A stretch of 45,578 nucleotides of DNA from Alphaproteobacteria bacterium. Its GTDB lineage: Bacteria; Pseudomonadota; Alphaproteobacteria; Micropepsales; Micropepsaceae. Location: contig JAEUMK010000015.1 in assembly GCA_016792565.1 (NCBI GenBank), forward strand, positions 1 through 45,578, written 5' to 3'. Shown here piece after piece: positions 1 through 45,578 of this stretch (within the stretch, counting starts at the first letter, position 1; each line of letters opens with the position of its first letter). Below the pieces are notes generated by a model. That model saw nothing but the letters and a program-made list of their open reading frames with translations. It made no database searches and was not told where the DNA came from. Position numbers and translations under genes: made by a program.

Positions 1-86
1 AAGCGCTGATGCCCGGAGCGAAGGGCAAGCCCTTGGGCAGATTGCATGAATCCGCGCGACCGCTCGGTGTATTTCTCGATATCCAT
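1..86 (-). CDS. clpB: ClpB chaperone, N-terminal fragment (gene runs off the window)
   Basis: Only the first 28 codons are present, starting MDIEKYTERSRGFMQSAQ. This matches the opening of the Clp N-domain of alphaproteobacterial ClpB, the ATP-driven disaggregase that works with DnaK after heat stress. The ATG is at 86 on the minus strand, with GGAGGGAC just upstream. The gene continues beyond base 1, so the AAA+ modules cannot be checked. It is divergent from the MOSC gene across 200 bp holding a candidate heat-shock promoter. Its place beside DUF4167 and prmC-prfA fits the usual rhizobial order. Confidence 0.8.
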   Translation of the reverse strand, partial: MDIEKYTERSRGFMQSAQGLALRSGHQR

Positions 87-164
87 CTGTCCCTCCGATG
101 AGCGCTCCCGGCTGCGGCCGCCCCAGTTGGGCACGGCACCGCGGGGCCTCCAAGACCACAACTG

Positions 165-192
165 ATGTAGGGTCGCGCGGGCTGCGATCAAG
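165..192 (-). promoter_or_regulatory. Candidate RpoH (sigma-32) promoter for clpB
   Basis: On the minus strand CTTGAT (192-187) is followed after 14 bases by CCCTACAT (172-165). This resembles the sigma-32 pattern CTTGAA-N13..15-CCCCATNT and would start transcription about 70 bases before the clpB ATG. It is a pattern match only, supported by clpB being a classic heat-shock gene. Confidence 0.4.
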
Positions 193-286
193 ATTGACCG
201 GGGCCGGAAACGACCCGCGACCGCCTGTCACCTCCCGCCGGGAGAGGCCAGGCCCTAGGGGTGATGAACCTATCGCAGGGAGAGCC

Positions 287-1045
287 ATGCCGCAGGTCGA
301 GAGCCTCTATCGCTACCCCGTGAAGGGCCTGTCGCCGGAACGGCTGGAGGCGGTTGAACTGACCCCCGGGGAGACCTTTCCCGGCGACCGCGCCTATGCC
401 GTCGAACAGGGCGCGCACCAGTTCGACCCGGACGCTCCCCGGCACTTCCCGAAGACGAAGTACCTGATGCTGATGCGCGACGAGAAGCTGGCGGCGCTCG
501 ACACCTCGTTCGAGAACGAGGGCGCAGTGCTCACCCTCAGGCGCGGCGGCCGGCAGGTGGCGCGGGCGCAGCTCTCGACCCCGGTCGGGCGCGGCATCGC
601 CGAGCAGTTCTTCGCCGCCTATCTGGGCACGGCGTTGCCCGGCAAGCCGCGCATCGTCCACGGCGGCGGCCATGCCTTCACCGACGTCGCGGAGACCTGG
701 GTGTCGCTGATCAACCTTGCCAGCGTGCGCGATCTTGAGCGCGTAACGGGTGCGACGGTCGATCCGTTGCGTTTTCGCGGCAACATCCACATCGAGGGAC
801 TGGCCCCCTGGGCCGAGAACGACTGGATCGACCGAACGCTGCGCCTCGGCGATGTCCGGTTCGCCGTGCGCAAGGCGATCGTCCGCTGCGCCGCCACCAA
901 TGTGAATCCGGCGACGGCCGAACGCGACATGAACATCCCCCAGACGCTGCTGAGCGCCTTTGGCGCCAATGCCTGCGGCGTCTATCTGGAGGTTCTGGAG
1001 CGCGGCCGGATGGCTCCAGGCGATGTACTCACCCTGCCGGACTGA
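287..1045 (+). CDS. MOSC domain-containing protein
   Basis: A 252-residue protein with the layout of the MOSC family (molybdenum cofactor sulfurase C-terminal domain). The N-terminal beta-barrel part opens VESLYRYPVKGLSPE, and the C-terminal MOSC core carries the conserved region RFRGNIHIEG and a cysteine in RCAATNVNP. MOSC proteins handle sulfur or molybdenum cofactor chemistry in the cytoplasm; the exact substrate here is not readable. The frame is open from 98, but the ATG at 287 is preferred because GCAGGGAGAG precedes it and family homology starts there. It is convergent with the DUF4167 gene. Confidence 0.85.
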   Translation: MPQVESLYRYPVKGLSPERLEAVELTPGETFPGDRAYAVEQGAHQFDPDAPRHFPKTKYLMLMRDEKLAALDTSFENEGAVLTLRRGGRQVARAQLSTPVGRGIAEQFFAAYLGTALPGKPRIVHGGGHAFTDVAETWVSLINLASVRDLERVTGATVDPLRFRGNIHIEGLAPWAENDWIDRTLRLGDVRFAVRKAIVRCAATNVNPATAERDMNIPQTLLSAFGANACGVYLEVLERGRMAPGDVLTLPD

Positions 1046-1092
1046 CTGAGGAGCCCGATATGCGTGCCGTGCCGCTCGCGTTGGCCGTTCTA

Positions 1093-1141
1093 ATCTGGCG
1101 CGGCCGACCGGCGGCGACCGGGCCGGACCTGGTCGCCAGAT
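1093..1141. terminator. Inverted repeat between convergent genes, possible bidirectional terminator
   Basis: ATCTGGCG (1093-1100) pairs perfectly with CGCCAGAT (1134-1141). A second perfect pair, GGCGACC (1113-1119) with GGTCGCC (1131-1137), shares part of the same right arm, so two alternative stems are possible. It lies between the stops of the MOSC gene (1045) and the DUF4167 gene (1195). There is no T-run, so the terminator role is an inference from position. Confidence 0.35.
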
Positions 1142-1194
1142 CGGCCGCCAGGATTGCTGGGACTTGACCGTGCCGCTCGGTCGGCGCCCGCCGC

Positions 1195-1689
1195 TCAGAC
1201 GACCGGCTGGTCGTCGTCCATCGGCTGCGGCTGGGGCTGCGGCGGCTGGATCGCCTCGACCGTCGCGCCCTCCTGCGACGGGCCCTCGCCCTCGCCCTCG
1301 CCCTGATCGCCGGCTTCGCCATGCCCGTTGCCGTTCGCGTTGGCTCGGGCGTTCGCGGCATGCTGGTCGCGCTGCTGCTGCGTCATGGAAGCCTGCGCGG
1401 CCGCGATGATGCGGAAATAGTGCTCGGCGTGCTGAAGGTAGCTCTCCGCCATCACGCGGTCGCCGGAGGAATTGGCGTCGCGGGCGAGCTGAAGATACTT
1501 CTCGTAGACGTGCTGGGCGTTGCCGCGGACCTTTACGTCCGGCCCGGTGGATTCGAAGTTCCTGTGAAGGACGTTCTGCGGCTTGTTACCGCCGCCGCCG
1601 CCGCCACCACCACCACCGCCGCCGCCGCCGCCGCTGCGATTACGGCCGCGGCCGCGCTTGCCGCCGAAATTGTTCTGCTGAGGCCTCAT
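1195..1689 (-). CDS. DUF4167 domain-containing protein
   Basis: A 164-residue basic protein. It opens with MRPQQNNFGGKRGRGRNRS, then 15 consecutive glycines, then a DUF4167-type block of about 75 residues containing VLHRNFESTGPDVKVRGNA and YLQHAEHYFRII. The tail is low-complexity and rich in Q, P and E. The Arg/Gly-rich start followed by a helical domain suggests RNA binding, but the family function is unknown. ATG at 1689 has AAAGGAGAG about 10 bases upstream. It sits between clpB and prmC-prfA as in many alphaproteobacteria. The poly-Gly run is coded by a GCC/ACC trinucleotide tract. Confidence 0.85.
   Translation of the reverse strand: MRPQQNNFGGKRGRGRNRSGGGGGGGGGGGGGGGNKPQNVLHRNFESTGPDVKVRGNAQHVYEKYLQLARDANSSGDRVMAESYLQHAEHYFRIIAAAQASMTQQQRDQHAANARANANGNGHGEAGDQGEGEGEGPSQEGATVEAIQPPQPQPQPMDDDQPVV
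1588..1632. repeat. Trinucleotide tract coding 15 glycines in the DUF4167 gene
   Basis: Plus-strand reading is ACC, five GCC, four ACC, five GCC: 45 bases with no interruption of the Gly frame. Simple tracts of this length can change by whole codons through slippage, which would alter linker length without breaking the frame. Confidence 0.9.
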
Positions 1690-1978
1690 GTCGAAGGCTC
1701 TCTCCTTTGGTCATTGTCATTGAGGGTCGCACGTTTCCGCCCTGCGGTTCGCCGCGCTGCTCCGGATCGCAAAAAGCGCTCCGGCCGTGCGGCGGCGAAC
1801 CTGGTCAGCGGACGTTTGCGTTGTCGTCGGACCGGGCGCTTCATCTGCCGCGCTCCCACCCGTCCGCCCGATCTTGTTGGCGTTGACGGGATGCGCGGCC
1901 GCATCCGGCCTGTCCCCGGATCGGAAATTACTCCTTTCGATCCGTCGTTCCAACTGGAATCTAAGCTGCCGGATGACG

Positions 1979-2818
1979 CTACGTAAATGCGGCAACGACC
2001 CGGCCGATGCCTGCGAGATCGGGGACGATACGCGTTCGCGGGAAGCCCGATCGCCGGAGAAGGCTCGCGACGGGCTCGGCCTGGCCCTCTCCCACCTCGA
2101 CGATCAGCGCCCCCCCTTCGGCCAGGCGGCTGGCTGCGACTGCCGATAGGGCACGATAGGCGCCAAGCCCGTCAGGACCGCCATCGAGGGCAAGATGCGG
2201 TTCGAAGTCACGCACATCCGGCGCCAGCCCGGCGATGTCGGCGCTGGGGATGTAGGGCGGGTTGGAGACGATCAGATCGAAGTTGCCGCGCACATGGCTC
2301 CACCAGCTGGACCGCCCGAATCGGGCGCGCGCCCCGACGCCGGCCCGCAGCGCGTTGCGGCGCGCCACCTCCAGCGCCGGCTCGCTGACATCGACGCCAA
2401 GGCCGCTCGCGTTCGGCAGTTCGCAGAGAAGCGCAATGAGGATCGCGCCGCTGCCCGTGCCGAAATCGACGATCTCCAAAGGGGCGCGCCGATCTCCGGC
2501 ATGGGCGAGGGCCGTCTCGATCAGGATTTCGGTTTCGGGCCGCGGCACCAGCGTCGCCGACGTCACTTCAAGATCGAGCGTCCAGAAGCCGCGCCGGCCG
2601 GCGATATGGGCGAAGGGCTCGTGCGTGACGCGCCGGGCGAGAAGCGTGCGGAAGCGTTCGCCCGTCGCGACATCGACCGCCGGATCGTCCAGCACCAGCG
2701 CCTGCGCCTCGACGCCCAGCGCCAGTGCCAGCAGCAGGCGGGCCTCGCGGCGCGGCGCCTCGATGCCGGCCGCCAGAAGCGCGCGCTCGCCTTCAGCGAC
2801 CAGCGCCGAGGCCTTCAT
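1979..2818 (-). CDS. prmC: Peptide chain release factor N5-glutamine methyltransferase PrmC (HemK)
   Basis: A 279-residue protein that methylates the glutamine of the GGQ motif of release factors using S-adenosylmethionine. Visible are the N-terminal helical domain, the class I motif [15 protein letters not shown] and the signature NPPY near residue 188, which binds the target glutamine. The length is normal. Its ATG overlaps the prfA stop by 4 bases (2815-2818), so the enzyme is translationally coupled to its substrate RF1. Confidence 0.95.
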
Positions 2819-3885
2819 GCCGCCGTGCCGTCAAGCGCCGCCAGCTTCTTGGCCTGGTCCTCGGCGATCAGCGCATCGATCACCTCGCCGAGATCGTCGC
2901 CGGCGATCACCCGGTCGAGCTTGTAGAGCGTCAGATTGATCCGGTGGTCGGTGACCCGCCCTTGCGGGAAATTGTAGGTGCGGATGCGTTCCGAGCGATC
3001 GCCCGAGCCGACCTGGTCCTTGCGGTCGGCGGCGCGCACCGAGTCGACCCGGCTGCGTTCCGCGTCGTAGAGGCGGGCTTTGAGCATCTTCATCGCCCGC
3101 GCCTTGTTCTTGTGCTGGGATTTCTCCTCCTGGGAGGCCGCCACGACGCCGGTCGGGATGTGGGTGATGCGCACCGCCGATTCCGTCTTGTTGACGTGCT
3201 GGCCGCCCGCACCCGAGGCACGGTAGACGTCGATGCGCAGATCGCTGTCCTTGATGTCGATCTCGACGTCTTCGGCCTCCGGCAGCACGGCGACGGTGGC
3301 GGCGGAGGTGTGAATGCGGCCCTGCGCCTCGGTCTGCGGGACGCGTTGCACCCGGTGCACGCCGCTTTCGAACTTCAGCTTGGCGAAGACGCCCTGGCCC
3401 TCGACCGACAGGATCGCTTCCTTGACGCCGCCCAGATCGCTCTCCGAGACCGAGAGAAGCTCGACCCGCCAGCCCTGCAGCTGGGCGTAGCGGCGATACA
3501 TCGCCATCAGGTCGCCGGCGAAGAGCGCCGCCTCGTCGCCGCCGGTTCCGGCGCGGATTTCGAGGATCGCGCTGCCCTCGTCCGCCGCGTCGCGCGGGAT
3601 GAGCAGCAGCTTGAGGCCGCGCTCCAGCGCCGGCAGGCGGTCCTTGACGCTCTCCATCTCCTCGCGGGCGAGCGCCGCCATCTCGGCGTCCTTGTCGTTC
3701 GCCATCGCCTCCAGCGAGAGGCGCTCGGCCTCCGCCGCGCGGTATTCGGCCAGCGCCTCGGCGACGGGCCTCAACTGGGCGCGCTCCTTCGACAGCTTGA
3801 CGAGATCGCCATGGCCGGCGGCGAGCTGCGCCTCGATCTCCTCGAAACGGGCGGCGATGCGATCGATCTGTGCGGTGGGCAACAT
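2815..3885 (-). CDS. prfA: Peptide chain release factor 1
   Basis: A 356-residue class I release factor recognising UAA and UAG. The catalytic GGQ loop is visible as [14 protein letters not shown] near residue 228, and the N-terminal coiled-coil domain opens [21 protein letters not shown]. The length is typical. It lies 33 bases downstream of ispG and overlaps prmC by 4 bases, so prfA-prmC form a coupled pair within the ispG operon. Confidence 0.96.
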
Positions 3886-3918
3886 GGGGCGGGATGTAGC
3901 GTCTGCGGCGCGCGAGCG

Positions 3919-5064
3919 CTACTCGGCCGCGCGGGGCGGCGTAGCGCGGGCGGCTTCGATCTCGGCGGCCTTCTTCTCGCAGAGCGCGACGATGTGCTCG
4001 ACGAGGTCGTCGTTGGACAGCTTGTAGGCCTGCTTGCCCGCCAGATAGACCATGCCCGAACCGCCGGAGCCCTTGCCCAGCGAGCCGCCGCCGGTAAAGC
4101 CGATATCGGTCTGCGTCGCCTCGCCGGGGCCGTTCACGACGCAGCCGATGATCGACAGGCTCATGGGCGTGGCGATGTGCTTCAGCCGCTCCTCCAGAAT
4201 GCCGACCGTCTTGATGACGTCGAAGCCCTGACGGGCGCAGGACGGGCACGAGATGATGTTGACGCCGCGATGGCGCAGACCCAGCGCCTTGAGGATGTCG
4301 AAGCCGACGCGCACCTCCTCTACCGGATCGGCCGACAGCGAGACCCGGATCGTATCGCCGATTCCGGCCCACAGCAGCGAACCGATGCCGATCGACGACT
4401 TCACCGTGCCCGGGATCATGCCGCCCGCCTCGGTGACGCCCAGGTGAAGCGGATAGTCGCAGGCCTCCGCGAGGCCCTGATAGGCGGCGGCGGCAAGGAA
4501 GACGTCGGACGCCTTCACCGATATCTTGAACTCGCGGAAATCGTTGTCTTCCAGCAGCCGCGCGTGATTGAGCGCGCTTTCCACCATCGCTTCGGGACAC
4601 GGCTCGCCGTAGCGCTCCAGCAGTTCGGGCTCGAGGCTTCCGGCGTTGACGCCGATACGCATCGAGCAGCCATGGTCCTTGGCCGCCTGCACCACCTCGC
4701 GCACGCGCGCCGCCGAGCCGATATTGCCGGGATTGATGCGCAGGCACGCCGCGCCTGCTTCGGCCGCCTCGATGGCGCGGCGGTAGTGGAAATGGATGTC
4801 GGCGACGATCGGCACGCGGACGGCGCGGACGATCGCCTTCAGCGCCTTGGACGAGTCCTCGTCCGGCACCGAGACGCGCACGATATCGGCGCCCGCCTCC
4901 TCCAATGCCCTGACCTGCCGGATCGTCGCCGCCGCGTCGGCGGTGATCGTGTTGGTCATCGACTGGACGCTGATCGGCGCGTCGCCGCCGACCTCGACGG
5001 CGCCGACCCGGATCTTGCGGCTGACGCGGCGCGAGATCTGGCGGTAAGGCCGGATGGCGCTCAT
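3919..5064 (-). CDS. ispG: 4-hydroxy-3-methylbut-2-en-1-yl diphosphate synthase (flavodoxin)
   Basis: A 381-residue iron-sulfur enzyme of the MEP isoprenoid pathway that converts MEcPP to HMBPP. Family blocks visible are SVQSMTNT near the start, the [4Fe-4S] ligands in [10 protein letters not shown] (around 271) and CVVNGPGEA (around 307), and RINPGNIG. The frame is open further upstream to 5235, but that part is an Arg/Pro-rich antisense artefact over the RodZ-like gene, so MSAIRPYRQ at 5064 is taken as the start. Only 4 bases separate it from the RodZ-like stop, so the two are probably co-transcribed. Confidence 0.95.
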
Positions 5065-5068
5065 CGGC

Positions 5069-6154
5069 TCAGTCTTCCGGAGAAGGCGCCGGAGGCGAGG
5101 CGGGCGTCGCGGCCGGCGCCGGGGCCGGCTCTGCCGCGGCGGGTTCGGCCGCAGGCGCTGGCGCCGCGGCCGGACGCTCGGCCGGCGCGCCGTAGGCCTC
5201 GGGCGACAGGGCGAAGTCGGTGACGGCCGCGCCATCGGCGCCGGCGCGGCCGATAAAGGTGCCGTCGAGGATTACGTCCAGCGCCCCGGCATCGGAGATC
5301 GACAGCGCAAGGCCGGACTTGTTGGGCACGCGGTAGCTGTCGCCCGCCTCGAGCGTGCGGTTGATGTAGATGGTGTTGCGCAGTTCGGTGGAGGCGACCG
5401 TCAGCAACGTCGCCCGCCGCGCGATGAAGACGATCCGGGCGTCGGTGTTGGACTTGCCCATCTCGCGTCCCGTCGCCGCCTGGGGCGCTTCCCCGGCCGC
5501 GGCCGCGACGATCCCGCCGGGCCGCGCTGCCGGGGTCGGTTCCGGGGTGGGAACAGGCGTCGGCGCCGGGGTCGGCGGCGGCGCTGCGACGGCGGGAGCC
5601 GCCTGGGCGCCCTCAAGGACTTCGGGCGGCGGCGTGGTCGAGCCCGCCGGATCGGCCTCGGCGGTTGCCGCGGCGCTGGGGGTAAGCGGCCGCGAGCCGC
5701 CGATCCAGCCCGCCTGGGTGGCAAGGTAGTAGGCGCCGGCCACAGCGCCGGCGAGGCAGAGGACGATCACGCCGACGGAAACGAACGAGAAGCGCTGCTC
5801 TTCCTCCGGCACCGCGATGGCGAAGTGTCCGGTCGGCTCCTGCGCCGCCATCTCGGCCTTGTAGCGGCGCACGACGTCGGCTGTGTCGAGGCGCAGGTAG
5901 TCGGCATAGGAGCGAACGAAGCCGACCGCATAGGCCTGGCCGGGCAGCAGGTCGTGACGCGACTGCTCGATCGCCTCGACCAGATCCTTGCGGATACGCA
6001 GCACCTGGCTCACCTGCGCGACCGTCTCGCCGCGCTGCAGGCGGATCGCGCGCAGCTCCATGCCGACGCTCTCGTCGGAAGCGCTGGGCGCCTCCTGGAC
6101 GTCTTTCAGATTGAGCCGGCGGCTGGTCGGCGTATGGCCGGATTCGGACGACAC
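5069..6154 (-). CDS. RodZ-like helix-turn-helix membrane protein with DUF4115 domain
   Basis: A 361-residue bitopic protein. Residues 31-95 hold a Cro-type HTH ([20 protein letters not shown] and later [14 protein letters not shown]), residues about 123-145 form one membrane segment, residues 160-230 are a Pro/Ala/Thr-rich linker, and residues about 238-318 match the RodZ C-terminal DUF4115 beta domain. RodZ links the MreB cytoskeleton to the elongation machinery at the inner membrane. The C-terminal tail is again Pro/Ala-rich. It is the first gene of an apparent minus-strand operon with ispG, prfA and prmC. An internal start at residue 32 is possible. Confidence 0.85.
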
Positions 6155-6228
6155 GATGCTGACTGACCCTTGCGCGGAAGGCTTGCGGCGGGCGGCGATG
6201 TCGCCCGGCCCGTCCGGCGGTCACATAA

Positions 6229-6241
6229 CCCCGCAACGGGG
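6229..6241 (-). terminator. Short hairpin downstream of the 75-residue unknown gene
   Basis: On the minus strand CCCCG-TTG-CGGGG is followed by TTATGT, about 54 bases after the stop at 6295. The stem is only 5 bp and the T-run is poor, so it is a weak terminator candidate. Confidence 0.25.
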
Positions 6242-6294
6242 CGCGACGCAATGAAGAGCGTATGGAGGCTGCCCCCCGGAGGGAGGCCTCGGCG

Positions 6295-6522
6295 TCAGGC
6301 GGCGTGCGGCGCGCGCAGGCGGTCCATCAGCTGGGCCTGGACGTCGGCGCGGGCGAGAGCCGCCTCGTCCATCAGCCGGCCCGTCTTGATGTCGAAGATC
6401 TGGATCTGCGAGGCGCCCTCGCCCTTCAGATCGCTGATCCCTGCGAGGGCCGAAGCGGCCGTCAGGTGGCCGGTCGAAACCTGGCGGCCATCCTTGCGGT
6501 GCGCGGAAAGAGAGTATTTCAT
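6295..6522 (-). CDS. Small conserved-looking protein of unknown function (75 aa)
   Basis: Starts MKYSLSAHRKDGRQVSTGHL and ends in an Arg/Ala-rich helix. A central stretch (GASQIQIFDIKTGRLMDEAAL) looks like a beta strand followed by a helix. There is no signal peptide or membrane segment. ATG at 6522 is chosen over the longer frame to 6633 because GAAGAA precedes it and the upstream residues look non-coding. It stands alone, divergent from the cold-shock gene. I do not recognise a named family. Confidence 0.6.
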   Translation of the reverse strand: MKYSLSAHRKDGRQVSTGHLTAASALAGISDLKGEGASQIQIFDIKTGRLMDEAALARADVQAQLMDRLRAPHAA

Positions 6523-6777
6523 GATTTCTTCATAGCAGATCGGCGCGTCCTGCGGGGATTTTACTTGGGACCGGGCGGCGATATTTCGGCCATTGGAAAA
6601 TAAGGCCTTGCAATATCGCCGCAGCGAGCGCATTTGAGCCGCGTCGATAGACGGTCGATTGGACTTTGGCTGGCGCTTCCGTTTGCGCCGCCGGCGATCA
6701 TTTTACCCGAAACTGCAAGTTCGACGCTTCGCGGAAGACCGCGGGGGCATACATCCTTGTTTTGAGAAAGGGCTCCC

Positions 6778-6990
6778 ATGACGACGGGAACCGTGAAGTG
6801 GTTTAACACGCAAAAGGGCTTTGGTTTCATCGCCCCCGACGATGGCGGCAGCGACGCCTTCGTGCATATCAGCGCCGTCGAGCGCTCGGAACTCGGCAGC
6901 CTCAATGAGGGCCAGAAGGTCAGCTATGAGCTCCAGAAGGACCGTCGCACCGGCAAGATGTCGGCGGAAAACCTGAAGGCCGTCGGCTAA
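6778..6990 (+). CDS. Cold-shock protein, CspA family
   Basis: A 70-residue OB-fold nucleic-acid-binding protein covering one complete cold-shock domain. RNP1 is visible as KGFGFI (residues 14-19) and RNP2 as AFVHI (28-32), and the TVKWFN start is typical. Such proteins bind single-stranded RNA or DNA and act as RNA chaperones. ATG at 6778 follows GAGAAAGG. The 255-base AT-richer upstream region leaves room for a long 5' UTR, as in other csp genes, but no cold-box could be confirmed. A strong hairpin terminator follows at 7094-7129. Confidence 0.95.
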
Positions 6991-7338
6991 CCGGCGACGC
7001 GGCGCCTCGCGCGCTGCGCCCCTCCCTCGCGGACGACGACGCCGGCCACGGATGGACTGGCGGCGGCGGCGGCCGCGGGGACCGACACCAGACGAAAGGC
7101 CCCCTCCGGATGACGGTGCGGGGCCTTTCTCGTTCTGCCGGCCGCGGACGGTTCAATGGCGCCGGCGCGGACGAAAGGCGCGGATTTTCCGGACGGCGGC
7201 GGCGGATTGAACCCGGCCTTCGAATTGAACGTCGCTTTCGGGCGGGTCGCGCGAATTGAACGGCGCCCCCGGCCAGCCCCGCCGTATTAGGATTATATAC
7301 GTATACCGGGCGAGGTTTTCAAGCCCGCCGGGTGTCCC
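6991..7338. other. 348-base intergenic region: terminator, short direct repeats and an AT-rich palindrome
   Basis: It holds the csp terminator (7094-7129), then an 11-base direct repeat CGAATTGAACG at 7221-7231 and 7252-7262 with a related CGGATTGAAC at 7203-7212. Next is an AT-rich stretch around 7286-7307 containing the palindrome TATACGTATA (7296-7305). The flanking genes point toward it from both sides, so no known gene needs a promoter here. No convincing protein frame is visible. Confidence 0.6.
7094..7129 (+). terminator. Rho-independent-type terminator after the cold-shock gene
   Basis: GAAAGGCCCC (7094-7103) pairs perfectly with GGGGCCTTTC (7120-7129) across a 16-base loop, and TCGTT follows. 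The 10-bp stem, 104 bases after the csp stop, is the clearest intrinsic terminator in the window despite a short T-run. Confidence 0.75.
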
Positions 7339-7584
7339 TCAGCTCTCGTCGACGGCGGTCACCGGACGGTCGTCGCCGCGCGAGGCCTCGTCGTGCCAGA
7401 CGCCGTCCTCGTCCTCCCACGAGATCGAGACCGCGTGCGCGTCCGGCCATTGCTGTTCGAAGGCCGCCCGCCGCGCCGCCGCCACCGCCTCGGCCTTGGC
7501 CGGGTAAGGCTCGGAGAAGACGCCGTCCAGCGTGTAGGCGAAACCGCCGTCGTGCGGGACGATGCGATAGGTGACCTTGCGCAT
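7339..7584 (-). CDS. DUF2188-like protein (81 aa)
   Basis: The small protein starts MRKVTYRIVPHDGGFAYTLDG, followed by PYPAKAEAVAAARRAAFEQQ and an acidic, Trp-containing segment WEDEDGVWHDE. The strand-strand-helix order and the pattern 'HDGGFAY...A...AARRAA' resemble DUF2188 proteins, whose role is unknown. No signal or membrane segment is present. It lies between the cold-shock region and ptsP with its own start at 7584, preceded by CGGAGGC. It may be a stand-alone gene. Confidence 0.7.
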   Translation of the reverse strand: MRKVTYRIVPHDGGFAYTLDGVFSEPYPAKAEAVAAARRAAFEQQWPDAHAVSISWEDEDGVWHDEASRGDDRPVTAVDES

Positions 7585-7649
7585 GGGAGCCTCCGTCGCG
7601 GGAGGCCGATCCTAGCCCCATCGGCGCAGCGGCGAAAGCGCGCGGCGCT

Positions 7650-9917
7650 CTAGCCCAGCCTGGCGCCCGCCGCTTCGGCGACGCCGCGGAAGGCCTCGCG
7701 CAGCGAGTGGCCGGGATCGTCGAGGTGGCGCTCCAGGAAGGCGGCGAGCGGGGCGAGCGCGACCGAGCGGATCGCCATCTTCACCGGGCCGACGGCATGC
7801 GGCTGCATCGAGAGCTGGCGCACGCCGAGCGCCGCCAGGGCCAGGGCCTCGAGCGGCCGGCCCGCCATCTCGCCGCAGACCGCGAGCCCCTTGCCCGCTT
7901 CGTCCGCCGCATCGACGCAGGTCCGGATGAAGCGCAGGAAAGCGGGGCTGAGCGCGTCGTAGCGGTCGCCGAGCCGCGGATTGCCGCGATCGGAGGCGAA
8001 GAAGAACTGCATCAGATCGTTGGTGCCGAGCGAGATGAAGTCGGCGATGGCGAGCAGCGGCCTGAGACTCCAGCCGAGCGAGGGCACTTCCAGCATCGTG
8101 CCCGCCCGGACCGCGGCGGGCAGCGTCTTGCCGAGGCTGGCGGCGCGCGCCAGTTCGGCGTCGAGCAGCGCCCGGGCCTGCGCGAACTCGGCGACCTCGG
8201 CGATCATCGGGAACATGACGTTGAGGCTGCGCCCGGCCGCCGCCGCGATCATCGCGCGCAGCTGGTAGCGCAGCAGCGCCGGGCGATCGAGGCTGATGCG
8301 GATGGCGCGCCAGCCCATGGCGGGATTCTCCTCCGCCTCCATGTGCATGTAGGGCAGCACCTTGTCGCCGCCCAGATCGAGCGTGCGGAAGGTGACGGGC
8401 CGCGTCCCCGCCGCGGTGAGCACGCGCGCATAGAGATCGGTCTGCTGCCTGAGGCTCGGCAGCCGCGTCGTGATCATGAAGGGGAGTTCGGTTCGGAAGA
8501 GCCCGATCCCCGCCGCGCCCGTCTCGTCGAGATGCGGCAGGTCGACGGCAAGCCCCGCATTGAGGTTGAGCGCGACCGCGACCCCGTCCGCCGTTTCGGC
8601 CGGCGCGTCGCGCAGCGCCGCGAACTCCAGCTCGCGCTGCGCCATCACCGCCAGCTTGGCGCGGTAGGAGGCGACGACGTCGGCGGCGGGACGCAGATGG
8701 ACCTCGCCGCGCTCGCCGTCGACGATGATCGCATTGCCGCTGTCGGCCATGTCGACGAGATTGTCGATGCGGCCGACAAGGGGAATGCCGAGGGCCCGCG
8801 CGACGATGGCGACATGGCTGGTGGGCGAGCCCTCCTCCAGCACCACGGCCTTCAGCTTGGCGCGGTCGTAGTCGAGCAGTTCGGCCGGTCCCATGGCGCG
8901 GGCGATCAGCACCACATTGTCGGGCAGCAGCGCCCCGGCCGAGGTGTCGGCGAGACCGGCGAGGTGGCGCAGCAGCCGGTTGGCGAGATCGTCCAGATCG
9001 TGGGCGCGCTCGCGCAGATAGGGATCGGTATGGCGCATCAGCCGCGCCCGGGTTTCCGACTGCACGCGCTCGACCGCCGCCTCGGCGGTGAGGCCGGTGC
9101 CGATCGCCTCGCGCAGCCGCGTCAGCCAGCCCGAATCGTTGGCGAACATGCGGTAGGCTTCGAGCACTTCCTTGGTGTCGCCCAGGAGCTCCATGTCCTC
9201 GTGGTCGACCATCTCGTCGACCGAGGAGCGCAGCTCGGCGACCGCGGTCTCCAGCCGGACGCGCTCGACCTCGGGGTTCTCGGCGATCAGCCGTTCGACC
9301 TTGACGCGCGGCTCGTGCAGCACGACCTCGCCGATGGCGACGCCGTCGGCGATGGCGCTGCCCTTGGCGCGCCAGGGCCGGTCGCGGCGGATGCCGGTCT
9401 CCTCAAGCTCGGTCGGCGAGACCAGATCGCCCGAGGCGACCATCTCGGCCAGCACCATGGCGATGGTCTGCGCCGCCTCGACCTCCTCCTCGTCGTAGAG
9501 GCGGCGGGTCTTGTTCTGGACCACGATGACGCCGAGGCAGAGGCCGTCGCGCAGGATCGGCACGCCCATCAGGCTCTGGAACGGCTCTTCGCCGGTCTCG
9601 GGCAGGAAGACGAAGTTGGGATGGCTCTGGGCGTCCGGCAGGTTGAGCGGCCGGGCGTGCAGGGCGATGTCGCCGACCAGGCCCTCGCCCTTCTTCAGGC
9701 GGGTGTTGTGGACGGCCGCCTTGTTGAGGCCTTCGGTGGCGAACAGCTCCAGTTCGCCGCCATGGCGCATCAGGTAGATCGAGCAGACCTCGGCCACCAT
9801 GTTGGAGGCGATGAGGGTGACGATGCGGTCGAGCCGGTCCTGCGCGCTGGTCCGCTCCTGCATGATGTCGCGCAGGCGCCGGAGCAGCATCCGGGGATTG
9901 CCCGCCGCGGTGACCAT
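7650..9917 (-). CDS. ptsP: Phosphoenolpyruvate-protein phosphotransferase PtsP (EI-Ntr, GAF domain)
   Basis: A 755-residue first enzyme of the nitrogen phosphotransferase system, which passes phosphate from PEP to NPr and then EIIA-Ntr to tune nitrogen and potassium homeostasis. The N-terminal GAF domain spans about 10-160. The phospho-histidine is His368 in EEGSPTSHVAIVAR, and the C-terminal PEP-binding TIM barrel contains TLDLGGDK and SLGTNDLMQFFFASDR. The start MVTAAGNPRM at 9917 is preferred because the frame farther upstream runs into lysC. It lies 37 bases after lysC, an arrangement conserved in rhizobia. Confidence 0.95.
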   Translation of the reverse strand: MVTAAGNPRMLLRRLRDIMQERTSAQDRLDRIVTLIASNMVAEVCSIYLMRHGGELELFATEGLNKAAVHNTRLKKGEGLVGDIALHARPLNLPDAQSHPNFVFLPETGEEPFQSLMGVPILRDGLCLGVIVVQNKTRRLYDEEEVEAAQTIAMVLAEMVASGDLVSPTELEETGIRRDRPWRAKGSAIADGVAIGEVVLHEPRVKVERLIAENPEVERVRLETAVAELRSSVDEMVDHEDMELLGDTKEVLEAYRMFANDSGWLTRLREAIGTGLTAEAAVERVQSETRARLMRHTDPYLRERAHDLDDLANRLLRHLAGLADTSAGALLPDNVVLIARAMGPAELLDYDRAKLKAVVLEEGSPTSHVAIVARALGIPLVGRIDNLVDMADSGNAIIVDGERGEVHLRPAADVVASYRAKLAVMAQRELEFAALRDAPAETADGVAVALNLNAGLAVDLPHLDETGAAGIGLFRTELPFMITTRLPSLRQQTDLYARVLTAAGTRPVTFRTLDLGGDKVLPYMHMEAEENPAMGWRAIRISLDRPALLRYQLRAMIAAAAGRSLNVMFPMIAEVAEFAQARALLDAELARAASLGKTLPAAVRAGTMLEVPSLGWSLRPLLAIADFISLGTNDLMQFFFASDRGNPRLGDRYDALSPAFLRFIRTCVDAADEAGKGLAVCGEMAGRPLEALALAALGVRQLSMQPHAVGPVKMAIRSVALAPLAAFLERHLDDPGHSLREAFRGVAEAAGARLG

Positions 9918-9954
9918 CAGCCGCCCCCGGCGCGGGGTATGGGCTTCGCCCCGT

Positions 9955-11205
9955 TCATGCCTTGTCGAGGCCGTAGGCGGTGTGCAGCGCGCGCACCGCA
10001 AGCTCGGTGTATTCGGCGGCGATCAGCACCGAGACCTTGATCTCGGAAGTCGAGATCACCTGGATGTTGATGCCCTTTTCGGCCAGCGTCTTGAACATGG
10101 TCTGCGCGACGCCGGCATGGGTGCGCATGCCCACCCCGATGACCGAGACCTTGACGACGTTGGGATCGGTCGAGATGCGCTCGAAGCCGATGGCGGCGCG
10201 GTTGTCCTCCAGCACCTTCAGCGCGCGGTCGAAATCCGCCTTGCCGGTGGTGAAGGTCATGTCGGTTGTCTTGCCGTCGTCCGAGACGTTCTGGACGATC
10301 ATGTCGACATTGATGCCGGCGTCGGCCAGCGGCGAGAAGATCGAGGCGGCGACGCCGGGGCGGTCCGGCACGCGCACCAGCGTGATCTTGGCTTCGTCGC
10401 GGCTGTAGGCGACGCCGGTGACCAGCCTCTTCTCCATGATTTCGTCCTCATCGCAGACCAGCGTGCCGGGCAGGTTCTCGCCGGCCGATTCGTCGAAACT
10501 GGAAAGGACCTGCGTCCTCACCTTGTGGATCATCGCGACCTCGACCGAGCGGGTCTGGAGCACCTTGGCGCCCAGCGAGGCCATTTCCAGCATCTCCTCG
10601 TAGGAGACCTTGTCGAGCTTCTGCGCCTTTTCGACGATGCGCGGATCGGTCGTGTAGACGCCGTCGACGTCGGTATAGATGTCGCAGCGCTCGGCTCCCA
10701 GCGCCGCCGCCAGCGCCACCGCCGAGGTATCCGAGCCGCCGCGTCCCAGCGTGGTGACGCGCCCCTCCGGGCTCACCCCCTGGAAGCCGGCGACCACCGC
10801 GACGACGCCCTGGCCGAAGCGCTCGACGATGCCTTCGACGCCGATCTCGACGATCGAGGCCGAGCCGTGCACGCCGTCCGTCTTGATCGGCACCTGCCAG
10901 CCGGCCCACGAGCGGGCGGGCACGCCGATCGCGTCGAGCGCGACGGCGGTCAGGCCGGCCGTCACGTTCTCGCCGGTCGAGGCGATGGCGTCGTACTCGC
11001 GCGCGTCGTGCAGCGGCGACATCTCGCGGGTGAAGGCGACCAGCTTGTTGGTCTCGCCCGACATCGCCGAGACCACGACGGCGACGTCGTAGCCCAGTTC
11101 GACCTGGCGCTTGACCAGCCGCGCGACGGCGCGGATGCGCTCCACGCCGGCCACGGAGGTGCCGCCGAACTTCATCACGAGGCGGGGTTTCATCGAGGCG
11201 GACAT
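9955..11205 (-). CDS. lysC: Aspartate kinase
   Basis: A 416-residue enzyme that phosphorylates aspartate at the entry to lysine, threonine and methionine synthesis. The N-terminal kinase domain carries [11 protein letters not shown] and the block [19 protein letters not shown]. The C-terminal third contains paired ACT domains for feedback control ([20 protein letters not shown] and [20 protein letters not shown]). Start: MSAS at 11205 or MKPR at 11193; neither has a strong ribosome site. It probably forms an operon with ptsP and is divergent from ubiG. Confidence 0.95.
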
Positions 11206-11326
11206 CGGCGGCGGCGGCGGGTTTCTCAAGGGGTCGGGAGGCGGCAAGGCGATACAGGCCGCACCCCCCGGTGGCAACACAAAACAGGCGGTTGGCGCGG
11301 CGGCCCGGCCGCCTTACATAGGCGCC

Positions 11327-12094
11327 ATGACCGCCGTCCCCGCAGAAGCGCCGCACGCCGGCCGCTCGACCGTCGATGCCGCCGATGTCGCGCGCTTCAG
11401 CGCCATCGCCGCCGAATGGTGGGACGAGACCGGCAAGTTTCGTCCGCTGCACCGCTTCAACCCGGTGCGGCTGGCCTATATCCGCGAGAAGGCGCTCGCC
11501 CGCTTCGGCCGCGACGGCGCCGCGCGGCGGCCGTTCGAGGGCCTCGCCCTGCTCGACATCGGCTGCGGCGGCGGCCTGCTGAGCGAGCCGATGGCCCGCC
11601 TCGGCTTCGCCGTCACCGGGGCCGACGCCTCGGAGCGCAATATCGGCACCGCCAGCGCCCACGCCGCCGAGCAGGGCCTCGCCATCGACTACCGGGCGAC
11701 CACCGCCGAGGCGCTGGCCGCCGCCGGCGAGCGCTTCGACGTGATCCTCAACATGGAGGTCGTCGAGCACGTCGCCGACGTGAAGCTGTTCATGGACAGC
11801 TGCGCCGCCCTGCTGAAGCCCGGCGGCATGATGGTGGTCGCCACGCTCAACCGGACGATGAAGGCCTGGGCGCTGGCCATCGTCGGCGCCGAATATGTCC
11901 TGGGCTGGCTGCCGCGCGGCACCCATGACTGGGCGAAGTTCGTCACCCCGGCCGAGCTGAAGGCGGCGCTGACCGCCGCGGGGCTCGAGGTCGCCGACCT
12001 CACCGGCGTCGCCTACAACCCGCTCGCCGACAGCTGGCGGCGCTCGGCCGATACCGGCGTCAACTATCTCGCGCTCGCGGTGAAGCCGGCATGA
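11327..12094 (+). CDS. ubiG: Ubiquinone biosynthesis O-methyltransferase UbiG
   Basis: A 255-residue SAM-dependent enzyme performing the two O-methylations of ubiquinone synthesis. Motif I is [14 protein letters not shown] (DIGCGGG at 77-83). The family features [16 protein letters not shown] near the start and [10 protein letters not shown] are present. The start [10 protein letters not shown] at 11327 gives a normal family length, and the open frame upstream overlaps lysC in antisense. Its stop overlaps the next start by 4 bases (ATGA), so the two genes are coupled. Confidence 0.95.
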
Positions 12095-12858
12095 ACTACG
12101 GCTCGCCGCTGCCCCCGCCGCCGCCGCCCACCTTCGGCGAGCGGCTCCGCCGGGGCCTGCGCTTCTACGGCCTGATCGCCTTCATCATCGTGCTGTGGGC
12201 GGGATCGAGCCTCTTCATCGCGCCGGTGGTGCGCTGGGGGCTCGACATCGCCGGCGGCCTGATCGAGCGGCACGTCGCGCTGTCGCACGAGGCCTACCTG
12301 CTGGATCTGCACCTGCAGATCCCCTGCGAGGCGCTGGAGACGCTGCCCATCGGCTGCGACGGGACCGAGGCCGACGGACCGGTGCGCTACGGTCCCGCCA
12401 CGGTGCTCTATTTCTGGGGCGCGCTGCCCGACATGGCGGGGCTCGACTATCGCCGCCGCGAGCTGGAGCAACTGCCCGACAGCGAATGGGAAGGCGCCTT
12501 CTACACGCTGCAGAAGAGCTTCGGCCGCCTGCCGGTCGACGACGCGGCGCTGGCGCTGGCGCGCGGCGAGATGGCGGCCTACGGCGCCTATGGCGAGCGC
12601 ACCCTGCCGGGCGGCGTGCTGGTGATCGAATCCGCCGAGGGCAGCGCCGCGAAGTCGGGCAATTTCTACGCCGTCTACCAGCGCAACGACGGCCTGAAGA
12701 TCGCCGCCGCCTGCTTCGGCACCATCTGCAAGGTGCTGCAGGCGCCGTGGCGCGAGGGCTTCGCCTACGGCCTGACCGTCAACAAGCGCTATGCCGCCGA
12801 GCTGCCCGCCATCGACGCCGCGGTGCGCGCCCGGCTCGACGGTTTCGTGATCGACTAG
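12091..12858 (+). CDS. Single-pass membrane protein of unknown function (255 aa)
   Basis: Starts with a proline run ([15 protein letters not shown]) and has one clear membrane segment at about 24-46 ([21 protein letters not shown]). The rest is a soluble domain with cysteines near 79, 88 and in ACFGTICKV. No known motif was recognised. Translational coupling to ubiG (ATGA overlap) suggests co-expression, not necessarily a ubiquinone role. It is convergent with hisI, the two stops sharing CTAG at 12855-12858. Confidence 0.7.
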
Positions 12859-13238
12859 CCGACCCGCTCCAGGCGTCCCTCCGGCGAGCGCACCGCGCGG
12901 TAGAAGCAGGAATGCGCGCCGGTATGGCAGGCCGGGCCGGTCTGCTCGACCTGCAGCCACACCGCGTCCTGGTCGCAGTCGATGCGCAGCTCGACCACCT
13001 TCTGCGTGTGGCCGGAGGTCTCGCCCTTGCGCCACAGCGCGCCGCGCGAGCGCGACCAGTACCAGGCATCGCCGCTCTCGATCGTCAGCCGCAGCGCCGC
13101 CTCGTTCATGTGCGCCACCATCAGCAGCGCGCCGCTGCCGGCTTCGGTGACGACGGCGGTGATGAGGCCGGACGCATCGAAGCGCGGCATCAGGTCGAGG
13201 CCGTTTTCGCGCGCGGCGCTGTCGGAGGACGAGGTCAT
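12855..13238 (-). CDS. hisI: Phosphoribosyl-AMP cyclohydrolase
   Basis: A 127-residue zinc enzyme opening the purine ring of PR-AMP in histidine synthesis, third step. Motifs are [21 protein letters not shown], the metal and catalytic cysteines in [20 protein letters not shown], and the final C in SCFYR. It is the monofunctional form, without the PR-ATP pyrophosphatase domain. ATG at 13238 (MTSSSDS) is chosen over a GTG at 13247. No other his genes are nearby. Confidence 0.95.
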
Positions 13239-13323
13239 GGGCGTCACCGGTTCTGGACCGCTCCGTTTGCCACACTCGGCCGCGAGCGGCTATCCATGAT
13301 GTCCATGCGAAGGGGGGCGCCCG

Positions 13324-13803
13324 ATGAGCGATGCAGAAAGACCCGACATTCCCGCCCTCGCCGCACGGCTGCATGACGGCCATCTCGACAAGGCCGGGGC
13401 GCCCTACGTGACGCATCTGGCGCGCGTCGCGGCGATCCTGAAGCGGCGCTGGCCGCAGGCGAGCGCCGACGAGGTGGCGGCGGCCTGGCTGCACGACGCC
13501 CTGGAAGACACCGCGGCCGACGAGGCCGCCCTCGTCGCCGAGGGCGTGAGCGCCGAGACGGTCCGCATCGTCCGCGCGGTGACGCGGCCCGAGGGCAGCG
13601 ACTATCTCGCCTGGATCGCCGCCCTGGCCGACAGCGGCGACATCGCCGTGCTGCGGGTGAAGCTGGCGGACAACGAGGACAATCGCGATCCGGCGCGGGT
13701 CGCGGCCCTGCCCGGCGCGGCGGAGCGGGTGGCGACGCGCTACGAGCCGGCGCGGGCGCTGCTGGAGGACGGGCTCGCCAGGGCGATGGCGCGCCGGCGC
13801 TAG
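13324..13803 (+). CDS. HD domain phosphohydrolase, MESH1/SpoT-like
   Basis: A 159-residue single-domain protein with the metal-binding HD pattern: H34-type histidine in GAPYVTHLARVAAIL, AAWLHDALED with the HD pair, and the distal Asp in VKLADNEDN. This spacing is that of the (p)ppGpp-hydrolase part of RelA/SpoT proteins and stand-alone MESH1-type enzymes. The substrate is therefore plausibly a nucleotide polyphosphate, but this is inferred. ATG at 13324 follows AAGGGGGG. It is convergent with DUF1178, the stops sharing CTAG at 13800-13803. Confidence 0.85.
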   Translation: MSDAERPDIPALAARLHDGHLDKAGAPYVTHLARVAAILKRRWPQASADEVAAAWLHDALEDTAADEAALVAEGVSAETVRIVRAVTRPEGSDYLAWIAALADSGDIAVLRVKLADNEDNRDPARVAALPGAAERVATRYEPARALLEDGLARAMARRR

Positions 13804-14213
13804 GCGTCGCCGAGCGGCACCCAGGGAATGCGCGCGGTCTGAATGCCCTCCTCGCGCAGCGCCTCGACGTCGCCCGGCGTCGCGTCGCCGTAGATCGGGC
13901 GGTCGTCGGCCTCGCCGTGATGAATGGCCCGGGCCTCCTCGGCGAAGCGCTCGCCGACATGCTCGCCGGTGCGCTCCACATGGCGGCGCAGCTTGACCAG
14001 CATCTGGCGCATCTGCGCCGGGTCCGGCATCGCATCGGCGCCGGACGCGCGGGTCGCCACCGACGGCGCCATCGGCGCCTTGGAAATCTTCCGGGAATTG
14101 CAGACCGGACAGGCGACGCGGCCCTTCGCGACCTCGGCCTCATAGGCCGAGGAGGAGGCGAACCAGCCTTCGAAGCGATGCTTCTTCCGGCACTCGAGGT
14201 CGTACCTGATCAT
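13800..14213 (-). CDS. DUF1178 family protein
   Basis: A 137-residue protein starting MIRYDLECRKKHRFEGWF with a CPVC pair at about 35-38. Cys8 and His12 with that pair make a likely zinc ribbon. The C-terminal half contains RHVERTGEHVGERFAEEARAIH, typical of DUF1178. Function unknown. It is the last member of the minus-strand set ComF, glutaredoxin, nitrilase, DUF1178, which recurs in alphaproteobacteria, with a 102-base gap after the nitrilase. Confidence 0.9.
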   Translation of the reverse strand: MIRYDLECRKKHRFEGWFASSSAYEAEVAKGRVACPVCNSRKISKAPMAPSVATRASGADAMPDPAQMRQMLVKLRRHVERTGEHVGERFAEEARAIHHGEADDRPIYGDATPGDVEALREEGIQTARIPWVPLGDA

Positions 14214-14315
14214 GGCGGACTCAAGCCTGCGCGCGCACCGATGAAATTTCCATGACTGCGAACATGGGGCCGATGCTGCGCCGCGGCAAGAGCGGCGGGA
14301 CCGCCGGCCCGTCCG

Positions 14316-15134
14316 TCAGGCGAACGGGCGGTCGTGGGTGAGCGAGGGGATGCGGCCGCGCACCGTCGCCACCTCGGCCGGGTCGATGTCGGCGACGATG
14401 ACGCAGGGATCGGTTCCGGCCTCGGCCAGGATCTCGCCCCACGGGCCGACGATGAGGCTGTGGCCGAAGGTCTGGCGGCCGTTGGCGTGACGCCCGCCCT
14501 GGGCGGCCGAGATGACGAAGGCGCCGGTCTCGATCGCCCGGGCGCGCTGGAGGATGTGCCAGTGCGCCTCGCCCGTCGTCCTGGTGAAGGCGGCGGGGAT
14601 GGCGATGAAGGCGCAGCCCGCCTTGGCGAGCGCCCGGTAGAGATGGGGAAAGCGGATGTCGTAGCATATCGAAAGCCCGAGCCGCCCCCAGGGCAGATCG
14701 ACGGCGGCAAGCCGTCCGCCCGGCGCGACGGTGGCGCTTTCCTTGTAGTCCTCGCCGTTCGCGAGCTGCACGTCGAACAGGTGGATCTTGTCGTAGGACG
14801 CGGCGATCGCGCCCTTCGGGTCGATCACGTAGGCGCGGTTGGCGACCTTGCCGGGCCCGACCTTGATGGCGAGCGAGCCGACATGCAGCCAGATGCCGAG
14901 TTCGGCGGCGAGGGCGCGGAAGGCGGGCAGCGCCGGATCGTCGGCCTCGGCGAAGGTCAGCTCGAACTTCGCGCCGCCGTCGGGGGCCATCAGGCAGGTG
15001 TTCTCGGGCGTCTGCACATAGTGCGCGCCCTGCGCCGCCGCCTCGCGGATCAGCGCCGAGGCGTCGCGGATGTTCTCCGCCATGTCGTCGCTGGAGCGCA
15101 GCTGCACGCAGGCCGCGCGAAAGGTCCCGGCCAT
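14316..15134 (-). CDS. Carbon-nitrogen hydrolase, Nit1/Nit2-like amidase
   Basis: A 272-residue nitrilase-superfamily enzyme with the full triad: Glu44 in QTPENT, Lys116 in YDKIHLFD and Cys157 in SICYDIRFP. DVQL and the KIHLFD context are those of the Nit1/Nit2 branch, whose members deaminate by-products such as deaminated glutathione or omega-amidase substrates. The neighbouring glutaredoxin makes a glutathione-repair role attractive, but this is inference. The start at 15134 lies 3 bases after the glutaredoxin stop. Confidence 0.9.
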   Translation of the reverse strand: MAGTFRAACVQLRSSDDMAENIRDASALIREAAAQGAHYVQTPENTCLMAPDGGAKFELTFAEADDPALPAFRALAAELGIWLHVGSLAIKVGPGKVANRAYVIDPKGAIAASYDKIHLFDVQLANGEDYKESATVAPGGRLAAVDLPWGRLGLSICYDIRFPHLYRALAKAGCAFIAIPAAFTRTTGEAHWHILQRARAIETGAFVISAAQGGRHANGRQTFGHSLIVGPWGEILAEAGTDPCVIVADIDPAEVATVRGRIPSLTHDRPFA

Positions 15135-15137
15135 TGC

Positions 15138-15398
15138 CTAGCCCGCCAGCAGCGCGTCGAGGCGGCCGGCCCGGTCGAGCGCCTGGAGATCGTCGCAGCC
15201 GCCGACATGGGCGTCGCCGATCCAGATCTGCGGGACGGTGTGGCGGCCGGCCTTCGCCTCCATCTCGGCGCGCAGCCTGCCGTCCATCGTCACGTCGATT
15301 TCCTCGAACGGCGCGCCCTTGGCGGCGAGCAGCGCCTTGGCGCGGTGGCAATAGGGACACCAGGCGGTGGTGTAGATCGTGACCGGCTTCATGATCAT
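15138..15398 (-). CDS. grxC: Glutaredoxin 3
   Basis: An 86-residue dithiol glutaredoxin reducing disulfides with glutathione. The active site is CPYC at 14-17, with TVPQIWIGDAHVGG (cis-Pro and glutathione-binding GG) and the final helix LQALDRAGRLDALL. The ATG at 15398 is chosen because it overlaps the comF stop as ATGA; an alternative ATG lies at 15392. The gene sits between comF and the nitrilase in a tightly packed operon. Confidence 0.95.
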   Translation of the reverse strand: MIMKPVTIYTTAWCPYCHRAKALLAAKGAPFEEIDVTMDGRLRAEMEAKAGRHTVPQIWIGDAHVGGCDDLQALDRAGRLDALLAG

Positions 15399-16171
15399 GC
15401 CAATATAGGCGCTTCCTCCGGCCGCACAACGCGGGCCAGCGTCAGGGCGCTCACCTCGCGCGCCCCGGCCCGCAGCAGGGCGCGCGCCGCCGCCTCCAGC
15501 GTCGCGCCGGTGGTCATCACGTCGTCGACCAGCAGCACCGATTTGCCGCCCAGCGCCCAGGCCGCGCCGCGCCGCACCGCGAACGCCCCCTGCACGTTGC
15601 GCCGGCGGGCCCGCGCCGAGACCATCGCGCCCTGGCTGGGCGTCGGCCGCGTCCGCGTCAGGGCGTCGGCGAGAACCCTCTTGCCGGTTCGCCTGGCGAG
15701 CGCGTTCGCCAGCACCGCCGCCTGATTGTAGCGCCGGGCCAGCAGCCGCCAGCGATGCAGCGGCACCGGCACGACGAGGTCGGCGGCGGCGAGAAGATCG
15801 GCCCCGGCCCGGGCCATCCAGGCGGCGAAGGCAGGAGCGTAGTCGGTGCGGTCGCCGTGCTTGAAGCGCAGCACGAGGTCGCGCGCCGTGTCGTAGCGGA
15901 AGACCGCCCTGGCGCGGGCGAAGGCGGGCGGCCGGGCGAGGCAGGCGGCGCATTCGGTGTCGCCCGCGAAACCGGCCTCCAGCGGGATGCCGCAGCGCCG
16001 GCAGGCCGCCGCGTCGATGAAGTCCGTCGCCTCCCAGCATGGCGTGCAGAGCGCCCCGGCGGCCCCCGTCTCGGCCCCGCAGCCCAGGCACTGGGGCGGG
16101 AACAGCGCGTCGGCCAGCCCCGTTCCGGCGCGGGCGAGCCTCGCCAACCAGGCCGGACGCGGGCTATCCAT
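15395..16171 (-). CDS. comF: ComF family phosphoribosyltransferase-like protein
   Basis: A 258-residue protein. The N-terminal zinc part has four Cys pairs (CLGC 28-31, CTPC 42-45, CRRC 57-60, CAAC 74-77), followed by a phosphoribosyltransferase domain with VPLHRWRLLARRYNQ and the PRPP loop VLLVDDVMTTGAT. ComF homologues are linked to DNA uptake in some bacteria, but their role in alphaproteobacteria is unclear. ATG at 16171 (MDSPRP) is only 7 bases from the divergent start at 16179; ATG at 16180 is also possible. First gene of the ComF-Grx-nitrilase set. Confidence 0.9.
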   Translation of the reverse strand: MDSPRPAWLARLARAGTGLADALFPPQCLGCGAETGAAGALCTPCWEATDFIDAAACRRCGIPLEAGFAGDTECAACLARPPAFARARAVFRYDTARDLVLRFKHGDRTDYAPAFAAWMARAGADLLAAADLVVPVPLHRWRLLARRYNQAAVLANALARRTGKRVLADALTRTRPTPSQGAMVSARARRRNVQGAFAVRRGAAWALGGKSVLLVDDVMTTGATLEAAARALLRAGAREVSALTLARVVRPEEAPILA

Positions 16172-16178
16172 GGCGCGC

Positions 16179-17051
16179 ATGAGCGACGAGCCTAGCCCAT
16201 CCCGGCGCGACCGCGAGGCCGCGCCCCCGCGACTTTTCGACCGTCCCCTGCGGCGGCGCCGGGCGGCGCGCATGGCCGCCGTCTTCCCGGCGCACGACGT
16301 GCTGCACGCCTATGCGGCGGACCTCGCGGCGGAGAAGCTGATGGACGTCGCCCGTCCCTTCGCCCGGGCCCTCGTCTGGGGCGACCGCGGCCGGCATCTG
16401 GAGGCCCGCCTGCCGCCGGGCAAGATCGCCCAGCTGGTCCATGCCGGGCCGGACGAGGATGCCGAGGCCTCGCCGTGGCTGGGCGGCGACTTCGACCTGG
16501 TGGTCAGCCTGCTCGATCTCCATGCCGCCAACGATCCGGTCGGGGCGCTGGTCCAGGCGGGCGCGGCGCTGAAGCCGGACGGTCTGTTCCTCGGCGTCAT
16601 GTTCGGGGCCGAGACGCTCAACGAGCTGCGCGCCGCTCTGGCCGACGCCGAGATCGAGGCGGGCGGCCTGTCGCCGCGGGTCTTCCCCTTCGCCGACGTG
16701 CGCGACGCCGGCGCGCTGCTGCAACGGGCGGGCTTCGCGCTGCCGGTCGCCGACGCCGACCGGCTGACGATCCGCTACGGCGACCCGCTCAGGCTGCTGG
16801 CGGATCTGAGGGGCGCGGGGGAGTCCAACGTGCTGACCGCGCGGCGGCGCTCGTTCCTGGCGCGGGGGACGCTGATGCGGGCGCTGGCGCTCTATGCCGA
16901 ACGGCACGGCGGGCCGGACGGGCGGGTGCCGGCGACCTTCGCCTTCGTCACGCTGACGGGCTGGCGGCCGCACGAGAGCCAGCCGCAGCCGCTGAAGCCA
17001 GGCTCGGCCCGGATGCGGCTGGAGGACGCGCTGAAGTCCCGGCCTAGTTGA
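16179..17051 (+). CDS. Methyltransferase-fold protein, NDUFAF5/BioC-like
   Basis: A 290-residue protein with the conserved opening [17 protein letters not shown] of the family that includes the mitochondrial complex I factor NDUFAF5. The DLVVSLLDLHAANDPVGALV, LKPDGLFLGVMFG and GFALPVADADRLTIRY blocks are clear. However, the usual SAM-binding Gly-rich motif I is replaced by RALVWGDRGRHLEARL, so SAM binding may be weakened or changed. The start at 16179 is supported by family homology from residue 14 on. It overlaps the pilin gene end-to-end by 8 bases. Confidence 0.8.
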   Translation: MSDEPSPSRRDREAAPPRLFDRPLRRRRAARMAAVFPAHDVLHAYAADLAAEKLMDVARPFARALVWGDRGRHLEARLPPGKIAQLVHAGPDEDAEASPWLGGDFDLVVSLLDLHAANDPVGALVQAGAALKPDGLFLGVMFGAETLNELRAALADAEIEAGGLSPRVFPFADVRDAGALLQRAGFALPVADADRLTIRYGDPLRLLADLRGAGESNVLTARRRSFLARGTLMRALALYAERHGGPDGRVPATFAFVTLTGWRPHESQPQPLKPGSARMRLEDALKSRPS

Positions 17052-17220
17052 AGGCGGCGAGGACCACGTCGTAGAAATCGGTGATCAGCGTCGTGCCGAG
17101 AAGCTGGATCGACGAAATCACCGCCAGGGCGATGAAGGTCGCGATCAGGCCGTACTCGATGGCCGTGGTGCCTGCCTCGTCGCGGCCGAAGCGGCGGACG
17201 ACATTCATCAACTTCTTCAT
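17044..17220 (-). CDS. Flp-type IVb pilin
   Basis: A 58-residue prepilin: basic leader MKKLMNVVRRFGRDEAG, cleavage expected after Gly17, Glu22 at +5 of the mature form, and a hydrophobic helix (IEYGLIATFIALAVISSIQLL). These are the hallmarks of Flp pilins assembled by Tad machinery at the cell surface. The start codon overlaps the mutT stop as ATGA, with GAGGGGGCG upstream. No tad or cpa genes are in the window, so it is an orphan here and its coupling to mutT is odd. Confidence 0.9.
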   Translation of the reverse strand: MKKLMNVVRRFGRDEAGTTAIEYGLIATFIALAVISSIQLLGTTLITDFYDVVLAAFN

Positions 17221-17639
17221 GACTGAAGCGCCCCCTCGCGCTGAAGCGCCGCGACGAGCGGCACATCGGCCGGCGGCATGGGTAGAGAGTTGAGACCGGC
17301 GAGCGCCGACCATTGGATACGCTGTCCTTCCATCGGCCTCACCTCGCCCGTCCAGACGCGGCAGAGGTAGAGCGGCATGAGCAGATGGAACCGCTCATAG
17401 GCGTGGCTGGCGAAGGCGAACGGCTCGAGCGCGGACGCGGACACGCCGATGCCCAGCTCCTCGCGGAGCTCGCGGACCAGCGCATCTTCGGGCCTTTCGC
17501 CATCCTCGACCTTGCCTCCCGGGAACTCCCAGAGCCCCGCCAGTTCCTTCCCCTCGGGACGCTGGGCCATCAGCACGCGCCCCTCGGGATCGATCAGGGC
17601 GCACGCCGCCACGAGGACCAGACGTACATTCCCTGTCAT
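17217..17639 (-). CDS. mutT: 8-oxo-dGTP diphosphatase, MutT-type Nudix hydrolase
   Basis: A 140-residue Nudix protein with a complete Nudix box at 42-64 (G42, E48, R56-E57, E60-E61, G63). The context LMAQRPEGKELAGLWEFPGG is typical of MutT, which removes oxidised dGTP from the nucleotide pool. The C-terminal part has the IQWSALAGL and MPPADVPLVAAL segments common in alphaproteobacterial MutT. ATG at 17639 starts MTGNVRLVLVAACAL; the longer antisense frame upstream covers the epoxide hydrolase gene and is rejected. Confidence 0.93.
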   Translation of the reverse strand: MTGNVRLVLVAACALIDPEGRVLMAQRPEGKELAGLWEFPGGKVEDGERPEDALVRELREELGIGVSASALEPFAFASHAYERFHLLMPLYLCRVWTGEVRPMEGQRIQWSALAGLNSLPMPPADVPLVAALQREGALQS

Positions 17640-17783
17640 GTCACGCGACCTTGGCCTGCCAGCCTTAAGGATTGGTAAGGGTTCAAATTTGAATCGATAC
17701 TTCGCACCGTTTCCCCGCGATTGATTGCGCCCGCCCCGGCTTCTACCGTGGGCCGGCAGCCTATTCCCATCCGGAAACCGACC

Positions 17784-18956
17784 ATGACCCTCGCCGTCTC
17801 CGCTCCCCGTCCCTTCACCGTGGCGATCCCGCAGGCGGCGCTCGACGCCATCGCCGCCCGGGTCGCCGCCTTCGTCATGCCGGACGTGCCCGCCGGCGGC
17901 CCCGGCGGGCCATGGGCCTATGGCGCGAACGCCGACTACATGGCGGCGCTGATCGCCCATTGGCAGGGCGGCTTCGACTGGCGCAAGGCCGAAGCCGGCC
18001 TCAACCGTTTTCCCCAGTTCACGGCGCGGGTGGGCGAGATCGACATCCACTTCGTCCACGAGAAGGGCTCCAACCCCGCACCCCGGCCGCTGATCCTCAG
18101 CCATGGCTGGCCGGGGTCCTATTTCGAGTTCCTGCACATCGTCGAGACGCTCGCCCATCCAGAACGCTTCGGCGGCAAGGCCGAGGACGGCTTCGACGTG
18201 ATCGTGCCCTCGCTGCCCGGCTACGGCTTCTCGGGCAAGCCGAAGCGGCCGATCTCGCCGCGCACGATCGCCGCCCATTTCGACGCGCTGCTGACCCGGG
18301 CGCTCGGCTACGATCGCTACATCGCCCAGGGCGGCGACTGGGGCAGCGCGGTCTCCGGCTGGCTCGGCTACGAGGCGCCGGCCTGCGCGGGCGTGCACCT
18401 CAACATGCTCGGCTGGCGCTCGCCGGGCGTCGGCCCCGAGAGCGACGAGGAGCGCGCCTACGCGATGCGCGCCGCGGCGCTGTTCGAGGCCGAGGGCGGC
18501 TATTTCCGCGAGCAGTCGACCAAGCCGCTGACCCTCTCCTACGCGCTGATGGATTCGCCCGTCGGCGTCGCCGCCTGGATCGTCGAGAAGTTCCACGGCT
18601 GGTCGGACCTGAAGGACGGCCGCATCGAGAGCGTCTATTCGATGGACCAGATGCTGACCAACGTCATGATCTATCTGGTCACCGGCACCTTCGCGACCTC
18701 GACCTGGCTCTATCGCGGCCTGTTCGAGGACGCGGGCGGCGCGCCGGTGCCGGAGAAGGCGCGCATCGAGAAGCCGGTCGGCATCGCCAATTTCCCGGTC
18801 GATCTCATCCCCTTCCCGCCCCGCTCGATGGTCGAGCGGCAGATGAACGTCGCGCGCTGGACCGACATGGGCGAAGGCGGCCATTTCGCGGCGCTGGAGA
18901 AGCCCGAGAAGCTGGTCGCCGACATCGCCGCCTTCGCGCGCGGCATCGGGTTCTGA
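17784..18956 (+). CDS. Epoxide hydrolase, alpha/beta-hydrolase fold with EHN domain
   Basis: A 390-residue enzyme that opens epoxides to diols. The N-terminal EHN cap runs from RPFTVAIPQAALDAI to about residue 100. The oxyanion motif HGWPGS, the nucleophile Asp in QGGDWGS and the catalytic His in GEGGHFAALE are visible. Length and order match the microsomal-type (EphA/EPHX1-like) bacterial family. ATG at 17784 is chosen since homology begins right after it. The lipoprotein gene follows after 4 bases. Confidence 0.9.
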   Translation: MTLAVSAPRPFTVAIPQAALDAIAARVAAFVMPDVPAGGPGGPWAYGANADYMAALIAHWQGGFDWRKAEAGLNRFPQFTARVGEIDIHFVHEKGSNPAPRPLILSHGWPGSYFEFLHIVETLAHPERFGGKAEDGFDVIVPSLPGYGFSGKPKRPISPRTIAAHFDALLTRALGYDRYIAQGGDWGSAVSGWLGYEAPACAGVHLNMLGWRSPGVGPESDEERAYAMRAAALFEAEGGYFREQSTKPLTLSYALMDSPVGVAAWIVEKFHGWSDLKDGRIESVYSMDQMLTNVMIYLVTGTFATSTWLYRGLFEDAGGAPVPEKARIEKPVGIANFPVDLIPFPPRSMVERQMNVARWTDMGEGGHFAALEKPEKLVADIAAFARGIGF

Positions 18957-18960
18957 TCCC

Positions 18961-19785
18961 GTGCGCGGCGCTCTGGGGGCGATCGTCCTGGCCGCCAGCC
19001 TGGCGCTGGCGGCGTGCGAGGGCAAGCCGACGGTGATCGACGGCGCCTCGAAGGAGGCGGCCGAGGCCTCGATCGCCGCGCTCGGCGCCGGACTGCCGCC
19101 CGGCGAGCGCGGCGACTTCGAGGCGGCGATCGAGATGGGCTGGCCGCTCTCCGAGATCGCCGGCAAGACGCCCGCCGAGGTCATCGCCATGGCCCGCGCC
19201 CGGCGGGTCGCCGAGATGCGCGAGACGACCATTCCGGCCCTGGCCGCGCAGATTCCCGAAGCCGAGGCAGCGCTCGAGGCCGCCCGGCGCAACGAGGCGT
19301 CGGCGGGGCGCTTCCTTGCCGCGCTCGCCCTCGTCAATCCGCAATTCGTGTGGCGGCCGGGGGCCGGCGGCGAGTCCGAGCCGCTGCTCTCGTTCAATCT
19401 CCAGAACGGCTCGTCGGAGGCGATCCTGACGATCGTCTTTCGCGCGACCGTCGGCGCCAAGGGCGCGGCCGCGCCCTGGATCGACGAGCGCTTCACCTTC
19501 AAGTTCGCCGAGGCGGTGACGACCGGCGAGACCAAATTCGTCTTCGTCACCCCCGACCTCGCGGCGCCCGGCAACGCGGCCGCCCAGGAATCGCGCGTCG
19601 AGCCCGACGGCGGCTACGCCTACGCCATCGACTTCGTCCGCGTCGAGGATCTCAACGGCCGGGCGATCATGGACGACGAGGGCGTCGCCAAGGCCGAGGC
19701 CGCGCTGCAGGCGGCGAAGGACGCGCTGGCGGCCGCCGAGGCCGAGGCGAAGCGGCTGGAGGGCGGCGGCGCGCTGTCGCCATAG
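18961..19785 (+). CDS. Lipoprotein, possibly DUF6694-type
   Basis: A 274-residue protein with a GTG start, a signal sequence and lipobox LALAAC giving a lipidated Cys19. The segment VIDGASKEAAEASIAALGAG is reminiscent of DUF6694 lipoproteins. A central beta-rich domain (FNLQNGSSEAILTIVFRATV) resembles an Ig-like fold, and the C-terminus is an Ala/Glu helix, probably a coiled coil. It starts 4 bases after the epoxide hydrolase stop, so the two may be one transcript. Function unknown. Confidence 0.75.
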   Translation: MRGALGAIVLAASLALAACEGKPTVIDGASKEAAEASIAALGAGLPPGERGDFEAAIEMGWPLSEIAGKTPAEVIAMARARRVAEMRETTIPALAAQIPEAEAALEAARRNEASAGRFLAALALVNPQFVWRPGAGGESEPLLSFNLQNGSSEAILTIVFRATVGAKGAAAPWIDERFTFKFAEAVTTGETKFVFVTPDLAAPGNAAAQESRVEPDGGYAYAIDFVRVEDLNGRAIMDDEGVAKAEAALQAAKDALAAAEAEAKRLEGGGALSP

Positions 19786-19908
19786 CGCCGCCGCAACTCC
19801 TTTCGGTGCGCAAGGTCAAGCGTGAATATTGCTTCGGCGGCGTAGACATTCGTGAGGCGGCGCGTAGATTGCGGCGCTTCTGAGGGGCCAATCCCGGCGA
19901 TCCGCGTG

Positions 19909-19920
19909 ATGCGACTTTGA
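19909..19920 (+). promoter_or_regulatory. Three-codon minicistron overlapping the kup TTG start
   Basis: ATG CGA CTT TGA ends with a TGA that shares two bases with the kup TTG (19917-19919). Ribosomes finishing it would sit on the kup start, so it may permit re-initiation at the weak TTG. Seen directly; the role is inferred. Confidence 0.35.
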
Positions 19921-21830
19921 CCGATACCGCACCCGCCAGCACCGGCACGACGGCGCACGGCGAGCCCGACCAGCATCGCAAGGCCCCGTTCTGGGCGTTG
20001 ACGCTCGGCAGCATCGGGATCGTCTACGGCGACATCGGCACCAGTCCGCTCTATGCGTTCCGCGAGGCGCTGACGGCGGCCAGCGTCGACGGGCTCGCCC
20101 GCAGCGAGATCATCGGCATCGTCTCGCTGATGTTCTGGTCGCTGACCATCATCGTCACCCTGAAATACGTCGTCTTCCTGCTGCGCACCGACAACAACGG
20201 CGAAGGCGGCACGCTGTCGCTGATGGCGCTGGCGCAGAAGGCCTATGGCCGGCGGACGACGACGATCTTCGTGCTCGGCATCGCCGGCGCCTCGCTGTTC
20301 GCGGGCGAAGCGATCATCACGCCGGCGATCTCGGTGCTGTCGGCGCTGGAAGGCCTCTCGCTCGTCACCGACGCCTTCGATCCGTACATCCTGCCGATGG
20401 CGATCATCATCCTGGGCGTGCTGTTCTCGGTGCAGCGCCACGGAACGGGGCGCGTCTCGGCCGCCTTCGGCCCGATCTGCGTCGTCTGGTTCCTCACCAT
20501 CGGCGGCCTCGGGGCGATGCATATCCTCGACGACCCCAAGATCCTCTATGCGCTGAGCCCGACCTTCGCCGTCGGCTTCCTGTTCGATCACGGTCTCGCC
20601 GGCCTGCTGGTGCTCGGCTCGGTGTTCCTCACCGTCACGGGCTGCGAGGCGCTCTATGCCGACATGGGCCATTTCGGGCGCAAGCCGATCACCGCCGCCT
20701 GGATGTGGTTCGTCTTCCCCGCCCTGACGCTCAACTATTTCGGCCAGGGCGCGCTGGTGCTCGCCCGCCCGGAGGCCGCCGGCAATCCCTTCTTCCTGCT
20801 GGCCCCCGAGGAATTGCTGGTGCCGCTGGTGATCCTGGCGACCATGGCCACCGTGATCGCCAGCCAGGCGGTCATCACCGGCGCCTTCTCGCTGACCCAG
20901 CAGGCGGTGCAGCTCGGCCTGCTGCCGCGCATGGAGATCCGCCGCACCAGCGAGACCGCGGCCGGGCAGATCTACATGCCGGTCGTCAACACGATGCTCT
21001 TCGTGGGCGTCATCTCGCTGGTCATCGGCTTCGGCTCGTCCTCGGCGCTCAGCCACGCCTACGGCATCGCGGTGACCGGCACGATGGTCGTCTCCTCGCT
21101 GCTCGCCTATGTCATCGTCCGCCGCGTCTGGGGCGTGTCGCGCCCCTGGACGATCGCCATCATCGCGCCGATCCTGCTGATCGAACTGACCTTCCTGTCG
21201 GCCAACCTGCTCAAGCTGTTCCAGGGCGCCTATGTGCCGCTGCTGCTCGGCATCGGCATGATGCTGATCATGTGGACCTGGCGGCGCGGCAACCAGATCG
21301 TCCAGGAAAAGACCCGCCGCGACTCGATGAAGCTGGAAGACCTGCTCGACATGCTGCGCAAGAGCCCGCCGGTGCGGGTGCCCGGCACGGCGGTGTTCCT
21401 GTCGAACGACGTCGAGGTCGCGCCGCCGGCCCTCTTCCACAACCTCAAGCACAACAAGGTGCTGCACGAGAAGCTGATCATGCTGACCGTGTTCACCGCC
21501 TCCTACCCGCGCGTCGCCGAGGAACAGCGCGCCAAGGTCGAGAAGATCGACGACGACGTGACGCGGGTGATCCTGAATTTCGGCTACATGGAGACGCCGA
21601 ACGTGCCGCGCGCCCTCGCCCGGCTGAAGAAGCAGGGGCTGAAGTTCGACATCATGACGACGTCGTTCTTCCTCGGCCGCAAGGTGATCGTGCCCGACCG
21701 CCGTTCGGGCATGCCGCGCTGGCAGGACAAGCTGTTCATCGCGCTGAACCGCAACGCGACCAACGCGACGGACTTCTTCCAGATCCCCACCGGCCGCGTC
21801 GTCGAACTCGGCGCCCAGGTGACGGTGTAG
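19917..21830 (+). CDS. kup: Low-affinity potassium transporter Kup
   Basis: A 637-residue inner-membrane K+:H+ symporter. The signature GIVYGDIGTSPLYAFREAL lies near the start, followed by about 12 membrane segments, DNNGEGGTLSLMALAQ, and a cytoplasmic C-terminal domain (GTAVFLSNDVEVAPPALFHN). The start appears to be TTG at 19917, since no ATG or GTG in this frame fits upstream. A three-codon ORF (ATG CGA CTT TGA, 19909-19920) overlaps it. The gene is convergent with accA, with a 3-base gap and no terminator visible. Confidence 0.95.
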   Translation: MTDTAPASTGTTAHGEPDQHRKAPFWALTLGSIGIVYGDIGTSPLYAFREALTAASVDGLARSEIIGIVSLMFWSLTIIVTLKYVVFLLRTDNNGEGGTLSLMALAQKAYGRRTTTIFVLGIAGASLFAGEAIITPAISVLSALEGLSLVTDAFDPYILPMAIIILGVLFSVQRHGTGRVSAAFGPICVVWFLTIGGLGAMHILDDPKILYALSPTFAVGFLFDHGLAGLLVLGSVFLTVTGCEALYADMGHFGRKPITAAWMWFVFPALTLNYFGQGALVLARPEAAGNPFFLLAPEELLVPLVILATMATVIASQAVITGAFSLTQQAVQLGLLPRMEIRRTSETAAGQIYMPVVNTMLFVGVISLVIGFGSSSALSHAYGIAVTGTMVVSSLLAYVIVRRVWGVSRPWTIAIIAPILLIELTFLSANLLKLFQGAYVPLLLGIGMMLIMWTWRRGNQIVQEKTRRDSMKLEDLLDMLRKSPPVRVPGTAVFLSNDVEVAPPALFHNLKHNKVLHEKLIMLTVFTASYPRVAEEQRAKVEKIDDDVTRVILNFGYMETPNVPRALARLKKQGLKFDIMTTSFFLGRKVIVPDRRSGMPRWQDKLFIALNRNATNATDFFQIPTGRVVELGAQVTV

Positions 21831-21833
21831 GCG

Positions 21834-22793
21834 CTAGGCTGCCAGGCTGCGGCCCATGCGCAGGAATTTCTCGCGCCGCTCGCGCTTCAGCGTCGCGCCG
21901 TCCTTGCCGGCCAGCGCCGCGAGTTCCGCGGCGATCGCCTCGCCCACCGCCGCGACCGCCGCCAGCGGGTCGCGGTGCGCGCCGCCGACCGGCTCCGGGA
22001 TCACCCGGTCGATCACCTTCAGCGCCAGCAGGTCCTGCGCCGTGATCTTCATCGCGGTCGCCGCGTCCGCCGCCTTGTCGGCCGAGCGCCACAGGATCGA
22101 GGCGCAGCCTTCCGGCGAGATCACCGCATAGATCGAGTGCTCCAGCATCATCACCGCATTGCCCGCGGCGATGGCGATCGCCCCGCCCGACATGCCCTCG
22201 CCCGTCACCACGCAGATGAGCGGCACTTCCAGGCTGAGCGAGCGGTCGGTCGAACGGGCGATCGCCTCGGCGACGCCGCGCTCCTCCGAGACCAGGCCCG
22301 GATAGGCGCCCGGCGTGTCGGGCAGCGTGATGACCGGCATGCCGAAGCGGTCGGCGAGATCCATGATGCGGATCGCCTTGCGATAGCCTTCCGGCGTCGC
22401 CATGCCGAAATTGTGCTTCAGGCGCGACTTGGTGTCGTTGCCCTTCTCGTGCCCGATCAGGGCGACCGGCTGGCCGCGGAAGCGCCCGAGGCCGCCGACG
22501 ATGGCGGCGTCGTCGCCGAAGCCGCGGTCGCCGGCGAGCGGCGTGAAGTCCTCGATGAGGCCGCGCACATAGTCGTAGAAATGCGGCCGGCCGGGATGGC
22601 GGGCGACCAGCGTCTTCTGCCAGGGCGTCAGCTTGGCGTAGGTGTCCTTCAGAAGCTGGGCGGCGCGGGCCTCCAGCCGGGACGCCTCGTCGGCGACGTT
22701 CATGCCGGGCGTCGCCTCGGCCAGCTTGCGCAGCTCGGAGACCTTGGTCTCCAGCTCGGCGATCGGCTTCTCGAATTCGAGATAGGTGCTCAT
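21834..22793 (-). CDS. accA: Acetyl-CoA carboxylase carboxyltransferase subunit alpha
   Basis: A 319-residue subunit that, with AccD, transfers the carboxyl group from carboxybiotin to acetyl-CoA, the committed step of fatty acid synthesis. Typical blocks are [22 protein letters not shown]-like [35 protein letters not shown] and [18 protein letters not shown] at 22793 is preceded by TGAGG and is the family start. accD is elsewhere. Confidence 0.96.
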
Positions 22794-22861
22794 GGGCCTC
22801 ACATCCGCGATGGAGGGGGCGTCTGTCAATCGCGGCTGCCGTTACGTTAACGCCGCGCGCC

Positions 22862-22887
22862 GGTCACAAATCGTCCAGAGCCCCGTC
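22862..22887 (+). promoter_or_regulatory. Candidate ECF41-type promoter for the sigma-factor operon
   Basis: GGTCACA (22862-22868) is followed after 15 bases by CGTC (22884-22887), placing transcription start near 22893, about 20 bases before the first gene at 22915. From memory, ECF41 sigma factors recognise TGTCACA with CGTC about 16 bases downstream. One base and one spacer position differ, so the match is good but not perfect. It implies autoregulation. Confidence 0.5.
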
Positions 22888-22914
22888 TTTGCCAGGAGAC
22901 AAGGACGGTTCGGC

Positions 22915-23301
22915 ATGTTCACCCGGCTTCTGGCGGCGGCGCTCGCCCTCTTTCACGGCCTCAACGCGGCGGCGATGATCGCCGCTCCCGGCGACTGGTA
23001 TGGGGCGACGCCCGGCGTCGCGCTGACCGGGCCGTTCAATCCGCATTTCGTGGTCGATATCGGCTTCGCCTTCCTGGTCGCCGCGGCCGGTTTCGCCGCC
23101 TACGCTGTCCGCCCGGCGCTCGGCTGGGGCGTCGCGGCGATGGCCGCCGCCTGGCCGGGCCTGCACGGGCTCTTCCACCTCGTCCACATCCACCATGCCC
23201 CGGCCGCCTCGGCGGCGCTGGAAGCCGGCGGCGTCGTCGTTCCCGGCGCGCTCGGCCTCTTCGTCGCCTGGCGCGCCGCGCAGATCCAAGGGAGTCTCTG
23301 A
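22915..23301 (+). CDS. Four-segment membrane protein of unknown function, first gene of ECF41 operon
   Basis: A 128-residue protein with about four hydrophobic segments (3-22, 47-66, 70-90, 104-120). Between the third and fourth lies a His-rich run with His84, His88, His91, His93 and His94, which could bind a metal or haem. It is similar in size to DoxX-like proteins, but I cannot assign it to that family. ATG at 22915 with AAGGA upstream. Its stop overlaps the next ATG (TGATG), so it is coupled to the CXXC protein. Confidence 0.75.
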   Translation: MFTRLLAAALALFHGLNAAAMIAAPGDWYGATPGVALTGPFNPHFVVDIGFAFLVAAAGFAAYAVRPALGWGVAAMAAAWPGLHGLFHLVHIHHAPAASAALEAGGVVVPGALGLFVAWRAAQIQGSL

Positions 23302-23846
23302 TGCTCGGCTGGCTCTATCATCGTATGATCCGCAGGCTGGAGACGCGCTACCGCTATGACGCGAGCTATCTGCACGAGATGACCGACGCATCGCCCGGGG
23401 CCTTTCGCCGCTTCGTCCGCGCCCAGACGGCGCTGCGGATGCGGGGCGCCGCGCCGCCGGGCGCCTGGTTCGGCGCGATGCTGGCCGCGACGCTGCACGA
23501 GGATTGCGGCCCCTGCACCCAGCTCGTCGCCGACATGGCGCTGGAGGCCGGCGTCGCGCCGGACGCGGTCCACGCGCTGCTCGCCGGCGGGCCCGCCGAT
23601 CCCGACGCCCAGCTCGGCTTCGACTTCGCCGCCGCCTTCTGCAAGGGCCACAGGGTCGCCGCAGACCTGCGCGCCGAGGTGGAGCGGCGCTGGGGCAAGG
23701 AGACCGTCATGGCGCTGGCGCTGACCGCCGCCGGGGCGCGCAGCTATCCGCTGGTGAAACGGGCGCTCGGCCATGCCGCCGCCTGCACCCGCATCCGCCT
23801 GCCGCACGGCGAGGTGGTCGTCGCCCAGCCGCTGGAGGCCGCATGA
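23301..23846 (+). CDS. Divergent carboxymuconolactone decarboxylase/AhpD-like protein with CGPC motif
   Basis: A 181-residue all-helical protein. Residues 67-72 (EDCGPC) give a CXXC pair preceded by an acidic residue, as in AhpD and carboxymuconolactone decarboxylase-like proteins, followed by QLVADMALEAGV. The His usually found four residues after the second Cys is Val76, so the proton relay is altered, and CGPC is the thioredoxin active-site sequence. A second block (ALTAAGARSYPLVKRALGHA) resembles the family's C-terminal helix. Position directly before an ECF41 sigma gene supports the family call. Confidence 0.65.
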   Translation: MLGWLYHRMIRRLETRYRYDASYLHEMTDASPGAFRRFVRAQTALRMRGAAPPGAWFGAMLAATLHEDCGPCTQLVADMALEAGVAPDAVHALLAGGPADPDAQLGFDFAAAFCKGHRVAADLRAEVERRWGKETVMALALTAAGARSYPLVKRALGHAAACTRIRLPHGEVVVAQPLEAA

Positions 23847-24727
23847 GCGGCGCCGCCCGCCACGGCGACGCCTTCGAGGCCGAGCGCGGCCGGCTCGTCC
23901 GCCTCGCCTACCGGATGCTGGGCGAGCGCGCCGCCGCCGAGGACGTGGTCCAGGAGACCTTCCTGCGCTGGGCGAAGGCCGACCGCGGCGCCGTCGCCAA
24001 TCCGCAGGCCTGGCTGACCCGCGCCGCTTCGCGCCTCGCCATCGACGCGCTGCGCAAGGCGAAGGCGCGGCGCGAGGCGTATGTCGGCCCCTGGCTGCCC
24101 GAGCCGGTGGTCGAGCCGCTGGCCGAAGCGGGCGAGGAAGACGATCGCGCCGAGCGCATCAGCCTCGGCTTCCTGCATGTGCTCGAACGCCTCAGTCCCG
24201 ACGAGCGCGCCGCCTTCATCCTGCACGACGCCTTCGACTGCGGCTACGACGAGATCGCCGCCGCGCTGAAGAAGACCGAGACCGCCTGCCGCAAGCTGGT
24301 CAGCCGGGCCCGCGAGCGCGTGCGTTCGGGCCGCCCGCGCTTCGAGACCGACCGGGCCGTGCAGCAGCGCGTCGTCGCCGCCTTCATGGCGGCGGCCGCC
24401 AATGGCGACGCGGCGGCGATGAAGGCGCTGCTGACCGAGGACGCGATCGTCTATTCCGACGGCGGCGGCAAGGCGCGCGCCGCGCTGCGCCCGCTGGTCG
24501 GCCCGGACGACGCGGTGCAGGTGCTGATCAGCGTCGCGCGCAAGCATGCCGGCGAGATCGCCGACATCGCCGCCGTCGAGGTCAACGGCCAGTTCGGCCT
24601 CGCGCTCTCGCAAGGCGGCGTGCTGCACTCGCTCTACACAGCCGACATCGAGGAGGGCCGCATCGCCCGCCTCTTCATCGTCCGCAATCCCGAAAAGCTG
24701 GCGCGCGCCCAAGGAGCGCTCGGCTGA
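23843..24727 (+). CDS. ECF41-family RNA polymerase sigma factor (SigJ-like) with SnoaL-type C-terminal domain
   Basis: A 294-residue sigma factor. Region 2 is at about 10-75 (RLVRLAYRMLGERAAAEDVVQETFLRW), region 4 at about 110-165 (GYDEIAAALKKTETACRKLVSRARERV), then a SnoaL/NTF2-like extension. The three motifs I associate with ECF41 are present: WLPEP (84-88), DGGGK (206-210) and NPEKL (282-286). In this group the extension replaces an anti-sigma factor. Its ATG overlaps the previous stop (ATGA). The likely target is its own operon promoter at 22862. Confidence 0.9.
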   Translation: MSGAARHGDAFEAERGRLVRLAYRMLGERAAAEDVVQETFLRWAKADRGAVANPQAWLTRAASRLAIDALRKAKARREAYVGPWLPEPVVEPLAEAGEEDDRAERISLGFLHVLERLSPDERAAFILHDAFDCGYDEIAAALKKTETACRKLVSRARERVRSGRPRFETDRAVQQRVVAAFMAAAANGDAAAMKALLTEDAIVYSDGGGKARAALRPLVGPDDAVQVLISVARKHAGEIADIAAVEVNGQFGLALSQGGVLHSLYTADIEEGRIARLFIVRNPEKLARAQGALG

Positions 24728-24813
24728 GGCTGCGGCGATTCGAGCGATTCCCCGTCTCCGCGCCGCCGCCTAACCTGCCGGAGCGCGCGGGCGGCGCGCG
24801 GGAGGACGTTCAC

Positions 24814-25188
24814 ATGCTCGACGGCGCGAAGGCGGTCGCCTTCATCTCGACCACCGACACCGAAACGGCGCGGCACTTCTACGGCACGGTGCTGGGGCTG
24901 CACCTCACCCAGGATCCGTTCGCGCTGGTCGCCCGCATCGGCGACGCGATGGTGCGCATCACCACGCTGCCCGGCTTCAAGGCCGGCCAGCATCCGGTCT
25001 TCGGCTTCGCGGTGGACGACATCGCCGCCTCGGCGCAGAGGCTCAGCGCGCACGGCGTCGCCCTCATCCGCTACGAGTTCCTCGGCGACGCGCAGGGCCC
25101 CGACGGCATCTGGACCGGACCGGACGGCACCAAGGTCGCCTGGTTCAACGACCCGGACGGCAATCTCCTGTCGCTGACCGGGCGCTAG
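24814..25188 (+). CDS. VOC family protein (glyoxalase/dioxygenase-like)
   Basis: A 124-residue vicinal-oxygen-chelate fold protein: VAFISTTDTETARHFYGTVLGL, a middle segment GFAVDDIAASAQRLSAHGV, and the closing WFNDPDGNLLSLTGR. Metal ligands are not complete enough to choose between glyoxalase, dioxygenase or resistance protein. ATG at 24814 has GGAGG 9 bases upstream. It lies 86 bases after the sigma gene in the same orientation, so it may belong to the ECF41 operon or have its own promoter. Confidence 0.85.
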   Translation: MLDGAKAVAFISTTDTETARHFYGTVLGLHLTQDPFALVARIGDAMVRITTLPGFKAGQHPVFGFAVDDIAASAQRLSAHGVALIRYEFLGDAQGPDGIWTGPDGTKVAWFNDPDGNLLSLTGR

Positions 25189-25195
25189 GGCGGCC

Positions 25196-26182
25196 TCAGC
25201 CGCCGGTGCGGGCCGCGATGATGTCGGCCTGCTTGACGATCACCTCGGCCTGGCGGATCGAGGCGGCGTCGATGAGCACGCCCTTATAGGTCGCCGCGCC
25301 CGCGCCCGAAGCCTGCGCCTCGGCCATCGCGGCGAGAATGGCGCGGGCCTTCTCAACCTCGGCGGTGGGCGGCGTGAAGACCTCGTTGGCCAGCGGCACC
25401 TGGTTGGGATGGATCGCCCACTTGCCCTCGCAGCCGAGGATCGCCGTGCGGTTCGCCTGCACGCGGAAGCCGTCGGGATCGTTGTAGTCGCCGAACGGCC
25501 CGTCGATCGGCGTGATGCCGTGGGCGCGCGCCGCCGCGACCATGCGGATCAGCGGATAGTGCCACAGGTCGTTCCAGTGGCGCACCCGCGCGCCGTTCTC
25601 GTCCTTGTCGGTGAGCATCACGTAGTCGGCGTTGCCGCCGCCGATATTGGTGGTGCGCATACCCGCCGAGGCGGCGTAGTCGGCCGAGCCGAAATGCACG
25701 CTCTGCAGCCGCTTCGAGGAACCGCAGATCGCGTCGATATTGGTCATGCCGAGCGCCGTTTCGAGGATCACCTCGAGCTTGATCTGCTTCTTCTTGCCGA
25801 CAAATTTCGAGGCCTGGGTCACCAGCATGTCGACGGCGTAGACGTCGGCGGCGACCCCGACCTTGGGGATCATGATGGCGTCGAGCCGCTCGCCGCCCAG
25901 CTCCACCAGATCGATCACGTCGCGATAGGCGAGATGGGTGTCGAGCCCGTTGATGCGCACGGTGACGATCTTGTCGCCGAAATCGACCTCGTTGAGCGCC
26001 TGCACGACGTTCTTGCGGGCCTGCACCTTGTCGGCGGGCGCGACCGCGTCCTCCAGGTCGAGGCAGACGACGTCGGCGGGGCCCTTCGCCGCCTTCTCGA
26101 AGAACTTCACCTGGCTGCCGGGCAGGAACAGCTTGGAGCGGTAGAGCGGCGCCTCGGCGCGGTCGACGGTGGTGAAGGACAT
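25196..26182 (-). CDS. mcl1: HpcH/HpaI-citrate lyase beta family, L-malyl-CoA/beta-methylmalyl-CoA lyase-like
   Basis: A 328-residue CoA-ester lyase. It has SKLFLPGSQVKFFEKAA, VVCLDLEDAVAP, the Arg/metal block IMIPKVGVAADVYAVD, the Mg-binding Glu in LEVILETALG and Asp in FGSADYAAS, then GPFGDYNDPDGF and KWAIHPNQV. This order matches malyl-CoA lyases such as Mcl1 of Rhodobacter, used in the ethylmalonyl-CoA and related pathways. The precise substrate is uncertain. ATG at 26182 has CGGAG upstream. No other pathway genes are adjacent. Confidence 0.85.
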   Translation of the reverse strand: MSFTTVDRAEAPLYRSKLFLPGSQVKFFEKAAKGPADVVCLDLEDAVAPADKVQARKNVVQALNEVDFGDKIVTVRINGLDTHLAYRDVIDLVELGGERLDAIMIPKVGVAADVYAVDMLVTQASKFVGKKKQIKLEVILETALGMTNIDAICGSSKRLQSVHFGSADYAASAGMRTTNIGGGNADYVMLTDKDENGARVRHWNDLWHYPLIRMVAAARAHGITPIDGPFGDYNDPDGFRVQANRTAILGCEGKWAIHPNQVPLANEVFTPPTAEVEKARAILAAMAEAQASGAGAATYKGVLIDAASIRQAEVIVKQADIIAARTGG

Positions 26183-26335
26183 GGCACGGCTCCGGCAATC
26201 GTTTCGCGCCGCAGCATAAAGCGGAGGCGCGGCGCCCATGCAAGTTTGCCCTTACGTCAGCGATGGACGCGAGGCCGGTGCTGCGCTTCACTCCGCCCGC
26301 ACGCGGCGCACGAGACGCCCGAGGAGGAGACCAGG

Positions 26336-27301
26336 ATGATGGATTTCGCAGGACGGATCGCCGTCGTGACGGGCGGCGGCACCGGCATGGGGCGCGAACT
26401 CGTCCGCCAGCTCGCCGCCGAGGGCTGCACCGTCGCGATGTGCGACGTGAACGCCGCCACCATGGCCGAGACCAAGCGCCTCGCCGAGGCGGCCGGCCTG
26501 CCGCAGGGCACGCGCATCACCGCCCACATCGCCGATGTCGGCAAGGAAGACGACATCAAACGCTTCCAGCGCGAGGCGGCCGAGGAGCTGAAGACCGACC
26601 GCATCCATCTGCTCTTCAACAATGCCGGCATCGGCGGCGGCGGCAGCTTCGTCGCCGGCGACCGCGACGAGTGGGAGCGGACCTTCGCCATCTGCTGGGG
26701 CGGCGTCTACTGGACGACGCGGGCCTTCCTGCCGATGCTGCTGAAAGCCGACCGCGGCCACATCACCAACACCTCCTCGGTCAACGGCTTCTGGGCGAGT
26801 CTGGGGCCGCTCACCCCGCACACCGCCTATTCCGCCGCCAAGTTCGCGGTGAAGGGCTTCACCGAGGCGCTGATCACCGATCTGCGCCTCAACGCGCCGC
26901 ACGTCACCTGCTCGGTCGTCATGCCCGGCCATATCGGCACAGCGATCGCCATCAACACGCGCAGCGTGCTGAAGGAAGGCGAGACCGGCCTCAGCGCCGC
27001 CGAACTGGCCGCGACGCGGGCCCGCATGAAGGCGCAGGGCGTCGATCCCTCGGCCTTCAGCGACGACCAGATCGCCGCCCTCGTCGCCGACATGGGCCGC
27101 CGCTTCCAGGACGACGCGCCGATGACCGCCGCCGCCGCCGCGACCGTCATCCTCGACGGCGTCAAGTCCAGCCGCTGGCGCATCCTCGTCGGCGAGGACG
27201 CGCGGGCGATCGACGAGGCGGTGCGGGCGGCGCCCGAGACCGTCTACGATCCGGGTTTCCGCCACCCCTTCGGCTTCACGCCGCAGGGCGACGGGAAATA
27301 G
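26336..27301 (+). CDS. SDR family oxidoreductase (321 aa)
   Basis: A short-chain dehydrogenase with the NAD(P) motif TGGGTGMG (residues about 12-19), NNAG, catalytic Ser in NTSSVNG and YSAAK. It is longer than the 250-residue norm because of an insertion after the active site (LSAAELAATRARMKAQGV) and a C-terminal tail, as in SDRs acting on larger lipid-like substrates. ATG at 26336 is preceded by GAGGAGGAG. It is divergent from the malyl-CoA lyase-like gene. Substrate unknown. Confidence 0.88.
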   Translation: MMDFAGRIAVVTGGGTGMGRELVRQLAAEGCTVAMCDVNAATMAETKRLAEAAGLPQGTRITAHIADVGKEDDIKRFQREAAEELKTDRIHLLFNNAGIGGGGSFVAGDRDEWERTFAICWGGVYWTTRAFLPMLLKADRGHITNTSSVNGFWASLGPLTPHTAYSAAKFAVKGFTEALITDLRLNAPHVTCSVVMPGHIGTAIAINTRSVLKEGETGLSAAELAATRARMKAQGVDPSAFSDDQIAALVADMGRRFQDDAPMTAAAAATVILDGVKSSRWRILVGEDARAIDEAVRAAPETVYDPGFRHPFGFTPQGDGK

Positions 27302-27311
27302 GCCGCCCGCT

Positions 27312-28208
27312 TCAGCCGGCCGACGCCTGGACCTGGCCGCGCAGCTTCTCCATCAGCTCGGCGCCGCCGAGCGATCCGTCCATCCGGCCGGTCAGGGCGT
27401 AGTCCGGCGACACGGCTTCGGGGCCCTCGCCCGGCGGCAGCGGCGGCGTGTAGTAGCCGAGCGCGTACTGCCCCATGGCGTAGCCGATGAGATGCGCCAG
27501 TTCGGGGTCGAGCGTGCGGGCGATCTCGGGCGGGCACGAGAGATACTGGTTTTCCTCCTGCCGCAGCCAGCCGAGCGCATAGGTGATGTTGAGGCCCATG
27601 CGGTCGCCGTTCGAGACATTGGCGCCGCCGCTGTGGAAGACCGTGCCGGTATAGATGAGGACCGAGCCGCGCTTCATCTCGGCATAGCCGATCTCCTCGT
27701 CCGTCGCTTCGCGCGTGTCGGGCCAGTCGGACGAGCCGGGCACGACCCGCGTCGCGCCGTTCTCCTTCGTGAAGTCGGTCACCGCCCAGATCGTGTTGAG
27801 CTGGGGCTCGACGCCCTTCAGGTAGGTGCCCCAGGCCCAGCGGTCGCGGTGGATGGCCTGCGCCGGCTCGCCCGGCTTGATGCGGATGAGCTGCGCCAGG
27901 TGAAGCTGGTAGCGCTCGCAATTGGGCAGCAGGAAGGCGTCGCACGCCGCCCGGATCGTCTTGTGCATCACCAGGGCGCGGCAGGCGGGGGAGCGGGCGA
28001 CCAGCGCCCCGGTGCGCGTCGTGTTGAAGCCGGAGAAGCCGTCCGCCCCCGGCGGCGTCGCATCGACATAGGGCTGCAGCTCGGCGCGCAGCGCATCCGC
28101 CTCGGCTGGCGTGAGCACGTCGCGCACGATGAGCGCGCCGTCGCGGGCGAGGACCGCCATGATCTCGGCGATCGGTGTGTCGGGTGCGAGGGTGACGAGA
28201 CTGGGCAT
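27312..28208 (-). CDS. Phytanoyl-CoA dioxygenase (PhyH) family protein
   Basis: A 298-residue Fe(II)/2-oxoglutarate-dependent oxygenase candidate. Metal ligands are His120 and Asp122 in HRDRWAWG and His192 in VFHSGGANVS. The N-terminal part (ALIVRDVLTPAEADALRAELQPYV) is typical of the family. PhyH members hydroxylate lipids, CoA esters or small metabolites; the substrate here is unknown. ATG at 28208 follows AAGGAGGAG. It lies 20 bases after the TetR gene and is probably in its operon. Confidence 0.88.
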   Translation of the reverse strand: MPSLVTLAPDTPIAEIMAVLARDGALIVRDVLTPAEADALRAELQPYVDATPPGADGFSGFNTTRTGALVARSPACRALVMHKTIRAACDAFLLPNCERYQLHLAQLIRIKPGEPAQAIHRDRWAWGTYLKGVEPQLNTIWAVTDFTKENGATRVVPGSSDWPDTREATDEEIGYAEMKRGSVLIYTGTVFHSGGANVSNGDRMGLNITYALGWLRQEENQYLSCPPEIARTLDPELAHLIGYAMGQYALGYYTPPLPPGEGPEAVSPDYALTGRMDGSLGGAELMEKLRGQVQASAG

Positions 28209-28228
28209 GGGCTCCTCCTTGGGGTCGT

Positions 28229-28837
28229 TCAACGCGTCTTGCGCATGGGCCTTCGGGTCTTGGGCTGCGGCGCGAACAGCGGCGCCAGCAGCAGCGCCAG
28301 CGTCCGGCGCTGGCGCTCGGGCGGCCAGTCCTCGGGCTCCAGCGCGGCGCGGATCGAGACGCCGTCCACCGCCGCGACGATGGCGTCGGCGAGGCCGGCC
28401 CGGCGGCGGGGCGGTATGTGGCGCGCCAGCGTCGCGTCCAGCCGCCCGATCACGTCGGCATAGTAGGATTTGTGCAGGGCGCGCAGCCGCTCGTCGGCGG
28501 CGGCCCGCGCCCAGAAGGCGAACCAGACCTTCCAGTCGCGCCGCCGCTCCTCGGTGTCGGGCAGAAAGGCGGCGATGGCGGCGACCGGATCGCCGCGCTC
28601 GACTTCCGCATCGAGCGCGGCCTGGCCTTCGAGGATGCGGCGCACGACTTCGGCGAGCGCCGCCTCCAGCACCGCGTCCTTGCCGTCGAAGTAATGCGTC
28701 ACCGCGCCGGTCGTCATGGCGCCGGCCTCGGCGACGTCGCGCAGGCGCAGCGCGTCGAGCCCGACCTCGCCGATCGCCTGAATCGCCGCCGAGGCGATGG
28801 TGCGGATGCGGCCGGCGTGGTCGACTTGTTTTGGCAT
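28229..28837 (-). CDS. TetR family transcriptional regulator (BetI-like)
   Basis: A 202-residue repressor-type protein. The N-terminal HTH covers about residues 10-60 (AAIQAIGEVGLDALRLRDVAEAG, then TGAVTHYFDGKDAVLEAAL). The C-terminal ligand domain includes WKVWFAFWARAAADERL, as in BetI-like regulators. ATG at 28837 gives MPKQVDHAG. No ribosome site is visible upstream, and the start codon lies inside a perfect inverted repeat, suggesting self-control. It probably regulates the PhyH gene below and the divergent crotonase. Confidence 0.9.
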   Translation of the reverse strand: MPKQVDHAGRIRTIASAAIQAIGEVGLDALRLRDVAEAGAMTTGAVTHYFDGKDAVLEAALAEVVRRILEGQAALDAEVERGDPVAAIAAFLPDTEERRRDWKVWFAFWARAAADERLRALHKSYYADVIGRLDATLARHIPPRRRAGLADAIVAAVDGVSIRAALEPEDWPPERQRRTLALLLAPLFAPQPKTRRPMRKTR

Positions 28838-28851
28838 AATGGTGATTATGC
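28834..28851. promoter_or_regulatory. Candidate TetR operator
   Basis: GCATAAT (28834-28840) and ATTATGC (28845-28851) form a perfect 7-bp inverted repeat around GGTG. The match continues as TT/AA after one mismatch on each side. It is AT-rich against a 70% GC background, covers the TetR start codon, and lies 105 bases upstream of the divergent crotonase. Confidence 0.6.
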
Positions 28852-28956
28852 AAAGACCCACACCGGCGTCAAGCGCGCCCGCCTGCGGCGGTTTGGCGGT
28901 TTGCGCCGGCCGCGCCGGCGTTCAAGCTGGCGGCGCAGACAAACCGGGAAACGCCC

Positions 28957-29793
28957 ATGCCCTACGATCTGGCGCTGATCCGCGTCGCGAAGTCCGGCCG
29001 CGTCGCGGTCGCCACCATCGACGCACCGCCCATCAACGTGATGACGCTGCAGCTCTATGGCGAGCTGGTGCAGCTGTCGAAGGAGATCGAGGCCGACGAC
29101 GAGGTTTCGGTTCTCGTGCTCCGCAGCGCCGATCCCGATTTCTTCATCGCCCATTTCGACGTCGCGGCGATCCTCGCCTTCCCGACCGACGCGCCGGCCG
29201 AGCGCAGCGCCGCGCTCAACGACTTCCATGCGATGGGCGAACGCTTCCGCACCATGCCCAAGGTCACCATCGCGCAGATCGAGGGCCGGGTCGGCGGCGG
29301 CGGCAGCGAGACCGTCTCGGCCTTCGACCTGCGCTACGGCGTCATCGGCAAGACGCGGATCAACCAGATGGAGGTGCCGATCGGCATCCTGCCGGGCGGC
29401 GGCGGGACGCAGCGCCTGCCGCGCCTCGTCGGTCGCGGCCGCGCCCTCGAGATCATCATGGGCGGCGAGGATCTCGACGCCGAGACGGCCGAGCGCTGGG
29501 GCTATCTCGACCGCCTCTTCAGGGCGGACGAGATCGGCCCCTTCGTCGACCGCCTGGCGGCCCGGATCGCCTCGTTTCCGCCCGAGGCGGTGCGCGCCGC
29601 CAAGCTGGCGGTCAACGCCGCCGACCTGCCCCTCGAACAGGGCCTGGTGGAGGAGGCCTATCTCTTCCAGACCCTGCTGCGCACGCCGGCCGCCCAGCGC
29701 AACATGAGGCGCTTCATGGCGATGGGCGGACAGACGCGCGAGGGCGAACTGGACGTCGCCGCCCTCGCCGCGCGGGTGAACGCGCCGGACTAG
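28957..29793 (+). CDS. Enoyl-CoA hydratase/isomerase (crotonase) family protein
   Basis: A 278-residue crotonase-fold protein with both catalytic-type glutamates visible: Glu118 in GGGGSETVSAFDLRYG and Glu139 in MEVPIGILPGGGGTQRLPR. The first oxyanion region reads FIAHFDV (63-69) in place of the usual AG-D pattern. The enzyme likely acts on an acyl-CoA. ATG at 28957 follows GGGAAA. It is divergent from the TetR-PhyH pair across 119 bp containing the operator, so the three may form one regulated module. Confidence 0.88.
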   Translation: MPYDLALIRVAKSGRVAVATIDAPPINVMTLQLYGELVQLSKEIEADDEVSVLVLRSADPDFFIAHFDVAAILAFPTDAPAERSAALNDFHAMGERFRTMPKVTIAQIEGRVGGGGSETVSAFDLRYGVIGKTRINQMEVPIGILPGGGGTQRLPRLVGRGRALEIIMGGEDLDAETAERWGYLDRLFRADEIGPFVDRLAARIASFPPEAVRAAKLAVNAADLPLEQGLVEEAYLFQTLLRTPAAQRNMRRFMAMGGQTREGELDVAALAARVNAPD

Positions 29794-29892
29794 AGCATCA
29801 TCCCAAGAAGCGGATGCCGGTTCTTCGAGAAGACGATGCTCGATCAAGAACCTGGAGCCCCGTTCCGATCCCATCGGAAAGGAAAGGGCTCC
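29794..29892. repeat. Rhizobial-type intergenic mosaic element (RIME-like)
   Basis: About 100 bases with two imperfect palindromes. The first joins AGCATC (29794-29799) with GATGCT (29835-29840) and has inner AAGAA/TTCTT. The second joins GGAGCCC (29854-29860) with GGGCTCC (29886-29892) and has inner TTCCGAT/ATCGGAA (29863-29869, 29873-29879). It abuts the crotonase stop and fills the gap to the convergent hsp20, where it may also end transcription. The architecture matches RIME elements of rhizobia as I remember them. Confidence 0.65.
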
Positions 29893-29900
29893 AGACGCGG

Positions 29901-30395
29901 TCAGGAGATGGCGATCTTCTTCGACTGCTTGGCGGCGGCCGCTGAGCGCGGCACGAAGACCTTCAGCACGCCCTTGTCGAAGCTCGCCTCGACCTTGTCC
30001 TGGTCGGGCTCGAAGGGCACCGCGAAGCGGCGCAGATACGAGCCGGTCGAACGCTCGACGACATGATAGTGCTTCTTCTCGTCGGTCTCCTCCTTCTCGC
30101 TTCGGTGCTCGGCCTTTAGCGTCAGCACGCCGTCGGCGAGGTCGAGATCGATGTCCTTCTGGTCGATGCCGGGCAGTTCGGCCGTCAGCTCAAGACCCTT
30201 CTCGGTCTCGGCGACGTTGACCTTCGGGCTGAGGAAACCCGTGCCGCCGCCGAGCGCGGCGGGCAGTTTCCAGTCGCGGGCGAAATCCCCGAACAGCCGG
30301 TCGATCTCGCGCTGCAGGCTGGCGAAGGGATCGGCGTCGCCGGTGCGCGCGAGGGCGGACGAACGGCCGAACGGATTCAACGATTTGAGGTCCAT
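29901..30395 (-). CDS. Small heat-shock protein, Hsp20/alpha-crystallin family
   Basis: A 164-residue chaperone that holds unfolding proteins. The alpha-crystallin domain is at about 58-150 (SPKVNVAETEKGLELTAELPG, DGVLTLKAEHRSEKEE, FDKGVLKVFVPR), with an N-terminal arm containing LQREIDRLFGDF. The C-terminal KKIAI is the I-x-I-like oligomerisation motif. MDLKSLNPFG at 30395 is preceded by AAGGAGAT. Upstream lie a 9-bp GC hairpin and a CCTTGA/TCAAGG inverted repeat that may bear on its control. Confidence 0.93.
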   Translation of the reverse strand: MDLKSLNPFGRSSALARTGDADPFASLQREIDRLFGDFARDWKLPAALGGGTGFLSPKVNVAETEKGLELTAELPGIDQKDIDLDLADGVLTLKAEHRSEKEETDEKKHYHVVERSTGSYLRRFAVPFEPDQDKVEASFDKGVLKVFVPRSAAAAKQSKKIAIS

Positions 30396-30427
30396 GGCGT
30401 CATCTCCTTGAGGGGGCATGAGCATGA

Positions 30428-30449
30428 CCGCCGCCGCGACCGGCGGCGG
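30428..30449 (-). promoter_or_regulatory. GC hairpin upstream of hsp20
   Basis: CCGCCGCCG (30428-30436) and CGGCGGCGG (30441-30449) form a perfect 9-bp stem with a 4-base loop, 33 bases before the hsp20 start on the minus strand. It could end transcription from the gene upstream (stop at 30523) or shape the hsp20 leader. Confidence 0.35.
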
Positions 30450-30496
30450 CCACAGTCTCGTGCGGCGCTTCGACTACGCCGCGGGCCGCGCCGCGG

Positions 30497-30514
30497 CCTT
30501 GATATCCCTCAAGG
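30497..30514. promoter_or_regulatory. Inverted repeat CCTTGA-N6-TCAAGG between hsp20 and the upstream gene
   Basis: A perfect 6-bp inverted repeat about 100 bases upstream of hsp20. CTTGA is also the -35 core of heat-shock promoters, but no matching -10 element follows at the right distance. It is unlike the CIRCE sequence. Operator function is only a guess. Confidence 0.3.
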
Positions 30515-30522
30515 TCCGCCCT

Positions 30523-31752
30523 TCAGTTGAACCAGAACGCATAGGTCAGCAGATCGCCGGAGAAGACGCGGTCGGCGTTGGCGAAGGCTTCGCCGTCGGC
30601 GATGGGGCCGTCCGCCAGGAACGGCAGCGCCGCGTGGCCGGTGACCCACAGCACGAGGTCGAAGCTCTGCATCTCGGCGAGAACGCGCGGCAGGCTGAAG
30701 CCCTTCTGGAAGCGCCAGTGGCCGGCGAGCTTGGAGCCGTTCAGCACCGCCTCCGCCTCGGTCAGCGCCGCCAGCCAGGCGTCGATGCGCTCGTCCGTCA
30801 CCTCCATGCCGGCCATCACGCCGCTCTTCTGCCCCGGCGCCGGCAGCCATTCGCGGTCGTCGTCGGTCTCGGCCCGCGCCGCCGCCCAGGTCTTGCGGTT
30901 GAGCTCGATGACCGCCAGGCCGCGCGCCGCGAGGCCCTGCAGCCTGGCGCGGTCGGCGACCGGCCAGTCGATCAGGTGGATGAGCGCGATCAGGTCGGCG
31001 ATCTCGTCCGCCTCCATGCCGCCCATCGTCGCGCCGGTCTTCAGCGCCGCGCCGTTTGGCAGGCCGGCGCGCGGAAAGATGATGTGGAAGGTCAGATCGA
31101 AGGTCTCGCGGAAGTCGAAGGCGAGCCAGAAATCGGCGACCGAGGCGAGCAGATGGGCGTAGCCCTGCAGCCAGTAGATGTCGGCGGTGTCGAAGGCGAC
31201 GACGAAGGCCTCGTTCTGCGCCTTGAATTCGGCCGGCGCGCTGTCGCCGAAGGCGAGGGCGATGAGCTGTTCGCCCTCGCCCGCCGTGCCGTCGCCGTCG
31301 ACGTCGATGCGGATCCGCCCCGTTGCGAGCGGCAGCTTGACCGGCTGCTCGCCGACCCTGGCAAGCGTCGCGCCGGCCGCATCGAGATCGGCGGAGAGCG
31401 TCTGGAAGATCGTCCGCAGGCCGTCATAGGTAAGCGGCTCGGGGGCCGGATTGGACGGCAGCGGCATCCGCAGCAGGGGACCGAACGAACTGCCGCCGGG
31501 TTCGAGCCCGTGCCGGTACATCGCCTGCGCGAAGCGCTCGATCCCCGCCGCGAATTGCAGCGCCCCCAACCCGGCGGCCGCCTCGGCGTCGCCAGGCGCG
31601 GCGAGGGCCATCGCCTGCAATTCCAGCGTGCCGGCCTTGAGCGTCCCGGCATAGAGGTGCTCGGCCGCCTTGTCGGCGGCGGGACCGGCGAGGGCGGCCG
31701 GCGCCCCGAGCAGGGCGGCGGCGCAGAGGGTGAAACGCAGGCGACGGAGCAT
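30523..31752 (-). CDS. Secreted protein of unknown function with an EF-hand loop (409 aa)
   Basis: A signal peptide (MLRRLRFTLCAAALLGAPAALAG) leads a mature helical protein. Residues 150-161 match the 12-residue EF-hand calcium loop pattern D-x-D-x-D-G-x5-E exactly. There are several Trp-rich helices (TWAAARAETDDDREWLPAPG). No catalytic motif was recognised; an imelysin-like periplasmic role was considered but not supported. ATG at 31752 has GAGGAGG 7 bases upstream. It is divergent from another secreted protein at 31932. Confidence 0.7.
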   Translation of the reverse strand: MLRRLRFTLCAAALLGAPAALAGPAADKAAEHLYAGTLKAGTLELQAMALAAPGDAEAAAGLGALQFAAGIERFAQAMYRHGLEPGGSSFGPLLRMPLPSNPAPEPLTYDGLRTIFQTLSADLDAAGATLARVGEQPVKLPLATGRIRIDVDGDGTAGEGEQLIALAFGDSAPAEFKAQNEAFVVAFDTADIYWLQGYAHLLASVADFWLAFDFRETFDLTFHIIFPRAGLPNGAALKTGATMGGMEADEIADLIALIHLIDWPVADRARLQGLAARGLAVIELNRKTWAAARAETDDDREWLPAPGQKSGVMAGMEVTDERIDAWLAALTEAEAVLNGSKLAGHWRFQKGFSLPRVLAEMQSFDLVLWVTGHAALPFLADGPIADGEAFANADRVFSGDLLTYAFWFN

Positions 31753-31931
31753 GGGCGGCCTCCTCGGGGGTTGGGCGGCCGCCACCATAGCCCCGAATTT
31801 GCGGCGATGCTGTGACCCGGCGGCGTCCGCCGCGTCCCGCCGAATCGTGACGGCCGACAACGACCGGAGCGCGGCGGGCGGTTAGGGACGCTGCGCACCG
31901 CCCCTCGCCCCAACCCGCCTGGAGAGCCGAC

Positions 31932-32702
31932 ATGGCGACCCCGATTCTGCCGACCATCGCCCTCGCCGCCCTGCTGGCGGGCGCCGCCGCCGCCGAGACG
32001 CCGACCGCCCGGCCGGTCGAGCCGGGCTTCGTCCATGGCGTCGCCACCGATGCCGCCGGCCAGCCGCTTGCCGGCGTCCAGGTCTTCATAGACGGGGTCG
32101 GCGACAACAACGTCTTCGTGACCACGAAAGAGGACGGCTCCTACCGCGCCCGCATCTCGTTCGGCGCCTATCGCGCCTATGCCACGATGGAGCGCACCTT
32201 CGAGGACCAGACCTTCAAGATCGACCTGAAGCCGGACGAGACCGACTCCTTCGATGCCGTGGACGGCGGCGTGCGCAACTTCACCTGGGCCCTCACCGGC
32301 CGCAAGCGGCCGCCCGACATGGGCGAGTACGGCGCCTTTCTCTATGTCAATCTCGGCACCGACCACATCTATGTCGAGGACCAGGACAACATCACCTACA
32401 CGCTGACTCCAGTGGGCGCTCTGATCGACGGCTCGACGATCCCCCCGATCGTGCGCCGGGGCGGCGCGCCGCGCACGCCCGGGCACGGCAAGATCCTCGA
32501 CATCCCGGCCGGCCGCTACGTCATCGCCGGCGTCTATGCCCCGCCCGGTATGAAGCCGCAGGTCCTGCGCTTCAAGGACGCCTGGGCAGGCGGCGAGGGC
32601 TTCAGCGAGAGCTTCGAATTCGTGATCCGCGCCGAGGGCCATTTCTGCACCAACTGCGCCAGCCTCGACGTGGAATCGCTCAAGGCCCCCGAGCCGCAAT
32701 AG
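31932..32702 (+). CDS. Secreted protein with carboxypeptidase-regulatory-like domain (256 aa)
   Basis: A signal peptide ends near AAAAETP (about residue 21). Residues about 33-90 (GFVHGVATDAAGQPLAGVQVFIDG, then TTKEDGSYRARI) look like a carboxypeptidase-regulatory or CNA-B-like beta-sandwich. The rest is beta-rich and contains a late CTNC pair that could bind metal or form a disulfide. No enzyme motif is visible. ATG at 31932 with GGAGAG upstream. It shares a 179-base divergent region with the EF-hand protein; both are likely periplasmic. Confidence 0.7.
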   Translation: MATPILPTIALAALLAGAAAAETPTARPVEPGFVHGVATDAAGQPLAGVQVFIDGVGDNNVFVTTKEDGSYRARISFGAYRAYATMERTFEDQTFKIDLKPDETDSFDAVDGGVRNFTWALTGRKRPPDMGEYGAFLYVNLGTDHIYVEDQDNITYTLTPVGALIDGSTIPPIVRRGGAPRTPGHGKILDIPAGRYVIAGVYAPPGMKPQVLRFKDAWAGGEGFSESFEFVIRAEGHFCTNCASLDVESLKAPEPQ

Positions 32703-32705
32703 GCT

Positions 32706-33557
32706 TCAGGTCTGCGTCCAGAAATCGAACGGCGTGTTGGCGAAGCGGCGCGGCAGGTCGCGGCGGTTCGGATCGGCGCCGGTCTCGGCGGACATCTGCG
32801 CCTTGGTGCCGACATCGTTGGCGCGCGGCCCCTTGGGATCGTCCAGCATCGCCTGGATCGCCGCTTCGGCGGGCCGCCCGCTCTCGCCCTTGGCCGGCAC
32901 GGTGACCACCGAATCGTTCTTCGAGACGACTGCCGCCTTGTTCTGCCATTTCAGCATGAACTCGTAGCGCACCCGCCAGGCGAAGTGGCCGACATACTGG
33001 ATCGTCCCGCCCGGCGGCTTGGCGGCGAACACCGTCCAGAAGCGGCGGTCCATGATGACGTGGAAGAGATAGTTCTTCACGTAGGAGCAGACCTTGTTCT
33101 CCAGCCTGAGCGGCACGGCGAGCCCGGGATGGTCACCCGAGGCCGACTGGATGCGCCCGTTCGGCAGCACCGCCCCGGCCGGATCGCGATACCAGGGCTC
33201 GGGCGCGGTCTTGGAGCCGCCGTCGAGCAGGATGGTCTGCGTCATCGCCGGCTTGATGAAATAGTCGACGATGATCGCCCCCTCGCTGGGGATGCGCGAG
33301 GAGTAGAAAGCCTGGAACTTGGTCGCCTCGGCGATCTGCACGAAGCCGAAATCCCAGCTGTCGCGCTCCGCTGCCGGGATGGTGGACGGCGCGTTCGCCG
33401 TCCAGGTGATCGCGTCGGCGTCCCAGATCTTGCCGTTCCAGCCCTTGGTGAGATGGCCGAAGAAGCGGTTCTTGGAATCGTCCACGGCCGAGCCGGCGAC
33501 CGCGCCGGTGCTGACGATGGCGAACGAGACCTGCTTGGCGTCGAGCGTTCCGGCCAT
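32706..33557 (-). CDS. Protein of unknown function (283 aa), coupled to a PG-binding-like protein
   Basis: Starts MAGTLDAKQVSFAIVSTGAVAG with no clear signal peptide. It contains aromatic beta-type stretches (DSWDFGFVQIAEATKFQAFY, FAWRVRYEFMLKWQN) and one Cys. No family was recognised. Its ATG is 2 bases after the stop of the upstream gene (33560), so the two are surely co-expressed. The C-terminal 50 residues are polar and probably disordered. The profile could fit an effector, structural or cargo protein, but nothing in the sequence decides this. Confidence 0.6.
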   Translation of the reverse strand: MAGTLDAKQVSFAIVSTGAVAGSAVDDSKNRFFGHLTKGWNGKIWDADAITWTANAPSTIPAAERDSWDFGFVQIAEATKFQAFYSSRIPSEGAIIVDYFIKPAMTQTILLDGGSKTAPEPWYRDPAGAVLPNGRIQSASGDHPGLAVPLRLENKVCSYVKNYLFHVIMDRRFWTVFAAKPPGGTIQYVGHFAWRVRYEFMLKWQNKAAVVSKNDSVVTVPAKGESGRPAEAAIQAMLDDPKGPRANDVGTKAQMSAETGADPNRRDLPRRFANTPFDFWTQT

Positions 33558-33559
33558 GG

Positions 33560-33925
33560 TCAGGTGAACTGCGTATTGGCGGCGTCGCCGTTCGGCAGCG
33601 GGCCTTTCAGCTCGTAGAGCAACACCTCGGCGTCGAGCGCCGCGATCGTCATCTTGCCGACGATGTTGTCGGCCTTGGTCTGGTAGCTGTAGTTGATGAT
33701 GTGCCGCTTGCGCTTGAAGGCCAGCACCGCGGCGGTCGTCGAGGGGCCGTAGTGCTGGCGCTCCAGCTCCGCCGAAGCGACCGAGGCGCCGTCGACCAGG
33801 AACAGCGCGGTATGGATCTTCGCCACGTGCGGCCCGCTCGCGCCGGGCGTGACGTGGGCGGGATCGCTGACCAGGCAGGCTTCCAGCTTGGGATCGCCGC
33901 GAAAGAGCTTCGATCTGAGGGGCAT
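33560..33925 (-). CDS. Peptidoglycan-binding-domain-like protein (121 aa)
   Basis: Residues about 25-105 read GASGPHVAKIHTALFLVDG, YGPSTTAAVLAFKRKRHI and NIVGKMTIAALDAEV, the helix-repeat pattern of PG-binding domain 1 (G-x-V-x-x-L/I, TxxAVxxFQ, VGxxTxxAL). There is no signal peptide, so either it stays inside or leaves by another route. ATG at 33925 (MPLRSKLFRG) is chosen, since the upstream open frame overlaps xerD in antisense. It sits between xerD (58 bases upstream) and the coupled unknown gene. Confidence 0.65.
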   Translation of the reverse strand: MPLRSKLFRGDPKLEACLVSDPAHVTPGASGPHVAKIHTALFLVDGASVASAELERQHYGPSTTAAVLAFKRKRHIINYSYQTKADNIVGKMTIAALDAEVLLYELKGPLPNGDAANTQFT

Positions 33926-33983
33926 GTCGTCGCTGGTCCGATGGGAACCGGATGATGGCCCGGGCCGGGCGGGGTTTCCGCGA

Positions 33984-34961
33984 TCAGTCTCGCACTCGGG
34001 CGGGGCGGCGTCGCTGCGACAAAGGGTGCGCCTGCTCGACCGTCTCGCGCAGGCGCTCGTCCACGACATGGGTGTAGATCTGGGTCGTCGCGATGTCGGC
34101 ATGGCCGAGCATGGTCTGCAGGCTGCGCAGGTCGGCGCCGCGGCTCAGCAGGTGCGTCGCGAAGGCATGGCGCAGCGTGTGCGGCGAGAGGCGCGCGGGG
34201 TCGATCCCGGCCTGCAGCGCCGCGTCCTTCAGATCCAGCGCGAATTGCTGGCGCGTCAGGTGTCCCTGCCGGGCCGGCGAGGGGAACACGAAGCGCGACG
34301 GCAGCGGCCGCCCGTCGGGTCCGCGCGCCAGGGTCAGCGGGCGCACCGCCAGCCAGGCGTCGAGCGCGGCGCGCGCCTCGGCGCTCATCGGCACCATGCG
34401 CTCCTTCTCGCCCTTGCCGCGCACGAAGATCATGCGCCCGGCGGGGGGCGCGGCGCTGAGCGGCAGGGAGACCAGTTCGCTGACCCTGAGGCCCGAGCCG
34501 CAGGCCAGCTCCAGCAGCGCGCGGAAGCGCAGTCCCTTCGCCGTGAGGTCGCCCGCCGCGCCGGCGAGCAGTCTGGAGACGTCGTCCTCGGCGACGATCC
34601 GCGGCAGCGGCCGGGCGCGCTTGGGGGCGTCGAGCGTCGACGAGGGATCGTCGGCGCGCACCCCTTCGGCGAACAGGAACTTGCAGAACTGCTTGATCGC
34701 CGACAGCCGCCGCTGCGCCGTGGTGCGGGCGAGACCGGCCGCTTCCATCCCGGCCAGATAGGCGGTGAGGTCGCCCTCGCCCGCCCCGGCGAGCGTCCGC
34801 CCGCGCCGCTTGAGGAACAAGGCGAGGTCGAGGAGATCGCGGCGATAGGCGTCCAGCGTGTTGCGGGCCGCGCCGCGTTCGGCGCTGAGCATTTCCAGGA
34901 AGGCCTCAAGGTGATGCAGGCCGTCGAGGCCGGCCGGCGCGGGCTTGCGCGGCCGGCCCAT
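33984..34961 (-). CDS. xerD: Tyrosine recombinase XerD
   Basis: A 325-residue site-specific recombinase that, with XerC, resolves chromosome dimers at dif. The N-terminal SAM-like domain covers about 15-105 and the catalytic domain carries Arg in CGSGLRVSEL (about 158), HTLRHAFATHLL (about 265) and the nucleophile Tyr in TTQIYTHV (about 293). MGRPRKPAP at 34961 overlaps the previous stop (TGATG). The position next to aroK-aroB is the usual chromosomal place, so this is the housekeeping recombinase and not an integrase of a mobile element. Confidence 0.93.
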   Translation of the reverse strand: MGRPRKPAPAGLDGLHHLEAFLEMLSAERGAARNTLDAYRRDLLDLALFLKRRGRTLAGAGEGDLTAYLAGMEAAGLARTTAQRRLSAIKQFCKFLFAEGVRADDPSSTLDAPKRARPLPRIVAEDDVSRLLAGAAGDLTAKGLRFRALLELACGSGLRVSELVSLPLSAAPPAGRMIFVRGKGEKERMVPMSAEARAALDAWLAVRPLTLARGPDGRPLPSRFVFPSPARQGHLTRQQFALDLKDAALQAGIDPARLSPHTLRHAFATHLLSRGADLRSLQTMLGHADIATTQIYTHVVDERLRETVEQAHPLSQRRRPARVRD

Positions 34962-36925
34962 CAGCCGCCACCGGCCGCCTGGCGCCGCGCCAGCGCCGCC
35001 TCCAGCGCCAGTGCGCTCGCCTCGGCGGTGAGGCCGACCCGCGACAGGGCCGCCACCGCCTCGATGACCGAGGCGGGATGGGCGTCGGCCGGACCGCCGG
35101 CCCCCAGCACGATCAGCGCCCTGAGGATGGTCTCGCCCTTGCGGCCCGCCTGCGCCGCTTCGGCGAGTTCGGCGGTCTCCACCCCGCCCGCCGGGGCCCC
35201 GGCGATCAGCGGCGAGGACTGCAGCAGGCTCTGCGCCTCGGCGGGGATGGGGTAGCCCATCGCATCGAGCGCTCCGGCATAGACGATGACCCGCGCGGCG
35301 AGCGCCGTGTCCGCCGCGCTTGCCCGGGCAAGGCGGGCCAGCGGCTCGGCGGCCGCCGCCGCGCGCTCGGGCGAGGGCAGCGCCAGCGCCAGCCGCGCCG
35401 CCGTTTCGTCGCCCAGCGTGCCGCCCAGCGCCGGGCCGAGATTGAGCCAGTCGGCGACCCGGTCGCCCCGGCCGGTCGCCAGCAGGATGCGGGTCAGCAT
35501 GTCGGCATAGGGCGCGAGGTCGGCCGCCGGCGGGGTTTCCCAGGCGGCGCGGCCGAGCAGCGCGGCGTAGAGCGGCGCGAGGCCGCGCCGGCCGGCGAAG
35601 TCCATCGCGGCGCCGATCGCCCTGGCGCGCGGTTCGAGGCCCTCGGTGCGGATCGCCGCCTGCACGAGCAGCGCTCCGCCGCGCGCGTCGTCGCTCGCCG
35701 CCGCCTTGAAGGCGGCGCTCTTGAACTTTACCGCCTGGAAGAGATCGAGCAGCGCGGCGCTGTCATAGGCGCCGCGCGCCGCCGCCGCCTCGCCCGCCGC
35801 GAGGCGCAGATCCGTCGGCTGGCCCGCGTCGGCGGCGAGCGCGGCGGCGACGCCGGGCGACGCGCCGTCGAGCGCGGCGAGGCCGAGCGCCGCCTTGGCC
35901 CGGATCGCCAGCGCCAGCGTCACCGGCGTCAGTCCCTTCAGCGCCGCCGCCTCCAGCGGCGCGCCCTCGGCGAGATGGGCGACGAGCGCGAAGAAGGCCG
36001 CATCGTCGAGGCCCTTCACCCGCGCCAGGTCGGCGCTCAGCGCCGCCGCGGCGCCATCGCCTGCCGCGATCTGGCAGAGCGCGCGCATCTGCAGCGCCGC
36101 GCTGTCGCTGGCCTCGATGCCGTCGGCCGCGCCGCAGGCTTCGACCTCGCGGCCGGCCAGCAGCAGGGCGGCGCCGAGCGCCTGCCTGTCGCCGACCGCC
36201 TCGCTGCCCGAGGCCTCCAGCAGGGCGATCAGGTCGGCGGTCAGGCCGGCCTCGGCCAGCCGGGCGGCACGGATGTCGAGCAGGGTCGGCCCGCCGCTAT
36301 TGGCGTCGGAGGGCTTGGCCCCGGTCAGCAGCACGCGGCGGGCCAGCCCGTTCATGGCCGGCGAGAGCGTGGCGACCGGCATGTCCTCGAGCAGTTCGGC
36401 GATGGTGGGATAGTCGGAGCCTTCGAAGAGATCGCCGCCGAGGCCGCCGGCGGCCTCGTCCAGCGTGCCCTTGTCCGAGGCGTCGACCTCGCCCAGTTCC
36501 TCGACCGTCACGGCCGAGGGCTGCATCTCGGCGCCCGGCTGCATCTCCAGCTGGCGGCGCGACAGCGTCTCGGGCAGCTGGCCGATCGGCAGCGTGTTGG
36601 GCGTGTCCTCGCTGGAGGTGTCGAGGATGCCCGGCTGGGCCGGCGCCAGGGCGCCGTCGGAGGGATTGGCGAACTCGCCCTCCTGTCCGGCGGGCGGCGC
36701 GGCCGAGGGCAGCACGTCCTCTTCCTCGCCGGGCGCGGCGGGATTGCCGATCGTCCCCGAGGGGGGCAACGGCACGGCGACCGAACCCTCGCGATTGGGC
36801 GGCTTGCGCTCCGGGACGTCCTGCGAGGGATCGCGGGGGATGCCGCTGCCGTCCTGCGCGGCGGCGAGACCGGCGAAGGCCAGCGCGGCGAGAAGCGCGG
36901 CGAGGCTATTTCGGGAGCTTGTCAT
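34961..36925 (-). CDS. Large secreted Ala-rich helical-repeat protein (654 aa), unknown
   Basis: A signal peptide (MTSSRNSLAALLAALAFAGLAAAQDG) leads a Pro/Glu-rich low-complexity part (about 25-160), then some 480 residues of Ala-rich helices. These are suggestive of an alpha-solenoid or TPR-like fold, though no canonical TPR was confirmed. Likely periplasmic. ATG at 36925 lies 20 bases inside the end of the 47-residue membrane protein gene, and its stop overlaps xerD, so all three are coupled. The family's role is unknown to me. Confidence 0.7.
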   Translation of the reverse strand: MTSSRNSLAALLAALAFAGLAAAQDGSGIPRDPSQDVPERKPPNREGSVAVPLPPSGTIGNPAAPGEEEDVLPSAAPPAGQEGEFANPSDGALAPAQPGILDTSSEDTPNTLPIGQLPETLSRRQLEMQPGAEMQPSAVTVEELGEVDASDKGTLDEAAGGLGGDLFEGSDYPTIAELLEDMPVATLSPAMNGLARRVLLTGAKPSDANSGGPTLLDIRAARLAEAGLTADLIALLEASGSEAVGDRQALGAALLLAGREVEACGAADGIEASDSAALQMRALCQIAAGDGAAAALSADLARVKGLDDAAFFALVAHLAEGAPLEAAALKGLTPVTLALAIRAKAALGLAALDGASPGVAAALAADAGQPTDLRLAAGEAAAARGAYDSAALLDLFQAVKFKSAAFKAAASDDARGGALLVQAAIRTEGLEPRARAIGAAMDFAGRRGLAPLYAALLGRAAWETPPAADLAPYADMLTRILLATGRGDRVADWLNLGPALGGTLGDETAARLALALPSPERAAAAAEPLARLARASAADTALAARVIVYAGALDAMGYPIPAEAQSLLQSSPLIAGAPAGGVETAELAEAAQAGRKGETILRALIVLGAGGPADAHPASVIEAVAALSRVGLTAEASALALEAALARRQAAGGG

Positions 36926-37049
36926 CCGGGATCGTCTGCTCCACCTGGCGCTGCGGCGGCTCGGACGAATTGGCGAGGTAAACCAGCCCCGCGAACCCGG
37001 CAATCACCAGACCAAGCAGCAATACTGAGAAAACGGCGCTGCGCGACAT
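36906..37049 (-). CDS. Small single-pass membrane protein (47 aa)
   Basis: MSRSAVFSVLLLGLVIAGFA begins one membrane helix of about 20 residues, followed by a short polar tail (SSEPPQRQVEQTIPDDKLPK) presumably outside. It overlaps the start of the 654-residue secreted protein by 20 bases, so both are likely made together. It is divergent from aroK across 139 bp. It is shorter than most annotation cut-offs and easily missed; the coding call rests on the clean membrane segment and the coupling. Confidence 0.6.
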   Translation of the reverse strand: MSRSAVFSVLLLGLVIAGFAGLVYLANSSEPPQRQVEQTIPDDKLPK

Positions 37050-37188
37050 GGGTTCGGCCCTGGTTGCGATTCGGTTGCTTCGCACGGATTGGCCCTTCGT
37101 CCCGCAGGGGTCAACCCTGACGTGGAAACATTGACGGTCGATTGAGGCGGCTTTGCGTTCGGGAGAGGGTGCGCTAGGGACGGGTGAA

Positions 37189-37758
37189 ATGGAACAAGAG
37201 CCCCACGCCGCGCCGGCCCTTGGCGACCGCACCATCGTGCTGGTCGGGCTGATGGGCGTCGGCAAGACGACGGTCGGGCGGCGTCTCGCCCATCTCCTGC
37301 ACCTGCCCTTCGTCGATGCCGACCACGCGATCGAGGAGGCGGCGGGGTGTTCGGTCTCCGAAATCTTCGCGCGTTTCGGCGAACCGGCCTTCCGCGACGG
37401 CGAACGCAAGGTGATCGCCCGGCTGCTGGACGGCCCCCGCCATGTGCTGGCGACCGGCGGCGGGGCCTATATGGACCTGCGCACCCGCGCCGCGATCAAG
37501 GCGCGCGGCATCTCGGTCTGGCTGCGCGCCGATCTCGACCTCCTGATGGACCGGGTCGGGCGCAAGGGCCACCGCCCGCTGCTCCAGACCGGCGACCCGC
37601 GCGCCACGATGGAGCGGCTGATCGCCGAGCGCTATCCGGTCTATGCCGAGGCCGACATCGTGGTCGACAGCCGCGACGGCCCGCACGACCGCGTGGTGCG
37701 GGCGATCATTCACGCGCTGGAGGAATACGGCGCACTGCCCAGGGAGCGCCTGCCGTGA
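37189..37758 (+). CDS. aroK: Shikimate kinase
   Basis: A 189-residue kinase phosphorylating shikimate at the 3-position in aromatic amino acid synthesis. The P-loop is GLMGVGKTT (20-28), with DADHAIEEAAG, FRDGERKVI and ATGGGAYM for shikimate binding, and a lid region GHRPLL. ATG at 37189 is preferred over a longer frame from 37153. It overlaps aroB (GTGA), the standard aroKB arrangement. Confidence 0.96.
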   Translation: MEQEPHAAPALGDRTIVLVGLMGVGKTTVGRRLAHLLHLPFVDADHAIEEAAGCSVSEIFARFGEPAFRDGERKVIARLLDGPRHVLATGGGAYMDLRTRAAIKARGISVWLRADLDLLMDRVGRKGHRPLLQTGDPRATMERLIAERYPVYAEADIVVDSRDGPHDRVVRAIIHALEEYGALPRERLP

Positions 37759-38864
37759 CCGACATCGCCGCCATTCCGGTCAGCCTCGGCGCACGCTCCT
37801 ACGAGGTGCTGGTCGGCCCCGGCCTCGTCGGCGAGGCGGGGGCGCGCATCGCCCCGCTGCTGAAGCGGGCCCGCGTCGCCATCGTCACCGACGCGACGGT
37901 CGCGGCGCTGCATCTTCAGGCGCTCGGCGGCGCGCTCGCCGCCGCCGGCATCGCTCACGAGGCGATCGTCCTTCCCCCCGGCGAGCAGACCAAGAGCTTC
38001 GCCGAGCTGGAGCATGTCTGCCGGGCGCTGCTCGCCGCCCGGCTGGAGCGCGGCGATCTGGTGATCGCGCTCGGCGGCGGCGTCATCGGCGATCTCGTCG
38101 GCCTGGCCGCCGGCCTGGTGCGGCGCGGCATGGGCTTCGTGCAGATCCCCACCACCCTCCTCGCCCAGGTCGACAGCAGCGTCGGCGGCAAGACCGCGAT
38201 CAACGTGCCCGAGGGCAAGAACCTCGTCGGCCTCTTCCACCAGCCGCGCCTGGTGCTCGCCGACACCGCAATCCTCGCGACGCTGCCTCTGCGCGAGCTG
38301 AAGGCCGGCTATGCGGAGATCGTCAAATACGGCCTCATCGGCGACGCCGCCTTGTTCGACTGGCTCGACGGCGACGGCGCGCGCCTGCTCTCCGGCGACG
38401 GCGCCGCCCTCGCCCGCGCGGTGGCGGCGAGCGTCCGCGCCAAGGCGGGCGTCGTGGCGCGCGACGAGACCGAGACCGGCGAGCGGGCGCTGCTCAATCT
38501 CGGCCACACCTTCGGCCATGCGCTCGAAGCCGCGACCGGCTTCTCGCAGCGGCTGCTGCACGGCGAGGGCGTCGCCATCGGCATGAAGCTCGCCTTCGAC
38601 CTCTCGGCGGCGCTCGGGCTCTGCGACGGCCAGACGCCGCACCGCGTCGCCGGCCATCTCGCCCGCATGGGCCTGCCCTGGCGCCTCGCCGACATCCCCG
38701 GCCCGCGCCCGGCGACGGACGAACTCCTGCACCACATGGCGCAGGACAAGAAGGTCGAGGCCGGCAAGCTGACCTTCATCCTCGCCCGCGCCATCGGCGA
38801 GGCCTTCGTCGCCAGGGATGTCGATGCCGGGGCGGTGCGCCGCGTGCTAGACGTGACGGCCTGA
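37755..38864 (+). CDS. aroB: 3-dehydroquinate synthase
   Basis: A 369-residue NAD- and metal-dependent enzyme of the shikimate pathway. Motifs are LPPGEQTKSF, GGGVIGDLVGLAAG, QIPTTLLAQVDSSVGGKTAIN, the zinc ligands in KYGLIGDAALF (Glu nearby), GHTFGHALE and HGEGVAIGM. The GTG start at 37755 overlaps the aroK stop. Length is normal. Confidence 0.96.
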   Translation: MTDIAAIPVSLGARSYEVLVGPGLVGEAGARIAPLLKRARVAIVTDATVAALHLQALGGALAAAGIAHEAIVLPPGEQTKSFAELEHVCRALLAARLERGDLVIALGGGVIGDLVGLAAGLVRRGMGFVQIPTTLLAQVDSSVGGKTAINVPEGKNLVGLFHQPRLVLADTAILATLPLRELKAGYAEIVKYGLIGDAALFDWLDGDGARLLSGDGAALARAVAASVRAKAGVVARDETETGERALLNLGHTFGHALEAATGFSQRLLHGEGVAIGMKLAFDLSAALGLCDGQTPHRVAGHLARMGLPWRLADIPGPRPATDELLHHMAQDKKVEAGKLTFILARAIGEAFVARDVDAGAVRRVLDVTA

Positions 38865-38884
38865 TCCTCGGCAAGGGCTGCGCC

Positions 38885-39313
38885 ATGCTTCTCGGACCTC
38901 TAGCGCTGATCGCCGCCGCAATGTTCGCGGGTGCGGCGTTCTACATCAATTTCGCCGAACATCCCGCGCGGATGAAGCTGCCTGCGGCTGCGGCGCTGAT
39001 GCAGTGGAAGCCCGCCTACAAGCGCGGCTTCATCATGCAGTCCTCTCTGGCGATCGCAGGATTCGTTCTGGGCATGGCGGCATGGTGGCAGACGGGCGAT
39101 TGGCGTTGGGTCGCGGGGGCCGTTGCGATGATCGCCAGTTGGCCCTTTACGCTCGCCGTCATCATGCCGGTCAATCATGTCCTGGGTGCAACCGAGCCTT
39201 CTGCCGCCAACGACGAGACCCTCGGGCTCATGGCCCGATGGAACGCGCTGCACGCCGTCCGCACGGCGCTGGGAATGACCGCCGCCGCAATCTTCCTCTG
39301 GGCGCTTGCCTGA
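38885..39313 (+). CDS. DUF1772-like membrane protein (142 aa)
   Basis: About four membrane segments: MLLGPLALIAAAMFAGAAFY, then SSLAIAGFVLGMAAWW, VAMIASWPFTLAVIM and TALGMTAAAIFLWAL. The pattern INFAEHPARM and MPVNHVL followed by WNALHAVRT is that of DUF1772 (anthrone oxygenase-like) proteins. Function in bacteria is unclear. ATG at 38885 with AAGGG nearby. It lies 20 bases after aroB, and the following SDR has its own ribosome site. Confidence 0.85.
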   Translation: MLLGPLALIAAAMFAGAAFYINFAEHPARMKLPAAAALMQWKPAYKRGFIMQSSLAIAGFVLGMAAWWQTGDWRWVAGAVAMIASWPFTLAVIMPVNHVLGATEPSAANDETLGLMARWNALHAVRTALGMTAAAIFLWALA

Positions 39314-39346
39314 ACGCCGCCCGCCTCAACAGCCGGAGAAACGCCC

Positions 39347-40114
39347 ATGCCGCTCGACCTCTTCTCGCTCAAGGGCCGCGTCGCCCTCGTCACCGGCGGC
39401 AGCCGCGGCATCGGCAAGATGATCGCCGCCGGTTTCCTGAAGGCCGGCGCCAGGGTCTACATCTCCTCGCGCAAGCAGGCGGCCTGCGACGCCACCGCCG
39501 CCGAACTCTCCGCCCTCGGCGAGATCGTCTCGCTGCCGATGGACGTCTCGACCGTCGCCGGGGCCAAGGCCCTCGCCGCCGCCATCGCCGCCCGCGAGAG
39601 CAAACTCGACATCCTCGTCAACAATGCCGGCGCCGCCTGGCTGGAGCCGATCGACGTCTTCCCCGAGAAGGGCTGGGACAAGGTCATGGACCTCAACCTC
39701 AAATCACCCTTCTTCCTCACCCAGGCGCTGCTGCCCTTGCTACGCGCGGCGGCGAGCGGCCATGTCGCCAAGGTCATCAACATCGCCTCGATCGACGGCA
39801 TCTCGGTCAATCCGCAGGAGACCTATTCCTACGCCGCCAGCAAGGCCGGCCTCATCCAGCTCACCCGCCGCATGGCGGTGCAGCTGGCGCCCGAGCAGAT
39901 CGCGGTCAGCGCCATCGCCCCGGGGGCCTTCGCCTCGGAGATGAACACCGTCGCCCGCGACCAGGCCGAAGAGACGGCGAAGCGCATCCCGCTGCGCCGT
40001 ATCGGCACCGACGAGGACATGGCGGGCGCGGCGATCTATCTCGCCAGCCGGGCGGGCGACTATGTCGTCGGCTCGACCCTGATCGTCGACGGCGGCGTCA
40101 CCCACGCCCGCTGA
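39347..40114 (+). CDS. SDR family oxidoreductase (255 aa)
   Basis: Classical short-chain dehydrogenase: TGGSRGIG cofactor motif (16-23), NNAG, catalytic Ser in NIASIDG and YSYAASK, and the closing VDGGVTHAR. Length is the family norm. It resembles RhlG- or gluconate-5-dehydrogenase-type enzymes, but the substrate cannot be read. ATG at 39347 has CGGAG upstream. It is convergent with the bolA gene across a 3-base gap. Confidence 0.9.
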   Translation: MPLDLFSLKGRVALVTGGSRGIGKMIAAGFLKAGARVYISSRKQAACDATAAELSALGEIVSLPMDVSTVAGAKALAAAIAARESKLDILVNNAGAAWLEPIDVFPEKGWDKVMDLNLKSPFFLTQALLPLLRAAASGHVAKVINIASIDGISVNPQETYSYAASKAGLIQLTRRMAVQLAPEQIAVSAIAPGAFASEMNTVARDQAEETAKRIPLRRIGTDEDMAGAAIYLASRAGDYVVGSTLIVDGGVTHAR

Positions 40115-40117
40115 GGG

Positions 40118-40420
40118 CTATTCGCCCGGCGCCTTCGCCCGGATGGCCAGCGCATGGACCGGCCCCGCCAGCTCGTCCTTCAGCACCTCGTGCACCAGGC
40201 GCTGGCGGGCGAGGCGGCTCATTCCGGCGAAGGCGGCCGAGACGATGCTCACGTTAAAGTGGGACTGGCCGCTCGCCTCCAGCGGCCCCCGCTCCTGGGT
40301 CTTCAGATGGTGGGTCAGATGGGCGTGGCCGGCATGGCGGGCGCTGTCGTTCTCCACGGCCAGCGCCAGCGGCGCGAGGGCGGCGGTCAGCTTGGCGCGG
40401 ATCGTGTCTTCGACGGTCAT
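40118..40420 (-). CDS. bolA: BolA family protein
   Basis: A 100-residue BolA-like protein with RHAGHAHL, the core HFNVSIVSAAFAGMSRLARQRLVHEVL and the final ALAIRAKAPGE. The invariant histidine of the family is in HEVL/HALAI. BolA proteins work with monothiol glutaredoxins in iron-sulfur handling and can act as regulators. ATG at 40420 is taken because homology begins MTVEDTIRAKL. It is divergent from the J-domain gene across 88 bp, an arrangement common in rhizobia. Confidence 0.92.
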   Translation of the reverse strand: MTVEDTIRAKLTAALAPLALAVENDSARHAGHAHLTHHLKTQERGPLEASGQSHFNVSIVSAAFAGMSRLARQRLVHEVLKDELAGPVHALAIRAKAPGE

Positions 40421-40469
40421 GGCCCCGCACCGAAGCCGCTTCGCGCGCGAAGTCAAGCGCAACCGTTTC

Positions 40470-40498
40470 TTGTCTTGTTAAGGCGCGCTTCCCATAAT
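40470..40498 (+). promoter_or_regulatory. Candidate housekeeping promoter for the J-domain gene
   Basis: TTGTCT (40470-40475), 17 bases, CATAAT (40493-40498). The start site would fall at about 40505, only a few bases before the ATG at 40509, leaving almost no leader. Confidence 0.4.
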
Positions 40499-40508
40499 TC
40501 CCCATGAG

Positions 40509-41135
40509 ATGTCCGACACACGCGACGCCCCTCGAATGACGATCGACTTCCGCATCGGCAAGGACCGCGGACCCGCGCGGCCGAAGGTGCAGATGTGCGA
40601 GCGGCCGGGCTGCGCCAGGCCCGGCACCCACCAGGCGCCCAAGAGCAAGGACAACACCCGCGAGCGGGTCTGGCTCTGCCTCGACCATGTCCGGGCGCTC
40701 AACGAGAACTGGAACTATTTCGAGGGCATGTCCGAGACCGAGGTCCAGCAGTTCCAGCGCGACGCGCAGACCGGCCACCGCCCCACCTGGAAGCTGAAGG
40801 ACCGCTTCTCCGCCCCCTGGCAGATGCGCGCCGAGAAGGCCCGCTTCGCCGGCCGCACCCAGGACACCTACCAGGTCTTCGAGGACGGCCAGGCCGCCAC
40901 CACGCGCAACGACATGAAGGGCGCCCGCGTCAAGATCGTCGGCAAGCTCCAGATGGAGGCCCTCACCACCATGGGGCTTACCGTCGAGGCATCCTTGAAC
41001 GACGTGAAGCGGACCTATAAGGAATTGGTGAAACGCTACCATCCCGACGTCAATGGCGGGGACCGGTCGGCCGAGGAACGGCTTGCGCAGGTGATCCGCG
41101 CATACGGCGTGCTGAAGAAGTCGAACTTCAGCTAG
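40509..41135 (+). CDS. J-domain protein with N-terminal Cys/His cluster (208 aa)
   Basis: The C-terminal J-domain covers about 155-208, with HPD in [14 protein letters not shown], and should stimulate a DnaK-type partner. The N-terminal part has Cys30, Cys35, Cys57 and His60, a possible zinc site, followed by a conserved aromatic segment NWNYFEGM. The J-domain being last distinguishes it from DnaJ. ATG at 40509 lacks a clear ribosome site; a second ATG lies at 40536. The position before cobS-cobT is conserved in alphaproteobacteria. Confidence 0.9.
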
Positions 41136-41223
41136 GCCGCCGTCCCCAGGGCCGCCGCCCCCGGCGCGGCCGCCGGCACAGACGCACCGCCATTCCGCCA
41201 ACGAAACGCCGCAGGACACACAC

Positions 41224-42216
41224 ATGGCCGAGATGACCGAGGGCCTCAGCCCGGAGGCCGCGCCCGACATCACCGTGGACGCCAAGTCCGTCTTCGGCAT
41301 CGACACGAAGATGACGATCCCGGCCTTCTCGAAGGCCTCGTCCTATGTGCCCGATCTCGACGAGGCCTACCGCTTCGACCGCGAGACGACGCTGGCGATC
41401 CTCGCCGGCTTCGCCTTCAACCGCCGCGTCATGGTCCAGGGCTATCACGGCACCGGCAAGTCGACCCATATCGAGCAGGTCGCGGCCCGCCTCAACTGGC
41501 CCTGCGTGCGCGTCAACCTCGACAGCCACATCAGCCGCATCGACCTGGTCGGCAAGGACGCCATTGTCCTGAAGGACGGCAAGCAGGTCACCGAGTTCCG
41601 CGAAGGCATCCTGCCCTGGGCGCTGCAGCGCCCGGTCGCCCTGGTCTTCGACGAATACGACGCCGGCCGCCCCGACGTGATGTTCGTGATCCAGCGCGTG
41701 CTCGAGGTCGCGGGCAAGCTGACGCTGCTCGACCAGAACCGCGTCATCCGCCCGCACAGCCATTTCCGCCTGTTCTCGACGACCAACACGATCGGCCTCG
41801 GCGACACGACCGGCCTCTATCACGGCACCCAGCAGATCAACCAGGGCCAGATGGACCGCTGGTCGATCGTCACCACGCTGAACTATCTGCCGCACGACAA
41901 GGAGGTCGAGATCGTCCTCTCGAAGTCCAAGTCGTACCAGACGCCCGAGGGTCGCAAGAAGATCGCCGCCATGGTGCGGGTCGCCGACCTGACGCGCTCG
42001 GCCTTCATCAACGGCGACATCTCGACCGTGATGAGCCCGCGCACGGTCATCACCTGGGCCGAGAACGCCGAGATCTTCGGCGATGTCGGGTTCGCCTTCC
42101 GCGTGACCTTCCTCAACAAGTGCGACGAGCTGGAGCGCGCGACGGTGGCCGAGTTCTACCAGCGCTGCTTCGGCGAGGAGCTGCCCGAAAGCGCCGCCAA
42201 GGTGATGGTGGCCTAG
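41224..42216 (+). CDS. cobS: Cobaltochelatase subunit CobS
   Basis: A 330-residue AAA+ ATPase that, with CobT, drives cobalt insertion into hydrogenobyrinate diamide by CobN in aerobic cobalamin synthesis. Walker A is GYHGTGKST at 73-81 and Walker B is LVFDEYDAG. The opening with [14 protein letters not shown] is family-typical. ATG at 41224 has AGGA upstream. cobT follows after 35 bases; cobN is not in the window. Confidence 0.96.
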
Positions 42217-42251
42217 AGAGGACCGCGCCCCGGCGTCGGCGGTAGACACCC

Positions 42252-44192
42252 ATGAAAGCCGAGAGCCAGATCGAACGGTTCAAGCGCGCGGTGGCGCAGA
42301 CCACGCGCTCGATCGCCGCCGAGCCCGAACTGACCGTCACCTTCGGCACCGAGCCGCCGGCGCTGAAGGGCATCCGCGCCCGCCTGCCCGTCCCGGCCCG
42401 CGACCTGCCGGCCGGCGACGTCGCCATCGTGCGCGGCCAGGCCGACCAGTTCGGCCTCAAGCTCGCCTTCCACGACGAGAAGCTGCACGCCCAGTTCGCG
42501 CCCACCGGACCCAACGCGCTGGCGATCTTCGAGGCGGTCGAGGCGGCCCGGGTCGATGCCATCGGCGCCAACGCGATGGTCGGCGTCTCCGACAATCTCG
42601 CCGCCGTGCTGGAGCAGAAATACGCCGGCAAGGGCTATGCCCGCATCAAGGAGCGGGCCGACGCGCCGCTCGCCGACGCCGTCGCGCTGCTGGTGCGCGA
42701 GAAGGTGACCGGACGCCCGGCCCCCAAATCGGCCCAGCGCATCGTCGACCTGTGGCGCCCCTTCATCGAGGAGCGGGCGGCCGCCGACATCGCCCGCCTC
42801 ATGGGCCAGGAACACGACCAGCAGCAATTCTCCAGGATCGTGCGCACCGTGCTGCGCGATCTCGATCTGGGCGACGAGCTGGGCGAGAACGCCGACGACG
42901 AGTCGAACGAGGACAACGAGGACAACAGCTCCGAGGAACAGCAGGAGCAGCAGCAGGAGAGCGGCGAGAGCGAGGAGCCCCAGGGCCAGTCCTCCGAGGA
43001 GGTCGAGTTCCAGGAGGGCCAGCCGCAGGACGACGACCAGCAGATGGTCGAGGTCGACAGCGAGGAGATGTCGTCCGAGGACGAGCAGGAAGCGCCCGAC
43101 GACGGCACCCAGCCGCTGCGTCCCAACCAGAACCAGCCCGACCGGCCCAACGAGCCGGCCTACAAGATCTTCTCCACCGCCCACGACGAGGTGATCGGCG
43201 CCGACGACCTCTGCGACGCCGACGAGCTGACGCGGCTGAGGGCCTATCTCGACCAGCAGCTCGCCGCCATGCAGGGCGTCGTCACCCGCCTCGCCAACCG
43301 CCTCCAGCGCCGCTTGATGGCCAAGCAGTTGCGCACCTGGGAATTCGACCTTGAGGAAGGGATGCTCGACGCCGCGCGGCTGACGCGCGTCATCACCGAC
43401 CCGACCAACCCGCTCTCCTACAAGGTCGAGAAGGACACCAAGTTCCGCGACACCGTGGTGACGCTGCTGCTCGACAATTCGGGCTCGATGCGCGGCCGCC
43501 CGATCACCATCGCCGCGATGTGCGCCGACATCCTCGCCCGCACGCTGGAGCGCTGCAACGTCAAGGTCGAGATCCTCGGCTTCACCACCAAGGCGTGGAA
43601 GGGCGGGCAGAGCCGCGAGAAGTGGATCCATGACGGCAAGCCGGGCCAGCCCGGCCGCCTCAACGATCTGCGCCACATCGTCTACAAGCCCGCCGACGCG
43701 CCGTGGCGCCGCGCCCGGCGCAATCTCGGGCTGATGATGCGCGAGGGCCTGCTGAAGGAGAACATCGACGGCGAGGCGCTGATCTGGGCCCATAACCGCC
43801 TGCTCGCCCGCACCGAACAGCGCCGCATCCTGATGGTCATCTCGGACGGCGCCCCGGTCGACGATTCGACGCTGTCGGTGAACGCCGGCAATTATCTGGA
43901 ACGCCACCTGCGGGCCGTGATCGCCGACATCGAGACCCGCTCGCCAGTCGAACTCATCGCCATCGGCATCGGCCACGACGTGACGCGCTACTACCGCCGC
44001 GCCGTCACCATCGTCGACGCCGAGCAGCTGGGCGGCGCGATGACCGAGAAGCTGGCCGAACTCTTCGAGGAAGCGGGCGCCCGCCGCGCCGCGGCCGTCC
44101 CGGCCAACGAACCGGCCCCGGCGCCCCGCGCCCCGACCCGCCCCGGTCTCGCCAAGACCAGTCTCGACGCCGTCCGGGCCGCCCTCCCATGA
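42252..44192 (+). CDS. cobT: Cobaltochelatase subunit CobT
   Basis: A 646-residue partner of CobS. The N-terminal domain is followed by a strongly acidic Glu/Gln-rich stretch at about 212-286 and a C-terminal von Willebrand A domain with the MIDAS motif DNSGSMRG near 407-414. The chelatase complex inserts Co2+ into the corrin ring. The ATG follows cobS in an operon, and the stop overlaps the next ATG (ATGA). Confidence 0.96.
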
Positions 44193-45217
44193 CGGTCCGC
44201 CGCGCCGCCCTGCTCGGCTTCGCCGTCCTGCTCGCCGCCTGCGGCGGCACCGCGATCTCGACCGAACCCGTCGCGCCGCATGGCGAGGCGGTCGAGGTCT
44301 CCTCGCTGCCGGTCGATCTGCGTTCGTCGGACCCGGCCGACCGGCGGATCGGCCGCCTGGTCTATCGCGGCGGCGTCTCCGTCGTGCCCCGGGACGACCG
44401 CTTCGGCGGCCTCTCGGCCTTCCGCGTCAGCCCCGACGGCGCCCGCTTCGTCGCGGTCGAGGATCTCGGCCTCTGGACCACCGGGGCGCTCGACTACGAC
44501 GCGGCCGGCAATCTCGCCGGGCTCAGCGACGTCAGGATCGCAAGGATCCTGGGCGCCGACGGCGCGCCGCTTGAGGGCAAGCGCCTGGGCGACAGCGAGG
44601 GCCTCGCCTTCACCGATCCGCACGGTCTCGGCGGCGACGCCTTCGTCTCGTTCGAGCGCGACCACCGCGTGCTGCGCTTCGCCTTCGCCGCGGATGGCAC
44701 GGCGGCGAAGGGCGTGCCGTTCGCCATGCCCGAGGCGATCGGGGCGCTGCGCGAGAACGAGGGGCTTGAGGTCCTCGTCACGCTCGCCGACGGACGGCTG
44801 CTGGCGATCTCCGAATACGGGCCGCGCGACGACGATCAGGATTCGACCGGCTGGGTGGTCGACCCGGCGACCGGGGCGAGCCTCTCCTTCACGGTGAAGC
44901 GCAATCTCCCGCACGCCATGACTGGCGCGGCGCTGCTGCCGGACGGGCGCGTCCTCACCGTCGAGCGCCGCTTCGACGTGCTGACCGGGCCGGGGGCGCA
45001 GCTGCGCATCTTCGATCCGGCGGATTTCCAGGACGGCGCGACGGTCGACGGCGAGCTCGTCGCCACGCTCTTCGCCGGCGTCACCGTCGACAACATGGAA
45101 GGCATCGCGGTGCGCCGCGACGCCGAGGGCCGGACGCTCGTCTACCTGGTCTCCGACGACAATTTCCAGCGCCCGCTCCAGCGCACGCTGGTGATGATGT
45201 TCGAGCTGACGGAGTAG
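44189..45217 (+). CDS. Lipoprotein with esterase-like activity of phytase domain (342 aa)
   Basis: A signal sequence with lipobox LLAAC gives lipidated Cys18. The rest is a beta-propeller-like domain with the pattern [38 protein letters not shown] and [14 protein letters not shown], characteristic of the 'esterase-like activity of phytase' family. Likely attached to the periplasmic or outer membrane face. Its ATG overlaps the cobT stop, so it is co-translated with the chelatase genes, as in many rhizobia, but no cobalamin role is established. Confidence 0.88.
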
Positions 45218-45578
45218 ACCCTCCCCCATCCTGAGGACTCTCAAACCGTCCTCATCCTGAGGAGGCCGCGGCACGCGCCCGTCTCGAAGGACGCACACCC
45301 CCTTCCCCCGTCGGGGGAAGGTGCCCGAAGGGCGGAAGGGGCCTTGGGCATCGAGCACCCGCGCCAGACGCCGCCCCCCGCAAATTCCCCGCCCGTCCTC
45401 ATCCTGAGGACTCTCAAACCTTCCTCATCCTGAGGAGCCCCCGCCCTTCCTCATCCTGAGGAGGCCGCGGCACGCGGCCGTCTCGAAGGACGCACAGCCT
45501 CCGCTCCCTTGCCGAACCCCCCGCCCTTCCTCATCCTGAGGAGGCCGCGGCAAGCGGCCGTCTCGAAGGACGCACACC
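45218..45578. repeat. 361-base gene-free tail made of intergenic palindromic repeats
   Basis: No coding frame is convincing. The unit is TCCTCATCCTGAGGA (6-bp arms, 3-base centre), then GGCCGCG-GCA-CGCGGCC, then GTCTCGAAGGACGCACA. Full units lie at 45249-45298, 45448-45496 and 45528-45577. Core-only copies lie at about 45226, 45396 and 45422. The cores at 45396, 45422 and 45448 are spaced exactly 26 bases apart. A different palindrome family is inserted at 45301-45343. The array runs off the window. Confidence 0.85.
45301..45343. repeat. Second palindromic repeat type within the tail
   Basis: Arms CCTTCCCCCG (45301-45310) and CGGGGGAAGG (45312-45321) are perfectly complementary around one base, followed by GCCC-GAA-GGGC (45323-45333) and a GGAAGGGGCC tail. 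This double-hairpin layout recurs in alphaproteobacterial intergenic DNA as I recall, and may double as a terminator for the upstream cob operon. Confidence 0.6.

Follow-up and report, generated by a model that had tools for sequence, protein, structure and literature searches.

Three overlapping genes at positions 22915-24727 of the window (the whole 45,578-nt stretch of DNA that was analysed) encode a membrane protein, a CxxC protein and an ECF41 sigma factor, and to judge from their sequences and from those of their relatives they probably form an autoregulated operon, with a thiol redox module linked to the membrane as its likely output. ECF41 is among the most widespread sigma-factor groups. 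As proposed in the earlier note, the genes are coupled through a TGATG overlap between genes 1 and 2 and an ATGA overlap between gene 2 and the sigma gene, both of which were found where that note had placed them. The operon and its promoter contain the following features:

22862-22868, plus strand: -35-like element GGTCACA of an ECF41-type promoter, conserved in related loci.
22884-22887, plus strand: -10-like element CGTC after a spacer of 15, conserved in related loci; the spacing matches that of the mapped ECF41 promoters described in PMC3426412 and PMC6180224.
22915-23301, plus strand: gene 1, a four-helix membrane protein of 128 aa, DoxX-like candidate; ATG at 22915, stop codon TGA at 23299-23301.
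23044-23058, plus strand: His44 and Asp48 of the membrane protein, where helix 2 begins, both invariant (37 of 37 sequences).
23164-23178, plus strand: His84 and His88 of the membrane protein, within helix 3 and likewise invariant (37 of 37 sequences).
23301-23846, plus strand: gene 2, a CxxC protein of 181 aa with a predicted AhpD/CMD fold, from a divergent subfamily; ATG at 23301, stop codon at 23844-23846.
23502-23516, plus strand: DCGPC motif (Asp68-Cys72) of the CxxC protein, invariant in 52 of 52 sequences.
23784-23786, plus strand: third invariant cysteine of the CxxC protein, Cys162 (52 of 52 sequences).
23843-24727, plus strand: gene 3, an ECF41 sigma factor of 294 aa (sigma2, sigma4 and a SnoaL-like extension); ATG at 23843.
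24092-24106, plus strand: WLPEP linker motif of the sigma factor (residues 84-88); an ECF41 motif according to PMC3426412.
24458-24472, plus strand: DGGGK motif in the SnoaL-like extension, conserved in the alignment.

The operon lies between accA (21834-22829, minus strand), from which it diverges, and an HpcH/HpaI-type gene (25196-26239, minus strand), with which it converges, and this order is kept in many relatives, making losses of the sigma or membrane gene readily visible. A VOC/glyoxalase-family gene located 86 nt 3' of the sigma gene (24814-25188, plus strand) was considered as a fourth member of the operon and rejected, no match to it being found in any of 80 related loci; it is probably a local insertion outside the operon.

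The identification of gene 3 as an ECF41 factor, with a putative regulatory domain of its own, was borne out. Matches to the Pfam models of sigma regions 2 (r2, 3.1e-14) and 4 (r4_2, 1.7e-13) both exceed the cut-off, the WLPEP linker is in place and sigma4 is followed by a SnoaL-like C-terminal extension of ~130 residues (~100 being usual for the group), whose Pfam SnoaL_2 match is below cut-off. The NCBIfam SigJ model is matched with 323.7 bits, above its cut-off of 271, TIGR02957 with 311.3 bits, slightly under its cut-off of 323.25, and the best PDB match is SigJ of Mycobacterium tuberculosis (5xe7; residues 9-286, E 1.6e-46). WLPEP-type and DGGGK motifs are retained in an alignment of 19 related sigma factors. 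Gene 3 thus falls within the ECF41 group under the definition given in PMC3426412. In other ECF41 proteins, the extension is reported to inhibit the sigma factor, an effect that a ligand would relieve (PMC3426412; PMC8999054). A sigma search of the whole genome returned one strong ECF41 match, which is this locus. In a sigma tree, ECF41 factors linked to the membrane gene and other ECF41 factors are clustered yet interspersed, with 11 changes, and a single origin of the membrane-linked factors is therefore not claimed.

A scan of 84,980 species genomes (GTDB) returned 402 loci with a relative of the CxxC protein, the best 80 of which were kept, a selection via the CxxC protein that biases the set towards look-alike loci. 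About three in four of these best 80 loci also have the membrane gene, nearly always directly upstream. Within the same best 80 of 402, the trio occurs in Alpha-, Beta- and Gammaproteobacteria, and the loci from Acidobacteriota, Planctomycetota and Myxococcota have the CxxC gene and the sigma gene, usually without the membrane gene. Rhizobium plasmids have the same trio, annotated as hypothetical, hypothetical and sigJ. When 240 genomes of the class were drawn, 22 had a strong CxxC match, with the membrane gene adjacent, by its coordinates, in 13 of them. Fusion of the membrane protein with the CxxC protein in a single frame was found at two loci, L048 (Oceanicaulis; 308 aa) and L093 (307 aa), with no methionine near the junction of the L048 fusion. 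The pair was also found without the sigma gene (L030, L032, L039, L046, L083 and L107), in reversed order at L083 and L107, where LysR-type and transporter-like genes, named by eye, are located upstream. At L033, the loss removes precisely the sigma gene from between the CxxC and HpcH genes, and the promoter is kept. On such comparisons, the two upstream genes are a linked pair. In one Rhodobiaceae bacterium the membrane gene is present twice in 3.3 kb (L051; 282-662 and 3562-3987), and only the second copy adjoins the CxxC gene.

Many ECF sigma factors are held by co-encoded membrane anti-sigma factors, and the close linkage of the three genes, with their coupled translation, would suit a similar arrangement in the window, with the membrane protein, alone or together with the CxxC protein, acting as a sensor or anti-sigma factor that controls the sigma factor, and the CxxC pair as a redox switch. 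This is nevertheless unlikely, since the pair is found without the sigma gene, many ECF41 sigma factors have no such membrane gene nearby and unlinked membrane genes, L018 in the same genus and L122 and L123 in another, retain an ECF41-type promoter. L018 belongs to an operon split in genome G001, whose membrane gene (L018) and CxxC gene (L043/L190) each have their own motif; among second, unlinked membrane genes elsewhere, the motif is absent from two (G126 and G201) and poor in two more (G156 and G259). In addition, for other ECF41 factors no part of the neighbouring gene in signalling was found, and activity was seen in a heterologous host (PMC3426412). Because of the fusions, the pair without a sigma gene, the sigma loss at L033 and the unlinked membrane genes that keep the motif, the sequence evidence favours the membrane and CxxC proteins as the output of the system rather than its sensor, although a feedback role of the upstream genes on the sigma factor may be compatible with the same evidence.

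Gene 2 had been described as encoding a CMD-like protein, in line with the decarboxylase-like, oxidoreductase or epimerase genes that ECF41 factors are known to adjoin. This holds at the level of the fold, which is that of AhpD/CMD, and not at that of sequence, since the window protein has no CMD match in Pfam. Its model (pLDDT 95) aligns with Bmp8 over 166 residues (Z 14.2, 3.3 Å) and with AhpD (Z 14.1), and the first 17 rows of structure matches are all CMD/AhpD proteins, after which Z falls to 3.4; Foldseek gives the AhpD-like, all-helical fold a probability of 1.00, with no match at E < 0.001. The CxxC is Cys69-Gly-Pro-Cys72, and the residues invariant in the family are D68-C-G-P-C72, Q74, P150, K153, G157 and C162. 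That the protein is an ordinary AhpD-type peroxidase or CMD, and the operon the ECF41-CMD pair already known, joined by a membrane gene that hitch-hikes without being related to it, would be in accord with its fold, with the weak matches to Pfam CMD (PF02627) of 27 of the 52 relatives (best 7.8e-06) and with the histidine that some of these relatives have at the AhpD position (CxxC and His at +4). However, in the window protein this position is occupied by Val76, and DCGPC together with the third invariant cysteine sets the subfamily apart. CMDs encoded in ordinary ECF41 operons of S. meliloti and Paracoccus have CxxCxxxH and match the CxxC family profile only faintly. With a membrane gene that is, moreover, conserved and sometimes fused, the ordinary-CMD explanation seems improbable.

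Gene 1 had been noted as encoding a membrane protein of four segments, and its AlphaFold2 model is indeed a four-helix bundle (mean pLDDT 96). Loop charges (K+R of 1.05 and 2.27 for the two termini and 1.70 for loop 2, against 0.19 for loop 1 and 0.51 for loop 3) indicate an N-in/C-in topology, in which the CxxC domain of a fusion protein would be cytosolic and the His/Asp residues would lie towards the outer face. The sequence has no match in Pfam, NCBIfam or the PDB, and among its 37 relatives three match Pfam DoxX_2 (PF13564; best 6.2e-08) and 11 have weak matches to DUF4345. The model resembles TMEM35A (Z 10.5) and VKOR (Z 8.5), values within the range that unrelated helical bundles attain, and Foldseek returned nothing at E < 0.001, its matches being tied with tetraspanins and other bundles. 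The DoxX-like label therefore stays that of a candidate, and the model is compatible with, not decisive for, a kinship to DoxX/VKOR-like quinone-linked proteins.

The promoter-like GGTCACA-N15-CGTC was present as claimed. Its CGTC ends 27 nt 5' of the membrane-gene ATG, and a transcript would be expected to start at ~22893-22895; the motif had been put about 20 bases upstream of the leader start, a distance that is correct if counted from the -35 element and not for the -10 element, which is ~6 nt before 22893. The genome search recommended in the earlier note, with exact TGTCACA-N15..16-CGTC, gave two sites, one of them intragenic and neither of them the operon's, and the first base must thus be relaxed. 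In the window motif this base is G in place of the published T, as it is C, G or A in 21 of 66 related promoters, and relative to TGTCACA-N(16 +/- 1)-CGTC the sequence before the operon has this one mismatch and a spacer of 15. The spacer is 15 in operons of the same genus and mostly 16 elsewhere. Exact KGTCACA-N15-CGTC occurs six times in the 3.07-Mb genome, in several cases inside genes. Among the 78 scorable loci fetched via the CxxC protein, a looser form of the motif was found within 200 nt upstream in 59 of the 61 whose sigma gene is complete versus seven of 17 without one (Fisher p 8e-7, which overstates independence because the loci are related), and this form occurred in 12 of 2988 background windows of equal size (0.4%). 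Among the seven, L070 has a sigma gene cut by the contig end and L105 retains a short sigma-like piece, and some of these loci are, on such sequence signs, recent losses or artefacts. Loci found via the membrane protein gave a similar picture, N-GTCAC-A-N15/16-CGTC being upstream in 20 of 21. The sole motif-less locus, L015, belongs to genome G031, rated 100% complete, in which a genome-wide sigma search found no sigma gene and the membrane/CxxC pair is retained without the promoter. Judged by this conservation the promoter is real, and autoregulation of the window operon would follow from it. A chance match, with the operon driven by a housekeeping promoter, e.g. in the divergent intergenic region common to accA, could draw on the deviating first base and the intragenic occurrences, but is highly improbable given how position and sequence are kept in sigma-bearing loci and how rare the motif is in the background. 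A GTTAACG or TTGTCAACG block was seen by eye ~10-15 nt 5' of GTCACA in the window and at L009, L010, L016, L017 and L022-L024; its opposite strand resembles a TTGACA -35 element, and the block may be part of the promoter that drives divergent accA.

Further targets outside the operon, as candidates only, emerged from footprinting across five genomes of the genus. NGTCACA-N15/16-CGTC has 54 sites in these genomes, compared with 36 and 31 for wrong-spacer controls (N11-12 and N18-19, respectively), and the controls yielded a single pair shared between genomes, in a coding-like region and with a spacer that has hardly changed. Apart from the operon, four groups of orthologues, which arose from scanning few genomes and were not fixed beforehand, carry the motif a short way 5' of the gene in two or three genomes whose spacers have diverged. 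From the control rate, a motif before a given gene is expected by chance at ~1e-4. The first is a cytochrome c gene, with the motif in three (G000, G002 and G004) of the four genomes that have it and none in G003. In the window genome (G000), this gene (L151) is on another contig, where GGTCACA-N15-CGTC is found 71 nt upstream (C78, ~28930-28955, minus strand), in a site that overlaps a coding-like frame. The second group encodes a canonical CMD and the third a PEP-mutase-like protein; each gene is present in only two of the five genomes, G001 and G003, and is preceded in both by the motif (27-28 nt before the start and 30-31 nt upstream, respectively). The fourth encodes a secreted-looking protein of ~260 aa, with the motif upstream in G002 and G003. 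Several motif sites, including the operon's own, overlap coding-like frames on either strand, which makes coding overlap a weak filter. An O-methyltransferase gene (L149) preceded at 34 nt by CGTCACA-N15-CGTC (C50, ~3891-3916, minus strand) is a possible further target in the window genome. Single-genome cases with the motif just upstream are a hydrophobic 127-aa protein in G003 (L178, 1274-1654) and an arylamine N-acetyltransferase in G001 (L185, 1261-2109). ECF41 regulons larger than one operon have a precedent in Azospirillum, where lateral flagella are under the control of RpoE10, an ECF41 factor (cited in PMC12826043).

Taken together, these data outline a model in which the SnoaL-like extension would restrain the sigma factor until a signal, probably a small molecule, is received, as work on other ECF41 proteins suggests. 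RNA polymerase with the sigma factor would then recognize GGTCACA-N15-CGTC and, as the conservation of the trio implies, transcribe the three genes as one unit. The cytosolic AhpD/CMD-fold dithiol protein would work with, and probably dock on, the four-helix DoxX-like membrane protein, and reducing equivalents might pass between the cytosolic thiols and the His/Asp site near the membrane's outer face. The basis for this chemistry is the fold together with the conserved residues, and a shared fold does not establish function. In the genus, the same sigma factor probably also activates the cytochrome c gene, which would provide a link to respiration, and, where present, the canonical CMD and PEP-mutase-like genes. 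More tentatively, the membrane and AhpD-fold CxxC proteins could constitute a thiol redox complex linked to the membrane and not described before, in some cases as one polypeptide, which moves reducing equivalents across or into the membrane and is commanded by several regulators, of which ECF41, with a small regulon including cytochrome c in this genus, would be one.

In the first two organisms studied, the ECF41 regulon was thought to comprise a single operon, and the footprint in the window genus suggests more. A membrane partner that is conserved and sometimes fused, together with trans candidates such as cytochrome c and canonical CMD, leads to a concrete redox hypothesis for ECF41. An ECF41 factor with a CxxC gene was already known, and within the literature searched a membrane partner that is conserved, its fusion to the CxxC protein and a footprint covering several genes appear new, although PMC3426412 mentions unnamed hypothetical ECF41 neighbours and the trio may have been seen there without being named.

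Comparison with known systems places the window operon as follows. The CxxC protein shares its fold over most of the chain with Bmp8, SMU.961 and S. pneumoniae AhpD (Z 14.0-14.2, rmsd 3.1-3.3 Å) as well as the CxxC itself, but is only 11-14% identical to them, lacks the AhpD histidine and has a third invariant cysteine. The membrane protein resembles TMEM35A (NACHO), VKOR and DoxX-like proteins in its modelled four-helix arrangement, with Z values that are not decisive, and lacks the paired membrane cysteines of VKOR. SigJ of M. tuberculosis has a SnoaL-like extension in common with the window sigma factor, whereas identity is low and the gene neighbourhood is, as far as known, different. In SMb20029-rpoE9 of Sinorhizobium meliloti (PMC6180224), a CxxC gene directly precedes the ECF41 gene and the mapped promoter has the same elements, but the CMD, of ~157 aa, has CxxCxxxH and there is no membrane gene. 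Similarly, RSP_0606-ecf41 of Rhodobacter sphaeroides and ydfG-ecf41 of Bacillus licheniformis have a sigma factor of the same group with WLPEP and a C-terminal extension, a CxxC gene upstream as in the window and a promoter of the TGTCACA-N16-CGTC type (PMC3426412). Their CxxC protein is a canonical CMD, and their own operon is the only target reported in that paper, whereas the window operon has a divergent AhpD-fold protein and a conserved membrane protein, with further targets predicted in the genus.
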